From contig CABYHH010000006.1 in the NCBI GenBank assembly GCA_902518835.1, positions 1 to 53,413 on the forward strand: DNA of 53,413 nucleotides, given 5' to 3'. A model generated the notes under the pieces. It was not told the DNA's origin. It did not search any database and worked only from the letters and a program-made list of their open reading frames with translations. Below are positions 1 through 53,413 of this stretch, in pieces. Source of the DNA: an uncultured Pelagibacteraceae bacterium. GTDB lineage: Bacteria; Pseudomonadota; Alphaproteobacteria; Pelagibacterales; Pelagibacteraceae. Positions within the stretch are counted from its first letter, which is position 1, and every line of letters starts with the position of its first letter. Made by a program: the position numbers and the translations under genes.

Positions 1-1528
1 TGAAACTATACAATTTGATGATAATCAAGATTTCAAAATTGTATTTAATATTAATAGTGGTAAAAAATTTTATTTTGGTAACTTTAATATTGATTTACCG
101 ACTGATTTTGAAAAAAAGTATTTCGATAAAATATCAAAAAAATTGAATAAATTTTCAGGAGAAAAATATTCATTAAAGATTGTTGAAAAAATGTTGAATC
201 AAATAGAGTCTATAGCGAGTACTAAACAATACGAATTTGTGAATGCAAAAATTGATGAAAAATTAATTAATGACAAAATTAATGTTAATATAAAGATTTT
301 AAACGATCAGCCAAACATTTATGTTAAAAAAATTAATATTTATGGAAATAATGTTACTATAGAAGATGTTATAAGAAACGAATTTATTATTGATGAGGGA
401 GATCCATTTAATAATATTCTATTTCAAAAATCTATCAATAATATAAGAGCAACTAATATTTTTAAAAACGTAAGAGGTGATATTATTGACACTGATAATG
501 AGCTAGAAAAAGTAATTGATATTACTGTTGAAGAAAAACCTACTGGACAGATTTCTGCTGGAGCTGGTATTGGAACATCAGGAGCCTCAACATCTTTTGG
601 GGTTCAAGAAAATAACTTTTTAGGAAAAGGCATAAAATTAGATAGTAATTTGTCACTCAGTGAAGAAACTATAAGAGGATTATTTTCTTACACAAAGCCG
701 AACTATAAAAATACTGATAAAGACATGATACTTACAGCTGAAAGTCAAGAAACAGATAGACTTGACAGTTTTGGGTATAAATCTGCAGAAACTGGTTTTT
801 TAATTGGTACAAAATTTGAGCAATTAGAAGATTTTTTTATTGAACCAAAATTTTCACTTTATTATGAGACTTTAGATACTGCATCTACTGCTTCAAACTT
901 ATTAAAAAAACAAGAGGGAGATTATTTAGATGCAATGTTCAGTTATGCTTTACAACTTGACAGAAGAGATCAAAAATTTCAGCCAAAAGATGGGTATATA
1001 TCAACTTTTTTTCAGTCTATCCCTTTAAATATAGAGGACAATCAGACCCTAACCAATAGTTATGAAATAAAAAATTACTATGAATATTTTGATGACCTCG
1101 TGGCATCGTTATCAATTTTTACGAAGGCTGCAAACTCACTCGGTGATGAAGATGTAAGGGTTTCTGATAGATTATATTTACCATCAAGAAAACTAAGAGG
1201 CTTTCAAGCTGGAAAAGTAGGCCCATTAGATGGTGGAGATTATGTTGGTGGGAATTACTTAGCAGCATTTAATGCAGCAACTGACATACCATTGCTTGAA
1301 TCTTTAGAAACAATTGATTTTAGTGTTTTCTATGATGCTGCTAATGTGTGGGGTGTAGATTATAGCTCTACATTAGATGATTCTAGTGCTATTAGAAGTT
1401 CAGTAGGTTTAGGTATAGATTGGTATACTCCAATTGGCCCATTGAGTTTTAGTTTTACTCAACCGATATCAAAAAAATCAACAGATAAAACAGAAACATT
1501 TAGATTTAATTTAGGCACGACTTTTTAG
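1..1528 (+). CDS. bamA: Outer-membrane assembly factor BamA (5' end outside window)
   Basis: BamA is the outer-membrane insertase that folds and inserts beta-barrel proteins. The frame is open from base 2, so the gene starts before the window; an internal TTG at 143 is not the real start. The visible part holds the last POTRA repeats (for example around bases 310-530, with the motif VEEKPTG at the end) and then a 16-strand-type barrel domain. The lid-loop signature RGF is visible in LRGFQAGK, and the protein ends in a typical beta signal finishing with Phe (FNLGTTF). The next gene, skp-like, starts five bases after the stop, so the two are probably co-transcribed, as in most Proteobacteria. 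Identity is secure; only the N-terminal part is missing. Confidence 0.95.
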   Translation, partial: ETIQFDDNQDFKIVFNINSGKKFYFGNFNIDLPTDFEKKYFDKISKKLNKFSGEKYSLKIVEKMLNQIESIASTKQYEFVNAKIDEKLINDKINVNIKILNDQPNIYVKKINIYGNNVTIEDVIRNEFIIDEGDPFNNILFQKSINNIRATNIFKNVRGDIIDTDNELEKVIDITVEEKPTGQISAGAGIGTSGASTSFGVQENNFLGKGIKLDSNLSLSEETIRGLFSYTKPNYKNTDKDMILTAESQETDRLDSFGYKSAETGFLIGTKFEQLEDFFIEPKFSLYYETLDTASTASNLLKKQEGDYLDAMFSYALQLDRRDQKFQPKDGYISTFFQSIPLNIEDNQTLTNSYEIKNYYEYFDDLVASLSIFTKAANSLGDEDVRVSDRLYLPSRKLRGFQAGKVGPLDGGDYVGGNYLAAFNAATDIPLLESLETIDFSVFYDAANVWGVDYSSTLDDSSAIRSSVGLGIDWYTPIGPLSFSFTQPISKKSTDKTETFRFNLGTTF

Positions 1529-1533
1529 AGTTA

Positions 1534-2049
1534 ATGAGGTTTTTTCAGTCAATTATTTTTTTTTTTTTAATTATTTTCTCTGCAGAATCTAATACTAATA
1601 TTCCTGTTAAATATATCGATTTGAATAAAATAGTGAATGAATCTATTGTTGGAAAACAGATTAAAGATTTAATCATAAATGAAAGAAAAAAGTTCAATAA
1701 AAAACACCAAGATTTAGAAAAGAAACTAGAAAAAAACAAAAATGATATTTTATCAAAAAAGAATATCTTAAAAAAAGAAGATTTTCAAAAAAAAGTTGAT
1801 GAGCATCAAAAAAATCTGAGTAATTATCAATTAAAAAAAAAACAAAATTTAGAAAAGATGAATAAAAAAAATTTAGAATTTAGTAGGAATTTTATGATCA
1901 AAATTGATAAAATTATTCTTGAATATTCTAGAGAGAACTCTATTGATTTACTTTTGAAGAAAGATGCCTTAATAATCTCAAATTCAAGTTTAGATATTAC
2001 AAATGAAATATTGACTGAAGTAAATAATAAGGTAAAAAAAATTGATTGA
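1534..2049 (+). CDS. skp: Skp/OmpH-family periplasmic chaperone
   Basis: This is a 171-residue protein with a short N-terminal signal peptide (basic MRFF, hydrophobic stretch to about residue 18). A long, highly charged Lys/Glu-rich coiled coil follows (about residues 45-125), then a C-terminal part resembling the body domain of OmpH/Skp proteins (IDLNKIVNES near the start of the mature protein). Skp holds unfolded outer-membrane proteins in the periplasm and delivers them to BamA. Its place directly after bamA and before the lipid A genes is the classical one. Sequence conservation is low, as usual for Skp, so the call rests on architecture plus position. Confidence 0.8.
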   Translation: MRFFQSIIFFFLIIFSAESNTNIPVKYIDLNKIVNESIVGKQIKDLIINERKKFNKKHQDLEKKLEKNKNDILSKKNILKKEDFQKKVDEHQKNLSNYQLKKKQNLEKMNKKNLEFSRNFMIKIDKIILEYSRENSIDLLLKKDALIISNSSLDITNEILTEVNNKVKKID

Positions 2050-2052
2050 CTT

Positions 2053-2502
2053 ATGACTCTATCGCTAAATAAAAAAGATATCGCAGATCTTTTACCTCAT
2101 AGAGAGCCAATGCTTTTAATAGATGAGTTAAAAGATATAAAAAAATTACATTCTGCTACTGCAATAATGAATGTAAAAAAAGATGGCTTTTATGTTCAAG
2201 GTCATTTTCCTGGTCAACCTGTTATGCCCGGAGTTTTTATTGTTGAAGCTTTTGGACAAGCTGCAGCAGCATTAACTGCTCATGGCATAGATAAAAAAAC
2301 ATATGATAATAAACTTGTGTTTCTAATGAGTGTAGAAAAAGCAAGGTTTAGAAATCCGGTGATACCAGACTGTATATTAGAGCTAAAAATAGAAGCTGTT
2401 AGGTCCCATGGTAGAGTTTGGAAGTATAAGGGTGAAGCTTTTGTATCAGAAAAAAAAATGGCTGATGCTCAATGGTCAGCTACTATAGTTGATAGAAAAT
2501 AA
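2053..2502 (+). CDS. fabZ: 3-hydroxyacyl-[acyl-carrier-protein] dehydratase FabZ
   Basis: FabZ dehydrates beta-hydroxyacyl-ACP in type II fatty-acid synthesis. The 149-residue protein has the single hot-dog fold expected for the family. It carries the N-terminal LPHREPMLLID motif and the active-site segment GHFPGQPVMPGV, giving catalytic His51 and Glu65 (in VEAFGQ). It lies three bases after skp and 53 bases before lpxD. In E. coli and most alphaproteobacteria I know, fabZ follows lpxD; here it precedes it. FabZ and the Lpx enzymes share the hydroxyacyl-ACP pool, so clustering is functionally sensible. Confidence 0.96.
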   Translation: MTLSLNKKDIADLLPHREPMLLIDELKDIKKLHSATAIMNVKKDGFYVQGHFPGQPVMPGVFIVEAFGQAAAALTAHGIDKKTYDNKLVFLMSVEKARFRNPVIPDCILELKIEAVRSHGRVWKYKGEAFVSEKKMADAQWSATIVDRK

Positions 2503-2555
2503 TTAGTAATATTTGTTGATACTTTATTATCTCAATTCTTTGATAATAGAATTAT

Positions 2556-3536
2556 GTGATTAATCCTTTTTTTAAAAACGTAGGTCCATTCGAAATACAA
2601 AAATTGTTAGTTAATACAGGTATTTCAAATAATGAAAATTTTAAAAAGGATAAAATTTACAATGTTTCTGATTTACAAAATGCGACTAAAAAAGACTTAA
2701 CTTTTTTTCATTCTAAAAATTATTCTTCTGCAGCATCGAGAACTAAAGCCTCTTATTGTGTAACACTGGAAAGCCTTTCTCAATTTCTACCAAATACCTG
2801 TAAAAAAATAATTGTAAAAAATGTTTTATTATCTATTGCTAAAATTACAAAGGAATTTTATCCAAAATCAATAGTAGATGATTTTGATGAAACTGTAAAA
2901 GATATCTCTAAAACTTCTTTTAAAAAAAAAGTTAAATTTGGAAAAAATGTTTTGATAGGTAAAAATGTTAAAATAGGAAGAAATTGTCTAATTGGTCATA
3001 ATACTATAATTGAAAAAAATGTAATTATTGGCGCAAACTGTTCTATCGGTTCTAATGTTATTATAAGAAACACAATAATTAAAAATAATGTAAATATTTT
3101 AGATGGGTGTGTTGTAGGAAAAAAAGGTTTTGGTTTTTTTCCTAATAAAGAAAAAAATATAAGATACCCTCATATTGGAATTGTAATGATAAATGAAAAT
3201 TGTGAAATAGGTTGTGGTTCAACTATCGATAGAGGATCTCTATCCAATACAATTATTGGAAAAAATACTTATATCGATAATCAAGTCCATATTGCTCATA
3301 ATAATAAAATTGGAGATAATTGTATTATAGCTGGTCAAGTAGGGTTTGCTGGTAGCTCATTACTAGGAAACAATGTTATGGTTGGGGGTCAAGCTGGCAT
3401 TTCAGGTCATTTAAAGATTGGAAATAATGTACACATAGGTGGTGGAAGCGGAGTTATAGATGATATATCAGACAATACTAAAGTCATGGGATACCCAGCA
3501 AAAAATTTAAGAGATTTTATAAAAAATAATAGATGA
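2556..3536 (+). CDS. lpxD: UDP-3-O-acylglucosamine N-acyltransferase LpxD
   Basis: LpxD performs the third step of lipid A synthesis, N-acylating UDP-3-O-acyl-glucosamine from hydroxyacyl-ACP. The 326-residue protein has an N-terminal substrate-binding domain (about 1-105) followed by a left-handed beta-helix of hexapeptide repeats (for example IGKNVKIGRN, IGANCSIGSN). The catalytic His sits in HIAHNN (His248). The start is GTG at 2556: the ATG two bases upstream is in another frame and runs straight into a stop. The 3' end overlaps the lpxA start by four bases (ATGA), indicating translational coupling. Confidence 0.95.
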   Translation: MINPFFKNVGPFEIQKLLVNTGISNNENFKKDKIYNVSDLQNATKKDLTFFHSKNYSSAASRTKASYCVTLESLSQFLPNTCKKIIVKNVLLSIAKITKEFYPKSIVDDFDETVKDISKTSFKKKVKFGKNVLIGKNVKIGRNCLIGHNTIIEKNVIIGANCSIGSNVIIRNTIIKNNVNILDGCVVGKKGFGFFPNKEKNIRYPHIGIVMINENCEIGCGSTIDRGSLSNTIIGKNTYIDNQVHIAHNNKIGDNCIIAGQVGFAGSSLLGNNVMVGGQAGISGHLKIGNNVHIGGGSGVIDDISDNTKVMGYPAKNLRDFIKNNR

Positions 3537-4309
3537 TACATAAAACTGCAGTAATAGATTCAAAAGCAAAATTAGATAAAAATGTTCAAATAGGTCCTTA
3601 TTGTGTAATAGGTCCAAATGTGGAAATTAGAGAAAACACTGTTATTCAATCACATGTAAACATTTCTGGAAATGTTAAAATTGGCAAAGACAACAAGATA
3701 TATCCCTTTGTTTCTATTAACGACCCACAAGATTTAAAATATTCTGGTGAACCAACTAGTTTGATAATTGGAGATAATAATAAGATAAGAGAATACGTAA
3801 CAATAAATCCAGGAACAGCTAGTGGTGGTGGTAAAACAGTTATTGGAAATAATTGTTTATTCATGATTTCATCACATATCGCTCATGATTGTCGGGTAGG
3901 AAATAATGTAATAATAGCTAATAATGTTCCCTTGGGTGGCCATGTAATTATTGAAGATAATGTTGTGATAGGAGGCAATTCAGCAGTACAACAATTCTCA
4001 AGAATTGGAAAGATGGCTATGATTGGTGGAATGACAGGAGTATTACACGACGTTATTCCTTATGGATTATCAACAGGAAATAGGAATTCACTACAAGGAT
4101 TAAATTTAATTGGTTTGAGAAGAGCCAAGTTTGAAAACAAGGATATTTTAGGATTAAGTGAGGCTTATAAGGAAATTTTTGCTACTAAAAGTATCAATGA
4201 AAATATAAGTAAATTAAATGGCTCTTTTAAAGAGAATCCATTAGTTAAGAATGTAATTGACTTTATAACAAAAGATAAAAAAAGATCCATTTGCACACCA
4301 TTTTCATAA
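3533..4309 (+). CDS. lpxA: UDP-N-acetylglucosamine O-acyltransferase LpxA
   Basis: LpxA catalyses the first committed step of lipid A synthesis. The 258 residues match the family length: a hexapeptide-repeat beta-helix (about 1-190) and a helical C-terminal domain. The active-site block SSHIAHDCRVG includes the probable catalytic base His118, equivalent to E. coli His125. Its ATG overlaps the lpxD stop and lpxI begins one base after its own stop. This distinguishes it from LpxD, which has an extra N-terminal domain. Confidence 0.96.
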   Translation: MIHKTAVIDSKAKLDKNVQIGPYCVIGPNVEIRENTVIQSHVNISGNVKIGKDNKIYPFVSINDPQDLKYSGEPTSLIIGDNNKIREYVTINPGTASGGGKTVIGNNCLFMISSHIAHDCRVGNNVIIANNVPLGGHVIIEDNVVIGGNSAVQQFSRIGKMAMIGGMTGVLHDVIPYGLSTGNRNSLQGLNLIGLRRAKFENKDILGLSEAYKEIFATKSINENISKLNGSFKENPLVKNVIDFITKDKKRSICTPFS

Positions 4310-4310
4310 A

Positions 4311-5105
4311 ATGATAGGATTAATTTTTGGTGATACAGATTTTCCAAATAAAATTCTTAAAACAATTAAGAAAAGAAAAATAAAGTATTTAATAATAGAT
4401 TTATCTAAATCCAAGAAATTTAAAAAAGATAGTAAATCTTATTCTATTTCTATAGGTCAATTTGGTAAAATAATGAATATTCTCAGAGAAAATAAATGTA
4501 AAAAAGTCTTATTTGCAGGAAAAGTAAATAAGCCAAACTTTTCTAAGTTAAAACTAGACTTCAAGGGAATATATTATTTACCAAGAATTATAAAAGCATC
4601 GAAACTTGGTGATGCTGCAATTTTGAAAGAGATAATAAAAATACTAGCTCAAAATAAGATAAAAACTGAAAATTCACTTAAATTTAATCCAGAGCTTACT
4701 CTAAAAAAGGGTAATTATTCAAATTTTAAGCCAAATAACATTGATCTATTAGATATTAACAAGGCTATTAAAACGTTAAATAATTTAAAAGAATATAATT
4801 TCAGCCAAGCTGTAGTAGTCAGAAATAAAAAAGTAATTTCCATAGAGGGAAAAGGCGGAACCAAAAAAATGCTAGAGAAAAGCAAAAGTAAAAGATTTCA
4901 AAACCATGGTGTTTTAGTTAAATTTCCAAAAAAGAAGCAAGACCTTAGAGTTGACTTACCTACTATCGGATTGAAAACGCTAAAACAAAGCAAGTCTGCT
5001 GGATTAAAAGGTATTGTTGTTAAAGGTAAACAACATGTATTTTTAGATAAAAATAAATGTATTAGCTTTGCTAATAAAAATAAGATGTTTATCTTAGTGA
5101 AATGA
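4311..5105 (+). CDS. lpxI: UDP-2,3-diacylglucosamine pyrophosphatase LpxI
   Basis: LpxI hydrolyses UDP-2,3-diacylglucosamine to lipid X. It is the alphaproteobacterial substitute for LpxH and is unrelated to it in sequence. The 264-residue protein starts with the typical MIGLIFGDTDFP strand-turn and contains the family blocks LGDAAILKEI, VVVRNKKVISIEGKGGT and LRVDLPTIGLKTL. It is sandwiched between lpxA and lpxB and overlaps the lpxB start by four bases. Gene order and motifs agree, so the assignment is firm. No LpxH-like gene is seen in the window. Confidence 0.93.
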   Translation: MIGLIFGDTDFPNKILKTIKKRKIKYLIIDLSKSKKFKKDSKSYSISIGQFGKIMNILRENKCKKVLFAGKVNKPNFSKLKLDFKGIYYLPRIIKASKLGDAAILKEIIKILAQNKIKTENSLKFNPELTLKKGNYSNFKPNNIDLLDINKAIKTLNNLKEYNFSQAVVVRNKKVISIEGKGGTKKMLEKSKSKRFQNHGVLVKFPKKKQDLRVDLPTIGLKTLKQSKSAGLKGIVVKGKQHVFLDKNKCISFANKNKMFILVK

Positions 5106-6238
5106 AAAAAATTTTTGTACTCACGGGTGAACCTTCAGGAGATAAATTAGCGTCAACAGTAGTTAATAAACTTCAACAAAAACATTCTGATATAGAATAT
5201 TTAAGTGTTGGAGGATCACATTTAAACAAACTTGGGGTCAAATCAATATATGATCTTAAGGAGATAACTTATATTGGATTTACGAGTGTCATCTTAAATT
5301 TGTTTAAAATTAGAAACAAAATAAACGAAACTGTAAAAAGGATAATTGAATTTAATCCCAATATTCTATTTAGTGTAGATAGCCCAGATTTTACTTTAAG
5401 AGTTGCTGAAAAAGTAAAAAGTATCAATCCTAATATTAAAACAATACATTATGTTGCACCACAAGTATGGGTATGGCGAGAGGGTAGGGTTAAGAATTTT
5501 AAAAACTTTTTAGACCATGTTCTGCTATTATTTAATTTTGAAAAAAAATATTTTGATAAAGAAAATATTAAAAACACTTTTGTTGGTCACCCCTTACTTG
5601 AAAATAAAGAAAATAGTAAAACAAATTTATCAAATATAATTGATGACAATAAAAAGATTATATCTTTATTTGCTGGAAGCCGAACATCTGAAACGAATAT
5701 TCTTTTACCAATCTTAATAGATTTTATTAAATTAATGAATGAAAAATTCAACGAATATAATTTTATTTTTCATACAACTGATCAAAATAAAGATTTGATA
5801 AAAGGCGAGATTAAAAAAACATATTTAGATAATGTTGAAGTGATATCAGAGGAGAATATAAAATCACAAATTTTATCAAACTCAGTATTTGCTGTGGCGA
5901 AATCTGGAACTATTTCCCTTGAAATCTGTAATGCAAAAATCCCATCTATCATAATTTATAAAATGAATTTTATAAATTTTTTTATTGTAAAATTTTTAGT
6001 TAAGACAAAATTTGCAAATATAATTAATATAATTAACCAAAAAGAAATAATTCCAGAATTAATTCAAAATGAGTGTAATTCAAAAGAAATTTTTAGATCT
6101 GTAGTATACTTTTTAAAAAACCCCGAACTTATGAAAAAACAAATCCTCGATGTGAATAATACTTTAAACGAGATCAAATCTAAAACTTCATCATCATCAG
6201 AAGCCTCAGACGTAGTTTCAAGCTATCTCAGCACTTAA
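5102..6238 (+). CDS. lpxB: Lipid-A-disaccharide synthase LpxB
   Basis: LpxB joins lipid X and UDP-2,3-diacylglucosamine into the lipid A disaccharide at the inner membrane. The 378-residue GT19 glycosyltransferase begins with the diagnostic TGEPSGDKLAS. It contains SVDSPDFTLRVA, the HYVAPQVWVWREGR block, and the C-terminal nucleotide-binding region with LFAGSR and AKSGTISLE. It is the last gene of the plus-strand envelope operon. Its last 21 bases overlap the 3' end of gltX on the opposite strand, a convergent overlap with no room for a separate terminator. Confidence 0.96.
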   Translation: MKKIFVLTGEPSGDKLASTVVNKLQQKHSDIEYLSVGGSHLNKLGVKSIYDLKEITYIGFTSVILNLFKIRNKINETVKRIIEFNPNILFSVDSPDFTLRVAEKVKSINPNIKTIHYVAPQVWVWREGRVKNFKNFLDHVLLLFNFEKKYFDKENIKNTFVGHPLLENKENSKTNLSNIIDDNKKIISLFAGSRTSETNILLPILIDFIKLMNEKFNEYNFIFHTTDQNKDLIKGEIKKTYLDNVEVISEENIKSQILSNSVFAVAKSGTISLEICNAKIPSIIIYKMNFINFFIVKFLVKTKFANIINIINQKEIIPELIQNECNSKEIFRSVVYFLKNPELMKKQILDVNNTLNEIKSKTSSSSEASDVVSSYLST

Positions 6239-7615
6239 TCGTTTTTGAACTTCTTCTTTTCCTAAGGATAAAATTATATCATATATACCAGGTCCAAACT
6301 TCGAACCTGTTAGAGCAATCCTTAATGGTTGTCCAACTCCTTTAAAATTTGTATTATGAGACTTTATGAGCCCATTCACTATTGGTTCTAAAATTTCTCG
6401 AGAAGGTAGATCTATTTTTTCAAATTGAGAGTTAAAATCAGAAATTACTTTTCTTGCTTTATCGTCAATTAATTTAATATCATCCTTATTAAAATTGACC
6501 TTATCTCTTAAAATATATTGACCATTATTTAATATATCTTCTAAAGTTTTTGCTTTATTTTTTAAGAAAGTAAGTGATTTTCTGATCTTATCTTCTTTAT
6601 CAGATTTAATTTCATTTTTATATAATTTGCTATATTCAGTTAACTGGTTGAATAAATTATCCTCATCAATATTCTTAATATAATGTTCATTCATTGATAA
6701 AATTCTACTCATATCAAGTTTAGAGGGAGATTTACCAATGCCTTCTAAATTAAAAAATTTTATACTTTCCTCTAATGTAAATATTTCTTTATCTTTGTAA
6801 GACCAGCCTAATCTTAAAAGATAATTTCGAAGAGCATCTGGCATGATACCTATTTTGGAATAATCATCTAATGTAGAAGCCTGATCTCGCTTTGATAGTT
6901 TCTTTCCCTCTATTGTATGTATCAATGGTATGTGAGCAAATGAGGGCAAATCCCATTTCATGGCTTTATAAATTTGTATTTGTTTGAAGGTATTTATTTT
7001 ATGATCGTCACCTCTAATAATATGTGTCATATTCATTTGGTGATCATCTACGGATGCAGATAAATTATACGTAGGAGTTCCATCATTTCTTAAAATGATA
7101 AAATCCTCAATTGTATTATTTTCAATTTCAACATCACCTTGAACTAAATCTTTCAATATAGAGGTTCCGTCAATCTTACTTTTAAATCTTATGACAGGTT
7201 TAATATCTTTGGGAGCATCAGACTCTATTTTATTTCTCCATTTTCTATTATAAATATAAGGTATTTTCTTTTGTCTTGCTCTTTTCTTTTGTTCTTCTAT
7301 TTCTTCGCCTGAGCAATAACATTTATATGCAAAACCACTTTTAAGTAATTCATTTGCAACTTTGATATGATCTTCAACTTTTTTAGATTGTATATACTCT
7401 TCTCCGTCATAATTAATACCAATCCATTTAAGAGATTTAATTATTTGATCTTTATATTCGTCTTTAGATCTTTCTTTATCAGTATCTTCAACTCTTAAAT
7501 AAAAATCACCTTTTTGGTTTTTAGAATATAACCAATTAAATAAAGCGGTTCTAACTCCACCAATATGTAATGCGCCAGTGGGTGATGGAGCAAATCTAGT
7601 TGCTACTTTTTTCAT
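6218..7615 (-). CDS. gltX: Glutamate--tRNA ligase
   Basis: Class I aminoacyl-tRNA synthetase of 465 residues. The ATP-binding signature appears as FAPSPTGALHIGG and the second signature as KKLSKRDQAS, both typical of GluRS. A Cys-x-Cys pair in YKCYCSGEE resembles half of the zinc site of many GluRS proteins. The C-terminal helical anticodon-binding domain ends in GPGIYDIILSLGKEE. It lies 22 bases downstream of lexA on the same strand, so co-transcription is likely. Whether it also charges tRNA-Gln cannot be told from this window. Confidence 0.96.
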   Translation of the reverse strand: MKKVATRFAPSPTGALHIGGVRTALFNWLYSKNQKGDFYLRVEDTDKERSKDEYKDQIIKSLKWIGINYDGEEYIQSKKVEDHIKVANELLKSGFAYKCYCSGEEIEEQKKRARQKKIPYIYNRKWRNKIESDAPKDIKPVIRFKSKIDGTSILKDLVQGDVEIENNTIEDFIILRNDGTPTYNLSASVDDHQMNMTHIIRGDDHKINTFKQIQIYKAMKWDLPSFAHIPLIHTIEGKKLSKRDQASTLDDYSKIGIMPDALRNYLLRLGWSYKDKEIFTLEESIKFFNLEGIGKSPSKLDMSRILSMNEHYIKNIDEDNLFNQLTEYSKLYKNEIKSDKEDKIRKSLTFLKNKAKTLEDILNNGQYILRDKVNFNKDDIKLIDDKARKVISDFNSQFEKIDLPSREILEPIVNGLIKSHNTNFKGVGQPLRIALTGSKFGPGIYDIILSLGKEEVQKRLSAEIA

Positions 7616-7637
7616 TAAAATTGTTTAGACTATTTTT

Positions 7638-8312
7638 TTAGAAGTTTCTATATAAAGATACTAACACACCCTGAACTTTTACTCTATCGGGACCGAAAAT
7701 TTTAGTCTCATAGTTTTTATTTGCACTTTCAAGTGCAACCACTTTACCTTTTCGCCTAATTCTTTTCAGCATGGCTTCATGATCATCAATTAAAGCAACC
7801 ACAATTTTACCATTATCTGCAGCGTCTGTTCTTTTTATAATAACCGTATCACCTTCATTTATTCCTGCTTCTATCATAGAATCACCTTGAACTTTAAGAC
7901 CAAAATAATCACCATTTTTCTCTAGATTATTTGGTAAAGGTATTCTAGAAACTTCGTTTTGAATTGCTTCCACAGGAGTACCGGCAGCTATTTTTCCTAA
8001 AACTGGAACTTCTTCATCAGAAATTGGTTTTTCGTCATCTAAGCCTCCTTTAATAACACTAGGAGAAAAACTGTTATATATATCGTTTGCAGAAGCTGTT
8101 TCAGGTAATTTGATTACCTCTAAAGCTCTTGCTTTGTGAGCTAGTCTTTTGATGAACCCTCTTTCCTCTAATGCACTTATAAGCCTATGTATTCCAGACT
8201 TAGATTTTAAATTTAAAGACTCTTTCATTTCCTCATAAGAGGGCGATACACCAGAACTTCTCAACTTCTTGTTGATAAATAAAAGCAAATTTTTTTGTTT
8301 TTTTGTAAGCAT
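7638..8312 (-). CDS. lexA: SOS-response repressor LexA
   Basis: LexA represses DNA-damage genes and cleaves itself when RecA is activated. The 224-residue protein has an N-terminal winged helix-turn-helix (about 1-65, SGVSPSYEEMKESL) and a C-terminal S24 peptidase domain. The autocleavage bond is Ala110-Gly111 (GKIAAGTP). The catalytic pair is Ser145 (GDSMIEAG) and Lys183 (AMLKRIRR). A perfect alphaproteobacterial SOS box lies 25 bases upstream of the start codon, so autoregulation is expected. gltX follows closely. The comEC and moa genes I associate with this locus in larger alphaproteobacteria are absent. Confidence 0.96.
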   Translation of the reverse strand: MLTKKQKNLLLFINKKLRSSGVSPSYEEMKESLNLKSKSGIHRLISALEERGFIKRLAHKARALEVIKLPETASANDIYNSFSPSVIKGGLDDEKPISDEEVPVLGKIAAGTPVEAIQNEVSRIPLPNNLEKNGDYFGLKVQGDSMIEAGINEGDTVIIKRTDAADNGKIVVALIDDHEAMLKRIRRKGKVVALESANKNYETKIFGPDRVKVQGVLVSLYRNF

Positions 8313-8336
8313 AAGAACAAATATCGTACAGAATCT

Positions 8337-8351
8337 GTTCTACAAAAGTTC
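8337..8351. promoter_or_regulatory. LexA (SOS) box, GTTC-N7-GTTC
   Basis: The direct repeat GTTC-TACAAAA-GTTC is an exact match to the alphaproteobacterial LexA operator GTTCN7GTTC. It lies in the 88-base gap between trpC and lexA, ending 25 bases before the lexA ATG, where it could block the lexA promoter. The match and position are seen directly; binding is inferred from the known specificity of this LexA class. Confidence 0.85.
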
Positions 8352-8400
8352 TCCAAAAGTCACAATAGAAAAAAAGCTAATAAATTAGGGGTTTATTTGA

Positions 8401-9192
8401 CTAAAGAACAGAAAAAATTGAATTATTCTCTAGATTTTTGAGAAGTGATTCACCAATTAGAAAAGTTTTAATAGATGTTTTATTTGAAAGCTCTAACACA
8501 TCATCTTTTGTTTTAATTCCACTTTCAGAAATTATAGGTCCAGAGTGATTAACTAAAACATTATGAATATCAAAGGTTGTATTTATATTAGTTTTTAAAG
8601 TTTTCAAGTTTCTGTTGTTTATTCCTATTAAAGCATCTTTATATTTTAAAGATTGTTTAGCTTCTTCAACGGTATGAACTTCAACAATGACAGACATATT
8701 TAATTTTAACGCTTCTTCATATAACTCATTTGCGAGAGTTTCATTAACACCAGCTAATATAATTAATATCGCATCAGCTCCATAACTTTTTGCATATGGT
8801 ATTTGGAATTTATCCAAAAAAAAATCCTTGCAAAGAATTGGTAAATTAATTTTTTGTTTGATTTTAGAAATATGTTCTAAGTTTCCTAAAAAAAAATCTT
8901 CCTCAGTTAAGACCGATAAACAAGTAGCTTTATTATCATTATAAATATTAGCTATTTTTACAGGATCATAATCATTGATAATTGTACCCGCAGAGGGACT
9001 AGCTTTTTTAATTTCCGCGATAATTGAAAATTTACCATCTTTTGAGTTGTTTTCAATTTTTTTTTTAAAATTAATAAACGTTTTATTTTTATCTATTGAC
9101 TCATTTATTGTCTCTAAAGAAATGGTTTTTTTTAGATTAATTATTTTCTCTCTTTTCTTTTTAATTATTTTTTCAAGAACATTTTCAGTCAT
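8401..9192 (-). CDS. trpC: Indole-3-glycerol-phosphate synthase
   Basis: TrpC closes the indole ring in tryptophan synthesis. The 263-residue TIM-barrel protein is monofunctional; no TrpF domain is fused. Recognisable blocks are IAEIKKASPSAG (catalytic Lys), PILCKDFF (catalytic Lys region), GADAILII, VEVHTVEEA, IGINNRNLKT and ISESGI. It overlaps the end of trpD by eight bases and is the last gene of the minus-strand trp group. trpF, trpB and trpA are not in the window. Confidence 0.96.
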   Translation of the reverse strand: MTENVLEKIIKKKREKIINLKKTISLETINESIDKNKTFINFKKKIENNSKDGKFSIIAEIKKASPSAGTIINDYDPVKIANIYNDNKATCLSVLTEEDFFLGNLEHISKIKQKINLPILCKDFFLDKFQIPYAKSYGADAILIILAGVNETLANELYEEALKLNMSVIVEVHTVEEAKQSLKYKDALIGINNRNLKTLKTNINTTFDIHNVLVNHSGPIISESGIKTKDDVLELSNKTSIKTFLIGESLLKNLENNSIFSVL

Positions 9193-10177
9193 TTTTAATT
9201 CTTTCTAAATGTTTAATAACTTTATTAGATAAAATATGCTCTCTAGCGTCATTATACGCTTTAGAATAATCCTGATAAGTTTCATTAACAATTAATCCTG
9301 CAGCCGCATTTAAACATACAGCTTTAGAAAAATCATTGTCCTCACCTTTAAATATATTTATTATTTTCTCTGCATTAAATTTTGCATCGTTACCAACAAG
9401 ATTTTCAAATTTATCTGCATTTACTTTTAATTCTTTTGGATCAATAGTGATTTCTGAAATATTATTATCCTTTAATTGAATAACATTAGTTTTGGCATAT
9501 GGTGAAATTTCATCTAAACCATCTTCACTATTTACAATCCATGCAAATTTTAAATCTAAATTATTTAAAGCGTTAGCAAATATCTTTAATAATTTTTTTT
9601 CGAATACACCAACTACTTGTTTTTTTACTAAAGCTGGACTGCTCAATGGGCCAATCATATTAAAAATAGTTCTTTTGCCGATTTTTTTTCTTGTAGCTCC
9701 AACAAATTTCATTGCGCTATGATAATTAGGAGCAAACATGAAACCAAAATTATTTTTATTAATTTGAGATTCAATATCTTTTGGTTCTAAATTTATTTTG
9801 ATATTTAAAGCCTCCAAAACATCACCAGATCCACATTTAGATGATACAGCTTTATTTCCGTGTTTTGCTACCTTAATACCCATGCTTGCAAGTAATAGAG
9901 CAGATGCAGTTGAAATATTAAGTGTATTCATTCCATCTCCTCCCGTACCACATGTATCTATACAATTATCTACATTTACTCTTTTTGATTTATCTCTAAG
10001 TACATAAACACCACCAGCTATCTCACTTGAGGCTTCGCCTTTTGCTGATAAAAGTGTTAAGAAATCATATATTTCTTGGTCATTCGCTTTGCCTTCCATC
10101 AAAAATTCAAAAGCTGCTTTGCTTTCCTCAAAAGAAAGATCCTCTCTATTTTTAATTTTATCTATAAATTGTCTCAT
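9185..10177 (-). CDS. trpD: Anthranilate phosphoribosyltransferase
   Basis: TrpD transfers phosphoribose from PRPP to anthranilate. The 330-residue protein shows the PRPP-binding glycine motif DTCGTGGDGMNTLN, the KHGNKAVSSKCGSGD block and RTIFNMIGPLSSPA, all hallmarks of the family. It lies six bases after trpG and overlaps trpC, so trpG-trpD-trpC will be translated from one message. It is not fused to TrpG, unlike some enterobacterial TrpGD proteins. Confidence 0.97.
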   Translation of the reverse strand: MRQFIDKIKNREDLSFEESKAAFEFLMEGKANDQEIYDFLTLLSAKGEASSEIAGGVYVLRDKSKRVNVDNCIDTCGTGGDGMNTLNISTASALLLASMGIKVAKHGNKAVSSKCGSGDVLEALNIKINLEPKDIESQINKNNFGFMFAPNYHSAMKFVGATRKKIGKRTIFNMIGPLSSPALVKKQVVGVFEKKLLKIFANALNNLDLKFAWIVNSEDGLDEISPYAKTNVIQLKDNNISEITIDPKELKVNADKFENLVGNDAKFNAEKIINIFKGEDNDFSKAVCLNAAAGLIVNETYQDYSKAYNDAREHILSNKVIKHLERIKND

Positions 10178-10182
10178 TATTC

Positions 10183-10752
10183 TTAAATTTTAATAAAATT
10201 TTTTAGAATTTTAATACCTAATTGAGTTTTAATACTTTCAGGATGAAATTGCACTCCATGAACATCATATTTTTTGTGTTGAACACCCATAATTAGTCCA
10301 TCTTTACTTTCAGCTGTGATTTCAAGATGTTTTGAAAATGATTTTTTATCAATAATTAAGCTGTGATACCTTGTTGCCTCGAAGGATCCTGGAAGATTTC
10401 TTAATATTCCAATTTTTTTTGAAAGTATTTTACTTGTTTTACCATGCATCAGTGTTCTAGCTTGGACAATTTTAGAACCAAACACCTGTCCTATAATCTG
10501 ATGACCTAAACAAACTCCAAGAATTGGAATTTTTTTATATAAAGATTTTACTATTTTTAAACAATTACCTGATTGATTAGGATTACCTGGACCTGGAGAT
10601 ATTACAATCTTACTGTATTTTCTCTCTAATATCTCATTTGAAGTAATCTGATCATTTCTAATTACGTCTACATTTAATTTGAATGAGGATAGGTAATGAT
10701 ACAGATTAAAAGTAAAACTATCGTAATTATCTATTAAAATTATTTTTTTCAT
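10183..10752 (-). CDS. trpG: Anthranilate synthase component II (glutamine amidotransferase)
   Basis: TrpG supplies ammonia from glutamine to TrpE. This 189-residue class I amidotransferase has the catalytic triad Cys81 (GVCLGHQ), His170 and Glu172 (FHPES), plus the oxyanion strand SPGPGNPNQSG. The start overlaps the end of trpE by four bases, fitting the 1:1 complex. A role as PabA in folate synthesis as well cannot be excluded, since some bacteria share one subunit between TrpE and PabB. Confidence 0.95.
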   Translation of the reverse strand: MKKIILIDNYDSFTFNLYHYLSSFKLNVDVIRNDQITSNEILERKYSKIVISPGPGNPNQSGNCLKIVKSLYKKIPILGVCLGHQIIGQVFGSKIVQARTLMHGKTSKILSKKIGILRNLPGSFEATRYHSLIIDKKSFSKHLEITAESKDGLIMGVQHKKYDVHGVQFHPESIKTQLGIKILKNFIKI

Positions 10753-12209
10753 TTTAAAGCATTAATTAAAGCTTTAGCTTTATTTACAGTTTCTTCATAT
10801 TCTTTTATAGGTTTACTATCAGCAACAATTCCAGCACCAGCCTGAACATAAAATCTATCTTTTTTGGCTACAGCTGTTCTTAAAGCTATACATGTATCAA
10901 ACTCTCCATTTGCTGAAAAATATCCAATACCACCAGCATAAACTTTTCTTTTAGCTGACTCCAATTCATCAATTATTTCCATAGCTCTAATTTTTGGTGC
11001 TCCGGAAACAGTACCCGCAGGAAAACCTGCTAAAAGTGATTTAAATTTTGAAAATTTCTTATTATATTCACCGATTACATTTGAAACTATATGCATGACG
11101 TGAGAATACTTTTCAATGATAAAACTTTCTGTCACTTTTACAGTATTTATTTTTGAGACTTTTCCAGCATCGTTTCTTCCTAAATCCAGTAACATTAAAT
11201 GTTCTGAAAGTTCTTTCTTATCTTTGAGTAAATCTTTTTCATAAAAAATATCCTCTTTTTTTGTTTTACCCCTCGGTCTTGTTCCAGCGATAGGTCTAAC
11301 TGTAATTCTATTGTCCCTTAATCTTACTAATATTTCTGGACTTGCTCCAATTATCTGAAAGTCACTAAAATTAAAAAAAAACATAAAAGGAGAAGGATTG
11401 GTTATTCTAAGTTTTTTGTAAATATCAATTGGTTTTTTTGTTAATTTTGCTTCAAATCTCTGGCTTAAAACGACCTGAAATATATCACCAAATTTTATAT
11501 ATTTTTTTGCTTTATTTACCATTGTTAGAAATCTATTTTTAGAAGTATTAGACTTAACCTTTATTTCATTAAGATTTTTATATTTTTCTTTTTGAATTCT
11601 TTTTATAGAAGATTGAATAGATAATTTAAAAAGATTAGACTGAATATCATCATATTTTTTTTGATAATTATTAATTTTTTCATCTTTAAAAATATTGATA
11701 ATATAAAATATTTCTTTTTTTAGATTATCATGAATTATAAGTGTTCTTGGTCTTAAAAGTCTAACATCTGGTAATTTTAGATCATCTTTACAATTGTTAG
11801 GAATCTTCTCTATATATCTTATTGAGTCGTAAGAAAAATATCCTGAAATTAGAGAACATATTTTTGGTAAATTTTTAGGGGTTTTAAATTTAAAATCTTC
11901 AATTATTTTCTCAATTAAATCTTCCGGATTAGCCTTTTGCTTAATTTTTTTATTTTTTTTTATTAAATAAGAATTATTATTATTAAATTCCCAAACTTTA
12001 TCAGGGTCTTTTCCGAATATAGTATATCTTCCTTTTATTTTTCCTTTTTCAACAGACTCAAATATAAAACTATTTTTTTCATCTAAAAAATTATCAATTA
12101 AATTTAAAACCTCATCGTCATTCCTTACTTTTTTTGAAGCATAAATAACTTGATTTTCTTTGTTTCTGTGTCGAAACTTGAACTCTTTGAAGTTTCGATT
12201 TATTTTCAT
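10749..12209 (-). CDS. trpE: Anthranilate synthase component I
   Basis: TrpE converts chorismate to anthranilate with ammonia from TrpG. The 486-residue protein has the chorismate-binding C-terminal half with GASPEILVR, RPIAGTRPRGK, LLDLGRND, PAGTVSGAPKIRAMEII and YAGGIGYF. These match TrpE rather than PabB, and the trpG-D-C neighbours confirm it. It overlaps the upstream ppiD-like gene by four bases at its start, so trp expression appears tied to that gene's promoter in the ppiD/tpiA gap. I see no trp leader peptide. Confidence 0.96.
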   Translation of the reverse strand: MKINRNFKEFKFRHRNKENQVIYASKKVRNDDEVLNLIDNFLDEKNSFIFESVEKGKIKGRYTIFGKDPDKVWEFNNNNSYLIKKNKKIKQKANPEDLIEKIIEDFKFKTPKNLPKICSLISGYFSYDSIRYIEKIPNNCKDDLKLPDVRLLRPRTLIIHDNLKKEIFYIINIFKDEKINNYQKKYDDIQSNLFKLSIQSSIKRIQKEKYKNLNEIKVKSNTSKNRFLTMVNKAKKYIKFGDIFQVVLSQRFEAKLTKKPIDIYKKLRITNPSPFMFFFNFSDFQIIGASPEILVRLRDNRITVRPIAGTRPRGKTKKEDIFYEKDLLKDKKELSEHLMLLDLGRNDAGKVSKINTVKVTESFIIEKYSHVMHIVSNVIGEYNKKFSKFKSLLAGFPAGTVSGAPKIRAMEIIDELESAKRKVYAGGIGYFSANGEFDTCIALRTAVAKKDRFYVQAGAGIVADSKPIKEYEETVNKAKALINALK

Positions 12210-13624
12210 TGAAAGAAATTTTTCACTCGTTCTATTGTTTTTTTGTTAAGTGCCACATTATATTTTTTATTTAAAAGTAAATCATATGTTTGAAGAATAT
12301 TTTTTTTATTGTCACTATTTTCCAATAGTAAATATTTATTTAATTTTTCATCATTAAGATTTAAATTTTCATAAGTAATATTAATTATTTTTGCTAGATA
12401 AATATTATTTTTTTCATCATTAATTAAAGTGAAAGAATTAACTGGTAATGAATATAATACTCCTATTGCATTTGTGTCAAATTTTTCATTATCGTTAACA
12501 GAGTTTAAAATAATATTCTCAATTTTATCTTCTCCCATTTTCAAAAATTCATTATTTTCAAATTCTTGATTACTTATTTTTTGTAATAATTTTCTATTAT
12601 AATCAAATTTATTTTTTTGATACAATAATTCTATCAGTTCATTTTTAAGTTCAGCATCTTTAAGGTCAGGAGACCTTTTATCAATATTATCTATTTTATA
12701 AAGAATGAAATTATTTCCAAATTCAACGATATCAAAATCTATATTTCTTGATTCAAAAATTTTTTTTTCAATATCTTTTTTATTCTCAGAATTTCTAAAA
12801 TTAGATATTTTTAATGGCTTGATTTGATAATCTTTTAGTATCGTTCCTATAGTTAAGTTATTTGAAATTTTAACCTCTATTTCATCAATCTTATCAAAAA
12901 AGGTTTGATTAAATTCATCAGAACCAATTAAATTTTGAGGATTAATAATTGCATATGTAAAGTCCACATATTCAATATCTAATTGATCTTTATTTTCATT
13001 TATAAAATTTTCTATATCATCATTATTAAACGTCTCTTTTTTCTTATAAAATCTACTCAAATCGATAAAATCAACTTCCAACTTTTTATTTTCTTCCTCA
13101 TAAAGTTTTTTCGCAAGAAATTTTGGTGTTATAGTTCCTGCGCCAATATAATCAAATAAGTTTTTTTGCAATTCACGTCCTCTTAATTTTAATTCAAAAC
13201 CTACAGCTGATTCATTGTTTTCAAGCAAAAATTTCTCGTACTTTATTCTTTCAAAAATTCCATTTTGGTTCTGGAAGTTTTTGTTTGTTTTAATTTTCTT
13301 TAATAAAGTATTTTCCGAAATAGTTATATTAAAATCTTTAACTTCTAAGTCTAATAATGTTGTTGAAATTAACGTGGATAATAAATCTTCAATTATATTT
13401 TTATCTAAATTTTCTTTGATAGTTTTATCGGGAATATTTGATTTATTTATGTGGTCTATAAATTCCTCTGTAGTAATATTAGTATTATTAATTTTTACAA
13501 TATTATTTGTATTTCCACTACTAAACATACTCCCCATGCCCCAAAAGACAAAGGGTATTATCATTAATATAACTAATAAACCTGCGAATTTGGTTTTTGC
13601 AAAATTTCTTAAACTTCCAATCAT
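12206..13624 (-). CDS. PpiD/SurA-N-like membrane-anchored periplasmic chaperone
   Basis: The 472-residue protein has one N-terminal membrane anchor (about residues 14-31, with the typical start MIGSLRNFAKTK and GMGSMF after it). A SurA-N/PpiD-type chaperone domain follows (ITTEEFIDHINK, ending near LAKKLYEEE). PpiD assists folding of exported proteins at the SecYEG exit. Known PpiD proteins are usually around 600 residues with a parvulin isomerase domain in the middle; I could not find a parvulin signature here, so isomerase activity is doubtful. The position between tpiA and trpE is the usual alphaproteobacterial place for ppiD. Confidence 0.75.
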   Translation of the reverse strand: MIGSLRNFAKTKFAGLLVILMIIPFVFWGMGSMFSSGNTNNIVKINNTNITTEEFIDHINKSNIPDKTIKENLDKNIIEDLLSTLISTTLLDLEVKDFNITISENTLLKKIKTNKNFQNQNGIFERIKYEKFLLENNESAVGFELKLRGRELQKNLFDYIGAGTITPKFLAKKLYEEENKKLEVDFIDLSRFYKKKETFNNDDIENFINENKDQLDIEYVDFTYAIINPQNLIGSDEFNQTFFDKIDEIEVKISNNLTIGTILKDYQIKPLKISNFRNSENKKDIEKKIFESRNIDFDIVEFGNNFILYKIDNIDKRSPDLKDAELKNELIELLYQKNKFDYNRKLLQKISNQEFENNEFLKMGEDKIENIILNSVNDNEKFDTNAIGVLYSLPVNSFTLINDEKNNIYLAKIINITYENLNLNDEKLNKYLLLENSDNKKNILQTYDLLLNKKYNVALNKKTIERVKNFFQ

Positions 13625-13680
13625 TACTTTATAAATTTATTGATCTATAAAAAGCAAACCTATAAATTAAATTATACCAG

Positions 13681-14415
13681 ATGACAAATAAATATATGTA
13701 TTTTATTGCTAATTGGAAAATGTTTGGAGCCTTAAATTCTCTAAATTCACTGTATAAAGTAATTAAGTTCTCAAAAAACTTTAAAAAGAGAAAATTGATT
13801 AAGATTATATATTGCCCACCAAATACCTTGATTAATCAAATGTTTATAAAATTTAAAAATTCTAAAATAGAAGTTGGTGCGCAAAATTGTCATGAATTTG
13901 ATAGGCCTGGACCTTTTACAGGTTCTGTTAATTCTATGATGTTAAGAAATGTTGGAGCTAAATATGTTATAATTGGTCACTCTGAAAATAGAAAAAAAGG
14001 CGAAACTAATAAATTGATAAACCTGAAGATTAAAAGTGCTCTTAAATCTGGCTTAAAAATAATTTTTTGTATAGGTGAAACTATTCAAGAAAAAAGAAAA
14101 AAAATTACTAATCAAATTTTGAATAATCAAATAAAAATAGGTCTTAATAAAATTAAAGATAAAAAAAATATTATAATAGCTTATGAACCCGTTTGGTCTA
14201 TAGGCACTGGCATAATACCAAAACCAAGGGAGTTATTTGAAACTATTAAATTTATAAAAAAGAAAAAAAATTGTAAAGTTTTGTATGGTGGTTCAGTAAA
14301 TCCTAAAAATTTAGATAATTTTAGGTCTATAAATGTAATTGATGGCTTCTTAGTTGGTGGGGCATCTCAAAATCCTAAAAAATTTATTGATATAATAAAA
14401 AAAACATATAATTAA
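13681..14415 (+). CDS. tpiA: Triose-phosphate isomerase
   Basis: TpiA interconverts dihydroxyacetone phosphate and glyceraldehyde 3-phosphate. The 244-residue TIM barrel keeps the full active site: Asn11/Lys13 (ANWKM), His100 (IIGHSE), Glu169 (AYEPVWSIGTG) and the phosphate loop YGGSVNP. It is divergent from the ppiD-like gene across a 56-base gap that must hold both promoters, and secG follows five bases after its stop. With eno downstream it forms a central-carbon pair in this operon. Confidence 0.97.
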   Translation: MTNKYMYFIANWKMFGALNSLNSLYKVIKFSKNFKKRKLIKIIYCPPNTLINQMFIKFKNSKIEVGAQNCHEFDRPGPFTGSVNSMMLRNVGAKYVIIGHSENRKKGETNKLINLKIKSALKSGLKIIFCIGETIQEKRKKITNQILNNQIKIGLNKIKDKKNIIIAYEPVWSIGTGIIPKPRELFETIKFIKKKKNCKVLYGGSVNPKNLDNFRSINVIDGFLVGGASQNPKKFIDIIKKTYN

Positions 14416-14420
14416 CCAAC

Positions 14421-14723
14421 ATGGAAAATATCTTACTAATCCTTAATATCATATTAGCGATTGTTCTTGTTTTGTTGGTCTTAATGCAAAAATCAGAAGG
14501 TGGAGCGTTAGGTATTGGAGTATCTCAAGAAAATTTCATGTTTTCAAGAACTGCTGGTAATTTTATGACTAAGGCTACTGCTATAGTTGCTACACTTTTT
14601 ATCATTTGCAGTCTAGGATTGACTATAATTTCAAGAGAGGATTTAGTTCCAACATCCTCAGTTTTAGATACAGTTGAGGAAAAAGCTGAAGATATGCCAT
14701 CAATTCCAGAAAACAATAATTAA
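14421..14723 (+). CDS. secG: Protein translocase subunit SecG
   Basis: SecG is a small accessory subunit of the SecYEG protein-export channel. The 100-residue protein has two hydrophobic segments (about 3-21 and 52-70). Between them is the conserved cytoplasmic turn VLMQKSEGGALGIG, and an acidic tail follows. The tpiA-secG-pyrG order is standard in Proteobacteria. A 40-base gap separates it from pyrG. Confidence 0.93.
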   Translation: MENILLILNIILAIVLVLLVLMQKSEGGALGIGVSQENFMFSRTAGNFMTKATAIVATLFIICSLGLTIISREDLVPTSSVLDTVEEKAEDMPSIPENNN

Positions 14724-14763
14724 TGCTTTTCAATTAATTTTTTTTTCGCTATAAGATAATTCC

Positions 14764-16377
14764 ATGACGCGATATATTTTTGTCACGGGCGGCGTGGTTT
14801 CATCAATAGGTAAAGGACTTTCATCTGCATCACTAGCTTACTTACTTCAATCAAGAGGTTACAAAGTCAGATTAAGGAAACTAGATCCGTATTTAAATGT
14901 TGATCCTGGAACTATGAGTCCATTTCAACACGGAGAAGTATTTGTTACTGATGATGGAGCTGAGACTGATCTTGACTTAGGACACTACGAGAGATTTTCA
15001 GGTGTTTCAGCAAAAAAGTCAGATAATATTACTACTGGAAAAATATATAATGATGTACTTAATAGAGAACGAGAAGGAAAATATTTAGGCAAAACTGTTC
15101 AAGTTATACCTCATATAACTGATCGGATTAAAGAATTTATTAAAAAAGATTCATCCAAAGAAGATTTTGTAATTTGTGAAATTGGAGGCATCGTTGGGGA
15201 TATTGAAAGCTTGCCTTTTATAGAGGCAATTAGACAATTTGCAAATGATGTTGGAAAAAAAAATGCTCTTTTTATTCACCTCACACTTGTTCCTTATTTA
15301 AAATCATCTGATGAAATAAAAACAAAACCAACTCAACATTCTGTAAAAGAACTAAGAAGTATTGGAGTTCAACCAGATATAATTATTTGTAGATCGGAAA
15401 GACCAATACCACTTGAACATCGAAAAAAAATATCTTTATTTTGCAATGTAAACATAAAAAATGTAATAGAAACAGTCGATGTACGAACTATTTATGAAGC
15501 TCCAATAAGTTTTTACAAGGAAAAATTAGATATTCAAGTTTTAAATTATTTTAAACTAAAAACAAAAAAATCTGTAGATTTGAAACCCTGGAAGAAAATT
15601 ACAAAAACAATACTACAAAACAAAAAACAAGTTAATATTGCCTTGATAGGAAAATATGTTGAATTAAAAGATGCCTATAAATCACTAGATGAAGCCCTCA
15701 CTCATGGTGGAATTGAAAATAACATTAAGATTAACTTAATAAGGATAGACTCTGAAAAACTAAAAATTTCTGAGATAAAATCAAAACTAAAAAATATTTC
15801 AGGTATCTTGATACCTGGTGGTTTTGGTAAGAGAGGAACAGACGGTAAGATTGAATCAATAAAATATGCAAGAATTAATAAAATTCCATTTCTTGGCATA
15901 TGTTACGGAATGCAAATGGCAATAATAGAATTTGCAAGAAATAAACTCAATTTAAAAAAAGCTACTTCAAGCGAATTTGATAAGAAAGGTTTACATATTA
16001 TTGGATTATTAAACGAATGGACTAAAGATGGTAAAAAAATTCAAGGAACTGAAAAAAATTTAGGCGGTACAATGAGATTGGGATCTTATGACGCTAAATT
16101 AAAGAAAAATTCATTAATACAAAAGATTTACAAAACAAATTTAATTAAAGAAAGACACCGACATAGATATGAGGTGAATATTGCTTTTAAAGACAAGTTC
16201 GAAAAAAAAGGAATGTTATTTTCTGGTCTTTCTCCGGATGGGTCTTTACCTGAAATAATTGAGCTTAAAAACCACCCATGGTTTATTGGTGTTCAGTTTC
16301 ATCCTGAATTTAAATCTAGACCTTTGTCTCCTCATCCATTATTCTCATCGTTTATCAAGGCATCAAAAAATCACTAA
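14764..16377 (+). CDS. pyrG: CTP synthase
   Basis: CTP synthase aminates UTP using glutamine and ATP. The 537 residues split into the amidoligase domain (about 1-265, TGGVVSSIGKGLSSAS, VDPGTMSPFQHGEVFVTDDG, EIGGIVGDIE) and a class I amidotransferase domain (about 285-537). The latter has the nucleophile Cys in LGICYGMQ and the His/Glu pair in QFHPEF. The stop codon shares one base with the kdsA ATG. All key motifs are intact. Confidence 0.98.
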   Translation: MTRYIFVTGGVVSSIGKGLSSASLAYLLQSRGYKVRLRKLDPYLNVDPGTMSPFQHGEVFVTDDGAETDLDLGHYERFSGVSAKKSDNITTGKIYNDVLNREREGKYLGKTVQVIPHITDRIKEFIKKDSSKEDFVICEIGGIVGDIESLPFIEAIRQFANDVGKKNALFIHLTLVPYLKSSDEIKTKPTQHSVKELRSIGVQPDIIICRSERPIPLEHRKKISLFCNVNIKNVIETVDVRTIYEAPISFYKEKLDIQVLNYFKLKTKKSVDLKPWKKITKTILQNKKQVNIALIGKYVELKDAYKSLDEALTHGGIENNIKINLIRIDSEKLKISEIKSKLKNISGILIPGGFGKRGTDGKIESIKYARINKIPFLGICYGMQMAIIEFARNKLNLKKATSSEFDKKGLHIIGLLNEWTKDGKKIQGTEKNLGGTMRLGSYDAKLKKNSLIQKIYKTNLIKERHRHRYEVNIAFKDKFEKKGMLFSGLSPDGSLPEIIELKNHPWFIGVQFHPEFKSRPLSPHPLFSSFIKASKNH

Positions 16378-17201
16378 TGACAAATATAAAAATAAATTGT
16401 GGAAAAATTCAAATTGCGAATGATAATAAATTCTGCCTGATCGCTGGACCATGTCAACTTGAGACTGAACAGCATGCAATTGACATGGCTGGAAAAATTA
16501 AAGAAATAGCTGACAAATTAAAATTGGGCTTTATTTACAAAACATCTTTTGATAAGGCTAATAGAACAAGCTTACAAGGAAAAAGAGGAGCAGGCTTAGA
16601 AGCTTCATTACCAATATTCGATAAAATTAAAAAAGATCTCAATATTCCAATTTTAACAGATGTTCATGACATAGAGCAGTGTTCTAAGGTAAGCGATCAC
16701 GTTGATATAATACAAATTCCAGCATTCCTTTGCAGACAGACCGATTTACTAATCGCTGCAGCTAAAACTGATCGGATAATTAATGTTAAGAAAGGACAAT
16801 TTTTGGCACCTTGGGACATGATCAATGTAACAAAAAAAATATCTGATTCAGGAAATAAAAAAATAATGGTTACAGAGAGAGGAGCAAGTTTTGGTTACAA
16901 TACACTTGTAACTGATATGAGATCATTGCCGATAATGGCAAAGAATGGTTATCCAGTAATATTCGATGCAACGCACTCTGTGCAACAACCAGGTGGTCTT
17001 GGAGAAAAAAGTGGAGGACAAAGAGAATTTATTGAACATTTGTCTAAAGCAGCTGTTGCAGTTGGTGTCGCAGGCTTATTTATAGAAACACATCAAGATC
17101 CAGATAATGCCCCATCTGATGGACCAAACATGTTACCAATAAATGATTTAGAAACATTATTAAAAAAACTTAAAGATATAGATAATCTTATTAAAAATTA
17201 G
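16377..17201 (+). CDS. kdsA: 3-deoxy-8-phosphooctulonate synthase (KDO-8-P synthase)
   Basis: KdsA condenses phosphoenolpyruvate and arabinose 5-phosphate to give KDO 8-phosphate, the precursor of the inner-core sugar of lipopolysaccharide. The 274-residue barrel has IAGPCQLET, YKTSFDKANRTS, TDVHDIEQ, QIPAFLCRQTD, DATHSVQQPGG and ETHQDPDNAPSDGPN, all characteristic. With the complete lpx set upstream, it says the organism makes LPS. It shares one base with pyrG before it and one with eno after it. Confidence 0.97.
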   Translation: MTNIKINCGKIQIANDNKFCLIAGPCQLETEQHAIDMAGKIKEIADKLKLGFIYKTSFDKANRTSLQGKRGAGLEASLPIFDKIKKDLNIPILTDVHDIEQCSKVSDHVDIIQIPAFLCRQTDLLIAAAKTDRIINVKKGQFLAPWDMINVTKKISDSGNKKIMVTERGASFGYNTLVTDMRSLPIMAKNGYPVIFDATHSVQQPGGLGEKSGGQREFIEHLSKAAVAVGVAGLFIETHQDPDNAPSDGPNMLPINDLETLLKKLKDIDNLIKN

Positions 17202-18457
17202 TGACTAAAATTTTAAAAGTAAAAGCCCGTCAAGTTTTTGATAGCAGAGGCAATCCTACAATTGAGGCAGAAGTTTATACTAAGAATAATAGCGCAACAG
17301 CTATTTGTCCTTCTGGTGCTTCTACAGGTACTTACGAGGCTTTTGAAAAAAGAGATAAAAACAATAATAAGTTCTTAGGAAAAAGTGTTTATAGTGCGAT
17401 TAAAATCATCAATGTAAATATTTCAAAAAGATTAAGAGGTCAGGATATTCATAATCAAGAAAAAATTGATGCTTTAATGATTAATCTTGATGGCTCAAGA
17501 CAAAAAAAAAAATTAGGTGCTAATTCTATTTTAGCGGTATCGATGGCAGTAAAAAAACTTTCAGCTAAAATTAATGGTCTTCCATTGTATAAAGCTTTTT
17601 ATATTAAAAAAAATTTTAAATTACCATTTCCATTAATGAACATAATCAATGGGGGCGCACATGCAAACAATGGTTTAAGAATACAAGAATTTATGATCAG
17701 ACCAGACCGAGCAAAAAGTTTTTCAGAAGCTATGAGAATTTGCTATTTAGTGATCAAAAATTTAAGTATTTTATTAAAAAAAAAACGTTTATCGACTTCA
17801 GTAGGAGATGAGGGGGGATTTGCTCCAATGATTAGTAATAATTTCCAAGCTTTAGATTTGATTGTTTCTGCTATTAAGAAATCAGGCTTTATTAATGGTA
17901 GGGATGTTTCTATTTGCCTAGATGTAGCAGCAAACGAATTATACAAAAATAGTAAATATTCTATTTTTTCTAAGAATTATTTTTCTGTTGAGAAATCAAT
18001 CAAAGAATATCTTAGAATGATAAAAAAATATAAGATTAAATCTATCGAAGATCCATTTGCTGAAAATGATTGGATTTCATGGACTAAATTTACGAAATTA
18101 ACAAATAGTTTACAAATAGTAGGAGATGATCTCTACGTTACCAATCTTGAGAGGTTAAAAAAGGGTTTCTTATTTTTATCCTCTAATGCAATATTAATTA
18201 AATTAAACCAAATTGGGACAGTTTCCGAAACTCTAGAGGTAATTAAATTTGCACAAAATATAGGATATAACACCATAATTTCTCACAGATCAGGCGATAG
18301 TGAAGACACTTTTATTTCTGATTTAGCCGTTGGTACAAACTCTAATCAAATTAAAACAGGATCTTTATCAAGATCTGAAAGAGTTGCAAAATATAACCAG
18401 TTAATTCGTATTGAAGAAGAACTTGGAAAAAAAGCAAGAATGAATAAGATTCATTAA
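17201..18457 (+). CDS. eno: Enolase
   Basis: Enolase converts 2-phosphoglycerate to phosphoenolpyruvate. The 418 residues carry the expected N-terminal VFDSRGNPTIEAEV, the SVGDEGGFAP loop, metal ligands in CLDVAANE, SIEDPFAENDW and GDDLYVTN, and the SHRSGDSEDTFI active-site region. The start is GTG overlapping the kdsA TAG by one base; no better in-frame ATG lies nearby. Residues 202-206 and flanks are normal, so it looks fully functional. The next gene, ftsB, again shares one base. Confidence 0.97.
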   Translation: MTKILKVKARQVFDSRGNPTIEAEVYTKNNSATAICPSGASTGTYEAFEKRDKNNNKFLGKSVYSAIKIINVNISKRLRGQDIHNQEKIDALMINLDGSRQKKKLGANSILAVSMAVKKLSAKINGLPLYKAFYIKKNFKLPFPLMNIINGGAHANNGLRIQEFMIRPDRAKSFSEAMRICYLVIKNLSILLKKKRLSTSVGDEGGFAPMISNNFQALDLIVSAIKKSGFINGRDVSICLDVAANELYKNSKYSIFSKNYFSVEKSIKEYLRMIKKYKIKSIEDPFAENDWISWTKFTKLTNSLQIVGDDLYVTNLERLKKGFLFLSSNAILIKLNQIGTVSETLEVIKFAQNIGYNTIISHRSGDSEDTFISDLAVGTNSNQIKTGSLSRSERVAKYNQLIRIEEELGKKARMNKIH

Positions 18458-18765
18458 TGCTCGAAAAATTAAAAAAAAACTATTTCTTACTTATATCAAC
18501 TTTTTTAATTTTATATTTTTTTTTAAACCTTTTATCAGGGGAAAGAGGCCTAATCTCGTATTTTGATAAAAAAAAGATATTAAGCGACCTGAAAAAAGAG
18601 GAATTAAGTTTAAAAAATCAAATAAAGGAGTTGGATTTTAATAATTCGTTATTAAGTGACAATCTAGATCTTGATTATATTGAAACTTTGATTAGAGAAA
18701 GATTTTTATTTGGTAGAAAAAATGATAAAATTTACATAATACAGAATAATGACATTAAAAAGTAA
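18457..18765 (+). CDS. ftsB: FtsB/DivIC-type septum formation initiator
   Basis: The 102-residue bitopic membrane protein has a short cytoplasmic start, one membrane span (about 10-27) and a periplasmic coiled coil (about 38-70). It ends with the family's terminal block [23 protein letters not shown]. FtsB joins FtsL and FtsQ in the divisome. Its place right after eno is conserved in many Proteobacteria. The 3' end overlaps lipA by 17 bases. In many alphaproteobacteria the pyruvate dehydrogenase genes lie here; they are absent. Confidence 0.85.
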
Positions 18766-19681
18766 ACCACGGCATCCAGAAAAAGTAAAAAATCCAATTA
18801 GTCCTATTAAGAAAAAACCTGAATGGATTAGATCAAAACTTATTAATAGTAGAGAATTTTTTTTAACCAAAACAGTAGTAAATAAAAGTAATTTGGTAAC
18901 TGTATGCCAAGAGGCCAATTGTCCAAATATAACTGAATGTTGGAGTAAAAGACATGCAACTTTCATGATTATGGGTGATACATGTACAAGAGCTTGTGCT
19001 TTTTGTGATGTAAAAACGGGCAAACCCGAAAAACTTGATCCATTTGAAGATATTAAAATTGCCAATGCAGTAAAAAAACTAAATTTGAGGCATGTAGTTA
19101 TTACATCAGTTGATAGAGATGATCTACCTGATGGAGGTTCAAATCATTTTAAGCAAGTTGTGGATATGACTAGAAAAAAAAATCCAAATACCACAATAGA
19201 AGTTCTTACTCCTGATTTTCTTAGAAAGGGCGAGTCTTATAAAAAGCTACTTGAGGCAGATTTAGATGTATTCAATCATAACATAGAAACAGTACCTAGA
19301 CTTTATTTAAAGGTCAGACCAGGAGCTAGATATTTTGCATCACTGGAACTTCTAAAGAATGCAAAGAAAGATAATAAAAAAATTTTTACCAAATCAGGAA
19401 TTATGGTTGGGCTTGGTGAAGAACATGATGAAATTATTCAAGTTATGGATGATTTGAGATCTGCAAATGTTGATTTTATTACAATTGGTCAATATCTACA
19501 ACCTTCAGTTAAACATCATCCTCTTGAAAGATATTATCACCCGGACGAATTTAAAGAATTAGAGTTAATTGCAAAATCAAAAGGTTTTCTTTTAGTATCA
19601 TCATCTCCTCTGACAAGATCTTCTTATCATGCTGATGAAGATTTTGTTAAACTTAAAAAAAATAGAATTAACAATCATTAA
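18749..19681 (+). CDS. lipA: Lipoyl synthase
   Basis: LipA inserts two sulfur atoms into octanoyl groups on lipoyl domains. The 310-residue radical SAM enzyme has both iron-sulfur sites. The auxiliary cluster motif Cys-x4-Cys-x5-Cys is in [13 protein letters not shown]. The SAM-cluster motif Cys-x3-Cys-x2-Cys is in CTRACAFC. The C-terminal RSSYHAD supplies the conserved Ser ligand. ATG 18749 gives a 17-base overlap with ftsB, and the N-terminus then aligns with known LipA. Stop and the next start share one base. Confidence 0.97.
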
Positions 19682-20139
19682 TGCCTAAAGCTTCAGTTAA
19701 GCGATTAATTGAATGTAAAAAAGATGACTTAATTGAATTAGTTTTAGATATAGAAAAATATCCAGAATTTGTACCTTTTTGTTTTGATGCAAAAGTATAT
19801 GAAAATAAAAAAGAAGGTGATTTGACAAAAATAATAGCTGACTTAACGATCGGCAAAGGACCATTTAAAGACTCATATAAAAGTGATGTAGTTTTTGATA
19901 AAAATAAAGATGTTATATCCGTTAAAAATATTGCAGGTCCACTGAACCATCTGTCAAATAATTGGACATTTACAGATAAAAAAAATGGAATTACAGAAAT
20001 TACTTTTGATATTGACTTTGAAATTAAAAATAAATTTTTAAATTCACTAATGGTTGTTTCATTTCAATATGGTCTAGAAAAAATAGCTGATGCATTCCAA
20101 ATGAGAGCAGAGAAGCTATTTGGTAGCGCTAAGAATTAA
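19681..20139 (+). CDS. Coq10/RatA-family START-domain protein
   Basis: This 152-residue protein of the polyketide-cyclase/START fold resembles yeast Coq10 and E. coli RatA. The pattern is ELVLDIEKYPEFVPFC near the start, then ADLTIGKGPFKDSYKS and FQMRAEKLFG at the end. In alphaproteobacteria this gene sits beside lipA and is thought to be a ubiquinone-binding chaperone for respiration, which I infer here too. RatA toxin function is less likely. It converges on the cinA-type gene with a 24-base overlap of coding ends. Confidence 0.82.
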   Translation: MPKASVKRLIECKKDDLIELVLDIEKYPEFVPFCFDAKVYENKKEGDLTKIIADLTIGKGPFKDSYKSDVVFDKNKDVISVKNIAGPLNHLSNNWTFTDKKNGITEITFDIDFEIKNKFLNSLMVVSFQYGLEKIADAFQMRAEKLFGSAKN

Positions 20140-20577
20140 ATTAAGTGCTTTTCTAACAGTAGCTCTTTGTATTGAAGATCTTCTTTTGTTTTTAAATAAA
20201 CACTTATTTATCCATATTTTATTACCTTTCTTAACCCCAATAAAAACCAAACCAACTGGTTTTTGTCTTGTGCCACCTTTAGGTCCGGCTATACCAGTTA
20301 TTGAGATATTGATATTAGCTCTAGATATTTTAGATAAATTTTTAACCATAGCTGAACAGCATTCATGGCTTACAGCACCATATTTTCTTATTATATTTTT
20401 ATTAACTTTTAAAATTTTAATTTTTGCTTGGTTAGAATAGGTAATAAAGCCCAAATTAAATATTTTTGAAGCACCACTAAAAGAGGTAATAGTACTAGCT
20501 AACAACCCCCCCGTACAGGACTCTACAAATGAAATTTTAAGTTTTTTTTTGATTAGTAGTCTTATTAAGTTTTTCAT
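20116..20577 (-). CDS. CinA C-terminal-domain protein (nicotinamide-nucleotide amidohydrolase type)
   Basis: The 153-residue single-domain protein matches the C-terminal half of CinA, the PncC deamidase that converts NMN to nicotinate mononucleotide. Visible motifs are FVESCTGGLLAST, GFITYSNQAK, GAVSHECCSAM, ISITGIAGPKGGT and KPVGLVFIG. The N-terminal molybdopterin-binding-like half of full-length CinA is absent, which is common for this family. It overlaps pgpA upstream by four bases, so pgpA-cinA is one unit. A role in NAD recycling is inferred from the family. Confidence 0.85.
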   Translation of the reverse strand: MKNLIRLLIKKKLKISFVESCTGGLLASTITSFSGASKIFNLGFITYSNQAKIKILKVNKNIIRKYGAVSHECCSAMVKNLSKISRANINISITGIAGPKGGTRQKPVGLVFIGVKKGNKIWINKCLFKNKRRSSIQRATVRKALNLILSATK

Positions 20578-21080
20578 TTAATAAAATAGTTGTTCAAAAT
20601 CATAAAACAAATTAATGACAAAACAACATAAAATCCAGCACAAACATCATCCATAATTACACCAAAACTGTTTTTAAATTTTTTGTCAAAAAAATTTACA
20701 GGAAATGGTTTAAATATGTCAAAAAATCTAAATAAAATAAAACAAACACCGTAGAAAATAATTGCTTCATCAGAAGATTTTTCTGATCCATGTGAAATTT
20801 CATATAGATATATAGGTATAGATTGTCCAATAAACTCATCGATAACAACTTCTTTTGGATCTTTATTTGAAGTATCTTTGATATGTGCCGCAACTGCAAT
20901 AAATGAAAAAAAAAATATAATAATTAAAAATATAAATATTAGTATTGAAGATAATTCAAATATATGAAAAAAGATATATAGTAAAATCACTGTCGCCAAA
21001 GATCCAAAAGTTCCAGGAATTTTTGGAATTCTTCCTAGACCAAACATTGTAACAAATATGGTATTAATATTTTTAATCAT
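20574..21080 (-). CDS. pgpA: Phosphatidylglycerophosphatase A
   Basis: PgpA removes the phosphate from phosphatidylglycerol phosphate in phospholipid synthesis. The 168-residue membrane protein shows GLGRIPKIPGTFGSLA, DPKEVVIDEFIGQ and FRFFDIFKPFPV, then GVIMDDVCAGFY, which are the conserved family signatures with the acidic residues intact. About three to four hydrophobic segments are present. It overlaps the ispDF 3' end by eight bases and cinA by four. Confidence 0.93.
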   Translation of the reverse strand: MIKNINTIFVTMFGLGRIPKIPGTFGSLATVILLYIFFHIFELSSILIFIFLIIIFFFSFIAVAAHIKDTSNKDPKEVVIDEFIGQSIPIYLYEISHGSEKSSDEAIIFYGVCFILFRFFDIFKPFPVNFFDKKFKNSFGVIMDDVCAGFYVVLSLICFMILNNYFIK

Positions 21081-22179
21081 ATTTTGTTATAGAAATTATT
21101 ACCTCACAAGCTATTGCCTTTTCTTTTCCTATTAAACCTAATTTCTCGACAGTCTTACCTTTGAGATTGATTAAATTTTTTTTCAGATTAATTAGTTTAG
21201 AAATTGAATTAATTATATTTTTTCTATATTTAGACACCCTGGGTTTTTCACAAATTAAATTAATATCTAAATTATTTATAGAAAAATTTGATTTATAAAG
21301 ATTTTCTATAACAGGCTTTAACATTTTCGGTGATCTTATATTTTTAAATTTTTTATTATTTGGAAAATAGGTACCAATATCCATCCTTCTTGTTGCCCCT
21401 AAAATTGCATCGGTTATAGCATGTAAAATAACATCACCATCCGAATGTCCATCAAGTCCTGAATGAAAGGGTATCTCTATTCCACCAAGATATAGTTTTT
21501 TGTTTTTAACTAATCTGTGTATATCAAAACCGATTCCGTAGTAAGTTTTCGAGATTTCGATATCGTTAAAATAAGTAATTTTATTATTTTGTTTTTCACC
21601 TTTTATAAATTTAATTTTATAGTTTTGATTTATAAAAAGTGTAGCTTCATCACTTATATGATTTTTTTGTTTTGTTGCAAGATTATACAATTCATTAAAT
21701 CTAAATGCTTGTGGGGTTTGGGTTAATAATGAGTCATTTTTTTTTAAATTAAATATTTGGTTTTTAATCTTATATTTTATTGAGTCATTAGGTGACATAA
21801 TAGGCACAACAGCTTTATTTGTTTTTAAATTTTTTATTATTTTTTTTAGTAATTTGATTGAAAAATTTGGTCTTGCAGCATCATGTATTAATACGTTTTT
21901 TGGTTTAAACTTTTTAAGGTATTTTAGAGCCTTTAACGATGAGTCTGATCTTTCTTTGCCCCCTTTAATAATAGTTATAGATTTAGGATATTTTTTTTTT
22001 TTTAAATAATTTAAATTGTCGGTTACGATTAATATTTTATTAAAAAGCTTAGAATTTAAAGACTTTTCTACTGAGTGATCTATAATTTCTTTATTTTTAT
22101 AATTATGAAATTGTTTTTTATAATTTCTGTGAAATCTCCTACTTTTTCCAGCGGCCAATATTACAAAATAGTTGTTCAT
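21073..22179 (-). CDS. ispDF: Bifunctional IspD/IspF (MEP isoprenoid pathway)
   Basis: The fusion combines two enzymes of the non-mevalonate isoprenoid pathway. The IspD cytidylyltransferase domain (about 1-210) shows LAAGKSRRF, LIHDAARPNFS and LTQTPQAFRF. The IspF cyclodiphosphate synthase domain (about 214-368) shows GIGFDIHRL with the Asp-x-His metal site, GLDGHSDGDVILHAITDAILGA and DIGTYFPN. The fusion is typical of alphaproteobacteria. It is divergent from ntrY over 26 bases. In larger relatives dusB and ntrBC usually lie between these genes. Confidence 0.96.
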   Translation of the reverse strand: MNNYFVILAAGKSRRFHRNYKKQFHNYKNKEIIDHSVEKSLNSKLFNKILIVTDNLNYLKKKKYPKSITIIKGGKERSDSSLKALKYLKKFKPKNVLIHDAARPNFSIKLLKKIIKNLKTNKAVVPIMSPNDSIKYKIKNQIFNLKKNDSLLTQTPQAFRFNELYNLATKQKNHISDEATLFINQNYKIKFIKGEKQNNKITYFNDIEISKTYYGIGFDIHRLVKNKKLYLGGIEIPFHSGLDGHSDGDVILHAITDAILGATRRMDIGTYFPNNKKFKNIRSPKMLKPVIENLYKSNFSINNLDINLICEKPRVSKYRKNIINSISKLINLKKNLINLKGKTVEKLGLIGKEKAIACEVIISITKYD

Positions 22180-22205
22180 TTGCTTAAATACTATAATTCT
22201 AAATT

Positions 22206-23993
22206 ATGATTGATTTTTTGAGAAAAAATATTTTCATTTTAATAATATCTAGTATCACACTATTTATTGGTTTTTTAACATTTTTAACATTTATAGATAG
22301 AAGTTTTATAGAATTAAATCCGAATAACTTACAATATTTATTAATTTTAAATATATTGTTACTTTTTTTATTATTTGTCTTTATCTTCAATGAAATAAAA
22401 AGATCTATCAAGAGCGATATTGATAAAGATGGTCTTTCATCGAACAAAAGATACATTACTTACTTTTCACTTTTCACTTTGATACCTTCTATCTTAATTT
22501 CAATTTTCTCATTATTTCTTTTTTCTTTTGCTTTAGAAAAATACTTTGATAAAAAAGTTACAACGGTTGTAAATAATTCTTATGAATTAGCTAAAAGTTA
22601 CGTTGAAGAAGTTAGGAATAAAATTGAGGCAGATATTATTTTAATTGCTTTTGATACGAATAAAAGTGTCAATTTTCTCAATGATAATATTAATGAATAT
22701 TTAAGATTTCTTAAAACTCAAAAATTAATTAGAGATGTTGATGAAATACATATAATTGATAAAAATAAAAATCTTCTTTTTTCTTCTGAAGCGGAAAAAA
22801 ATTATATACCACCAATTGATAAAGCTTTGAATTTAGTTCTAGATGATGATCGTCCTTTAAAAATTATTAACGCACCAGCAAATATTTCAGCAGCGATTAT
22901 GAGATTACAAGCATTTGAGGATAGGTTTTTATATGTCGTAAAGTTTTTAGACAAAAATATCTCAAATTATCTTTCTGAATCACAGGAAGCTATTAGTTTT
23001 TATTATACAGTTGAGGAAAGAAGTACAGGAATTAAAATTTCTTTTGCTTTAATCTATATAATTATTGTATCTCTATTATTATTTGTTTCAATAAATATAG
23101 CAATACGATTTTCCTCAAGATTTTTTAGATCAATAAATAATTTAATTTTAGCCTCATCTGCCATCGGTCGAGGAGAATTAAATACTAAAGTCCCAGAAAT
23201 TAAAACAGATAAAGATATGGAGATTTTGAATAAAAATTTTAATTTAATGACAGATAAATTAAAATACCAGCAAGAAAAACTAATAATTAACGAAAGACAT
23301 GAGGCTTGGGGAAATTTAGCAAGAAAATTAGCACATGAAATTAAAAATCCATTGACACCTATACAATTAACTATTGATAGAATAAAATCAAAATACTCAA
23401 ATCATATTTCAAAAATAGATAAAGAGAATTTTGAAGAAAATCTGAAAATAATCAATACTCAAATAAAACAAATAGAGAATCTAGTTAATGAGTTTTCGGA
23501 TTTTGCTAGGATGCCCAAACCTGTTTTAAAGGACAATGATTTAATTGATATTTTGAACGACAATATAAAATTATTATCAGAGTTAGATAAATCTATTGAA
23601 ATTAATTTTGTGAAAAACAAAGATAAAATTTTCCTTAATTGTGATAAAGAGCAGATCGGTAGAGTTTTTTTTAATCTAATTAAGAACTCAATAGAAAGTA
23701 TTCAACAAAAATGTGAAAAAAATTCAAGTTTTACGAAGAAAATATTGATTGAAATACTTGATAACAGTGATCATATAAAATTCATATTAGTAGATAATGG
23801 TATTGGTTTTGATAAAATAAAGAATAACATAAAGGAAATTTTGAACCCATATTTTACTACCAAAAAAAATGGAACTGGGTTAGGTTTATCAATAGTAAAC
23901 AAGATTGTAAATGATCACAATGGAAAGCTTGATTTTTTTCCATTATTAGATGGTGTGAAGATAGAAATAAGTTTTGAAGTACATGACAGTTGA
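22206..23993 (+). CDS. ntrY: Sensor histidine kinase NtrY
   Basis: Membrane sensor kinase of 595 residues. Two membrane spans lie near the N-terminus (about 10-30 and 44-62), a third at 86-110, then a periplasmic domain and a fourth span at about 278-300. A HAMP domain follows (about 300-350). The phospho-acceptor is His377 in LARKLAHEIKNPLTP. The ATPase domain carries N (LIKNSIES), G1 (DNGIGFD) and G2 (GTGLGLSIVNKI) boxes. Only about 20 residues separate HAMP from the His box, so the PAS domain usual in NtrY is missing. The cognate ntrX overlaps its end. The likely role is nitrogen- or redox-linked regulation. Confidence 0.93.
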   Translation: MIDFLRKNIFILIISSITLFIGFLTFLTFIDRSFIELNPNNLQYLLILNILLLFLLFVFIFNEIKRSIKSDIDKDGLSSNKRYITYFSLFTLIPSILISIFSLFLFSFALEKYFDKKVTTVVNNSYELAKSYVEEVRNKIEADIILIAFDTNKSVNFLNDNINEYLRFLKTQKLIRDVDEIHIIDKNKNLLFSSEAEKNYIPPIDKALNLVLDDDRPLKIINAPANISAAIMRLQAFEDRFLYVVKFLDKNISNYLSESQEAISFYYTVEERSTGIKISFALIYIIIVSLLLFVSINIAIRFSSRFFRSINNLILASSAIGRGELNTKVPEIKTDKDMEILNKNFNLMTDKLKYQQEKLIINERHEAWGNLARKLAHEIKNPLTPIQLTIDRIKSKYSNHISKIDKENFEENLKIINTQIKQIENLVNEFSDFARMPKPVLKDNDLIDILNDNIKLLSELDKSIEINFVKNKDKIFLNCDKEQIGRVFFNLIKNSIESIQQKCEKNSSFTKKILIEILDNSDHIKFILVDNGIGFDKIKNNIKEILNPYFTTKKNGTGLGLSIVNKIVNDHNGKLDFFPLLDGVKIEISFEVHDS

Positions 23994-25338
23994 AATATTA
24001 ATAGTTGATGACAATTCAGACATCAGGAATATCTTGAATGATCTAATTATTGATGCAGGTTATAAGACTAGGATTGCCGCTAATTTTAATCAAGCATTAA
24101 GTGAAATTGATAAAAAAATACCCGACATTGCAATTATTGATGTTAAATTAGATAAGGGTGATAACGATGGAATTGAATTACTATCTTACATTAAATCAAA
24201 GAATAAAGATGTGCCTGTAATTATAATCACTGGTCATGCTAATATTGAAATGGCAGTAAATTCTCTAAAGCAGGGTGCATTTGAGTTTGTTGAAAAACCT
24301 TTTGATCAAACAAGATTACTCAATTTTATTAAGAGAGCTATAGAAAATCTGAATTTAAAAAACCAAAATAAGGAATATGAAAATAAATTATTTTCATCCT
24401 ATAAAATTGTTGGAGACAGCAAGAACATACTCAATATTAAAGAACAAATTGATAAGATATCAGTTACTGAAAGTCGTATAATTATAAATGGTCCATCAGG
24501 ATCAGGAAAAGAATTAATTGCAAGAAGTATACATAAAAAATCAAAAAGGCAAAATAAACCATTTGTTATATTAAATGGTGCTTTACTTGACTCAAATAAA
24601 TATGAATTAGAATTATTTGGTGAGGAAAAAGAAAATGGCTCAATTTCTTACGGTGCTTTAGAAAAAGCTAATAAAGGCACATTGCTTATCGATCAGGTTT
24701 CAGAAATACCTTTAGATATACAGTCCAAAATTTTGAGAGTTTTAATTGATCAAAAATTTAAGAGATTGAATGGTAACAATGATATAAAAGTTGATGTTAG
24801 AATTATTTGTTCATCAAGTAAAGATCTTAAAGAGGAAATCAAGTTTGGTAATTTCAGAGAAGATCTTTTTCATAGGTTAAATGTTTTTGAGATTATTGTA
24901 AAACCATTAAATCAAAGAGTTTCGGATATCCCATTACTAATAAAATATTTTTCAAAAAAAATATCGGAAGCTTATAATATAAAAGATCTTCAAATAGATG
25001 AAAATGATAGCTATATTTTAAATCATAATTGGCAAGGCAACGTAAGAGAGTTAAGAAATCTTATTGAGAGAATTGCTATTCTTCAACCTGAGTCAAAGGA
25101 AAAGATATCAAATATTGTAAAAGAATCTTTAAAAACAGTAAATTATTTAGATAAATTTAGAGAAAATGATCTTTCAGTACCTCTTAAGGAAGCCAGAGAA
25201 AAATTTGAAAAAGAATATTTAACAATACAATTAAAAAAATTTAAGGGCAATATTTCAAAAACTGCAAATTTTGTTGGAATGGAGAGAAGTGCTTTACATA
25301 GAAAACTTAAAGGTCTAGGGATCAAAGAATTTAACTAA
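23983..25338 (+). CDS. ntrX: Response regulator NtrX (AAA+ domain degenerate)
   Basis: I choose ATG 23983 (451 residues, MTVEILIVDDNS) over an upstream TTG at 23974; it overlaps ntrY by 11 bases. Domains: receiver with phospho-acceptor Asp53, an NtrC-like AAA+ domain (about 140-370) and a Fis-type helix-turn-helix at the end (NFVGMERSALHRKLK). Walker A is intact (GPSGSGKE, 170-177). The GAFTGA loop that contacts sigma-54 is replaced (GSISYGALEKA), and Walker B reads LLIDQ instead of ending Asp-Glu. It is thus unlikely to work as a classical sigma-54 activator; direct sigma-70-type regulation is inferred. Confidence 0.92.
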   Translation: MTVEILIVDDNSDIRNILNDLIIDAGYKTRIAANFNQALSEIDKKIPDIAIIDVKLDKGDNDGIELLSYIKSKNKDVPVIIITGHANIEMAVNSLKQGAFEFVEKPFDQTRLLNFIKRAIENLNLKNQNKEYENKLFSSYKIVGDSKNILNIKEQIDKISVTESRIIINGPSGSGKELIARSIHKKSKRQNKPFVILNGALLDSNKYELELFGEEKENGSISYGALEKANKGTLLIDQVSEIPLDIQSKILRVLIDQKFKRLNGNNDIKVDVRIICSSSKDLKEEIKFGNFREDLFHRLNVFEIIVKPLNQRVSDIPLLIKYFSKKISEAYNIKDLQIDENDSYILNHNWQGNVRELRNLIERIAILQPESKEKISNIVKESLKTVNYLDKFRENDLSVPLKEAREKFEKEYLTIQLKKFKGNISKTANFVGMERSALHRKLKGLGIKEFN

Positions 25339-25339
25339 A

Positions 25340-26731
25340 ATGAATATAATTATTTGTGGCGCCGGTAGGGTAGGTTTTACAATCGCTAAATTACTAAGCG
25401 AGCAAGGTCATTCCATTACTGTTATTGACCAGTCAGGTGAAGATATTCAAAAAATTAATGATAGCTTAGATGTAAAAGCGATAGTTGGAAAAGCAACTTA
25501 TCCCTCAATTCTAGAAAAAGCTAATGCCATAGAAACAGACATGATTATTGCTGTAACAAGAAATGATGAAATAAATATGCTAATCTGTCAAATAGCTTTC
25601 TCAATTTTTAAAATACAAAAAAAAATTGCAAGAATTAGATCACAAGATTATCTGAATCCTAAATTTACAAGAGTTTATAACAAAGAAAATTTACCTATAG
25701 ACGTTATAATTTCACCAGAGATTGAGATTGCACGTTCAATACAAAGAAAATTAGAAGCCCCTGGAGCTTTAGATAGCGTTCCTTTCACAGATAATAAGAT
25801 AAGATTATTGGAAATTCTTATAAAAGATAATTGCAAATTAATTGACATTAGATTAAATGAATTAACTAAGAATTTTCCAAATCTAGATGCAAATATAATA
25901 TCAATAATAAGAAAAGATAAATTTTTTATACCAAAGAAAACCGACTCAATTAAAAAAGATGATAAAATTTACGTAATTATTAATTCTTTACAAATGGAAA
26001 AAACATTACAGGCATTTGGACATGAAGAAAAAATATCAAAAAAAATATTAATTATTGGTGGTGGAAACATTGGTTTCAATTTGGCAAAAAATATTGAAGA
26101 AACTTTAGAAGGTGTAAGAATAAAAATAGTTGAAAAAGATAAAACCAGGGCCGAATTTTTGGCTAACCAGCTAAATAATTCAATCGTGATTAATGGTAAT
26201 GGTTTAGATGAAGATGTACTAACGGAGGCTAACTTAGATGAAGCAGAAACTGTCTTAGCATTAACCAATGATGACGAGGACAATTTAATGGTAAGTGTTC
26301 TCGTAGAAAAATTTGCTAAAGATCAAAAAAAAATTGATGACAAAAGAACTATGGCACTAATCAACAAACCAAATTATTCATTACTTCAATCATCACTGAA
26401 AATTGATGATCTCATAGATCCACGAATGAATACAGTATCTAGTATACTAAAACACGTTCATAAGGGAACAATTGAAAATGCCTACACAATCTCAAATGGC
26501 GAATATGAAGTTATTGAAGCTGAAATTATTGAAACTTCAGAGTTAATAAATAAAGAATTAAAAAATTCAAATCTTCCAGAAGAAATTAGAATTGGCGCAG
26601 TTTTAAGGAAAGACAAGGTTATTATACCTAGATCGAATTTTGTATTTAAAAAAGATGATAGGGTAGTTTTACTTGCTAAAAAAGACTCTATATCAATAGT
26701 TGAAAATATATTTAGATTAAGTTCAGTTTAA
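25340..26731 (+). CDS. trkA: Trk potassium uptake regulatory subunit TrkA
   Basis: The 463-residue cytoplasmic protein has two tandem RCK units. Each has an N-terminal NAD-binding Rossmann domain (GAGRVGFTIA at the start and GGGNIGFNLA near residue 238) and a C-terminal ligand-binding subdomain. It gates the TrkH channel encoded next to it. It starts one base after ntrX and ends three bases before trkH. The ntrYX-trkA linkage is widely conserved in alphaproteobacteria; here trkH follows rather than hfq. Confidence 0.96.
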   Translation: MNIIICGAGRVGFTIAKLLSEQGHSITVIDQSGEDIQKINDSLDVKAIVGKATYPSILEKANAIETDMIIAVTRNDEINMLICQIAFSIFKIQKKIARIRSQDYLNPKFTRVYNKENLPIDVIISPEIEIARSIQRKLEAPGALDSVPFTDNKIRLLEILIKDNCKLIDIRLNELTKNFPNLDANIISIIRKDKFFIPKKTDSIKKDDKIYVIINSLQMEKTLQAFGHEEKISKKILIIGGGNIGFNLAKNIEETLEGVRIKIVEKDKTRAEFLANQLNNSIVINGNGLDEDVLTEANLDEAETVLALTNDDEDNLMVSVLVEKFAKDQKKIDDKRTMALINKPNYSLLQSSLKIDDLIDPRMNTVSSILKHVHKGTIENAYTISNGEYEVIEAEIIETSELINKELKNSNLPEEIRIGAVLRKDKVIIPRSNFVFKKDDRVVLLAKKDSISIVENIFRLSSV

Positions 26732-26734
26732 TAA

Positions 26735-28141
26735 ATGTTTAGATTGCAACTAAAATATTTAAGTTTTTTTTTTGGAATTATTTCAATATTGTCATTTTTT
26801 AATATTATTTATTCTTTTTATTTTAACCTATATCTAAACTTAGACACTTATTATCTCACATTTTTAATCTCTTTAATTTTATTAATATTTTTTTATAAAA
26901 TAAAATTAGAAATTAAAAAGATAACTATATTTGATAAGATCATTACTGTATTTTTAGGATATCTATTAATTCCGTTGATATTATCAATCCCATTTTATTT
27001 TAGTATATATAACATAACTTTTATAAATTCTTATTTTGAGTCAATTTCAGGCTTTACATCTACAGGATTTACAATTTTTGAAAATATTAAACATATTGAT
27101 CAAAGCCTAATCCTTTGGCGGTCATCGACCCAATGGATTGGTGGACTTTATTTTTTATTTTCAATAATATTTTTGATTGATATTTATGACGAAAGTTTTA
27201 AAAAAACTTTGACTAATTTTATTTCATTTAATAATTCAGAAGTTTTAAAACAAACACTCAAAATTTTTTTTATATATTCAGGTATAACTTTTTTAATTTT
27301 TATAATTTTGAATATTTTGTCTTTAAGAGCCTTTGACTCATTAAACCTAGCTTTGTCATTAATCTCATCTGGGGGTTTTTTACCCACTAATACCTTATCG
27401 AGCATCTTAAAAGAAAATTTTCAAATTATTGCGATTTCAATCTTGATGCTTTTTTCATTTTTTAGTATTTTTTTTAGTTATAATCTTGTTTTTTTTAAGA
27501 AAAAAAATATAAATTTTCTTTATGAGGATCTTCATCTTTTAATTTATTTAATTGCTGTAGTTTTTATTTTTTTTCTATTTTTTAGTTTTAATAGAGATTT
27601 TTCAAATAACCTCTTATCCATATCAAGCAGTATCTCAAATATAGGTTTTTCAATAAAAACGGACAAATCGAATTTAAGTTTTATTTTCTTGATTTTAGTA
27701 ATTATTGGAGGTTCTTTTTTTTCTACAAGTTCAGGATTGAGATTCATTAAAATTTATTCATTATTTAAGTATTCAATAAATCAAATTTTATCATTCAGTA
27801 GACCTAAGAATATTTTTATGAATAAATTAATTTTTACCAAAATAAATTTTGATTTTGAGGAAATAAATAAATATTTTTTAACAATCTTAATATTTATCTT
27901 ATCCCTTTTTATTTTATCCTCTTTGTTAGGGCTTAATGGAATAGGATTTGAAAATTCATTTAAATTATCAATTCTAACATTGATGAATACAGTTAATTCT
28001 TCAATTTATGGTTTAGGTGATTTTGACTTTAATAATCTTCAATTTTTCACAAAATATACACTCATTTTATTTATGATTATAGGCAGGATAGAATTGTTAA
28101 CAATTTTACTATTGATAAGAAAATTTCTTTTAAAAAATTAA
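26735..28141 (+). CDS. trkH: Trk potassium uptake channel TrkH
   Basis: Integral membrane potassium transporter of 468 residues, close to the family's usual 480, with around ten or more hydrophobic segments. The first pore loop is recognisable as SISGFTSTGFTIF, with the selectivity-type glycine in STGFT. Later pore-loop remnants are SSGGFLPTN, SNIGFSI and NTVNSSIYGLG. Adjacent WRSSTQWIGGL is also typical of TrkH/TrkG/KtrB. It forms the K+ uptake system with TrkA and ends 30 bases before tRNA-Arg. Confidence 0.94.
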   Translation: MFRLQLKYLSFFFGIISILSFFNIIYSFYFNLYLNLDTYYLTFLISLILLIFFYKIKLEIKKITIFDKIITVFLGYLLIPLILSIPFYFSIYNITFINSYFESISGFTSTGFTIFENIKHIDQSLILWRSSTQWIGGLYFLFSIIFLIDIYDESFKKTLTNFISFNNSEVLKQTLKIFFIYSGITFLIFIILNILSLRAFDSLNLALSLISSGGFLPTNTLSSILKENFQIIAISILMLFSFFSIFFSYNLVFFKKKNINFLYEDLHLLIYLIAVVFIFFLFFSFNRDFSNNLLSISSSISNIGFSIKTDKSNLSFIFLILVIIGGSFFSTSSGLRFIKIYSLFKYSINQILSFSRPKNIFMNKLIFTKINFDFEEINKYFLTILIFILSLFILSSLLGLNGIGFENSFKLSILTLMNTVNSSIYGLGDFDFNNLQFFTKYTLILFMIIGRIELLTILLLIRKFLLKN

Positions 28142-28171
28142 TTAATTATTGTATACGTATTAACTCAAATT

Positions 28172-28248
28172 GCGCCCTTAGCTCAGCTGGATAGAGCATC
28201 GGTTTTCTAAACCGAGGGTCGGAGGTTCGAATCCTCCAGGGCGCGCCA
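28172..28248 (+). tRNA. tRNA-Arg (anticodon UCU)
   Basis: The 77-base cloverleaf has acceptor arms GCGCCCT/AGGGCGC, discriminator G and encoded CCA. The D arm is GCTC-GAGC. The anticodon stem is TCGGT/ACCGA with loop TTTCTAA, giving anticodon TCT, and the T arm GGAGG-TTCGAAT-CCTCC is perfect. It reads AGA/AGG, and AGA is the dominant Arg codon in these AT-rich genes. It lies between trkH and the aap operon on the same strand. Confidence 0.96.
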
Positions 28249-28344
28249 TAATTGTCCAATTTAGGTTTCTTTTTTAGAAATATATACGTAATTGTTATTA
28301 AATTCTTCTTGCAGCGAATTTTTTATCATGGTTAAGTTATGTTT

Positions 28345-28365
28345 ATTCAAAACACCGTTTTGAAT
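28345..28365. promoter_or_regulatory. Inverted repeat upstream of aapJ (9-base arms, 3-base centre)
   Basis: ATTCAAAAC-ACC-GTTTTGAAT is a perfect inverted repeat with nine-base arms. It lies 36 bases before the aapJ start codon and has no T-run after it, so it does not look like a terminator. It could be a dimeric-regulator operator or a hairpin in the mRNA leader. Confidence 0.55.
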
Positions 28366-28382
28366 TATTTGTTAACAAATAA
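28365..28382. promoter_or_regulatory. 18-base perfect palindrome before the aapJ ribosome-binding site
   Basis: TTATTTGTTAACAAATAA is perfectly self-complementary with no spacer. It starts at the last base of the preceding inverted repeat and ends six bases before the AGAGGA ribosome-binding site. A symmetric DNA-binding protein site is the simplest reading; chance in AT-rich DNA is possible. Confidence 0.5.
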
Positions 28383-28400
28383 ATAAAAAGAGGAAATAAT

Positions 28401-29441
28401 ATGTTTAAATACGTAAAACAATTGACTTCTTTTGTTGCTATGGTTGCTGTGTTGTTTGCATTTACAACAGAGTCTATGGCTGCGAAGAAATCAAAAACAC
28501 TTAAAAACACTCAAAAAAAGGGTTTTGTAAGATGTGGTGTTTCTCAAGGTCTTCCAGGATTTTCTAACGCTGATGCAGCAGGAAATTGGACTGGTGTAGA
28601 TGTTGATGTATGTAGAGCGGTAGCTGCTGCAGTTCTTGGTGATGCAAACAAAGTTAAGTTTACTCCACTAAGTGCTAAAGAAAGATTTACAGCTTTAACT
28701 TCTGGTGAGATTGATATCTTATCAAGAAACACAACTTGGACCCTCTCAAGAGATGCAGATATTGGACTTACTTTCGTGGGAGTAAATTTCTATGATGGTC
28801 AAGGTTTCATGGTAAGAAAAAGTTCTGGTATTACTTCAACTGGTCAGTTTAAAAATGGTATCTCAGCTTGTACTAACTTAGGTACAACAACTGAGTTAAA
28901 CATGAGAGACTTCTTTAATTCAAAAGGAATTTCTTATGAGCCAGTAACTTTTGAAAAAGCGGATGAAGTTGTTGCAGCATATGATGCTGGAAGATGTGAT
29001 ACTTATACTACTGACAAATCAGGTTTAGCTGCTCAAAGAATTAAATTGAGTAACCCTGATGATCATTTAGTATTACCTGAGACTATCTCTAAAGAACCTT
29101 TGGGGCCAGTTGTAAGACAAGGTGATGCAGTGTGGGAAGACATCGTTAGATGGTCTTTAAACACTATGATTGAAGCAGAAGAATATGGTATTACTTCAGC
29201 TAATGCAGACATGATGAAAACTTCAGATAATCCAGCAATCAAAAGATTAGTTGGTGCTGAAGGTGAAATGGGTGCAGCATTTGGTCTAGATAACGAGTGG
29301 AACTTAAGAATTATTAAACAAGTTGGAAACTATGGTGAAAGTTATAAAAGAAATATAGCTGACACTGGTATTTTACCTGACAGAGGTCCAAATGAATTAT
29401 GGACTAAAGGTGGTATTTTATACGTTCCACCTTCAAGATAA
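28401..29441 (+). CDS. aapJ: General L-amino-acid ABC transporter, substrate-binding protein AapJ
   Basis: Periplasmic binding protein of 346 residues with a signal peptide (basic MFKYVK, hydrophobic core, cleavage near MAA at about residue 28). The solute-binding family 3 fold shows RCGVSQGLPGFS near the mature start, TGVDVDVCRAVAAAVLGD, FTALTSGEIDILSRNTTWT and TTDKSGLAAQR, all typical of AapJ/BztA. It is the first gene of aapJ-Q-M-P and is followed by a strong hairpin, which would leave this subunit more abundant than the membrane parts. Broad uptake of L-amino acids is known for the family. Confidence 0.95.
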   Translation: MFKYVKQLTSFVAMVAVLFAFTTESMAAKKSKTLKNTQKKGFVRCGVSQGLPGFSNADAAGNWTGVDVDVCRAVAAAVLGDANKVKFTPLSAKERFTALTSGEIDILSRNTTWTLSRDADIGLTFVGVNFYDGQGFMVRKSSGITSTGQFKNGISACTNLGTTTELNMRDFFNSKGISYEPVTFEKADEVVAAYDAGRCDTYTTDKSGLAAQRIKLSNPDDHLVLPETISKEPLGPVVRQGDAVWEDIVRWSLNTMIEAEEYGITSANADMMKTSDNPAIKRLVGAEGEMGAAFGLDNEWNLRIIKQVGNYGESYKRNIADTGILPDRGPNELWTKGGILYVPPSR

Positions 29442-29459
29442 TTTTAATACAAATTAAAT

Positions 29460-29491
29460 AAAAAGGGCTAGATTTATCTAGCCCTTTTTTT
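29460..29491 (+). terminator. Strong hairpin with T-run between aapJ and aapQ
   Basis: A 13-base-pair stem (29460-29472 with 29477-29489) closes a four-base loop and runs into seven Ts (29485-29491). The core is AGGGCTAGA/TCTAGCCCT. It has the form of an intrinsic terminator and, because the arms begin with As, could work in both directions. Inside an operon it most likely allows partial read-through and protects the aapJ message from 3' decay. Confidence 0.85.
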
Positions 29492-29515
29492 ATAAATTCA
29501 TATATTATCTCCACT

Positions 29516-30667
29516 GTGAATTTTAAACTTAAAGACATAATTCCACAATTAATAACAGTTTTAGCTGTTGTTCTTGTTTTCGGTTTTTTTACATACAATG
29601 CCCAAGTAAATATGGAAAATAGAGGCATTGATTTTGGTTATGGTTTTTTATCTCAAGAGTCCTCTTTTGACGTTCAATTTTCTTTAATAGAGTATGATGG
29701 ATCTCATTCCTATTTTAGAGCATATTTAGTTGGTTTATTAAATACTATACTTGTTTCAGTTATTGGTATTATTTTTGCAACTATTCTTGGAGTAATTGTT
29801 GGTATTGCTAGATTGTCCTCAAATTATCTTATTAATAAATTTGCAGCTTTTTATGTCGAATTTTTCAGAAATATTCCTTTATTACTTCAGTTATTTTTTT
29901 GGTATTTTGCTGCCTTAAGAACATTACCCTTACCACAAGATGCAGAGTCTATCTTTGGCGTATTTTATTTGACTATTAAAGGCTTGTATGTTCCAGCATT
30001 TGTCTGGGAAAATTTGAATATATTTTTTTACACTCTTATAGTTGCTTTAATTTCTATAATAATAATAAGAATTTATGCAAAAAAAATTCAAGAATCTCAA
30101 GGTAAACAAATACCAGTTTTACTTATTTCAATTGGGTTAATTCTTTTTTTACCATTTTTAAGTTTTTTGATTGGTGGAGTTTCTTTATCATTTGAAATTC
30201 CTAAGTTGAAACAACTGGCTGCTACATCTTTTGTATATGAAGGCGGCCTAAGTTTACCACCAGAATTAATAGCTTTAACATTAGCTTTATCTTTATATAC
30301 CGCAACTTTTATTGCTGAATGTGTGAGAGCAGGTGTTCAAGGAGTTGGAAAAGGTCAAAAAGAAGCTGCTGCATCGATTGGTTTAACACCAAATCAAGTT
30401 CTTAAACTTGTTGTAATGCCTCAAGCATTAAGAATAATAATTCCACCAACAACAAATCAATACTTGAATCTAACTAAAAATTCTTCATTAGCAGCTGCTA
30501 TAGCGTATCCAGATATAGTATTAGTTTTTGCTGGAACAGCTTTAATGCAGACAGGTAAGGCAATTGAAATAGTATCTATTACAATGTTCACGTATTTATC
30601 TTTAAGTATATCAATTTCATTACTAATGAATTGGTATAACAAAAAAATAGCAATACAGGAAAAATAA
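29516..30667 (+). CDS. aapQ: General L-amino-acid ABC transporter, permease AapQ
   Basis: Inner-membrane permease of 383 residues in the His/Glu/Gln/Arg/opine family. The EAA loop for contact with the ATPase is GVGKGQKEAAASIGLTPNQ, and FFRNIPLLLQLFFWY is characteristic of this group. The start is GTG at 29516, 24 bases after the hairpin T-run; the N-terminus KLKDIIPQL fits AapQ. Around eight hydrophobic segments are visible. It shares one base with aapM. Confidence 0.93.
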   Translation: MNFKLKDIIPQLITVLAVVLVFGFFTYNAQVNMENRGIDFGYGFLSQESSFDVQFSLIEYDGSHSYFRAYLVGLLNTILVSVIGIIFATILGVIVGIARLSSNYLINKFAAFYVEFFRNIPLLLQLFFWYFAALRTLPLPQDAESIFGVFYLTIKGLYVPAFVWENLNIFFYTLIVALISIIIIRIYAKKIQESQGKQIPVLLISIGLILFLPFLSFLIGGVSLSFEIPKLKQLAATSFVYEGGLSLPPELIALTLALSLYTATFIAECVRAGVQGVGKGQKEAAASIGLTPNQVLKLVVMPQALRIIIPPTTNQYLNLTKNSSLAAAIAYPDIVLVFAGTALMQTGKAIEIVSITMFTYLSLSISISLLMNWYNKKIAIQEK

Positions 30668-32109
30668 TGTCTAAAATTAATTTTTTAAAACCTGATAAAT
30701 CTAATCTTAATACTTTTCTTTATTCAGGTTCTTTTTTATTTTTTTTAAGTATTTTAGATGTTTCTATTAATTCATTTTTTAGTGTGAATATTACTAGTTT
30801 CTTTCCTGATTTTTTAAGCTTTGTGTTACCATTAATATTAGGTTTTATTGGCCTTTATTTTATTAGAATTGAGTTAAGTGGTATTAAACGATTAGATCAT
30901 TTAAACAAACATATTAATACTAATAATTTTAATGCTATTTTATCATTATTAATAATATTCATTATTATTAAATCTATTCCTCCTGCAGCGAGTTGGCTTT
31001 TTATTAATGCTAATTTTGCAGGAGACTCTAAAGATGTGTGTACAGGATCGGGTGCTTGTTGGACTTATATAAAAGTTTGGATGAGAAGATTTATGTATGG
31101 AATGTATCCAAATGGTGAACAATGGAGAATTAATTTATCTTTTATTTCACTAGCGTTACTTGGATCAGTTGGTTATTTCGCAACAGATAAATTTAAAAAA
31201 TATTTAACACTTTATTACGTTGTGATTTATCCCTTCATAGCTTTCTTATTTATTTTTTTCTTTATTTCAGGAGGACCAGTGTTTTTCGATTTTTCCTATG
31301 GAATTATTGCAGCGATAATATCTATTATTTTTGGTTTTTTTATTCCTAGTAAATTTAGATTTTACTATTTTTTATTAGTTCCTTTAGGACTTTATATTTT
31401 ATTAAAATATTTTATTTTTTATGAAGAATTAATTGAATTAGGAAAGTTAGATGGTTTAAATTGGGTTGAAACAGGTGCTTGGGGAGGATTATCTTTAACT
31501 TTTATAATTTCCTTTTTTTGTTTAATTTTTTGCTTTCCCATTGGAATGGCTTTTGCCTTAGGTAGAAGATCAGGTTTTCCTTTGATAAGATATATATCAA
31601 TAGGCTTTATTGAATTTTGGAGAGGCGTGCCCCTAATTACAGTTTTATTCATGTCTGCTGTAATGTTCCCAATGTTTTTACCTGAGGATTTTTTTATTGA
31701 TAAATTAATTAGAGCAATAATAGCTATTTCTTTATTTGAAGCAGCATATGTTGCAGAAGTTATCAGAGGTGGACTACAGGCTCTTCCAAGAGGTCAATAT
31801 GAAGCTGCTAAATCATTAGGAATGGGATATTGGAAAATGCATATTTTTGTAATTTTACCTCAAGCATTAAAATTAGTGATACCAGGTATAGCAAATACAT
31901 TCTTAGCTTTAGTTAAAGATACACCTTTAATTTTTGTAGTTGGCCTATTGGAATTAGTAGGAATGCTTAATTTAGCAAAAACAAATCCAGAATGGTTAGG
32001 GTTTGCAATGGAGGGATATGTTTTTGCAGCAATTATTTTCTGGATTATATGCTATGCAATGAGTAAATATAGTTATAATTTAGAACAGAAATATAAAACA
32101 GATAGATAA
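30667..32109 (+). CDS. aapM: General L-amino-acid ABC transporter, permease AapM
   Basis: Second permease of the amino-acid importer. The C-terminal half shows FIEFWRGVPLITVLFMSAVMFP, EAAYVAEVIRGGLQALPRGQ and the EAA loop YEAAKSLGMGYWKM. At 480 residues it is longer than the roughly 380-400 I remember for AapM. Part of the extra length is an N-terminal hydrophobic stretch (about 1-85) before the usual beginning around SGACWTYIKVW. Three bases separate it from aapP. Confidence 0.92.
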   Translation: MSKINFLKPDKSNLNTFLYSGSFLFFLSILDVSINSFFSVNITSFFPDFLSFVLPLILGFIGLYFIRIELSGIKRLDHLNKHINTNNFNAILSLLIIFIIIKSIPPAASWLFINANFAGDSKDVCTGSGACWTYIKVWMRRFMYGMYPNGEQWRINLSFISLALLGSVGYFATDKFKKYLTLYYVVIYPFIAFLFIFFFISGGPVFFDFSYGIIAAIISIIFGFFIPSKFRFYYFLLVPLGLYILLKYFIFYEELIELGKLDGLNWVETGAWGGLSLTFIISFFCLIFCFPIGMAFALGRRSGFPLIRYISIGFIEFWRGVPLITVLFMSAVMFPMFLPEDFFIDKLIRAIIAISLFEAAYVAEVIRGGLQALPRGQYEAAKSLGMGYWKMHIFVILPQALKLVIPGIANTFLALVKDTPLIFVVGLLELVGMLNLAKTNPEWLGFAMEGYVFAAIIFWIICYAMSKYSYNLEQKYKTDR

Positions 32110-32112
32110 AAA

Positions 32113-32847
32113 ATGTCAGACAACATTATTCAAATCAATAATATGAACAAATGGTTTGGAGATTTTCAAGTTTTAAAAGAAATTAATTTAGAAGTTAAAC
32201 CAAAACAAAAAATTGTTGTATGTGGTCCCTCTGGTTCTGGTAAATCAACTTTAATTAGATGTATAAATAGATTAGAGGAACACCAAGAAGGTAGTATAGT
32301 TGTTGACGGTACCGAACTAACGGAAGATACTAAGAATATTGAACAAATCAGAGCAGAAGTAGGAATGGTATTCCAACAATTTAATTTATTTCCACATTTA
32401 TCAATTTTAGATAATTGTACTCTTGCACCTATTTGGGTAAAAAAAATGCCAAAAAAAGACGCTGAAGAGTTAGCATTAAAGCATTTAGAAAGAGTACAAA
32501 TACTTGATCAAGCTCAAAAATACCCTGGTCAATTATCAGGAGGTCAACAACAAAGAGCGGCTATAGCAAGAGCTTTGTGTATGGAGCCAAAAATAATGCT
32601 TTTTGATGAGCCAACATCAGCGTTAGACCCTGAAATGATTAAAGAAGTTTTAGATGTAATGGTTAATTTAGCAAAACAAGGTATGACCATGATAGTTGTT
32701 ACACATGAAATGGGTTTTGCTAAAGAAGTTGCTGATCAAATGATATTTATGGATGAAGGTATGATAGTTGAAAAAGCTGATACTAAAGAATTTTTTGATA
32801 AACCTAAGAGTGATAGGACTAAACTTTTTCTAAGCCAGATACTATAG
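32113..32847 (+). CDS. aapP: General L-amino-acid ABC transporter, ATP-binding protein AapP
   Basis: ATPase subunit of 244 residues with all expected motifs: Walker [11 protein letters not shown]-loop in [11 protein letters not shown], signature LSGGQQQR, Walker [13 protein letters not shown] and switch His in VTHEMGFA. These match the polar amino-acid transporter class. It ends the aap operon, and I found no clear terminator after it. The following 163 bases lead to an XRE-type regulator on the same strand. Confidence 0.95.
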
Positions 32848-33010
32848 ATACCAGCAATTTCAAGGAATATTTCTCAAATAATACCTCAAGTATTGCTTGA
32901 CATATTTTGGGCATATCCAGTTTTTTCAAACAAATAAAAAAAAAATATTGTTGCAGTAAAGATTAAAAACTTGTTCAATCTCAGTTTAATAAAAATTAAG
33001 AGGGGTCTTA
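32848..33010 (+). other. Gap between aapP and the XRE regulator
   Basis: The 163 bases contain no credible reading frame. A small imperfect hairpin (AATAC-CTCAA-GTATT, 32879-32893) has no T-run. The gap ends in a strong ribosome-binding site (AAGAGGGG around 33000) for the next gene, suggesting that gene has its own promoter here, though I cannot place it. Confidence 0.4.
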
Positions 33011-33379
33011 ATGGAAGATAATTTTAATAAGCATTTAGGCAACAAGCTTAAGCTTAGAAGGTTAGCCCTGGGTTTGACACAAACTAAAGTAGCAAAAGCA
33101 ATAAACGTAACATTTCAACAAATCCAGAAATATGAAAAGGGTACAAATGGAGTTAGTTCAATAAGATTATTACAACTTTCAAATTATTTAAAAGTGCCGA
33201 TAAATTATTTTTTTGAGGATTTTTCAGAGTATCTTATCAATTTGGAAAAATCTCAAGAAGGTCATATGAACGTAAATTATAATTTTTTAGTTAAATTATA
33301 TTCTGAGCTCAATGCTGATCAGAAAATAAAGTTTAATAAATCTTTACAAGTTACAAATAATATTTCTAAAGTTGGATAG
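33011..33379 (+). CDS. XRE-family helix-turn-helix transcriptional regulator
   Basis: A 122-residue DNA-binding protein with an N-terminal Cro/C1 helix-turn-helix (about 11-65): KLRRLALGLTQTKVAKAI, then TFQQIQKYEKGTN, a very common form in alphaproteobacteria. The C-terminal half (from about 75) is a short helical tail without a recognised ligand domain. It is preceded by a strong Shine-Dalgarno sequence. Its neighbour, the aap operon, is a possible target, but nothing in the sequence proves it. Its 3' end faces tRNA-Asn on the other strand. Confidence 0.88.
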   Translation: MEDNFNKHLGNKLKLRRLALGLTQTKVAKAINVTFQQIQKYEKGTNGVSSIRLLQLSNYLKVPINYFFEDFSEYLINLEKSQEGHMNVNYNFLVKLYSELNADQKIKFNKSLQVTNNISKVG

Positions 33380-33384
33380 TAATT

Positions 33385-33460
33385 TGGCTCCTCGGGCAGG
33401 ACTCGAACCTGCGACCAATTGATTAACAGTCAACTGCTCTACCAACTGAGCTACCGAGGA
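33385..33460 (-). tRNA. tRNA-Asn (anticodon GUU)
   Basis: Read on the minus strand, the 76-base cloverleaf has acceptor TCCTCGG/CCGAGGA, discriminator G and an encoded CCA. The anticodon loop CTGTTAA gives GTT, and the T arm GCAGG-TTCGAGT-CCTGC is perfect. It lies 49 bases downstream of tRNA-Cys on the same strand and was probably transcribed with it. Confidence 0.96.
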
Positions 33461-33509
33461 ATATAAATTTTAAACTTACTTTCTTTTATAACTAAAACAA
33501 GATTTTTTT

Positions 33510-33583
33510 TGGAGGCAACGCCCGGAATCGAACCGGGATACAAGGATTTGCAATCCTCTGCGTAACCATTCCGCCACGTTGCC
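33510..33583 (-). tRNA. tRNA-Cys (anticodon GCA)
   Basis: The 74-base minus-strand cloverleaf has acceptor GGCAACG/CGTTGCC, discriminator T and encoded CCA. The anticodon stem-loop GAGGA-TTGCAAA-TCCTT gives GCA, and the T arm CCCGG-TTCGATT-CCGGG is perfect. It is divergent from valS over a 120-base gap that holds both promoters. Confidence 0.96.
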
Positions 33584-33703
33584 ATATGTTTTAGTAGATA
33601 GCTACAAGAAGTTTTATATAAAATATTTGTAATTAGTCTATTAAATAACGTTCTAATTTGATTATTGTTAATTTGGATTATTAAATTATAAACTACATAA
33701 TCC

Positions 33704-36331
33704 ATGAATAGTGATAAATATATACATTCTGAAGTAGAAGATAATATTTATTCTTATTGGGAAAAAAACAAATTATTCAAACCTAAGAAAAATTCAAAAA
33801 AATATTCAATTGTTATCCCACCACCAAATGTCACTGGAAGTTTGCACATGGGGCACGCTTTAAATAATTCTATTCAAGATCTATTGGTTCGTTATTACCG
33901 AATGAATAATTACGAGACGTTATGGCAACCAGGAACTGATCATGCCGGAATAGCAACTCAAGCTCTTGTTGAAAAACAACTTGAAAAAGAGAATTTGAAT
34001 AAAAATGATTTAGGAAGAAAAAAATTTATAGAAAAAGTGTGGGAATGGAAAAATCAATATGGGGACATTATTATCAATCAGCTCAAAAAACTTGGGTGTT
34101 CATGCGATTGGTCTAGGAACGCATTTACGATGGATGAAAATCTATCAAAATCAGTCATTAAAGTATTTGTCGAATTACACAAAAAAAAATTAATTTATAA
34201 AGCTGAAAAACTGGTCAATTGGGACACGGTTTTAAAAACGGCAATATCTGATTTAGAGGTCGATCAAAGAGAAATGAACTCTAAGATTTATTACATTAGA
34301 TACCCAATTGATAAATCTTCTGATTTTATAACTATTGCAACTACAAGACCTGAAACAATGCTTGGAGATACAGCTATTGCTGTTAACCCAAGAGACAAAA
34401 GATTTAAAAAATATGTGGGCAAAACTGTCACTATCCCGATCGTTGGCAGAAAGATTAAAATTATAAAAGATAATTATGCAGACCCTGAACAAGGAACTGG
34501 TGCATTAAAAATTACTCCAGCTCATGACTTTAATGATTATGATGTCGGTCAAAGAAATAAATTAGAAATCATAAATGTGTTTACTCAAGATGGTAAAATA
34601 AATAATAACGCTCCAGATGACTATATTGGATTAGATAGATTTGAAGCACGTAAAAAAATTTTAAATGAATTAAAAGAAAAAGATTTTTTTGTTAAAGAAG
34701 AAAATATTAAAAATAAAGTACCTTATGGAGATCGATCAAATTCAGTCATAGAGCCTTTTTTAACTGAACAGTGGTTTGTAAATGCCAAAAAATTATCTGT
34801 TAAAGCTAAGCAAATAGTTAAATCAAAGAAAACAAATTTCTTTCCAGAAAATTGGTCAAAAACTTATTTTCAATGGATGAACAATATTGAACCTTGGTGT
34901 ATCTCCAGACAACTTTGGTGGGGTCATCAAATACCAGCTTGGTATGGTCCTGATAAAAAAATCTTTGTTGCAACAAATGAAACTGATGCAAAAAAACAAG
35001 CTAAAAAATTTTATAAAAAAGATGTACAAATTACTAGAGATCCTGATGTTTTAGATACATGGTTTTCCTCTGGCTTATGGCCTTTTGCAACATTAGGTTG
35101 GCCAGACAATAAAAATTTTGTTAAAAAATTTTATCCAACAACTGTTTTGGTAACTGGTTTTGATATTATTTTCTTTTGGGTAGCAAGAATGATGATGTTT
35201 GGAATGGAATTTTTAAATAAAGAACCATTTAAAGATATTTATGTTCATGCATTAGTAAGAGATGAAAAAGGACAAAAAATGTCTAAGTCAAAAGGAAACG
35301 TAATTGATCCATTAGATTTAATCGAAAAGTACAGCGCGGATGCTTTAAGATTTACTCTTCTTTCAATGGCCTCACCTGGAACTGATGTTAAACTTTCTGA
35401 AGATAGAGTTAAAGGTTATAGAAATTTTTTAAATAAATTATGGAATGCTAATAATTTTTTAATTACCAATAAATGTGATTTTAATAAAACAGACAAACCT
35501 CCAAAAACCACCCTAAATATAAATAAATGGATTTACTCTGAATTAATTCAAACAAAAGATAAAATAGAAAAGAATTTAAAAGATTATCGATTTGATGAAG
35601 CAGCAAAAAATGCTTATCAATTTGCATGGCACTCTTATTGTGACTGGTATATTGAATTATCAAAAACTATTTTATTTTCTGATGATGAAAAGTCAAAAAA
35701 AGAAGTAAAAGAGGTATCTGTTTATATATTCAAACAAATACTTGTTATTCTTCATCCGTTTATACCGTTTGTTACCGAGAAAATCTGGTTAAAAAATAAA
35801 TTTGATAAGTCTGATAAGAATTTTCTTATGTATGCCAACTGGCCTTCAGGAAAAGCTAAAAAAGATCAATCTATGAAAGATGTAGAAAGTATTATCAATG
35901 TCATTTCTGAACTAAGATCCTTTAAAAATGAATTAAATGTAAGTCCAGGTTCATTTATTGATATTTCAATTAATAAAATTGCTAAAAAAAATAAAACATT
36001 AATGATTAATAATGAAATTATTCTTAAAAAGCTTGGTCGTATCAATAATTTCTATGATAAAGACCAAGAAAAGCCATCAGCTACATTGGTTATATCTGGT
36101 GATATATTTAAGATCTATTTTGATGAAAATGTAGATTTAAATCTAATAAAAGAAAACCTAGTTAAAAGACAGAACAAATATCAAGAGGAAATGGACAAAA
36201 TATCTCAACGATTATCTAACAAAGGATTTACTAATAGAGCTCCAAAAAATATTGTTGAACAAGAAAAAACTAACTATAGTAATTTAAAAAATGATATCAA
36301 AAAAATATCATTAACAATTGAAAGTTTATAA
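33704..36331 (+). CDS. valS: Valine--tRNA ligase
   Basis: Class I synthetase of 875 residues. The HIGH signature is [16 protein letters not shown] and the KMSKS signature is [14 protein letters not shown]. The editing domain shows [17 protein letters not shown] and [12 protein letters not shown], and [18 protein letters not shown] is typical of ValRS. A C-terminal coiled-coil arm (about 810-875) completes the family architecture. Its stop codon shares a base with the ilvD start, so valS-ilvD-manC appears to be one unit. Valine charging next to a valine biosynthetic gene is a sensible pairing. Confidence 0.97.
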
Positions 36332-37926
36332 TGCGGAAGTTTAATAAAAAGAAATTACCAAGCAGACATACATCTTTAGGTGCTGACAGAGCCCCACATA
36401 GATCATTTTATTATGCTATGGGTGAAACTGAAAAAGATGTCTCAAAACCCTTTATTGGTGTTGTTTCAACTTGGAATGAAGCTGCACCTTGTAACATAGC
36501 TCTAATGAGACAAGCTCAATCAGTTAAAAAGGGTGTAAGAGCCTCTGGTGGTACACCAAGGGAATTTTGTACGATTACAGTCACTGACGGTATAGCAATG
36601 GGCCATGAAGGAATGAAATCCTCATTAATCTCTAGAGAAGTTATTGCAGATTCAGCAGAACTAACTGTTAGGGGTCATTGTTATGATGCATTAGTAGGTA
36701 TCGCAGGTTGTGATAAATCTTTACCAGGTTTAATGATGTCGATGGTTAGATTAAACGTACCAAGTGTTTTTATTTATGGTGGATCAATACTTCCAGGAAA
36801 ATATAAAGGTAAAGATGTAACTGTAGTAGATGTTTTTGAAGCTGTTGGAAAACATTCATCAGGTCAAATGTCAGCAAAAGAATTAAGAAAATTAGAATTA
36901 GTTGCATGTCCTACAGCAGGAGCGTGTGGGGGTCAATTCACAGCAAATACAATGGCCTGTGTATCAGAAGCTATTGGTTTAGCATTACCTTATTCAGCTG
37001 GAACACCTGCTCCTTATGAGGAGAGAGACAAATATGCAAAAGATAGTGGTAAAATGGTAATGGAATTATTAGCTAAAAAAATTAAACCAAGAGATATCGT
37101 TACAAGAAAAGCATTAGAAAACGCTGCAACAATTGTTGCTGCAACTGGTGGAAAATATGTTGCAAAAGATATGTGGTTAGCAGGTGGTGTGCCGATGCTT
37201 TTAAAAACTTTATATGATGGTGGATATATTCATGGAGATTGCATGACAGTTACAGGTAAAACTATGAAAGAAAATTTAAAAGGAATAAAATTTAATCCAA
37301 AACAAAAAGTGTTAAGAGCTTATAACAAACCCTTATCACCAGATGGTGGTGTAGTAGGTTTAAAAGGTAATTTAGCTCCAGAAGGTGGAATTGTTAAAAT
37401 TGCAGGACTAAAAAAATTACAATTTACTGGAAGAGCAAGATGTTTTGATAATGAAGAAAGTGCAATGAAAGCAGTTCAAAGCAGAAAATACAAAGATGGT
37501 GATGTAATTATTATTAGATACGAGGGCCCAGTAGGCGGACCAGGTATGAGAGAAATGCTTTCAACTACTGGTGCAATCTATGGTCAAGGTAAAGGCGAGA
37601 AAGTTGCTTTAATTACTGACGGAAGGTTTTCAGGAGCTACTAGAGGCTTCTGTGTAGGCCACGTTGGACCTGAAGCGGCTTTGGGAGGACCAATAGCTTT
37701 ATTACGTAATGGAGATGTTATCGATATTGATGCTAAGAAGGGTACAATTAATGTTCGATTAACAAAAGCTCAATTAGCTTCAAGAAAGAGAAAATGGAAG
37801 GCTAGAAAATCTGATTTTGGATCAGGAACTCTTTGGAAATATGCTCAAACTGTAGGACCAGCATTTTTAGGAGCACCAACTCATCCAGGTAAGAAAAAAG
37901 AAGTTAAGGATTACTCAAAAATTTGA
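36331..37926 (+). CDS. ilvD: Dihydroxy-acid dehydratase
   Basis: IlvD makes the 2-oxo acid precursors of valine, isoleucine and leucine. The 531-residue protein keeps the iron-sulfur ligand cysteines in [15 protein letters not shown] and [11 protein letters not shown], the YGGSILPG block, and the C-terminal GGPGMREML and [18 protein letters not shown]. Paralogues such as 6-phosphogluconate dehydratase share the fold, but the overall pattern favours IlvD. It overlaps valS and manC by one base each. Confidence 0.93.
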
Positions 37927-39116
37927 TGAAAATTCGCCCTGTTATTTTATGTGGTGGCGCTGGAACAAGACTTTGGCCTAAAGCTAAAAAACATCAAGCA
38001 AAACAATTTATCGATTTTGGTAATTGGACTTTATTAGGTAAAACACTAGAGAGAGTTAAAGCATCTATATTTGATGCACCAATTATAAGCACAAATGCAA
38101 AATATTTAAGACAAGTAAAACAACACCTAAAGAAACACAAAATAAGAAAATTTAAAATAGTTTTAGAGCCAGCTAAAAGAAACACAGCTCCAGCTATTTT
38201 AAGTACTGCTTTAATTAAAGACATTCCTAACGAACAACCTTTAATGTTTTTAGCTGCTGATCATTTGATAGAAAAAGTTGGTTTATTCAATAAAGCTATC
38301 AAAAAAAATCAAAAGAAACTTACTCATAATAATATCTTTATCTTCGGAATTAAGCCTACAATGCCTTCCAGTGAGTTTGGCTATTTTTTAACAAAAAATA
38401 CTAAAGTAACTAGATTTATAGAAAAACCAAAAGAGGCTAAAGCTAATCAAATAATTGGTAAAAAAGGTTATTGGAATTCTGGAATGTTTTATTTGAGAAA
38501 AGACTCAATAATTAATAATTTCAAGAAATACCAACCAAATATTTACCGAAACTGTAACAAAGCTGTAACAAAAGCAAAATATAAAAGTAATGTGTATTAT
38601 TTAAACAAACAAGCATTCACCAAAGCAACAGCTAAGTCTTTTGACTATGCAATATTAGAAAAAACTAAAGATATAAATGCGATCAAATTAGACATTCCTT
38701 GGTCTGATTTAGGATCTTGGAAAGAAATTTGTAAGATGTATGGACGAAATAAAAGACATTATTATAAAAAGAAGAATGTATTCCATAGACCTTGGGGTAG
38801 TTATGTAAATCTATTTAATGGTAAGGAATTTTTGATTAAAGAACTATATGTAAAACCCAAAGGTATATTAAGTCTTCAGAAACATCATCATAGAGCAGAA
38901 CACTGGGTAGTTACTCATGGTAAACCTAAAATTACATTAAATAAGAAATATTTTACTATGAAACCTGATGAAACTATCTTTATTCCATTAGGTGCAATCC
39001 ATAGAATAGAAAATCCCTATAAAAAACCAGTAAAAATAATTGAAGCTCAAGTAGGATCAATTCTAAAAGAAACAGACATTGTTCGATATCAGGATGTTTA
39101 TGGCCGTGTTAAATAA
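37926..39116 (+). CDS. manC: Mannose-1-phosphate guanylyltransferase (with cupin isomerase-type domain)
   Basis: The 396-residue protein makes GDP-mannose. The nucleotidyltransferase domain (about 1-260) shows VILCGGAGTRLWP, EPAKRNTAPAI, ADHLIEK and FIEKPKEAKA. The C-terminal cupin (about 280-396) shows HRPWGSYVNLF, HHHRAEHWVV and IPLGAIHRIENP, as in type II phosphomannose isomerases. It is shorter than the roughly 470 residues of many bifunctional ManC proteins. I take ATG 37926 rather than the TTG at 37923; it overlaps the ilvD stop by one base. GDP-mannose likely feeds surface polysaccharide. Confidence 0.9.
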   Translation: MKIRPVILCGGAGTRLWPKAKKHQAKQFIDFGNWTLLGKTLERVKASIFDAPIISTNAKYLRQVKQHLKKHKIRKFKIVLEPAKRNTAPAILSTALIKDIPNEQPLMFLAADHLIEKVGLFNKAIKKNQKKLTHNNIFIFGIKPTMPSSEFGYFLTKNTKVTRFIEKPKEAKANQIIGKKGYWNSGMFYLRKDSIINNFKKYQPNIYRNCNKAVTKAKYKSNVYYLNKQAFTKATAKSFDYAILEKTKDINAIKLDIPWSDLGSWKEICKMYGRNKRHYYKKKNVFHRPWGSYVNLFNGKEFLIKELYVKPKGILSLQKHHHRAEHWVVTHGKPKITLNKKYFTMKPDETIFIPLGAIHRIENPYKKPVKIIEAQVGSILKETDIVRYQDVYGRVK

Positions 39117-39140
39117 TTAACATGACCACAAAATATATAT

Positions 39141-40106
39141 TTAAAACCAATCATTTGGAATAATTATGTAGTGGATTGCTAAAACAATTCCAACTGAAAC
39201 ACTTAGTCCAAAGATCATTTTAAGAAAGTCTTTACCAATTAATGGGAAAACATATTTAAATTTATAATCTTTGTTCATAGTTGAAATTGCAAGTTCTCTT
39301 CCGCATAACAAACCAACGAATACCCATGTTGTTGACATTGGTAAATCATTTAGTTCCTTAAAGTAGAATAAAACAGCAGCATAAATTACATTTATAATTG
39401 TAGCTGATCTTGCATATCTAGTTCCAGTTTTTTCTAAAACTACTGCTTGGATCCGTCCACCTTGAATGTAGAAAATGTAAAATAGCAAAATAGTAAAATA
39501 TGCCATTACAATCAGCAGTATTGTAATATCAAGTTGTCTTGGAAGATATACTGCAATATTTGCTACATCGTGAGATAACCAAACCCACCATAACCAACCT
39601 GATGAAACCCAAACAGCATTTCTCCAAAATCCTATCCATTTGTCATCTACTTCATCAAATTTTTCATTAATGAATTTTGATACAGCTATCCAGGCTATGT
39701 AAGCAACCATTGCCGCTAAACCATAACCAACTACACTTTTCATTAACATTTTTTCAAGCACAACTGTTGAAGCAAACGCTGAAAGAACTAAAAAGGTTGT
39801 TGATACAGGAATACCAATTCTTGTTAATATTAAGAGTATTGCAGGCGCTACTGCATGATACCATTGAATTTCTTGATAAGGTATTCTAGTTAATCTTCCA
39901 TATGAAATATCACCATCATACGCATACCATCCCCATGCTAAAGCTAAAATCATTACACTAGAAGCTGATCCTGCAAGTACGTACCATTTAAACCACTTCT
40001 TTTTTGAAGCTATAAATGTACCTAGTGTTTGAATTGAGTCGTTAGCGATTACGCTATAACCGGCAAGGGCAAACCCTATAACCGTGTAAATTAAAGTCAT
40101 TTCCAT
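39141..40106 (-). CDS. PiT-like inorganic anion permease (divergent)
   Basis: A 321-residue integral membrane protein with about nine hydrophobic segments. Two half-repeats each carry a variant of the PiT phosphate-permease signature. First half: IANDSIQTLGT (residues 20-30) with IPVSTTFLV (99-107). Second half: SHDVANIAVY (178-187) with LPMSTTWVF (255-263). Typical PiT proteins have G-A-N-D-V-A-N-A in both halves, so this is a distant relative and the ion may not be phosphate. A strong ribosome-binding site (AAAGGAG) precedes it. It lies downstream of the aquaporin gene on the same strand, with 193 bases between. Confidence 0.65.
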   Translation of the reverse strand: MEMTLIYTVIGFALAGYSVIANDSIQTLGTFIASKKKWFKWYVLAGSASSVMILALAWGWYAYDGDISYGRLTRIPYQEIQWYHAVAPAILLILTRIGIPVSTTFLVLSAFASTVVLEKMLMKSVVGYGLAAMVAYIAWIAVSKFINEKFDEVDDKWIGFWRNAVWVSSGWLWWVWLSHDVANIAVYLPRQLDITILLIVMAYFTILLFYIFYIQGGRIQAVVLEKTGTRYARSATIINVIYAAVLFYFKELNDLPMSTTWVFVGLLCGRELAISTMNKDYKFKYVFPLIGKDFLKMIFGLSVSVGIVLAIHYIIIPNDWF

Positions 40107-40299
40107 TCTTTTCTCCTTTAAATTATTGTTTTCGGTTCCTATCGATTCATGACTTAAGGAGTATGTAATCTGAGACAGAAAATAATTCTAGATATAAATT
40201 TATTAATTTAAGAAATAGAAGGGGGGATTCATCGACTACTAAACTATTAAATATTGATGTCTACTTTTTAATATTTTTTATTTCGCAATAAAGTTGTAT
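40107..40299 (-). other. Gap upstream of the PiT-like permease
   Basis: These 193 non-coding bases separate the aquaporin stop from the permease start on the minus strand. I see no terminator hairpin with a T-run. Read on the minus strand it has a short C-tract (CCCCCC, about 40221-40226), two related segments GTCGATGAATC and GTCATGAATCGAT, and the AAAGGAG ribosome-binding site. The length suggests a separate promoter and leader for the permease. I recognise no riboswitch. Confidence 0.45.
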
Positions 40300-40944
40300 T
40301 TATTTAACCAATTTTTTAGTTAAATATACAGCTATCAAAGCTCCCAAAAATTCAGCCAAAATATATGTAGGCGTATTTAAATAATTAATTCCTGTAAAAG
40401 AATCAGTAAAAGTTCTAGCTATAGCAACAGCTGGATTTGCAAAAGATGTCGATGATGTGAACCAATAACCAGCCATGATATATGTTGCAACACTTGCAGC
40501 TATTGTTATTTTGCCATCTTTTAGAGTAGCAAAAATAATAAAAATTAATCCAAAAGTTGCTACAATTTCTGATAGAAATATATGAAAGCCATCTCTACTT
40601 TTTGTAGATAATTCAATTATATTATGTTCAAAAAATACATTAGCTAACATTACGCCTAATAAGCATCCTAATATTTGAGCTAGAATATATGTAGTTAAAA
40701 GTTTTCCTTTAATTTTTTTAGTTAAATACATTGCTAAACTAACAAAAGGATTAAAGTGAGCACCTGAAATATCAGCGAAGGCAGTTATTAAGACAAATAA
40801 ACCTGCTCCTGTAGCCAGTGTGTTTGCAGTGAGTCTTAAAGCATTATCATTTGTAAGGTTTTCAGCCATTATTCCAGAGCCAACAATAATCATTACCAAA
40901 AAACAACTACCAATAAATTCACCAATGAAAATTTTATTTTTCAT
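40300..40944 (-). CDS. MIP-family channel (aquaporin / aquaglyceroporin)
   Basis: The 214-residue channel protein has six hydrophobic spans and two half-helix pore motifs: first Asn65-Pro-Phe in SGAHFNPFV, second Asn170-Pro-Ala in SFANPAVAIARTF, with the selectivity arginine at 177. The block TSSTSFANPAVAIAR resembles the AqpS-type channels of alphaproteobacteria that pass arsenite or other small neutral solutes. No ars gene is nearby, so water, glycerol, arsenite or another neutral solute are all open. It lies 13 bases after a small membrane-protein gene. Confidence 0.88.
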   Translation of the reverse strand: MKNKIFIGEFIGSCFLVMIIVGSGIMAENLTNDNALRLTANTLATGAGLFVLITAFADISGAHFNPFVSLAMYLTKKIKGKLLTTYILAQILGCLLGVMLANVFFEHNIIELSTKSRDGFHIFLSEIVATFGLIFIIFATLKDGKITIAASVATYIMAGYWFTSSTSFANPAVAIARTFTDSFTGINYLNTPTYILAEFLGALIAVYLTKKLVK

Positions 40945-40957
40945 AATCTAAGAATTA

Positions 40958-41179
40958 TTAAATTATAATCTTATAAATTCCTATTAAGAACAATGGTATT
41001 TGTAGTCCAAAGTTAGTTAGTATCGCTTTATCTTTGCTAATAAATCCTGCAATAGTCCATCCAACAACTCCTAATCCATGAAAGTATATATTTAATGGAT
41101 ATATATTTAAATTTGTAAGAAGTATTCCTACTAAAACTAAGAATGTACTAATCCACTTTAGATATTTTCTTATAAACAT
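40958..41179 (-). CDS. Small hydrophobic membrane protein, unknown function
   Basis: A 73-residue protein with about three hydrophobic segments: residues 9-24, 32-47 and 55-72. A conserved-looking GLGVVGWTIAGF lies in the middle. I do not recognise the family. The frame is supported by a good ribosome-binding site (AAAGGGG, about ten bases before the ATG) and by its tight 13-base spacing to the aquaporin gene, which suggests co-expression. Confidence 0.7.
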   Translation of the reverse strand: MFIRKYLKWISTFLVLVGILLTNLNIYPLNIYFHGLGVVGWTIAGFISKDKAILTNFGLQIPLFLIGIYKIII

Positions 41180-41248
41180 AAAATCCCCTTTCTTTGTTAT
41201 TATTTCAGTTATGTTAAGAATTTATTACAGTTTAAAAGAAAAATAATC

Positions 41249-41977
41249 TTATTTTTTGTCTTCCCAATCAAATCTTGGAAAAGAGTCAAAAATTTTAAAG
41301 ATACCATCCGACCATTGATCACAAACCTTAGAATATTCAGTATCAGTGATATTTAAGCATTTTTGTGAGGCAATTTTATATTCATCTTTTTTATAGACAG
41401 CAAAATCTATAGGAGGGCCAACTGTTAAATCACTTTTTAAAGTTGAGTCCATTGAAATTAAAGCACAACGTGATGCATCACCAATAGATACGCTTGGTTT
41501 TATAACTCTATCCAAAATAGGTTTGCCATATTTCACTTCACCAATAACTAGATAAGGTTTGCTATCAGCTGGTTTAATATAATTTCCTTGAGAGTACACT
41601 AAGTACAATTCTAATGGTTGACCTTTAATCTGACCACCAACTAAAAATGAGGAACCTAATAAAACAGTATCGGTATTTATTCCTTTCGGTGCTGAATGTT
41701 TGATATTTAATGAACCAATGTAGGATGCAATTTGATCAAAATCTTTGCATGTGTTTAAATTTATACTGTTGTCACCATTAAGATCATTTTCAACAGATTT
41801 ATATACTGCTTGGGATGTACCTAAGTTTCCAGAAGTAACTATAATGACACTTCTATCACCAACATCATGAACAAACATTTTTGAGTAAATGTTAACATTA
41901 TCTAATCCAGCATTTGTTCTAGAGTCTGAGGCGAAAACAATTCCGTCTTGAGCTTTAATGCCGACACAATAAGTCAT
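41249..41977 (-). CDS. Anbu-type proteasome-like peptidase
   Basis: Ntn-hydrolase of 242 residues related to HslV and the 20S beta subunit, of the Anbu (ancestral beta subunit) class. The start MTYCVGIK gives Thr2 as the nucleophile after Met removal. Asp18 (ASDSRTNAG) and Lys33 (YSKMFV) complete the catalytic set, and the VTSGNLGTSQ loop matches family members. Anbu assembles into open rings without a known unfoldase. The neighbour, divergent over 107 bases, is a circularly permuted ATP-grasp protein, its usual genomic partner. The alpha-E and transglutaminase partners are not in this window. Confidence 0.9.
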   Translation of the reverse strand: MTYCVGIKAQDGIVFASDSRTNAGLDNVNIYSKMFVHDVGDRSVIIVTSGNLGTSQAVYKSVENDLNGDNSINLNTCKDFDQIASYIGSLNIKHSAPKGINTDTVLLGSSFLVGGQIKGQPLELYLVYSQGNYIKPADSKPYLVIGEVKYGKPILDRVIKPSVSIGDASRCALISMDSTLKSDLTVGPPIDFAVYKKDEYKIASQKCLNITDTEYSKVCDQWSDGIFKIFDSFPRFDWEDKK

Positions 41978-42084
41978 ATTATTATTAATAATTATTAATT
42001 AATTAACATATAATTAAATTCAAGCATAGCTGATATAACTATATCGCAATTGATTGTTTACCCTAATTATTAAACAATCCTTTA
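41978..42084. other. Divergent intergenic region between Anbu and ATP-grasp genes
   Basis: This 107-base, extremely AT-rich gap must contain both promoters. An inverted repeat GATTGTTTA...TAAACAATC (42052-42060 and 42071-42079, ten-base spacer) ends five bases before the ATP-grasp start. Neither flanking gene has an obvious Shine-Dalgarno sequence, so initiation may be leaderless or depend on low structure. A shared regulator site is possible. Confidence 0.5.
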
Positions 42085-43527
42085 ATGAGCTCGAAACTCT
42101 GGGATAATTACAATGCCACTAAAGCATATGACGGTTATTTTACCAATGAAAATAAATTAAGAAAGCATGCCGTTATAATTTCAAATATTTTAGAAAGATA
42201 CGGTAAAGAAAAACTTCAAGAAATCGAGAAAAATTGTCAAAGTACAATAAGTGCTAGAGGAATAAATTTTAGAGTTTATGCTGCTAATAATAGGGCAGAG
42301 GAGAAGAAATGGCCTTTAGATATTATTCCAAGAATAATTCCTAAATCACAATGGAATAAGGTAACTAAAGGTTTAAAGCAAAGAGTAAAGGCTCTGAATT
42401 TATTTATTGATGACGTTTATAATCAAAAGAAAATTTTTAAAGACAATATTATACCTAGAGAAGTTATTTTTAATTCACCTTACTATGTAAAAGAATGTGA
42501 AGGATTTTCACCTAAATATAAATCATGGGCAAATATATCTGGAGTAGATTTAATTAGAAATAAGAATGGAGATTATCTAGTTTTGGAGGATAATCTTAGA
42601 GTACCATCAGGAGTTTCTTATATGCTTGAGAATAGAATGGTTATGAGAGATGTCTTTCCTGAACTTTTTACAAGATATAAAGTTGCATCAATACATCAAT
42701 ACACCAACAAACTTTTTAATTGTATGAATGAATGTATACCTAAAAAAACTGCTCATCCACACATGGTAGTTTTGACGCCAGGTATTTATAATTCTGCTTA
42801 CTTTGAACATTCTTTTCTAGCTGAGCAAATGGGTATTGCATTGGTAGAAGGAAAAGATCTTTTTGTTGAAAATGATATGGTTTACATGAAAACTGTAAAG
42901 GGTCCTTTAAAAGTCGACTGCATATATAGAAGACTAGATGATAATTTCTTAGACCCTAAAGCCTTTAATAAAGACTCTTTAATTGGTGTTCCAGGATTAT
43001 TTAAATGTTGGTTGAAAAAAAATGTAGGTATTGTTAATGCAATAGGCACAGGTGTAGCTGATGATAAAGTAGTTTATTCATATGTAAATAAAATGATTGT
43101 TTATTATTTAGGTGAGCAACCTACATTGAATCAAGTTGAAACCTATTTGTGTCATGACAAAAAACAAAGAGAGTATGTACTAGAAAATATGTCTAGATTA
43201 GTTGTAAAACCAGCTAATGCCTCAGGTGGATATGGAATAATGATAGGCCCTAAGGCTTCTACAAAAGAAAGGGAAGAAGTAGCACAAAAAATTAAAAAAA
43301 ATCCCAGGGAATATATTGCACAACCTTTAGAAACTTTATCAACAGCGCCTACTATTACTGAAAAAAATATAGAGCCCAGACATCTAGATTTAAGACCTTT
43401 TGTTTTAAGTGGTAAAACAAGCTATGTTACAACTGGTGGACTGACAAGAGTTGCTCTTAGAAAAGGAAGTACAATCGTTAATAGTTCTCAAGGTGGTGGA
43501 TCTAAAGATACCTTGATAGTAGAATAA
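42085..43527 (+). CDS. Circularly permuted ATP-grasp protein
   Basis: The 480-residue protein belongs to the circularly permuted ATP-grasp group (often annotated DUF404/DUF407). Visible blocks are IIPKSQWNKVTKGLKQR near residue 90, DNLRVPSGVSYMLENR, VVLTPGIYNSAYFEHSFLA, DCIYRRLDD, VKPANASGGYGIMIGP and the end RPFVLSG...GGLTRVALRKGS...NSSQGGGSKDTLIV. The C-terminus looks complete. Such enzymes are predicted to form amide or peptide bonds, working with Anbu, alpha-E and transglutaminase-like proteins. No alpha-E gene follows here: the next gene is on the opposite strand 46 bases away. Confidence 0.9.
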   Translation: MSSKLWDNYNATKAYDGYFTNENKLRKHAVIISNILERYGKEKLQEIEKNCQSTISARGINFRVYAANNRAEEKKWPLDIIPRIIPKSQWNKVTKGLKQRVKALNLFIDDVYNQKKIFKDNIIPREVIFNSPYYVKECEGFSPKYKSWANISGVDLIRNKNGDYLVLEDNLRVPSGVSYMLENRMVMRDVFPELFTRYKVASIHQYTNKLFNCMNECIPKKTAHPHMVVLTPGIYNSAYFEHSFLAEQMGIALVEGKDLFVENDMVYMKTVKGPLKVDCIYRRLDDNFLDPKAFNKDSLIGVPGLFKCWLKKNVGIVNAIGTGVADDKVVYSYVNKMIVYYLGEQPTLNQVETYLCHDKKQREYVLENMSRLVVKPANASGGYGIMIGPKASTKEREEVAQKIKKNPREYIAQPLETLSTAPTITEKNIEPRHLDLRPFVLSGKTSYVTTGGLTRVALRKGSTIVNSSQGGGSKDTLIVE

Positions 43528-43572
43528 TTTTTATCAATATTATTTGCACGTTTTTTTAGAAGAGTAACTGCA

Positions 43573-43911
43573 TCAAAGAAAATTAGTTATATATTTATGA
43601 ATAAAAAAACCAACGATTATAAATCCTAATCCAGTGCCGTAAATTAAGAAGAAATTCATATTAAATGATTTTGCAAAAAAGAATGGTAAAAAAAATAAAT
43701 AACTAACAGGAACTGCTATTAGTATACTTTTGGTAAAAAGAACTGTTTTTTCTATATCATTGTGCTCATAGTAAGAAAAAGCTATAGCTATTAGTGATAC
43801 AAGAGGCAAAGCAATAATAAAACCTGCAAGTTTTGGATTTTGACCTGAAAGCCAACTAGCAAAGGCTATTATGATTGCAGCAAGCACAATCTTTAAAGTA
43901 AAAAATATCAT
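43573..43911 (-). CDS. DUF3147-like small membrane protein
   Basis: A 112-residue protein with four hydrophobic segments (about 3-21, 28-47, 58-80 and 86-107). The pattern AFASWLSGQNPKLAGFIIALPLVSLIAIAF resembles the DUF3147 family of unknown function; I make that link by memory only. It lies eight bases downstream of zur on the same strand, so it may belong to the zinc-uptake transcript. A metal-related role would be pure inference. Confidence 0.65.
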   Translation of the reverse strand: MIFFTLKIVLAAIIIAFASWLSGQNPKLAGFIIALPLVSLIAIAFSYYEHNDIEKTVLFTKSILIAVPVSYLFFLPFFFAKSFNMNFFLIYGTGLGFIIVGFFIHKYITNFL

Positions 43912-43919
43912 TAATGGCT

Positions 43920-44324
43920 TTAAATCTTTTTAGATATACATTTTTTGCATAATCCAAAAAATTCAAGGTTATATTTGTTATATTTCATTCCATTTTTATC
44001 TTTAAAGCCTGTAAGATATTTTGAAAGACTAGAATTATTAATCTCTGTAACTTTTTCACAATTTTCACATATTGAAAAAGCTGTAGCTTTTGAGATTTGA
44101 CAACTCGAATTTTGACAGGCAATGAAAGCATTTCTGCTTTCAATTTTATGAATTTTTCCAATTTCAACTAATTTGTCTAAGGCTCTATAAACTTGCAATG
44201 GGGCTTTAATTCCTTTTTTTTGCACATTAAATAATATTGAATAAGCCTTTAGAGGTTGAGGAGATTTATCAATTAAATCAAAAATAATTTGTTGATTTTT
44301 TGAGAGATTTTGCATTTTATACAT
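43920..44324 (-). CDS. zur: Zinc uptake regulator Zur (Fur family)
   Basis: Fur-type metalloregulator of 134 residues (131 if Met4 is used). An N-terminal winged helix (QVYRALDKLVEIGKIHKI) precedes a dimerisation domain with two Cys-x2-Cys structural zinc sites: CENC in FSICENCEKV and CKKC in LCKKCISKK. The smaller residues around ACQNSSC fit Zur better than Fur. It lies next to znuB-znuC, which strongly supports a zinc role. It is the predicted ligand of the palindromes between znuC and znuA. Confidence 0.9.
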   Translation of the reverse strand: MYKMQNLSKNQQIIFDLIDKSPQPLKAYSILFNVQKKGIKAPLQVYRALDKLVEIGKIHKIESRNAFIACQNSSCQISKATAFSICENCEKVTEINNSSLSKYLTGFKDKNGMKYNKYNLEFFGLCKKCISKKI

Positions 44325-44340
44325 TTTTACATTTTCCTAA

Positions 44341-45144
44341 TTAATTTTTCAATTTAATTGTTTGTTTAATTTTGAACAAAGAAAGAATGAACAATAATAA
44401 AGCAGCGGTTATAATTGAAGGTCCTGATGAAGTGTTAAACTCCAGTGAGGAAAATAATCCTAAAATTACTGACAACAAACCTCCTATAATTGAGTAGACA
44501 ACCATTTTTTGTGGACTCGTTGAAATATTTCGAGCCATTGCAGCAGGTATAATTAACATTCCAGTAATCAACAATAATCCGACCATTTTAATTGATATAG
44601 CAATGATTGCTGCCATTAAAATTGTGAATATAGCTTTTGCTCTATCAGGATTTAAACCTTCAGCTTCCGCTAATTCATAATTAACTGTTGATGCAAATAA
44701 GGGCTTCCAAATCAACTTTAGAATTAAGAGAATTATAGCTCCCCCAATCCATATGATTAATAAATCATCTACTGTCACTGCTAATATGTCACCAAACAAT
44801 AATCCCATGATATCAAATCTAATAAATGTTAAAAAACCTATAACAACAAGACCAACTGCTAGTGATGAGTGAGCTAAAAGTCCAAGCAAGGCATCCCCTG
44901 GAAGATTAGTTCTTTTTTGAAGTTGTATTAAAGTTAACGCTATTAGGGAAGAAATTATAAATACCGATAATGCAATGTTAAATTCCATTGTAAAGGCTAA
45001 TGTCACTCCTAATAAAGCAGAGTGGGCTAGAGTATCACCAAAGTATGATAATCTTCTCCAAATTACAAAACAACCAAGAGGTCCAGTTACTAAAGCAACT
45101 CCAATTCCCGCTACTAAAGCTCTTATAAAAAAATCATCAAACAT
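44341..45144 (-). CDS. znuB: Zinc ABC transporter permease ZnuB
   Basis: ABC-3 family membrane permease of 267 residues with about eight hydrophobic spans. Family blocks are FFIRALVAGIGVALVTGPLG at the start, RRLSYFGDTLAHSALLGV and GLLLITGMLIIPAAMAR. It starts immediately after znuC with no spacer and is followed by zur after 16 bases. Manganese/iron relatives share the fold; the Zur neighbour and His-rich ZnuA argue for zinc. Confidence 0.93.
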   Translation of the reverse strand: MFDDFFIRALVAGIGVALVTGPLGCFVIWRRLSYFGDTLAHSALLGVTLAFTMEFNIALSVFIISSLIALTLIQLQKRTNLPGDALLGLLAHSSLAVGLVVIGFLTFIRFDIMGLLFGDILAVTVDDLLIIWIGGAIILLILKLIWKPLFASTVNYELAEAEGLNPDRAKAIFTILMAAIIAISIKMVGLLLITGMLIIPAAMARNISTSPQKMVVYSIIGGLLSVILGLFSSLEFNTSSGPSIITAALLLFILSLFKIKQTIKLKN

Positions 45145-45891
45145 TTAATTTTTCTTAATTTTTCCTTCATCGGTATGAATATGATCATGTTTATGTTCGT
45201 ATCTTGATAATATTTGGGAAGCTTGCTCACCAAATAAAGCTTTATATTCATCATTCTTTGCAACATCTATAGGTGATCCCGAGCAGCATACATGACCATT
45301 TAAACAAACAACATGGTCTGTAGCACTCATTACAGTATGCAAGTCATGAGAAATTAATAGAATACCACAATTCAGTTCATCAGAAATTTTCTTGATAAGT
45401 TCGTATAATGCTATTTCACCAGTAAAATCCACACCTTGAACTGGCTCATCAAGTACCAGTAAGTCTGGTTTTTTTGATATAGCTCTAGCAAGCAATACTC
45501 TTTGAAATTCACCACCAGATAAATCACCTAAATTTTTATCTTTTAAATGAATAACACCAGTTAACGATAAAGCTTCATTTATTGTTTCAGACTTAAGATT
45601 TTCAGTTAGTACCATAAAATCATTAACTCTAAGTGGTAACGTCCAATCAATTGAAATTTTCTGGGGAACATATCCTACTTTATTAGTGAATTTTTCAACT
45701 TCACCTTCAACTTTTTTATAAATTCCTAAAGCAATTTTTGCAGTAGTGCTTTTTCCTGAACCGTTTGGCCCAATGAGAGTTACTATTTTACCTTTTTCAA
45801 CTTGAAGTGAAACCCCCTGCACAAGCCATTTGTCATTTATTTTAAAACCAGCATCTTTCAATTTGACCAATATATTTTGATTAGAACTCAT
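45145..45891 (-). CDS. znuC: Zinc ABC transporter ATP-binding protein ZnuC
   Basis: ATPase of 248 residues: Walker A GPNGSGKST, Q-loop in GYVPQKISID, signature LSGGEFQRVLLARA, Walker B LLVLDEPVQGVD and switch His in LISHDLHTV. The carboxy end carries a short histidine cluster (HKHDHIH), which is common in ZnuC and may bind zinc. It is the first gene of the minus-strand znuC-znuB-zur group and is divergent from znuA across 71 bases. Confidence 0.94.
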   Translation of the reverse strand: MSSNQNILVKLKDAGFKINDKWLVQGVSLQVEKGKIVTLIGPNGSGKSTTAKIALGIYKKVEGEVEKFTNKVGYVPQKISIDWTLPLRVNDFMVLTENLKSETINEALSLTGVIHLKDKNLGDLSGGEFQRVLLARAISKKPDLLVLDEPVQGVDFTGEIALYELIKKISDELNCGILLISHDLHTVMSATDHVVCLNGHVCCSGSPIDVAKNDEYKALFGEQASQILSRYEHKHDHIHTDEGKIKKN

Positions 45892-45911
45892 TTTATCTCT
45901 TGACTTACAAA

Positions 45912-45926
45912 CGTTATATTATTACA
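45912..45926. promoter_or_regulatory. Candidate second Zur operator (imperfect palindrome)
   Basis: CGTTATATTATTACA shares the ten bases GTTATATTAT with the perfect site 18 bases to the right, but its right half is degenerate. The same orientation and short centre-to-centre spacing suggest a paired operator serving the znuC promoter. This is weaker than the main site. Confidence 0.5.
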
Positions 45927-45929
45927 AAA

Positions 45930-45944
45930 TGTTATATTATAACA
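45930..45944. promoter_or_regulatory. Candidate Zur operator (15-base palindrome)
   Basis: TGTTATATTATAACA is a perfect palindrome around a single central base in the 71-base znuC/znuA divergent gap, ending 18 bases before the znuA ATG. It closely resembles the alphaproteobacterial Zur consensus, whose core I recall as TGTTATANTATAACA. The adjacent zur gene supports it. Confidence 0.8.
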
Positions 45945-45962
45945 ATTTAACTTAATTTTACT

Positions 45963-47021
45963 ATGAAAACTATTAAAAAACTTCCATTATTATTATCATT
46001 ATTATCATTCTTAACAATTTTTACACCCGTTAATGCTGAAATCAAAGTTGTAGCAACAATAAAACCAATTCATTCTCTTGCAAGTTATCTGATGGATGGG
46101 ATTGGTAAACCAGATTTAATTGTTGATGGTTACGTCTCACCACATGGATTTGCGCTTAAGCCATCACATGCAAAAATGATCCAAAATGCAGACATTATAT
46201 TTTGGGTTGGTGAAGATATAGAAAGTTTCTTAGAAAAACCACTAAAGTCTATAGCGAAAAAAGCTGAAAAAATTGAGTTAATGGAAATTAAAGGTTTAAC
46301 TAAACTTAAATTTAGAGAAAGAAATATCTTTGAAGAACATGATGATCATGGTCACAAAAAAGATGATCATGATGATCATGCAAAAAAGGAGGATGATCAC
46401 GATGATCACGACCATGATAAAGATAAAGAACATGGACATGATGATGATCATGACAAAGAAGGACATAAAGAAGACGACCACGACGATCATGGTCACGGTC
46501 ATGAAGGTCATGCGCACGGTGAATTTGATCCCCACATTTGGCTAGACCCAATGAATGCAAAAGTAATTTTGAGTGAAATGGCAGAACATCTGATCGAAAA
46601 TGATAAAAAGAATGAAGCAAAATATAAGGCAAATCTTAAAAAAGCTCATAAAGATTTAGATAAGCTTACTAAAAAAGTAAAATCTGATTTAAATAAAGAT
46701 TTTAAATCAATTGTTTTTCATGATGCATATCAATATTTCGAAAAAAGATTTGGTGTAAATATTCTAGGAGCATTTACTGTGAATACTGATGTAATGCCTG
46801 GAGCCGAACAATTAGCTGAAATTAGAGAAATAATTGAACATGATAAAGTGAGTTGTATATTTTCAGAACCTCAATTCAACCCAGATATTATCAAGGCAGT
46901 TGCAAAAGATACTAATATTGCAACTGGAGTTATAGACCCGTTAGGAGCTACACTAGATCCTGGTAAGGATTTATATTTTCAATTAATTGGAAATATGTCA
47001 AAATCTTTTAAAGGTTGTTAG
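45963..47021 (+). CDS. znuA: Zinc ABC transporter substrate-binding protein ZnuA
   Basis: Periplasmic zinc-binding protein of 352 residues with a signal peptide (cleavage after VNA, residue 25). Cluster A-I binding-protein motifs include TIKPIHSLAS, GYVSPHGFALKPS (metal His61), DPHIWLDPMNAK and IVFHDAYQYFEKRFG. A long His/Asp-rich loop (residues 126-186) carries 18 histidines and is typical of ZnuA though long here. It probably captures zinc for the pocket. Its stop overlaps the end of xth on the other strand by four bases. Confidence 0.95.
   Translation: MKTIKKLPLLLSLLSFLTIFTPVNAEIKVVATIKPIHSLASYLMDGIGKPDLIVDGYVSPHGFALKPSHAKMIQNADIIFWVGEDIESFLEKPLKSIAKKAEKIELMEIKGLTKLKFRERNIFEEHDDHGHKKDDHDDHAKKEDDHDDHDHDKDKEHGHDDDHDKEGHKEDDHDDHGHGHEGHAHGEFDPHIWLDPMNAKVILSEMAEHLIENDKKNEAKYKANLKKAHKDLDKLTKKVKSDLNKDFKSIVFHDAYQYFEKRFGVNILGAFTVNTDVMPGAEQLAEIREIIEHDKVSCIFSEPQFNPDIIKAVAKDTNIATGVIDPLGATLDPGKDLYFQLIGNMSKSFKGC
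46338..46520 (+). repeat. His/Asp-rich coding repeat in znuA
   Basis: Imperfect tandem units close to GATGATCATG encode Asp-Asp-His triplets, giving 18 His between residues 126 and 186. The run is in frame and keeps the coding sequence intact. Units vary in third-codon positions, so this is an old, selected repeat rather than a fresh microsatellite expansion. It also creates long false reading frames on the other strand. Confidence 0.85.
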
Positions 47022-47794
47022 GTTAAAGTTATCTCAATTGGAGTATGATCTGAGGGTTTTTCTCTACCTCTAGGATCTTTATTGATGTTTATAGACTTTA
47101 TTTGGTCTATTATTGAATTAGATACTAAAAAATGATCTATTCTCATACCATTATTTTTTTGCCACGCTCCTCTCATATAATCCCAAAAGGTATATCCTTC
47201 TTTAGTCTCATTAAAATGCCTATAAACATCATTAAAACCAAGATTAATCATTTCTCTTAACCTTTTTCGAATTTCTAATCTAAACAAAGCGTCATCCTCA
47301 AAGCTTTTTGGATTATAAACATCCTCTGCTGCTGGAATAATATTAAAGTCACCCGCAAGAATGATATTTTGATTTTTTTTAATTAAGTTTTTTAATTGTT
47401 TTATTAAGTCATCCAGCCATTTTTTTTTATAATCATATTTTTCAGTATCTACAGGATTACCATTTGGAGTATAAATATTAATTAATTGAATATTTTTCTT
47501 TTTATATTCAAGTTCGGCTGAGATTATTCTTGATTGTTTTAGCTTATCTTTTATTAGATCTGTTTTGATATTTTTCAATTTTCTTTTCGAAATTATTGCA
47601 ACACCATTGTAGCTTTTTTGACCAAATACATGACTTTCATAATCCATTGAGGAAAAATCGTCATATGGAAAATTAACATCCTCAGTCTTGATTTCCTGCA
47701 TCATCAAAATGTCAGGTTTATATTTTAGAAGATAACTTTTAATATTATCAATTCGAGCTCTGACTGAATTAACGTTCCACGATGAAATTAACAT
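47018..47794 (-). CDS. xth: Exodeoxyribonuclease III
   Basis: Exonuclease III / AP endonuclease of 258 residues for base-excision repair. The start I choose is ATG 47794 (MLISSWNVNSVRARI), sharing one base with the upstream IscA-family stop; a longer reading from 47824 adds ten residues that do not look like this family. Active-site blocks: WNVNS, MQEIKTED (metal Glu), GDFNIIPAAEDV and SDHTPI (catalytic His). The enzyme is complete. Confidence 0.94.
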   Translation of the reverse strand: MLISSWNVNSVRARIDNIKSYLLKYKPDILMMQEIKTEDVNFPYDDFSSMDYESHVFGQKSYNGVAIISKRKLKNIKTDLIKDKLKQSRIISAELEYKKKNIQLINIYTPNGNPVDTEKYDYKKKWLDDLIKQLKNLIKKNQNIILAGDFNIIPAAEDVYNPKSFEDDALFRLEIRKRLREMINLGFNDVYRHFNETKEGYTFWDYMRGAWQKNNGMRIDHFLVSNSIIDQIKSININKDPRGREKPSDHTPIEITLT

Positions 47795-48111
47795 TAAAGA
47801 GAAAAAGAAACACCACAACCACAAGAAGACTTCGTTTGTGGATTAGTTATCTTAAATTGCTCACCTATTAATTCTGATACATAATCAATTTCTGATCCTT
47901 TTAAAAGATCTGCAGAGGCTTTATCGATAAGGATATTTTGGTAATTTAAATCATCTTCTGCCTTTGAGTGATCAAAAGTAAATTCATATTGAAATCCGGA
48001 GCAACCACCCCCTTTAATAGCGATTCTAAAAAAAGACCCCTTATTTTTTTTTGATAACAAAGTATCGATCTGTTTTAGTGCTTTATCAGTAAATTTAATT
48101 TCTTTTATCAT
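47794..48111 (-). CDS. erpA: IscA-family iron-sulfur cluster insertion protein
   Basis: The 105-residue A-type carrier has the three conserved cysteines: one in GGGCSGFQY and two in SSCGCGVSFS. These proteins pass iron-sulfur clusters to targets such as LipA, IlvD and respiratory enzymes, several of which are encoded in this window. ErpA versus IscA cannot be separated firmly by eye; the isolated location beside dgt and xth fits ErpA in alphaproteobacteria. Confidence 0.85.
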   Translation of the reverse strand: MIKEIKFTDKALKQIDTLLSKKNKGSFFRIAIKGGGCSGFQYEFTFDHSKAEDDLNYQNILIDKASADLLKGSEIDYVSELIGEQFKITNPQTKSSCGCGVSFSL

Positions 48112-48161
48112 TATCGATCATTGGTATTACTATTATAGTACTTAATAATTTATTTTAAAGG

Positions 48162-49280
48162 ATGAAAAAATACTCAAAGATAGGATTATTTAAAAGTAAA
48201 GGAAGAATTATTAAAGAACCTTTATCTAAATATAGATCTCCTTTTCAAAGAGACAAGGATAGAATAATTCATAGTGCGTCTTTTAGAAGATTAAAGCATA
48301 AAACCCAAGTATTTGTGAATACAGGGGGAGATCATTACAGAACTAGAATTACTCATTCTATGGAGGTCGCTCAAATAGCAAGGTCTATAGCACGACATTT
48401 CAATTTAAATGAGGATTTAACAGAGACCTTAAGCCTCGCTCATGATCTTGGTCACACGCCTTTTGGTCACGCAGGTGAAGAATCGCTAAATGAGTGTATG
48501 GCCTCTCATGGAGGTTTTGATCATAATTTACAAACATTACGTATTGTTATGTTTTTGGAAAATAAATATTTAAAATTTAAAGGATTAAACTTAACATTAG
48601 AAACTATTGAGGGATTACTAAAGCATAACGGACCTTTAGATAATCTGGAGAAAGTTAAAAGTTTAATTGGTTTAAAAAAATTTAAAAATAAGATCAATTT
48701 AAAAACATTTCCCTCATTAGAAGCACAAATAGCAGCAATTTCAGATGACATAGCTTATAATAACCATGATATGCAAGATGGGATAAAAGCAAATTTATTT
48801 AAATTAGAGGAATTAACGGAAATTAATTTTTTAAAAAAAATTTTTCAAAGATATAAAAATAAGATTAACAAAAGTAACTATAAAATTGCAACTAATCAAA
48901 TTATAAGAGACTCAATTGATTCTATGATAAAAGATCTAATAATAAACACTAAAAATAATTTAAAAAAAAACCAAATTAGATCATTTAATGATATGAGATA
49001 TACAAAAAAATTGATGGTAGATTTTTCTGACAATACTTTAAGATCTTTAGAAGATATTAGGTATTTTTTAAAAACTAAAATGTACAATAACAAGAGCGTT
49101 TTATTGAGAAATAATAATGGGAAAGTTATTATCAAGAAATTATTTAATAAGATAAAAAATAAACCAAGAAAATTTTTAACAAAGACAGAGTTGTCTTTAG
49201 ATAAATATAGAGCAATTTCAGATTTTATTTCAGGAATGACTGATAGATTTGCTATTAATCTTTACAATAAAATAAAATGA
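48162..49280 (+). CDS. dgt: Deoxyguanosinetriphosphate triphosphohydrolase-like protein
   Basis: HD-domain dNTPase of 372 residues. Metal-binding residues lie in RITHSMEVAQIAR and SLAHDLGHTPFGHAGE (His-Asp), and later in SDDIAYNNHDMQDG. The start SPFQRDKDRIIHSASFRRLKHKTQV is diagnostic for this class. It cuts dNTPs to nucleosides and triphosphate, likely for pool control; which dNTP it prefers is not known. It is divergent from the erpA gene over 50 bases and overlaps argS by four. Confidence 0.93.
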   Translation: MKKYSKIGLFKSKGRIIKEPLSKYRSPFQRDKDRIIHSASFRRLKHKTQVFVNTGGDHYRTRITHSMEVAQIARSIARHFNLNEDLTETLSLAHDLGHTPFGHAGEESLNECMASHGGFDHNLQTLRIVMFLENKYLKFKGLNLTLETIEGLLKHNGPLDNLEKVKSLIGLKKFKNKINLKTFPSLEAQIAAISDDIAYNNHDMQDGIKANLFKLEELTEINFLKKIFQRYKNKINKSNYKIATNQIIRDSIDSMIKDLIINTKNNLKKNQIRSFNDMRYTKKLMVDFSDNTLRSLEDIRYFLKTKMYNNKSVLLRNNNGKVIIKKLFNKIKNKPRKFLTKTELSLDKYRAISDFISGMTDRFAINLYNKIK

Positions 49281-51010
49281 ATATTTTTGACAATTATTTA
49301 GAAAAAATTAAAAAAATTGTTATTGAATTATCAAAAAAAAATAAATTGATCATTCCCTCTAAATTAGATGGTATTACTGCAGAGGTTCCACCATCTAAAT
49401 TTAATTCAGATATATCTACTAATGTTGCTATGTTTTTATCAAAATCTAATCAAAAAAAACCGGAGGATATTGCAAATATAATAGTTCAGTCAATTAAAGA
49501 AAAAGATAAATTTATAGATGATATAAATGTAATTAAACCAGGTTTTATCAATATAAAGTTTAAACCAATTTTTTGGACTAATTTCACAAAAACTATAATT
49601 GAAAATTCAAAAAGTTTTGGTGTAAATGAAAAAGAGCCTAAGAAAAATTATTTATTAGAATTTGTTTCAGCAAATCCCACTGGTCCTTTACATGTTGGGC
49701 ATTGTCGGGGTGCAATTTTAGGTGATGTTATTAGTAATATTTTAATATTTAATAAACATAAAGTTGTTAAAGAGTATTATGTTAATGACTATGGTAATCA
49801 AATTATAAATTTTACTAAATCAATTCATGCTCGTATTAAAGAAATTTTATACAAAGAAACTTTCCCTGTTAATGATGAAGATCTGTATCCTGGTGATTAT
49901 TTGATTAATTTTGCTCAAAATATTATTAATGAAAATAAATCAATAGATTTTAAAAATTTTGACACTATTTCAAAACAATTAACAAAATTATCTATAAATG
50001 AAGCATTAAAATTAATTAAAAAAAATTTGATTCAATTGGGGGTATATCATGATAATTTTGTTAAAGAGAGTGATTTAGTAAATAATGATGAGGTTAAAAA
50101 AGTAGTTGAATATCTTGAAAAGAATAATTTTGTTTACAAAGGAAAAATAAAAGCTCCAGAGGGTGAGGATAAAAATAAATGGGTTGAGCGTGAGCAATTA
50201 TTATTTAGATCAACTGACTTTGGAGATGATAAAGACAGAGCTATGCAGAAATCTGATGGTGCTTGGACATATTTTGCTGGTGATGTAGCATACCATAAGA
50301 ATAAATTAGATAGAAAATTTGATTATCTGATTAATATTCTTGGTTCAGATCATGCTGGTTATATTAAAAGAATTTCATCATCAGTTGACGCATTATCAAA
50401 TACTAAAGGTAAATTAATTTGCAAAGTAAGTCAGTTGGTTAAATTAATAAAAAATAAAAAACCTTTCAAAATGTCTAAAAGAAAAGGTGACTATATAACT
50501 ATAGAAGATCTTGTTAGTGAAGTTGGTAAAGACGCAACTAGATTTATTATGTTGAACAGAAGTAGTGATGTTGAGCTTGAATTTGATTTTGATAACGTTA
50601 TTGAAAAATCAAAAGATAATCCTCTGTATTATGTTCAATATTGTTATGCAAGAATATCATCAGTTTTTAGACACATAAAAAAAGATATTAAATCTGATGA
50701 GGTAATTAAAAATTATAATTTTGAATATTCTAAGGATGAAATAGACATAATTAAAAAAATTTCTGAATGGCCTAAGTGTGTAGAGATTACATGTAACAAA
50801 CTTGAACCGCACAGAATTCCTGTATTTTTATTTGAATTAGCATCTTTATTCCATTCTTATTGGAATCTTGGCAAAGACAATCCTGAGAAACGATTTATAA
50901 ATAACAAAAATGAAATTTCAGATGATAAATTGATTTTCCTTAAAGCCGTATCTAACACTATTAAAACAGGAATGAACGTTCTTGGGGTAACTGTACCCGA
51001 AAAAATGTAA
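49277..51010 (+). CDS. argS: Arginine--tRNA ligase
   Basis: Class I synthetase of 577 residues. The HIGH signature reads NPTGPLHVGHCRGA, followed by VVKEYYVNDYGNQI. The second signature FKMSKRKGDYIT is closer to canonical KMSKS than in many ArgRS proteins. It has the N-terminal tRNA-binding add-on domain (about 1-110) and the DALR anticodon-binding domain at the end. dgt-argS-(small anchored protein)-nagZ-scpA-scpB is a familiar alphaproteobacterial order. Confidence 0.97.
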   Translation: MNIFDNYLEKIKKIVIELSKKNKLIIPSKLDGITAEVPPSKFNSDISTNVAMFLSKSNQKKPEDIANIIVQSIKEKDKFIDDINVIKPGFINIKFKPIFWTNFTKTIIENSKSFGVNEKEPKKNYLLEFVSANPTGPLHVGHCRGAILGDVISNILIFNKHKVVKEYYVNDYGNQIINFTKSIHARIKEILYKETFPVNDEDLYPGDYLINFAQNIINENKSIDFKNFDTISKQLTKLSINEALKLIKKNLIQLGVYHDNFVKESDLVNNDEVKKVVEYLEKNNFVYKGKIKAPEGEDKNKWVEREQLLFRSTDFGDDKDRAMQKSDGAWTYFAGDVAYHKNKLDRKFDYLINILGSDHAGYIKRISSSVDALSNTKGKLICKVSQLVKLIKNKKPFKMSKRKGDYITIEDLVSEVGKDATRFIMLNRSSDVELEFDFDNVIEKSKDNPLYYVQYCYARISSVFRHIKKDIKSDEVIKNYNFEYSKDEIDIIKKISEWPKCVEITCNKLEPHRIPVFLFELASLFHSYWNLGKDNPEKRFINNKNEISDDKLIFLKAVSNTIKTGMNVLGVTVPEKM

Positions 51011-51273
51011 TGTTTAATAAATTTAAATATTTCTTTTTTGTAACAATAATAATTTTATTCTTATTCTTGACTTCTAGATATTATTTTTCAGATACAAATA
51101 AAAAAAAATCATACAGATCCTTGAATAATATTAATGAAAGAATAGATAAATACGCTGAAAAAATTCCAGTTCTAGAAGATGATACTAAAGATATAATAGA
51201 GTATGTCGAGCAATCTAATAATAAAAATAAAAAAAAGTTCAACTTTTGGAAATTACTAGAGTCTAATGAATAA
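51010..51273 (+). CDS. Small membrane-anchored protein, positional counterpart of a SPOR-domain protein
   Basis: An 87-residue protein with one membrane span (about 7-25) followed by a charged, coiled-coil-like tail rich in Asn, Asp and Lys. In larger alphaproteobacteria a SPOR-domain (peptidoglycan-binding, division-linked) protein usually lies between argS and nagZ. Here the anchor is kept but there is no room for the roughly 70-residue SPOR fold. I do not recognise another domain. The frame is supported by the one-base argS overlap and the eight-base nagZ overlap. Confidence 0.7.
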   Translation: MFNKFKYFFFVTIIILFLFLTSRYYFSDTNKKKSYRSLNNINERIDKYAEKIPVLEDDTKDIIEYVEQSNNKNKKKFNFWKLLESNE

Positions 51274-52213
51274 TCGTCGTTCTTTTATCACTGGAATTAA
51301 AACAATTAAACTTCTTAGAAACGAAAAAATATTTTTAAAAAAATATAAACCCTGGGGCGTAATTTTATTTTCTAGAAACATACAAAATATTAACCAAACA
51401 TTAAAATTGACTAAATCTATCAGAAAGCTTTTTCATGATAATAATTATCCAATATTGATAGATCAAGAAGGGGGGAAAATTAATCGTTTTAAAAATTTGA
51501 TATCATTTGAAAATTTAACTTCTGAATTCTTTGGAAAAAAATTTCAAAATGATTCTAAAGATTTTGATTTTATTTATAGATTATTTATAAATAAAACTTC
51601 TTCTTTACTGAGATCTGTAGGTATAAACATCAATACCGTTCCAGTCTTAGATCTAAGGGTTAAAGGATGTAGCAATGTAATTGGAAGCAGGTCTTTTGGT
51701 GAAAATCCAAGAGTTGTCTCAAAACTGGGGGATTTTTGCATTAAGCATTTTCATAAAAATAACATCGGTACTGTCATTAAGCATATTCCTGGTCATGGAT
51801 TAGCTAAAGTTGATAGCCATCATTTTACACCAATTGTTAAAAAGAAATCTGATTTTCTTTATAAGAACGATTTTAAAGCATTTAAAAACAAAAAAACTTT
51901 CTTCGCAATGACTGCGCATATCATCTTTAAAGATATTGATAGCATCAATACAGTTACACACTCAAATAAGTTAATCAAAATAATTAGAAATAAAATTGGA
52001 TTTAAAAATATTTTAATATCTGATGATTTATCAATGAAAAGTTTAAAAGATTCTCTTAAAGAAAATACAATCAGAACGTTTAGAGCTGGTTGTAATATAG
52101 CTTTACATTGTAATGCTAATTTTAGAGAGATGGAAATTGTTGCAAAAAATTCGCCTTTACTAGATAAATTTATTGTTAAAAAAACATCGCAATTTTATAA
52201 GATTTTAAGTTAG
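51266..52213 (+). CDS. nagZ: Beta-N-acetylhexosaminidase NagZ
   Basis: Family 3 glycoside hydrolase of 315 residues that removes N-acetylglucosamine from muropeptides during cell-wall recycling. Seen motifs are PWGVILFSRNI, IDQEGGKINRF, the KHIPGHGLAKVDSHHFTP loop with the catalytic His, and ILISDDLSMKSL with the nucleophile Asp. No signal peptide, as expected for this cytoplasmic enzyme. It overlaps the small anchored-protein gene and precedes scpA by nine bases. Confidence 0.93.
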   Translation: MNNRRSFITGIKTIKLLRNEKIFLKKYKPWGVILFSRNIQNINQTLKLTKSIRKLFHDNNYPILIDQEGGKINRFKNLISFENLTSEFFGKKFQNDSKDFDFIYRLFINKTSSLLRSVGININTVPVLDLRVKGCSNVIGSRSFGENPRVVSKLGDFCIKHFHKNNIGTVIKHIPGHGLAKVDSHHFTPIVKKKSDFLYKNDFKAFKNKKTFFAMTAHIIFKDIDSINTVTHSNKLIKIIRNKIGFKNILISDDLSMKSLKDSLKENTIRTFRAGCNIALHCNANFREMEIVAKNSPLLDKFIVKKTSQFYKILS

Positions 52214-52222
52214 TATTATTTA

Positions 52223-52963
52223 ATGTCCGTAATTGATTCTTCATTGTTCAAAGTTGATTTAGATACTTACAATGGCTCTCTAGATGTGCTGTTGGATTTA
52301 GCTAAATCACAAAAAGTTAATTTGGAAGATATCTCAATAACTAAACTCGCTGATCAATTTCACGAATTTATTACTAATAAAGAAAATTTGGATTTAGAAA
52401 TTGCTTCTGAATATTTACTTATGGCCACTTGGTTAGCGTATTTAAAGTCAAAATTATTGTTACCTGGTACACCTGAAGAGGAATTTAAAGCACAAGAAGT
52501 TGCAGAAAGATTAAAATTACAATTAAAGAAACTTGAATTGATAAGACTCTTATCTGATCAAATGTTGAAAAGAAAAAGACTTGGAAGAGAAATTAGAACT
52601 AGAGGAATGAGGGCTGGTATAAAACCAATATATAATAGTGAAATAAAAATAAATTTATTTGAATTATTAAAAACATATGCATCAATATTGATGACAAAAG
52701 ATTTTCAGAGAATAAATATTCCCAAATTACCAGTATTAACTACAGAAGAGGGTATAAAAACGATACAATCTTTTTTTGGAAGTTTATTAGATTGGAAAAA
52801 ATTAGACGACTTGATACCAAAAAATTTTTCAAAAAACTCAAAGTATAAAAGAACCGGTAAGGCAGGAATATTTGCTGGTTCTTTAGAATTAGTGAAAGAG
52901 GGCAATCTTAGTATTAAACAAGAAAAACTCTTTGATGAAATTTTCGTTAAGGAAAATAAATGA
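52223..52963 (+). CDS. scpA: Segregation and condensation protein A
   Basis: Kleisin subunit of the bacterial SMC condensin, 246 residues. The N-terminal block YNGSLDVLLDLAKSQKVNLEDISITKLADQF and EYLLMATWLAYLKSKLLLP are diagnostic, and the C-terminal winged helix ends in GSLELVKEGNLSIKQEKLFDEI. It overlaps scpB by four bases (ATGA), matching their joint complex. SMC itself is not in this window. Confidence 0.95.
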   Translation: MSVIDSSLFKVDLDTYNGSLDVLLDLAKSQKVNLEDISITKLADQFHEFITNKENLDLEIASEYLLMATWLAYLKSKLLLPGTPEEEFKAQEVAERLKLQLKKLELIRLLSDQMLKRKRLGREIRTRGMRAGIKPIYNSEIKINLFELLKTYASILMTKDFQRINIPKLPVLTTEEGIKTIQSFFGSLLDWKKLDDLIPKNFSKNSKYKRTGKAGIFAGSLELVKEGNLSIKQEKLFDEIFVKENK

Positions 52964-53413
52964 TTAAAAAAAAAATATCAAAAAAAGATAATATCATAAC
53001 TTTTCCAGCTAAACTTTCTTCTGTTGAAAAAGAGATTGAAGCAATTATTTTTGCTGCAGCTGAACCATTGGATATTGAGACAATAGAAAATAAAATCTCG
53101 AAAAAAATTGATGTAGAAAAAGTTTTGCTCAAGTTGCAAAATGAATATAAAGAACGTGGTATTAATTTAGTTTGTATATCAAAAAAATGGTCATTTAGAA
53201 CTTCATCAAACTTATCAAGTTTAATGATTCAAGAAAAGACTGTTGAAAAAAAACTATCTAAAGCAGCCATTGAAACATTAGCTATTATTGTCTACCACCA
53301 ACCAGTTACTAGAGCTGAAATTGAGGAAATAAGAGGAGTGGCATTTGGTACCAATACAATTGAAATATTAATGGAGTTAAACTGGGTAAAACCTGGTGGC
53401 AGAAAAGACGTTC
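52960..53413 (+). CDS. scpB: Segregation and condensation protein B (3' end outside window)
   Basis: The first 151 codons of ScpB are present and the frame is open to the window end. Two winged-helix units are expected: the first spans IEAIIFAAAEPLDIETIENKI, the second contains AAIETLAIIVYHQPVTRAEIEEIRGV, the most conserved stretch, and then LMELNWVKPGGRKDV. ATG 52960 overlaps the scpA stop. ScpB dimers bind ScpA in the SMC complex. About one quarter of the protein is likely cut off. Confidence 0.94.
   Translation, partial: MIKKKISKKDNIITFPAKLSSVEKEIEAIIFAAAEPLDIETIENKISKKIDVEKVLLKLQNEYKERGINLVCISKKWSFRTSSNLSSLMIQEKTVEKKLSKAAIETLAIIVYHQPVTRAEIEEIRGVAFGTNTIEILMELNWVKPGGRKDV

Follow-up and report, generated by a model that had tools for sequence, protein, structure and literature searches.

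The window, meaning the whole stretch of 53,413 nucleotides analysed here, is SAR11 DNA, from a group that ranks with the most abundant marine bacteria, and it carries a pair of abutting palindromes upstream of the gene aapJ (yhdW). The gene order at the locus is ntrX (23974), trkA, trkH, a tRNA-Arg(TCT) gene, the leader, aapJ/yhdW, two permease genes, an ATPase gene and the gene of an XRE regulator (33011). The features referred to below are as follows.

28172-28248: tRNA-Arg(TCT)
28249-28400: aapJ leader, 152 bases, 22% GC
28309..28314, + strand: predicted -35 hexamer TTGCAG (mostly TTGAAG or TTGATG in relatives), from our own promoter scan of 149 unique leaders with a shuffle control
28332..28337, + strand: predicted -10 hexamer TTAAGT, 17-nt spacer, from the same promoter scan
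28345..28365, + strand: hairpin 1, inverted repeat ATTCAAAAC-ACC-GTTTTGAAT (9+3+9), predicted at or adjoining the transcription start
28365..28382, + strand: palindrome 2, perfect 18-base palindrome TTATTTGTTAACAAATAA
28369..28378, + strand: core TTGTTAACAA of palindrome 2
28389..28394, + strand: Shine-Dalgarno-like AGAGGA, unpaired in the predicted fold
28401..29441, + strand: aapJ/yhdW, periplasmic amino-acid-binding protein (SBP_bac_3)
29460..29489, + strand: terminator-like inverted repeat AAAAAGGGCTAGATTTATCTAGCCCTTTTT, between aapJ and the next permease gene

Base 28365 is common to hairpin 1 and palindrome 2, and six bases lie between the end of palindrome 2 and AGAGGA; the positions, repeat sizes, shared base, 6-base gap and 152-base leader given in the original prediction were all correct to the base. 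The -10 register scored by the promoter script itself was TAAGTT (28333-28338), which adjoins TTAAGT and has an 18-nt spacer. In 80/80 relatives (the best 80 of 586) a perfect stem of 8 bp or longer, three or more of its pairs being G-C, follows aapJ within 110 nt, which makes a short mRNA with one hairpin per end likely; the repeat at 29460-29489 is the probable 3' end of this short aapJ mRNA, and through its stem the ratio of binding protein to permease may be kept high. A second copy of TTGTTAACAA is located 275 bases upstream of the first, at 28094-28103 within the trkH coding sequence, and a perfect 12+2+12 inverted repeat, AATTTATAAAATGAATTTTATAAATT, is located at 5953-5978. The NtrX protein (23974-25338) has ELFGEEKENGSISYGALEKANKG at the site of GAFTGA, the motif carried by sigma-54 activators. 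This replacement fits the report of only two sigma factors in SAR11 in the accessible text of PMC13198564.

Perfect inverted repeats with arms of at least 9 bases and loops of 0-3 bases were counted in the window and in 60 first-order Markov windows. The window had 6, one locus contributing two registers, and the random windows had 4.65 on average (sd 2.4). The loop-0 expectation was 1.05, in agreement with the earlier estimate that a lone 18-base palindrome would occur about once per window by chance. Two neighbouring, non-overlapping repeats within 40 nt were found in 1/60 random windows, so the argument that the pair is harder to dismiss held in part, the pair being only moderately unusual by composition and each palindrome alone being unremarkable. 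Because single palindromes are expected by composition, the case for the feature rests on conservation in relatives; judging from that conservation, the two-palindrome feature is real and under selection.

Conservation and copy number

The genera compared were labelled g1-g13 and the families f1 and f2, g1 being the genus of the window. The outcome that would have refuted the original prediction, that neither palindrome is conserved in orthologous leaders, did not occur, both being conserved across part of the Pelagibacteraceae. The core TTGTTAACAA was present before aapJ in 131/132 g1 leaders that had not been picked by motif, and in the aapJ leaders of g8 (32/32), g9 (5/5) and g12 (1/1), that is, in 169/170 leaders of these four genera, loop bases included; it was absent from the g5-g7 leaders (0/11, genes of at least 60% identity) and from the aapJ leaders of the sister family f2 (0/5). 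In all 105 g1 leaders of one set TTTGTTAACAAA lay 32-42 nt ahead of the start codon and was immediately preceded by a hairpin, this set consisting of the best 80 of 586 relatives and 25 others including the window itself; 100/105 were distinct over 100 nt, and the two source sets may share genomes. A second search for relatives used 30 of 52 matches and a further one 30 of 40. Sixty stretches chosen by motif were kept out of the conservation counts and used in the stem statistics, five distant paralogues (L147, L148, L150, L151 and L153) were left out of the counts, L152 and L233 had no AapJ match, and the counts of change given below are uncorrected for the relatedness of the genomes.

A harder set comprised 44 g1 genomes in which the exact pattern was missing or was found on one strand only. 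It yielded 29 AapJ matches and 27 readable leaders, 26 with the core and one without, L386 and L387 being outside the leader count since they have no 5' end. The single g1 aapJ leader without the core (L385, genome G153) has ATTAATATTAAT before the ribosome-binding site instead. The pattern TTTGTTAACAAATAA was found in 217/397 genomes of the order, mostly once per strand. Six g1 genomes without the pattern also had no AapJ match, and four of these six were likewise without the XRE gene, so assembly gaps may explain the absence; among 16 more genomes with no copy on either strand, 13 had no AapJ match. Different AT palindromes were seen at the same place before the ribosome-binding site in other leaders, namely TTTAATTTAAATTAAA in g5 (L137-L139) and TTTAATTAATTAAA in three of the five f2 leaders (L109, L110 and L112), both within the last 40 nt before aapJ. 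On these comparisons, part of the Pelagibacteraceae appears to share the pair as a single conserved element of the aapJ/yhdW mRNA leader.

A covariance model built from 19 sequences was run on 30 genomes, with 150 candidates scored per genome. One match each, at E <=5.1e-5, was obtained in the 12 g1 genomes carrying the element and in 4 g8 and 1 g12 genomes, where no next match was better than 0.017, and two g9 genomes gave weak aapJ matches (0.008 and 0.009; next best 0.017). The match is known to precede aapJ in 12 of the 17 strong-match genomes and lies directly before aapJ in 14 of the 19 genomes when g9 is included, the others being G066, G070, G071, G072 and G073. The two-part element is single-copy in the genomes tested. 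Rfam searches of the window found only three tRNAs and no family above the gathering threshold, and the aapJ leader searched at E up to 10 gave three matches, all far below threshold.

The core by itself was not enriched genome-wide in 13 genomes: it had 3-10 copies per strand and its reversed control 4-23, the core being the rarer of the two in 11 genomes, as frequent in one and commoner in one. This lack of excess speaks against a genome-wide regulon of the core. Ten other core copies were inspected, eight of which were inside reading frames and two outside, one of the two being the leader of a livK-like binding-protein gene. Among the 30 of 49 livK-like matches used, the core stands directly before the ribosome-binding site, exact in 16/23 g1 leaders, with one change in four, with three changes in two and missing from one, and was found in 0/8 f2 leaders. 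The core before the livK-like gene was noted at L276 (1440-1530) and among L279-L300, where L288 (C32:1613-2800) is that of the window's own genome, which has a one-change core, TTGTTAACTA. A scan of 14 genomes for GTTAACWA followed by GGA and then ATG recovered aapJ in 8/8 g1 genomes and a livK-type string in 6/8, confirmed as a livK-like gene in three genomes; a small number of other strings were each shared by two genomes, and some of these strings may lie inside genes.

Structure of hairpin 1, sequence of palindrome 2 and predicted position in the transcript

Hairpin 1 keeps its shape while its letters are replaced. The arms are ATTCAAA...TTTGAAT in g1, TTTTGAAA...TTTCAAAA or TTTTGAATT...AATTCAAAA in g8, AATTACA...TGTAATT in g9 and TTCAAAAGTT...GACTTTTGAG in g12, and their complementarity was 99% for a leader's own, fitted arms versus 25-58% when arms were crossed between genera. 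A perfect Watson-Crick stem, 6-12 bp long and closing a loop of 3-7 nt, was present in 151/157 unique sequences, the stems being fitted, and the mean best stem score was 7.4-8.7 versus 4.3-4.8 after mononucleotide shuffling. In the window, hairpin 1 folds at -5.5 kcal/mol (z -7.18 versus shuffles). The internal mismatches of the six imperfect stems were four G-U, no A-C and two purine-purine; the 4:0 excess of G-U over A-C inside stems is suggestive only as a sign of the RNA form, and a looser count gave 9:0 inside the stem but 0:11 at the pair just outside.

Covariation was measured in 19 aligned sequences, a gap-free subset picked for the 9+3+9 form and biased towards it. Five of the nine hairpin 1 pairs had changed on both sides with 100% of cells paired, the number of paired cells was above all 500 shuffles, and the covariation score was 0.464 versus 0.160 in shuffles (reached by 0/500) and at most 0.142 when slid. 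Two further measures in the same sequences lay within the shuffles, since most of the change separates g1 from g8 in a single split, namely pairs with double-sided change (7 versus 6.1 shuffled, reached by 176/500) and further pair types (9 versus 9.6 shuffled, reached by 472/500); further pair types were likewise within the shuffles in a separate run with fitted stems (150/500 and 468/500). When 46 leaders were aligned with MAFFT the variable loops were not opened, and pairs were counted in the gap-free subset instead. Stem fitting and the choice of subset favour pairing, the mononucleotide shuffles and the crossing of arms being less biased.

The compensatory replacement of the arms, together with loops of 3-7 nt, argues for a structure rather than a dimeric operator, since a dimeric DNA-binding protein would hardly suit arms at variable spacing. 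Hairpin 1 most likely acts as an mRNA 5'-end structure. The original prediction had offered 'operator(s) or mRNA structure' for the pair; for hairpin 1 the comparison favours structure and speaks against an operator, and palindrome 2 could be either an operator or an RNA recognition site.

Palindrome 2 keeps its sequence. In g1 the positions flanking the core, which had not been used as an anchor, were 0.82-1.00 constant, compared with 0.63 for the promoter stretch and 0.52 for the sequence upstream of that. Between g1 and the other three genera the two flanking pairs have been exchanged symmetrically (TAT/ATA in g1, TA/TA in g8, g9 and g12), and the outer pairs are lost in some g1 species (e.g. 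L096, L105 and L106). As RNA, palindrome 2 alone folds weakly (-3.0 kcal/mol), the lowest-energy fold of the window's full leader pairs it in a shifted register, and the whole-leader z-scores of four species' leaders were only -1.75, -0.59, -1.95 and -1.93. With its unvarying core and weak RNA fold, palindrome 2 is most likely a site recognised by a putative partner, whether as RNA or as DNA.

In 136/149 unique leaders the start of hairpin 1 lies 3-8 nt beyond the predicted -10 hexamer, with a peak at 5-7, compared with 148/745 for shuffled upstream DNA, and the same spacing was found in 106/116 once leaders chosen by motif were removed; a generic promoter scan reported no promoter at the predicted -35 and -10. 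This spacing puts the predicted start on the first base or bases of hairpin 1, and for the window we infer a transcription start at about 28344-28345. For a 5'-terminal stem-loop, compensatory change supports the pairing, and the 5' end is predicted from the place of the promoter only.

Candidate functions of the leader element

The pair is probably best explained as one leader element, in which a 5'-terminal protective hairpin is joined to a sequence-specific recognition site close to the ribosome-binding site; we infer, as parts of this explanation, the start site, the RNA form, the protection from decay, and the existence and identity of a factor. Transcription would begin at the predicted start and place hairpin 1 at the very 5' end of the transcript, where it would guard this abundant mRNA of a binding protein against decay that depends on the 5' end; an added 5' hairpin gives such protection in Escherichia coli. 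Protection from decay is, by analogy, the best-supported known parallel for hairpin 1. The unvarying UUGUUAACAA of palindrome 2 would be bound by an RNA-binding or DNA-binding factor that adjusts output.

A reading of both palindromes as DNA operators, with a dimeric repressor or activator binding the initially transcribed region, seems unlikely to us. Palindrome 2 would suit it, being symmetric, constant in its core and weakly folding as RNA, with two of its six pairs changing together between genera as those of an operator could, but the variable loops and wholly replaced arms of hairpin 1 are unlike a dimer site and the core shows no genome-wide excess over the reversed control. The regulators named in the original prediction, NtrX and the XRE regulator at 33011, found no support. 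The NtrX motifs CAAN2-5TTG and GCAN9TGC are both absent from the window's leader (28249-28400), and an NtrX operator was rejected on this ground; in the 150-nt leaders of relatives CAAN2-5TTG is somewhat commoner than in shuffles (26/105 versus 156/1050). The XRE protein might be a dedicated regulator, but five g5-g7 genomes retain its gene with no core in their aapJ leaders.

We give about the same, rather low, credence to a mixed case that overlaps the best explanation, in which only palindrome 2 serves as a DNA operator, blocking elongation at about +25, and hairpin 1 works in the mRNA as a 5' hairpin. The opposite modes of conservation of the two parts speak for it. Against it, the core of the livK-like leaders is nearer the apparent start and yet likewise, as judged by eye, just before the ribosome-binding site, so a place fixed by translation would fit better than one fixed by transcription.

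An amino-acid-sensing riboswitch or attenuator would account for a conserved, structured leader of an amino-acid importer, but is very improbable for an element that has variable loops and no more than two small hairpins in about 40 nt, in a leader with no terminator-like site and no Rfam match near threshold. That the pair is a terminator of the upstream tRNA-Arg gene, or chance, can practically be set aside: the tRNA end lies 96 nt upstream of hairpin 1 in the window and AT-rich DNA yields single palindromes by chance, but a search for intrinsic terminators (a G+C-rich stem followed by a T run) found 0 in 28150-28450, the element is conserved in four genera, the distance from core to aapJ is kept in 105/105 leaders, and only 17/80 relatives (the best 80 of 586) have a recognisable tRNA end no more than 165 nt from aapJ.

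To return to the protective hairpin joined to a recognition site, the pair points to what may be an undescribed control element of nutrient uptake. A more specific version, which we regard as speculative and on balance improbable, is that UUGUUAACAA is the target of an undescribed post-transcriptional SAR11 regulator acting on the aapJ and livK-like mRNAs, with the 5' hairpin capping the aapJ mRNA. If true, SAR11 would tune amino-acid uptake after transcription, in a lineage for which few transcriptional regulators have been reported. The conserved leader element is in any case a concrete, testable place to look for post-transcriptional control of YhdW. In strain HTCC7211 yhdW is strongly transcribed, with 215 start-site reads and 1791 RNA-Seq reads according to the accessible part of PMC5069720, and the yhd operon is described in the available text of PMC3090418 as more expressed in the dark. 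The accessible text of PMC13198564, a 2025 paper, gives SAR11 relatively few transcriptional regulators, with two sigma factors and four two-component systems, and, citing Smith et al. 2013, describes the YhdW transcript and protein as uncoupled. No description of the aapJ leader element was found in the literature searched, most subscription papers being outside it.

Comparison with known systems

The NtrX motifs given in the part of PMC9223101 that was available are CAAN3-5TTG in Brucella, CAAN2-5TTG in Sinorhizobium and GCAN9TGC in Rhodobacter, and the accessible text of PMC7240162 gave no usable motif. Like NtrX operators, the aapJ palindromes precede a nitrogen-related gene, with ntrX 3 kb upstream; unlike them, palindrome 2 reads TTGN4CAA, in the inverse order, and hairpin 1 reads CAAN9TTG with varying spacing.

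Structured-RNA motifs of Pelagibacter were described by Meyer et al. (2009, PMC2704228), and those in the accessible text include ffh, rpsB, rhtB, pntA, bablM and others. Their table omitted intergenic regions with tRNAs, and their text sets aside regions below 26% GC, so a region like that of the window, with a tRNA gene and a leader of 22% GC, would have been passed over. The aapJ element differs from these motifs in that yhdW is absent from the main text of that paper as available. It resembles them as a short conserved intergenic SAR11 hairpin, some of the motifs likewise standing before transport or metabolic genes.

Stem-loops at the 5' terminus stabilise the mRNAs of E. coli ompA and papA and, in Bacillus subtilis, that of aprE through its leader; to our knowledge, the ompA, papA and aprE leaders have no constant palindromic core. 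According to the accessible part of a review (PMC3997798), bla mRNA becomes more stable when a 5' hairpin is appended to it, and RppH is hindered by a hairpin of this kind. The stem of the aapJ leader differs from these stabilising stem-loops in being AU-rich and short and in being followed by a constant palindromic core, and stabilisation is proposed for it by analogy only; it would be like them in forming a stem-loop at or near the predicted 5' end of the mRNA, upstream of the ribosome-binding site.
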